NCBI GenBank assembly: GCA_023300065.1
Contig: JALZWJ010000194.1
Span: forward strand, 1 to 6,998
Reading direction: 5' to 3'
DNA: 6,998 nucleotides
Source: Akkermansiaceae bacterium
GTDB lineage: Bacteria; Verrucomicrobiota; Verrucomicrobiia; Verrucomicrobiales; Akkermansiaceae
Shown here: positions 1 through 6,998 of the stretch, in pieces
How positions within the stretch are numbered: the stretch's first letter is position 1
Layout: each line of letters starts with the position of its first letter
Made by a program: the position numbers and the translations under genes
Notes under the pieces: generated by a model
Told to the model about the DNA's origin: nothing
Seen by the model: the letters and a program-made list of their open reading frames with translations, nothing else
The model's database searches: none

Positions 1-592
1 CATTCTCTGGTGCAGCAGCGAGTTTGGCTTCGCCACTCTTTCTGATGCACACACCACCGGCTCCTCACTGATGCCGCAGAAGAAGAACCCGGATGTCTGT
101 GAGTTGACCCGTGGAAAAACAGGTCGCCTTTACGGGAATCTCACCGCGATCCTCACTGCGGTCAAAGGGCTCCCCCTCACCTACAATCGCGACTTACAAG
201 AGGACAAAGAACCACTCTTCGACTCCATCGACACGCTCACTCTCGCACTCAAGGTAAACACCGAAATGATCGCCGCGATGGAGGTCAATGAAAAGGTCTG
301 CGAAGCCGCAGCCTCCGATCCCATGCTCCTCGCCACTGACCTCGCAGACTGGTTAGTCAAGCAGGGCGTCCCCTTCCGATCCGCACACGAGCTGGTCGGC
401 AAAGCGGTGGCGGCCTCCGTGGATTCAGGCACACCGCTCGATCAACTCGATCTCACGAAGGTCGACTCAGCCTTCACCGCTGATGCCTCCTCCGTCTTCT
501 CGCTCCAGACAGCCCTCGCGGCCCGAACCAACCCTGGTGCCCCATCGATCGAAAACGTGAGAGCTCAGATCGTCCGCTGGAAAAACGCATAG
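1..592 (+). CDS. argH: Argininosuccinate lyase, C-terminal part (5' end outside window)
   Basis: This is the 3' portion of argH, open in frame from base 2, with about 196 residues visible before a TAG stop. Argininosuccinate lyase splits argininosuccinate into arginine and fumarate in the cytoplasm, the last step of arginine synthesis. The superfamily signature GSSLMPQKKNPD is present at bases 59-94. It is the mobile loop whose serine is considered the catalytic acid in the fumarase/aspartase superfamily. The helical core segment follows (GLPLTYNRDLQEDKEPLFDS, starting near base 166), then the small C-terminal domain with LATDLADWLVKQGVPFR near bases 328-378. An internal ATG at base 71 lies inside the signature motif and cannot be the true start. 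The gene converges on uvrA with only 23 bases between stop codons, and I see no clear hairpin terminator in that gap. Family assignment is firm; the N-terminal half is not visible. Confidence 0.96.
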   Translation, partial: ILWCSSEFGFATLSDAHTTGSSLMPQKKNPDVCELTRGKTGRLYGNLTAILTAVKGLPLTYNRDLQEDKEPLFDSIDTLTLALKVNTEMIAAMEVNEKVCEAAASDPMLLATDLADWLVKQGVPFRSAHELVGKAVAASVDSGTPLDQLDLTKVDSAFTADASSVFSLQTALAARTNPGAPSIENVRAQIVRWKNA

Positions 593-615
593 CGAAAGCC
601 TAACTAAGGTCGAAA

Positions 616-3444
616 TCACATTTCTCGCAAGGCACGTCCCGTCGCCGATTTCTCGACCTCCATCACCTCCGCTGGGGTTCCCGTCGCGACGACATACCCA
701 CCTTCAGCCCCACCGGTGGGGCCGAGGTCGATGAGGTGGTCACACACTGCGATGACATCGAGATTATGTTCCACCACCACTAAACTGTGCCCGGCATCGC
801 GAAGCCGAGAGAGCACTTGTAAGAGAACTTGGACATCCTGATAATGCAGGCCCGTCGTCGGTTCATCCAAAAGATAAAGGGTGTGGCCTATAGTTGATTT
901 GGAGAGCTCGCACGCCAGCTTCACCCGCTGGGCCTCACCACCAGATAGCGTATTAGCCGCTTGCCCGAGCTTCACGTAACCTAGGCCCACATCAAAGAGG
1001 GCATTCATAATCGCGTTTAACTTCGGCACTGCTCCAAAAAAATCGCGAGCTTCTTCGATCGTCATCTCCAGAATATCCGCCACGTTTTTCCCCCGATAAC
1101 GGATGTCGAGAGTCTCGCGATTATAGCGATTTCCTCGGCAAGCTTCGCACTCGATCCAGACATCAGGCAGGAAGTGCATATCGATCCGCAGCGCACCTCC
1201 ACCTTGGCATTTTTCACAACGTCCGCCCTTCACATTAAAACTAAAGCGCCCTGTTTTATATCCCCGCTGCCGAGAGAGCGGGAGTTTTGAAAAGAGCTCC
1301 CGAACGAGATCAAAGGCCCCGGTATAAGTCGCGGGGTTTGAACGCGGACTTTTCCCAAGTGGGCTCTGGTCCACCACCACGACTTTTTCGAGAAACTCTA
1401 GGCCCTCAATCTTATCATGCTTGCCCGGCTCATCCTTCGCCCGGTGAAAGGTCCGTGCCAGTGAGCGGCGGAGGATCTTATCCACCAGAGTCGATTTACC
1501 ACTACCACTCGGCCCCGTCACTCCCACTAACTGCCCTAGCGGGATTGTCACATCCTCGCCTTTGAGATTATTCGCGGCAGGCCCCACAATCGTGAGGGCG
1601 CGCGAGGACTTACGTTTGTGCGCTGATATCACCTGAGCCTCCCGCCGTAGCCACCTCCCCGTCGGAGTGTCCAGCTTTGCGACCTCCGCCGGAGTTCCTT
1701 GGCCGATCAATTCACCACCATGAAGTCCGGCCGCCGGACCGATCTCGATGACCTGGTCCGCCGCCCGCACCATCGCTTCATCGTGCTCCACCACCACCAC
1801 CGTATTTCCGGAATCCCGCAGACGGATGAGGGCCCCGATGAGGCGGTCGTTATCGAGCGGATGCAGCCCGATGCTAGGTTCATCCAAGACATAAAGAACC
1901 CCCGCTAATCCCGACCCCAACTGGGTGGCAAGGCGGACACGCTGGAACTCACCGCCAGAAAGAGTCCCGCTAGCCCTGTCCAAACTAAGATAACCTAGAC
2001 CGACTTCGTTAAGGAAAGAAAGACGCTTTTGCAGCTCTGCCACCACCCCGGTCATCGCGAGCTGCTTATCCTCCGGAAGAGTGATCCCCGCGAGCCAAGT
2101 CCGGATAGACTCGATGGAACTACCACAAAATTCATGGATCCCCTTCACTCCATCTTTCGCCGTGAGAGTCACCGCAAGGTACTCTGGCTTGAGCCGTTGT
2201 CCCGCGCAGGCCTGACAACCGCGCGAGGTGATGAAGCGGCTCATACTCCGTTTTACCGAATCACTTTCGCTCTCGCGATAGTGACGTTCGACCTGCCGGC
2301 AGACACCCTCAAATTCCTTTTTCAAAGGGACCTTTGCGCCCTCTTTTTCCCACTCTACCAAAATCTTAGTCTCCCCCATTCCGTAGAAGAGAGCCTCTTG
2401 AAATTCCCTGCTCAATGAATCAAAACGCTCATCCACACTCACCCCGCAGTGCGTGGCGAGGGCCTCGATATGTAACTGGTTCCACCCTTTCTTTTTGGTC
2501 GAGCCCCTCGCCCAAACTGCGACCGCTCCCTCAGCGAGGGACTTGCTCTGATCCGGCACCGCGAGGAAGGGATCACAAAAAGCCTCCGTGCCTAATCCAT
2601 GACACGCTTCACACGCGCCGAGGTGGGAATTGAAAGAAAAATGCCGTGGCGTAAGCGAGGGCAGCTCGAACCCAGTTTCAGTATTTCGGAAACTCGTCGC
2701 AAACGCCATCTCTTCCCAGCTTGCATCTCCCTTCTGCTGAGCCAAGGCTCTGACCTCCATTCCACAGATGCGGAGGGCGATTTCCACACTGTCCGCCAGT
2801 CGCGATTCCAGCCCCTCTTTCACCACTAGGCGGTCCACGACAATCTCGATCGCCCCATTCTCCGGCCAATGCTCCTCCGCTTCCTCCAGCTCGAGAATCT
2901 CTCCGTCAATCCTCACCCTCACAAACCCCTGCCGCTGTAAATCCGCAATCATCCCCTTCGCGTCCCCCTCCGATGTGAGCGGAGCTAGTAAAATCAACCG
3001 TGTCCCAGCGACCCGTCCACACAAGCTGGTGACAATATCTGTCGTCGTCATCCGCTCTAACCGATCCCCCGTCACTGGGTCATGCGGCACCCCTGCCGCC
3101 GCGTAGAGGATTCTTAAAAAATCATGAATCTCGGTCACCGTTGCAATCGTGGAGCGGGGGTTCCCCGAACCCGATTTCTGCTCAATCGCGATCGCGGGGC
3201 TGAGGCCCTCGATCGAGTCCACCTCCGGCTTCTCCAACTGATCCAGAAACTGCCGCGCATAAACTGAAAGTGACTCCACGTAGCGCCGCTGCCCCTCCGC
3301 ATAGAGAGTATGAAAGGCGAGGCTCGACTTCCCACTCCCACTTACCCCCGTGACCACAATCAATTTTCCACGAGGTAAATCTACATCCACCCCTTTGAGG
3401 TTATGCTGCCGCGCTCCACGAATCTTAATCACGCTCCAATTCAT
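616..3444 (-). CDS. uvrA: UvrABC excinuclease subunit A (DNA damage-recognition ATPase)
   Basis: UvrA is the damage-sensing ATPase of nucleotide excision repair; as a dimer it loads UvrB onto lesions. From the chosen ATG it has 942 residues, close to E. coli UvrA (940). In order it shows: Walker A GVSGSGKSS (33-41); the UvrB-binding/insertion region; Cys pairs CEAC (278-281) and CQAC (410-413); ABC signature LSGGE (495-499) with Walker B LYVLDEPSIGLH (517-528); second Walker A GPSGSGKST (644-652); C-terminal zinc finger CEKC-X19-CEAC (743-769); second LSGGE (833-837) with Walker B LYLLDEPTTGLH (856-867). The CPxCG pair found near residue 253 in E. coli is absent (TSFR here, 250-253). The frame stays open upstream to an ATG at 3519, but that lies in the loop of a terminator hairpin. 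ATG 3444 aligns with family N-termini, yet AAAGGAG directly abuts it with no spacer. A TTG at 3468, preceded by AAGGAG with a 7-nt spacer, is a credible alternative adding 8 residues. The stop is TGA. No LexA-type box was recognised upstream. Confidence 0.97.
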   Translation of the reverse strand: MNWSVIKIRGARQHNLKGVDVDLPRGKLIVVTGVSGSGKSSLAFHTLYAEGQRRYVESLSVYARQFLDQLEKPEVDSIEGLSPAIAIEQKSGSGNPRSTIATVTEIHDFLRILYAAAGVPHDPVTGDRLERMTTTDIVTSLCGRVAGTRLILLAPLTSEGDAKGMIADLQRQGFVRVRIDGEILELEEAEEHWPENGAIEIVVDRLVVKEGLESRLADSVEIALRICGMEVRALAQQKGDASWEEMAFATSFRNTETGFELPSLTPRHFSFNSHLGACEACHGLGTEAFCDPFLAVPDQSKSLAEGAVAVWARGSTKKKGWNQLHIEALATHCGVSVDERFDSLSREFQEALFYGMGETKILVEWEKEGAKVPLKKEFEGVCRQVERHYRESESDSVKRSMSRFITSRGCQACAGQRLKPEYLAVTLTAKDGVKGIHEFCGSSIESIRTWLAGITLPEDKQLAMTGVVAELQKRLSFLNEVGLGYLSLDRASGTLSGGEFQRVRLATQLGSGLAGVLYVLDEPSIGLHPLDNDRLIGALIRLRDSGNTVVVVEHDEAMVRAADQVIEIGPAAGLHGGELIGQGTPAEVAKLDTPTGRWLRREAQVISAHKRKSSRALTIVGPAANNLKGEDVTIPLGQLVGVTGPSGSGKSTLVDKILRRSLARTFHRAKDEPGKHDKIEGLEFLEKVVVVDQSPLGKSPRSNPATYTGAFDLVRELFSKLPLSRQRGYKTGRFSFNVKGGRCEKCQGGGALRIDMHFLPDVWIECEACRGNRYNRETLDIRYRGKNVADILEMTIEEARDFFGAVPKLNAIMNALFDVGLGYVKLGQAANTLSGGEAQRVKLACELSKSTIGHTLYLLDEPTTGLHYQDVQVLLQVLSRLRDAGHSLVVVEHNLDVIAVCDHLIDLGPTGGAEGGYVVATGTPAEVMEVEKSATGRALREM

Positions 3445-3475
3445 CTCCTTTCCACCGCAGGGAGTCAACTTCCGG

Positions 3476-3481
3476 CTCCTT
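3476..3481 (-). promoter_or_regulatory. Possible ribosome binding site for a TTG start of uvrA
   Basis: On the minus strand AAGGAG stands 7 nt before an in-frame TTG (3468-3466), which is ideal spacing. The homology-preferred ATG at 3444 has AAAGGAG immediately adjacent, which is too close to work well, and otherwise only GGTGG 7 nt upstream. This site could therefore decide the start and would give UvrA an 8-residue N-terminal extension (LTPCGGKE, initiating as Met). Sequence spacing is seen directly; its use is inferred. Confidence 0.4.
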
Positions 3482-3500
3482 GAGCTTTCGATCAATTCAC

Positions 3501-3533
3501 AAAAAAAAGCCCGGCGCACTGGCCGGGCTTTTT
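3501..3533 (-). terminator. Rho-independent terminator (strong leftward, possibly bidirectional)
   Basis: A perfect 7-bp GC-rich stem (GCCCGGC/GCCGGGC, 3509-3515 with 3522-3528) encloses a 6-nt loop. On the minus strand it is followed by eight consecutive T (3508-3501) and preceded by five A, a classic intrinsic terminator 26 bases past the stop of the thioredoxin-fold gene. On the plus strand the hairpin is followed by five T, so it may also stop rightward transcription. Its presence between the two leftward genes suggests uvrA is not simply the tail of that gene's transcript, although partial read-through is possible. It also overlaps the extended uvrA reading frame, arguing against the ATG at 3519. 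Confidence 0.9.
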
Positions 3534-3558
3534 GAAAGAATATTGAGTGCTGAGAGAC

Positions 3559-4254
3559 TTACTCCGCAGCTTTCTCCTGAATCATTTTCTGATCTTCCTC
3601 AGAAAGCTTGGAAATCTCGTAAGGAATCTTACGGCCGTTCTTGAGGCGGAAGGTGAGCTTATCACCATCAATTTCGGTAACGGCGGCGACCAGTGGCTGG
3701 CCTTCGCTATTCGTCCAAGTCCGCTGCCTAAAGAGGTCTCCCCCTTTTTTGTCATCAGCAGGCTCGTCTTCGTAATCCTTTAGAGCATTTTTCACCACTT
3801 TCTCAAAATCTTCGCCACCAGGACTTCCATTGAAAATCAGCTGACCTTCGACATCGAAGACGTAAGCGTGTGGAATTCCACGTGAGCTCAGCGGACCGCG
3901 AACCTGACGGGTCACGGTGAACTCTGCTTTGTGCTCGTCCAAGATACCTTTAATCTTAGCTTCCCCAGTATTTTGGCTTTCTGCGGCGATAATCGAGAGG
4001 CCCTTCTTACTCATTTTTTTGTCCATCTTCACGAGATGGGGCATTAAGCGAATACAAGGTCCTCAATTGACACCCCATACCTCGAGGACCACGACGCGGC
4101 CTTCCAGGTTTTTCATTTCCACTTCGTCGCCGAAGAGGTGTTCTCCGAGGGTCCACTCGGAAAGGTTGTGATCGGGGAGAGCCCCGTCTTGAGCCATGGC
4201 GGACGACATTGCCAATCCGAGGGCAAGGAAGCTACGCATTAATAGTAATTTCAT
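3559..4254 (-). CDS. Candidate selenoprotein: secreted thioredoxin-fold (UGPC) oxidoreductase with SHD1-like tail
   Basis: One 231-codon frame read through an in-frame TGA at codon 64. Residues 1-21 form a signal peptide (Lys/Arg start, Leu/Ala-rich core, AMA cleavage site before QDG), so the protein should be extracytoplasmic. Residues 22-63 fit the start of a TlpA/ResA-like thioredoxin domain, ending in beta-strand RVVVLEVWGVN. The motif is then [UGA]-G-P-C-I-R-L-M-P, where family members have CGPC. The domain continues to the cis-Pro loop (GIPHAYVFD, cis-Pro about 128) and helix FEKVVKNAL. After an acidic linker (about 160-173), residues 175-228 (RTWT...LSEEDQKMI) resemble SHD1-like domains of PVC bacteria. 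Cys67 is the only cysteine, so Sec64 would supply the attacking residue and Cys67 the resolving one. A SECIS-like hairpin lies downstream of the TGA. No good ribosome-binding site is visible before ATG 4254 or ATG 4239. A strong terminator follows. The main alternative is a pseudogene or base error turning TGC/TGT into TGA; substrate unknown. Confidence 0.82.
4023..4039 (-). promoter_or_regulatory. Putative bacterial SECIS hairpin
   Basis: On the minus strand, CCATCT pairs perfectly with AGATGG (6 bp) around a 5-nt loop CGTGA. The loop lies 30-34 nt after the UGA and carries a G at its second position followed by U. From memory, bacterial SECIS models expect a short stem with a small loop roughly 16-37 nt after the UGA and a G in the first two loop positions; this fits. 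A weak lower stem (UG with CA) may continue after a small internal loop. Such hairpins are recruited by SelB carrying Sec-tRNA. Its function here is inferred, not shown. Confidence 0.65.
4063..4065 (-). other. In-frame UGA, proposed selenocysteine codon (Sec64)
   Basis: The TGA replaces exactly the first Cys codon of a thioredoxin CGPC motif: upstream codons read W-G-V-N and downstream codons read G-P-C, all in one frame with no indel. The frame then stays open for 167 codons that complete the fold. UGA is the terminator of uvrA and hisS in this window, so general reassignment of UGA is not supported. Established knowledge: selenocysteine commonly replaces catalytic Cys in redox proteins as UxxC. 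Confidence 0.8.
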
Positions 4255-4261
4255 AACGCTT

Positions 4262-4293
4262 TTGATACTGTCTAATCAGAAAAATTCTTTCAA
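4262..4293 (-). promoter_or_regulatory. Weak promoter candidate for the thioredoxin-fold gene
   Basis: On the minus strand, TTGAAA (4293-4288) resembles a -35 box and TATCAA (4267-4262) a poor -10 box, but the 20-nt spacer is too long for a good sigma-70 promoter. The segment is AT-rich and lies directly upstream of the start codon. It marks a likely promoter zone rather than a confident site. Confidence 0.25.
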
Positions 4294-4350
4294 GAAAAAT
4301 GAGACTCACTGGCAAGCCCTCCTCAGAAGACCGAGTTCCAACAATCCGCC

Positions 4351-4378
4351 TCGACATCGGGTCATCCCCCCCTATTCT
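4351..4378 (+). promoter_or_regulatory. Possible sigma-70-like promoter for hisS-aspS
   Basis: TCGACA (4351-4356; 5 of 6 to TTGACA) is followed after 16 nt by TATTCT (4373-4378; 4 of 6 to TATAAT). Transcription would begin near 4385 and leave a leader of about 33 nt before hisS. The 163-bp gap between the divergent genes is the natural place for both promoters. Support is by consensus resemblance only. Confidence 0.35.
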
Positions 4379-4417
4379 CGCGCGCCCGTGAGAAATCGCG
4401 GGAACCCCTTCTCAACC

Positions 4418-5692
4418 ATGGCCAAACCAGTCTTCCAGTCACTCCCCGGCTTTCGCGACTTCCGTCCTGAAGACTGCGCCGTGCGTAACTACTTGTTCCG
4501 GAACTTCCGCGAGGTCGCCCGCCGCTATGGCTTCGTGGAGTATGAAACGCCCATTGTAGAAGGCACGGAGCTTTACCTCAAAAAATCTGGCGGCGAACTG
4601 GGAACCCAGCTTTTCCGTTTCGAAGACCAAGGCGGACGTGATGTGACCCTTCGTCCAGAAGTCACCGCTTCCCTCGGCCGTCTCCTCACCGCCTGCCAGC
4701 GTGACTATCCTAAGCCGCTGCGCTGGTTCGAAATCGGCCAATGTTTCCGTTACGAAAAACCGCAAGCCGGACGGACTCGGGAATTCTACCAATTCAACGT
4801 CGACCTCATCGGCGAGCCTAATGCTGCCGCTGATGCTGAGCTGATCGCACTCACCATCGAGTTGATGCGTGAACTGGGCTTCCAAAAAGGAGACTTCGTG
4901 ATCCGCCTTTCAGACCGCGCCTACTGGCAGAGCTTTGCTGAGGCAAAAGGCCTCTCCGAAGAACAAGCGGCCGAGCTACTCCAAATCGTCGATAAGCTCG
5001 AACGCGATAAAGAAGGAACGCTCCCTGCGAAGTTAGAGGCCCTCGGCCTCACCGTCGAAGAAGTCCAAACCGCCATCAAATCGCCAAGCGATCTGAGCGA
5101 AAACCTCAACACTGTCCTCAGCAATCTCGAGGCACGCGGCATGCGCGATGACGTCGAGGTGGACCTCTCGATCGTCCGTGGCCTCGCCTACTACACCGGC
5201 GTCGTCTTCGAGATCTTCGACGCTAAAAAGTCAATGCGCGCCGTCGCAGGAGGTGGCCGTTACGACTCACTCGTCTCCGCTCTCTCGGATGGTAAAGTGG
5301 ATCTCCCCGCCGTCGGCTTCGCGATCGGTGACGTCGTCATCCGTGACCTCATTGAGAAGACCCCACATGCCTTGGAAAAGATGCAGGCCGCCCTCAAAGC
5401 GGAGACTGCCTGTGATGTTTTTTTGGTCCTCGCCGATCCAGAGAAGCAGTCCAATGTCCTGGCCCTCGCCAGCACACTACGCACCGCGGGCATCGCCGTG
5501 TCCTATTCCCTTTCGCCTACCAAGTTCGCCAAGCAATTCAAAGCAGCCGAACAAGCCGGAGCAGCTCTAGCCCTCGTAATCGGGGCGGAATTCCCGGAGG
5601 CCTCGCTTAAAATTGTCGCAACCCGCGAAGAGGTCAAATTGACCATCGATGGCGACATCAAACAAACCCTTTCCCAATACCTGAAGAAATGA
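4418..5692 (+). CDS. hisS: Histidyl-tRNA synthetase
   Basis: This cytoplasmic class II enzyme attaches histidine to tRNA-His using ATP. The 424-residue product matches the usual HisRS size. Visible elements: N-terminal LPGFRDFRPED (9-19); motif 1 region ending near EYETPIVEGTEL (41-52); the TLRPE loop (77-81); motif 2 FEIGQCFRYEKP...REFYQFNVDL (104-130); the histidine-specific HisA motif IVRGLAYYTGVVFE (242-255), with Arg244 in the position of the catalytic arginine; GGGRYD (268-273); and a C-terminal anticodon-binding domain from about 322. Motif 3 reads GFAIGDVVIRDL (291-302) instead of GFxxGLERL, so the usual arginine is missing there, as I recall for plant organellar-type HisRS. The frame is open upstream to an ATG at 4196, but that stretch runs antisense through the thioredoxin-fold gene and shows no homology; ATG 4418 begins right at the conserved region. 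Its ribosome-binding site is weak. The TGA stop overlaps the aspS start. Confidence 0.96.
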   Translation: MAKPVFQSLPGFRDFRPEDCAVRNYLFRNFREVARRYGFVEYETPIVEGTELYLKKSGGELGTQLFRFEDQGGRDVTLRPEVTASLGRLLTACQRDYPKPLRWFEIGQCFRYEKPQAGRTREFYQFNVDLIGEPNAAADAELIALTIELMRELGFQKGDFVIRLSDRAYWQSFAEAKGLSEEQAAELLQIVDKLERDKEGTLPAKLEALGLTVEEVQTAIKSPSDLSENLNTVLSNLEARGMRDDVEVDLSIVRGLAYYTGVVFEIFDAKKSMRAVAGGGRYDSLVSALSDGKVDLPAVGFAIGDVVIRDLIEKTPHALEKMQAALKAETACDVFLVLADPEKQSNVLALASTLRTAGIAVSYSLSPTKFAKQFKAAEQAGAALALVIGAEFPEASLKIVATREEVKLTIDGDIKQTLSQYLKK

Positions 5693-6998
5693 GAACACAT
5701 CACTGCAACGAAATCCGCCCTGGAAATATCGGAGAAACTATCACTCTTATCGGCTGGGTGAATAGCGTCCGAGACCAAGGCGGCGTGATCTTTATCGACC
5801 TCCGCGATCGCGAAGGAATCACCCAGTGTGTTTTCCGAGGCGAGGTCTCAGCGGAAGCAGCTGAGCTTTCTCACAAGCTCCGCTCCGAGGACGTTGTCCA
5901 AGTGACAGGCAAAGTCGAGGAACGTCTCAAAACCGATGACGTTGACACTAAAAACGAGAAACTCGAAACCGGCGAAGTTGAAATCGTCACCTCAAAACTT
6001 ACCATCGTTAACAAGGCCGATGTCCTGCCTTTCCAACTGGACAAGGAACTCTCGAATGAAGACCTCCGCCTGAAATATCGCTACCTCGATCTCCGTCGCC
6101 CACGCCTCACCAACAACCTGCGCCAACGCCACACCATCACGAAGGCCGCGCGTGATCACCTTTCCGAGCAAGGCTTCATTGAGGTCGAGACTCCCATCCT
6201 TTCAAAAGCGACACCGGAGGGCGCGCGCGACTTCCTCGTCCCAAGCCGCATTAACCCCGGCAAATTCTACGCTCTCCCGCAAGCGCCTCAGCAATACAAG
6301 CAGATGCTTATGGTTGCGGGCGTTGAGAAATACTTTCAAGTCGCACGTTGCTTCCGTGATGAAGATCTCCGCGCTGACCGCCAGCCCGAGTTCACTCAGA
6401 TCGATATCGAGGCCTCCTTCGTCGATGAAGACGACATCATCGGACTCATTGAAGGAATGCTTTCCTCCATGTTCGAGGAAGCTCGCGGCGTAAAAGTTCC
6501 GACTCCCTTCGAGCGCCTCACTTGGAAAGACGCCATGAACCGCTACGGTTCTGATAAGCCTGAACGCCGTATTGGGATGGAAATGGTCGACCTTAGTGAA
6601 GATCTAAAAGACTGCGATTTCCGCGTCTTCTCCGGCACCGTCGCCAGTGGCGGCGTGGTCAAAGCGATCAATGCAAAAGGCTTTGCCGATATCTCAACCG
6701 GACAAATCGACAAGCTCACCAAGCTCGCCCAAGAAGCAGGAGCAAAAGGCCTAGCCTACATTCAAGCCCGCGATACCGACCGCACGACCTGGCGCTCTCC
6801 CTTCGTAAAGCGCATGACTGATGGCGAGGTCGAGGCACTCCGCGAAAAACTTAACATCGAGCCCGGTGACCTCATCCTCTTCGCGGCCGACCAGTGGGAA
6901 CCCGCTTGCGATGTTCTCGGACGAATCCGCCTCGAGGTCGCAAACCTCCAAAACCTGCTCGAAGGAAACGACGACCTCGACTTCCTCTGGGTCACCGA
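5689..6998 (+). CDS. aspS: Aspartyl-tRNA synthetase, bacterial type (3' end outside window)
   Basis: The first 436 residues of AspRS, which charges tRNA-Asp, run off the window end without a stop. Domains visible: N-terminal OB-fold anticodon-binding domain (GWVNSVRDQGGVIFIDLRDR, 22-41); the catalytic-domain start LSNEDLRLKYRYLDLRRP (121-138); motif 1 end and flipping-loop region ETPILSKATPEGARDFLVPS (167-186); motif 2 FQVARCFRDEDLRADRQPEFTQ (216-237); and the bacterial GAD insertion (about 290-410; FRVFSG, KGLAYI). The start ATG overlaps the hisS TGA as ATGA, implying translational coupling and one operon; no separate strong ribosome-binding site is seen. Residue 30 is Gln at the position where E. 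coli has Leu and Asn-tolerant (non-discriminating) enzymes often have His, so tRNA-Asn specificity cannot be read from it. Motif 3 lies beyond the window. Confidence 0.96.
   Translation, partial: MRTHHCNEIRPGNIGETITLIGWVNSVRDQGGVIFIDLRDREGITQCVFRGEVSAEAAELSHKLRSEDVVQVTGKVEERLKTDDVDTKNEKLETGEVEIVTSKLTIVNKADVLPFQLDKELSNEDLRLKYRYLDLRRPRLTNNLRQRHTITKAARDHLSEQGFIEVETPILSKATPEGARDFLVPSRINPGKFYALPQAPQQYKQMLMVAGVEKYFQVARCFRDEDLRADRQPEFTQIDIEASFVDEDDIIGLIEGMLSSMFEEARGVKVPTPFERLTWKDAMNRYGSDKPERRIGMEMVDLSEDLKDCDFRVFSGTVASGGVVKAINAKGFADISTGQIDKLTKLAQEAGAKGLAYIQARDTDRTTWRSPFVKRMTDGEVEALREKLNIEPGDLILFAADQWEPACDVLGRIRLEVANLQNLLEGNDDLDFLWVT

What the first reader, a model, noticed from the sequence alone, without database searches (positions are those of the whole stretch)
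3559..4254. Unannotated selenoprotein candidate: one thioredoxin-fold gene interrupted by UGA at the active-site Cys
Two apparent ORFs (4063-4254 and 3559-4044) share the same frame and are separated by a single TGA plus six sense codons. The first half supplies a signal peptide and the first thioredoxin strand. The second supplies the rest of the fold, including the cis-Pro loop GIPHAYVFD. The TGA sits exactly where the first Cys of CGPC belongs. The remaining Cys67 is the only cysteine in the protein, fitting a Sec-Cys redox pair. UGA acts as a stop for uvrA and hisS, so recoding would be local. A standard pipeline would miss the active site and call two hypotheticals.
Basis: partly seen in the sequence, partly recalled or inferred. 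Interest (0 to 1): 0.93.

Follow-up and report, generated by a model that had tools for sequence, protein, structure and literature searches.

The report
Periplasmic thioredoxin-like selenoprotein hidden by UGA
A gene that looks cut in two by a UGA stop codon is a single reading frame for a thioredoxin-like protein: the UGA sits exactly where relatives carry either UGA or cysteine in the active site, so it very likely encodes selenocysteine in a predicted exported redox enzyme, most of whose database relatives are listed without that active site.

Summary
The minus-strand frame 4254-3559 is open except for one TGA at residue 64, the first position of a (U)GPC motif; Cys67 is the only cysteine. 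Of 60 homologous rows read, 23 (window included, 23 genomes) have their only TGA at this position; 29 have CxxC there. All 22 UGA-form genomes among 144 related ones have a selA match, against 4 of 14 with a CxPC form, or 11 of 22 counting every other form. The window's own 65%-complete genome has selA, tRNA-Sec and the start of selB; selD was not found. A hairpin meeting the published bacterial SECIS model follows the UGA; its core, or a shifted one, is complete in 22 of 23 Sec and 2 of 29 Cys forms, though alone it is no more stable than chance. dN/dS is low on both sides. The fold is ResA/DsbE-like with a C-terminal SHD1-like domain. 69 of 103 database relatives begin after the UGA. UxxC thioredoxin-fold selenoproteins are a known kind; this is a new, mostly mis-annotated member.

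The parts
3559..4254 (-). selenoprotein gene, 231 codons + TAA, read through one UGA
   Evidence: 22 further UxPC homologues with the same TGA
4063..4065 (-). in-frame TGA = predicted Sec64, first position of the UGPC redox motif
   Evidence: Cys in 29 homologous rows
4054..4056 (-). Cys67 codon, likely resolving partner of the UxxC pair; only Cys in the protein
   Evidence: C67 nearly invariant (90% or more) in 35 aligned homologues
4023..4039 (-). predicted bacterial SECIS hairpin: 6 bp, 5-nt loop CGUGA, loop starts 29 nt after the UGA
   Evidence: model limits from the PMC13188914 Fig. 2 legend
4189..4254 (-). likely signal peptide (residues 1-22), judged by eye, no predictor run
   Evidence: sequence; pLDDT under 50 in residues 1-7 and 18-22
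3775..4170 (-). thioredoxin-fold (AhpC-TSA/Redoxin, ResA/DsbE-like) domain, residues about 29-160
3571..3738 (-). C-terminal SHD1-like domain, residues 173-228 (four strands and a helix in the model)
   Evidence: (19.4 bits, below the 23.7 cut-off), (8 of 35 homologues at E<=0.001)
3501..3528 (-). GC-rich inverted repeat followed by a T run: likely terminator, read by eye
   Evidence: sequence

Best explanation
The region is one reading frame whose UGA codon 64 very likely encodes selenocysteine, giving a predicted exported ResA/DsbE-like thiol:disulfide oxidoreductase with a UGPC active site and a C-terminal SHD1-like domain. Shown here: the single in-frame TGA; its recurrence at the same position in relatives and replacement by Cys in others; selA and tRNA-Sec genes and the start of selB in the same genome; a downstream hairpin kept in Sec forms and mostly absent in Cys forms; low dN/dS on both sides. 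Inferred: SelB bound to the hairpin brings Sec-tRNA-Sec to the UGA; the signal peptide sends the product to the periplasm; Sec64 is the attacking nucleophile and Cys67 resolves the selenenylsulfide, most likely reducing protein disulfides (or peroxides) with electrons from a membrane donor of the CcdA/DsbD kind that was not looked for.
Against: selD was not found in the own genome (assembly 65% complete) and selB is only a fragment. The window's hairpin alone is not unusually stable: z -0.6, 53 of 200 dinucleotide shuffles fold as well; synonymous recoding p = 0.09. The stem registers were chosen after looking at the Sec forms; a looser hairpin search also finds 5 or more pairs in 9 of 29 Cys forms. 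Rfam's tRNA-Sec cut-off is also crossed in genomes without a selA match, so that score alone is weak. selA-bearing genomes also hold non-UGA forms (11 of 22), so selA does not force UGA. A more distant UGA group (WGGUxGC) includes G001, 86% complete, where selA was not found though selB and selD are. No RNA or protein data; export and substrate untested.
Confidence: 0.93

Rival explanations
1. A pseudogene: a Cys codon mutated to a true stop, with both halves decaying.
For: The frame is interrupted by a standard stop codon; one homologue (L032, G003) has an extra in-frame TAG at codon 93.
Against: Same TGA in 23 rows spread over a tree in which the Sec label needs at least 5 changes forced by starred branches; dN/dS 0.07-0.28 on both sides; UGA forms occur only in genomes with a selA match (22 of 22).
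Confidence: 0.01
2. Two separate proteins: translation stops at the UGA and restarts at the AUG of codon 71, as most database entries assume.
For: 59 of the 69 truncated database proteins begin MPHL at that codon; 19 of 23 Sec forms have ATG there and 3 have TTG.
Against: One Sec form has CTA there (L062); either product would be an incomplete thioredoxin fold; 33 of 103 database relatives span the site with Cys.
Confidence: 0.02
3. UGA is read as another amino acid (for example Trp by a code change or leaky readthrough).
For: One database relative (P0004) carries Trp at the site, as if translated with UGA=Trp.
Against: uvrA and hisS end in TGA; of 60 rows, 52 have UGA or Cys at the site in a UxxC/CxxC motif, 3 belong to the WGGUxGC group and 5 lack the motif, and none was seen with Trp there; a tRNA-Sec gene and selA exist in the genome.
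Confidence: 0.02
4. Sequencing or assembly error at one base.
For: Draft assembly of 414 contigs; another contig of the same genome ends in an apparent chimera.
Against: The same TGA in 22 other genomes. A cluster identical to the window's second half (P0002: 2 contigs, longest 31 kb; it may include the window's own contig) also starts after the UGA.
Confidence: 0.005

Closest known systems
Prx-like thiol:disulfide oxidoreductase, PF00578, UxxC, and Redoxin family protein, PF08534, UxxC (predicted selenoprotein families in PMC13188914 Table 1, passages seen)
   Same: Same domain families and same Sec position in a UxxC motif; PF00578 is over its cut-off and PF08534 0.1 bit under its own
   Different: Their reference proteins could not be fetched, so sequence relatedness was not tested; the word Verrucomicrob- does not occur in that review's main text, and no selenoprotein paper of the library with 'SHD1' bears on this
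ResA / TlpA / DsbE (CcmG) periplasmic thiol:disulfide oxidoreductases
   Same: Among the best fold and sequence relatives; CxxC position equals UxxC position
   Different: Scores far below the NCBIfam cut-offs (ResA 46.8 of 170; TlpA 36.1 of 230; dsbE 21.7 of 123.15); Sec codon instead of Cys; extra C-terminal SHD1-like domain
NF041054 ResA-like WAxxUGC_long protein
   Same: Redoxin family with a Sec-type motif in its name
   Different: 21.6 bits against a cut-off of 300; motif UGC, not UxxC
SHD1 (PF03983) domain proteins
   Same: C-terminal 56 residues match weakly, and 8 of 35 homologues match at E<=0.001
   Different: Window's own score, 19.4 bits, is below the 23.7 cut-off

Membership tests
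Bacterial selenoprotein gene | in-frame UGA aligned with a catalytic Cys of homologues | tested here: met
   23 U, 29 C at the site of 60 rows
Bacterial selenoprotein gene | SECIS hairpin: 4-16 bp stem, 3-9 nt loop, G in first two loop positions, 16-37 nt from UGA, MFE <= -7.5 | tested here: met
   6 bp, loop CGUGA, 29 nt, -8.3 kcal/mol over 46-50 nt; only -7.0 if 30 nt are folded; model from PMC13188914 figure legend
Bacterial selenoprotein gene | selA and tRNA-Sec (selC) in the genome | tested here: met
Bacterial selenoprotein gene | selB in the genome | tested here: inconclusive
   N-terminal 120 aa only, at a contig end, score under the cut-off; over the cut-off in 19 of 23 UGA-form genomes
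Bacterial selenoprotein gene | selD in the genome | tested here: inconclusive
   not found in the 65%-complete assembly; over the cut-off in 19 of 22 UGA-form genomes
Bacterial selenoprotein gene | Sec present in the protein | not testable with these tools
   needs mass spectrometry or 75Se
AhpC-TSA/Redoxin superfamily | profile score over cut-off and thioredoxin fold with CxxC/UxxC and the conserved Pro loop | tested here: met
   PF00578 28.7 bits (cut-off 26); P128 invariant; fold
ResA (NF002854) | score over curated cut-off 170 | tested here: not met
   46.8 bits
TlpA (NF047696) | score over curated cut-off 230 | tested here: not met
   36.1 bits
Exported protein | signal peptide | not tested
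   looks like one by eye (residues 1-22); no predictor available
SHD1 (PF03983) | score over cut-off 23.7 | tested here: not met
   19.4 bits; called SHD1-like only; 8 of 35 homologues match at E<=0.001
Known UxxC families of PMC13188914 Table 1 | sequence relatedness to the listed reference proteins | not tested
   reference accessions could not be fetched

The most novel reading that the evidence does not exclude
A periplasmic selenoprotein family of Verrucomicrobiota with an SHD1-like tail, not recognised as such, in which one enzyme has switched between Sec and non-Sec (mostly Cys) at least five times while its SECIS hairpin was lost in Cys forms and moved to a different register in one family-level clade: a natural series showing how recoding is gained, moved and lost inside a single coding sequence.
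Probability: 0.5. Interest if true: 0.55.

Novelty: new member of a known kind. Interest (0 to 1): 0.42.

Why it matters
Databases carry most members of this family as proteins that start after the active site (69 of 103), so a redox enzyme and the selenium use of this bacterial group are largely invisible. Sec and Cys forms of one enzyme, some within one genus, make a direct test possible of what Sec buys an exported ResA-like enzyme.

Tried and rejected
Rfam on the window with an E-value threshold of 10 gave 14 matches, all under their gathering scores; most lie on the terminator-like repeat around 3457-3629. The genome-contig scan with the protein confirmed no relative (35 pattern matches, none confirmed), although whole-genome searches did. 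Single-sequence fold statistics of the hairpin were not significant, so the argument rests on the comparison of Sec and Cys forms. Conserved neighbourhood: among 40 loci with flanks of up to 1.5 kb, uvrA and hisS lie beside the gene only in the own locus, so gene context gives no functional clue. The selB-model hits at C187, C96, C20 and C349 of the own genome were taken as other translational GTPases from their lengths and scores and not used. The selD-model hits C410 and C260 are far below the cut-off and were not used. A PF00578 search of the own genome found 8 matches, none with an in-frame stop; it did not list the window's gene itself, so it says little about further selenoproteins. Promoter, tandem-repeat, plasmid, phage and E. 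coli tools were not run. Literature: no paper on this family appeared in the listings; passages were seen in PMC13188914, PMC9312934, PMC2398784, PMC5029168, PMC4807772 and PMC1088965; PMC12013277 was fetched but had no passage with the terms. No paper was read whole.

Full report
What is there. On the minus strand, 4254-3559, one frame of 231 codons ends in TAA and holds a single TGA at codon 64. The TGA is followed by GGA CCT TGT, so the motif is U-G-P-C, and Cys67 is the only cysteine. uvrA (616-3519, minus) and hisS (plus) flank it and both end in TGA, so TGA is an ordinary stop elsewhere in the window.

Relatives. A protein search of 144 related genomes found long matches. I took 50 of those listed: 47 of the 49 with E below 8e-29 and three weaker ones that carry a TGA. 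Ten more came from a search of 260 family-level genomes, making 60 rows. Of these, 23 (window included, from 23 genomes) have U.PC with the TGA exactly at the first active-site position, 29 have CxxC there, 5 have lost one or both cysteines, and 3 are a more distant WGGUxGC group. Each of the 23 has only that one TGA; one of them, L032, also has a TAG at codon 93. Besides the window itself, the UxPC forms listed range from 75% to 36% identity. In the protein database, 69 of 103 relatives begin after the UGA position, 59 of them at MPHL; of the other 34, 33 have Cys and one has Trp at the site.

Machinery. The own genome (2.24 Mb, 414 contigs, 65% complete) has selA at 483 bits, cut-off 267.9; tRNA-Sec at 54.4 bits, gathering score 47, also called SeC with anticodon tca by ARAGORN; and an N-terminal selB piece at the end of contig C300, under the family cut-off but 95% identical over 120 residues to a 660-aa selB frame of a same-genus genome. 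selD was not found. Among the 144 genomes, 70 have a selA match, 69 over the cut-off. All 22 UGA-form genomes are among the 70 (hypergeometric 1.7e-8); G130 has only a contig-edge piece under the cut-off. Of 14 genomes with a CxPC form and no UGA form, 4 have selA (Fisher 4e-6). If every genome with any other form of the gene is counted, including those with altered or missing CxxC and two WGGU genomes, it is 11 of 22 (Fisher 2e-4). None of these tests corrects for relatedness. So UGA forms were seen only where selA is, while selA-bearing genomes may also have other forms. In a further 21 genomes selA is in G311, which has the UGA, and in none of 20 with no in-frame stop at the gene; I read the CPPC motif itself in 9 of those 20. 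selB is over the cut-off in 19 of 23 UGA-form genomes; the four without are G000, G005, G008 and G311, 58-88% complete; it is over in 0 of 10 selA-less CxPC genomes. selD is over the cut-off in 19 of 22 UGA-form genomes (missing in G000, G020, G130). tRNA-Sec hits over 51 bits were listed for 16 of 22 UGA-form genomes; the Rfam cut-off of 47 is also crossed in genomes without a selA match, so lower scores were not counted.

The RNA signal. Downstream of the window's UGA a 6-bp hairpin with the 5-nt loop CGUGA begins its loop 29 nt after the codon; over 46-50 nt the energy is -8.3 kcal/mol. That fits the four limits of the bacterial SECIS model printed in the Fig. 2 legend of PMC13188914 (passage seen). 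On its own the hairpin is not remarkable: z = -0.6 against shuffles and p = 0.09 against synonymous recodings. Across the family it stands out: the five-pair core, in register A or in the register B seen in the f3 clade, is complete in 22 of 23 Sec forms (19 in A, 3 in B) and 2 of 29 Cys forms; the exception, L050, has one mismatch in register B. The recoding z-scores average -1.5 in 22 of the 23 Sec forms and -0.07 in 20 of the 29 Cys forms (those fetched by then; the 3 WGGU rows, with z near 0, left out), Mann-Whitney p 7e-5. In register A the loop has GU at positions 2-3 in all 19. Pair counts in register A on 22 sequences gave 87.9% paired cells against at most 37.9% for slid versions; two pairs change on both sides (7 cells, 0 of 500 shuffles as many), but the number of such pairs is not above shuffles (211 of 500), so covariation is thin. 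The registers were picked after seeing the data, and a looser search (any stem with the model's loop and spacing) finds five or more pairs in 23 of 23 Sec and 9 of 29 Cys forms.

Selection and history. dN/dS before and after the UGA lies between 0.07 and 0.28 wherever it could be computed in eight pairs; 3 of the 16 values could not be computed because synonymous sites were saturated, and others have high dS. A tree of 57 rows (the 3 WGGU rows left out) needs 7 changes of the Sec label, at least 5 forced by starred branches. So Sec was exchanged with Cys or another state repeatedly; the direction is not settled because the root is unknown. At the supposed restart codon 71, 19 of 23 Sec forms have ATG, 3 TTG and 1 CTA.

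Known or new. Thioredoxin-fold UxxC selenoproteins are well known: the 2026 inventory of 119 families (PMC13188914, passages of Table 1 seen) lists Prx-like PF00578 UxxC, Redoxin PF08534 UxxC and a thiol-disulfide isomerase-like UxxC family, and the Global Ocean Sampling paper lists Prx-like 1 and 3 with UxxC (PMC2398784, passages). The window's protein may fall inside one of them; I could not fetch their reference proteins. The term verrucomicrob- has 0 occurrences in the main texts of PMC13188914, PMC9312934, PMC2398784, PMC12013277, PMC5029168 and PMC1088965, and the one library paper holding both SHD1 and selenoprotein is unrelated by its title and abstract. I therefore score it as a new member of a known kind: real, well spotted, of moderate interest.

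Noticed in passing
L080-L084 (G016, G014, G002, G001, G023): A second ResA-like selenoprotein candidate in the same genus, frames of 360-386 residues with one in-frame TGA in the motif FWG[DH]WUGPC, in 5 of the 7 loci fetched for this; of the other two, L086 is the WGxUPGC group and L085 has Cys at the site and its TGA downstream.
   Followed up: partly
L063, L064, L065, L086 (G051, G001, G060, G001): A more distant redoxin group with TGA in WG[GS]UxGC; G001 has selB and a TGA-bearing selD but no selA match and no listed tRNA-Sec hit over the cut-off in its 86%-complete assembly.
   Followed up: partly
selD loci of relatives, for example G008:C41:4018-4947: selD itself has one in-frame TGA in 59 of the 68 genomes with selD over the cut-off; it may be a selenoprotein there. 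The TGA's position was not checked.
   Followed up: no
L048, L049 (G006, G008): Second copies in genomes that also have the UGA form have lost both active-site cysteines, perhaps non-redox paralogues.
   Followed up: no
P0004: A database relative (JGI) has Trp at the Sec position, as if its contig had been translated with UGA=Trp.
   Followed up: no
L009 1846-1956: The selB fragment of the own genome runs, in frame, into 37 residues that do not align to SelB at the contig end; probably an assembly chimera.
   Followed up: partly
L032 (G003): UGA-form homologue with an additional in-frame TAG at codon 93: decay or error.
   Followed up: no
L053, L054, L061 (f3 clade): SECIS-like hairpin lies four columns upstream in a different register, with A-U and G-C alternatives at one pair.
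   Followed up: partly
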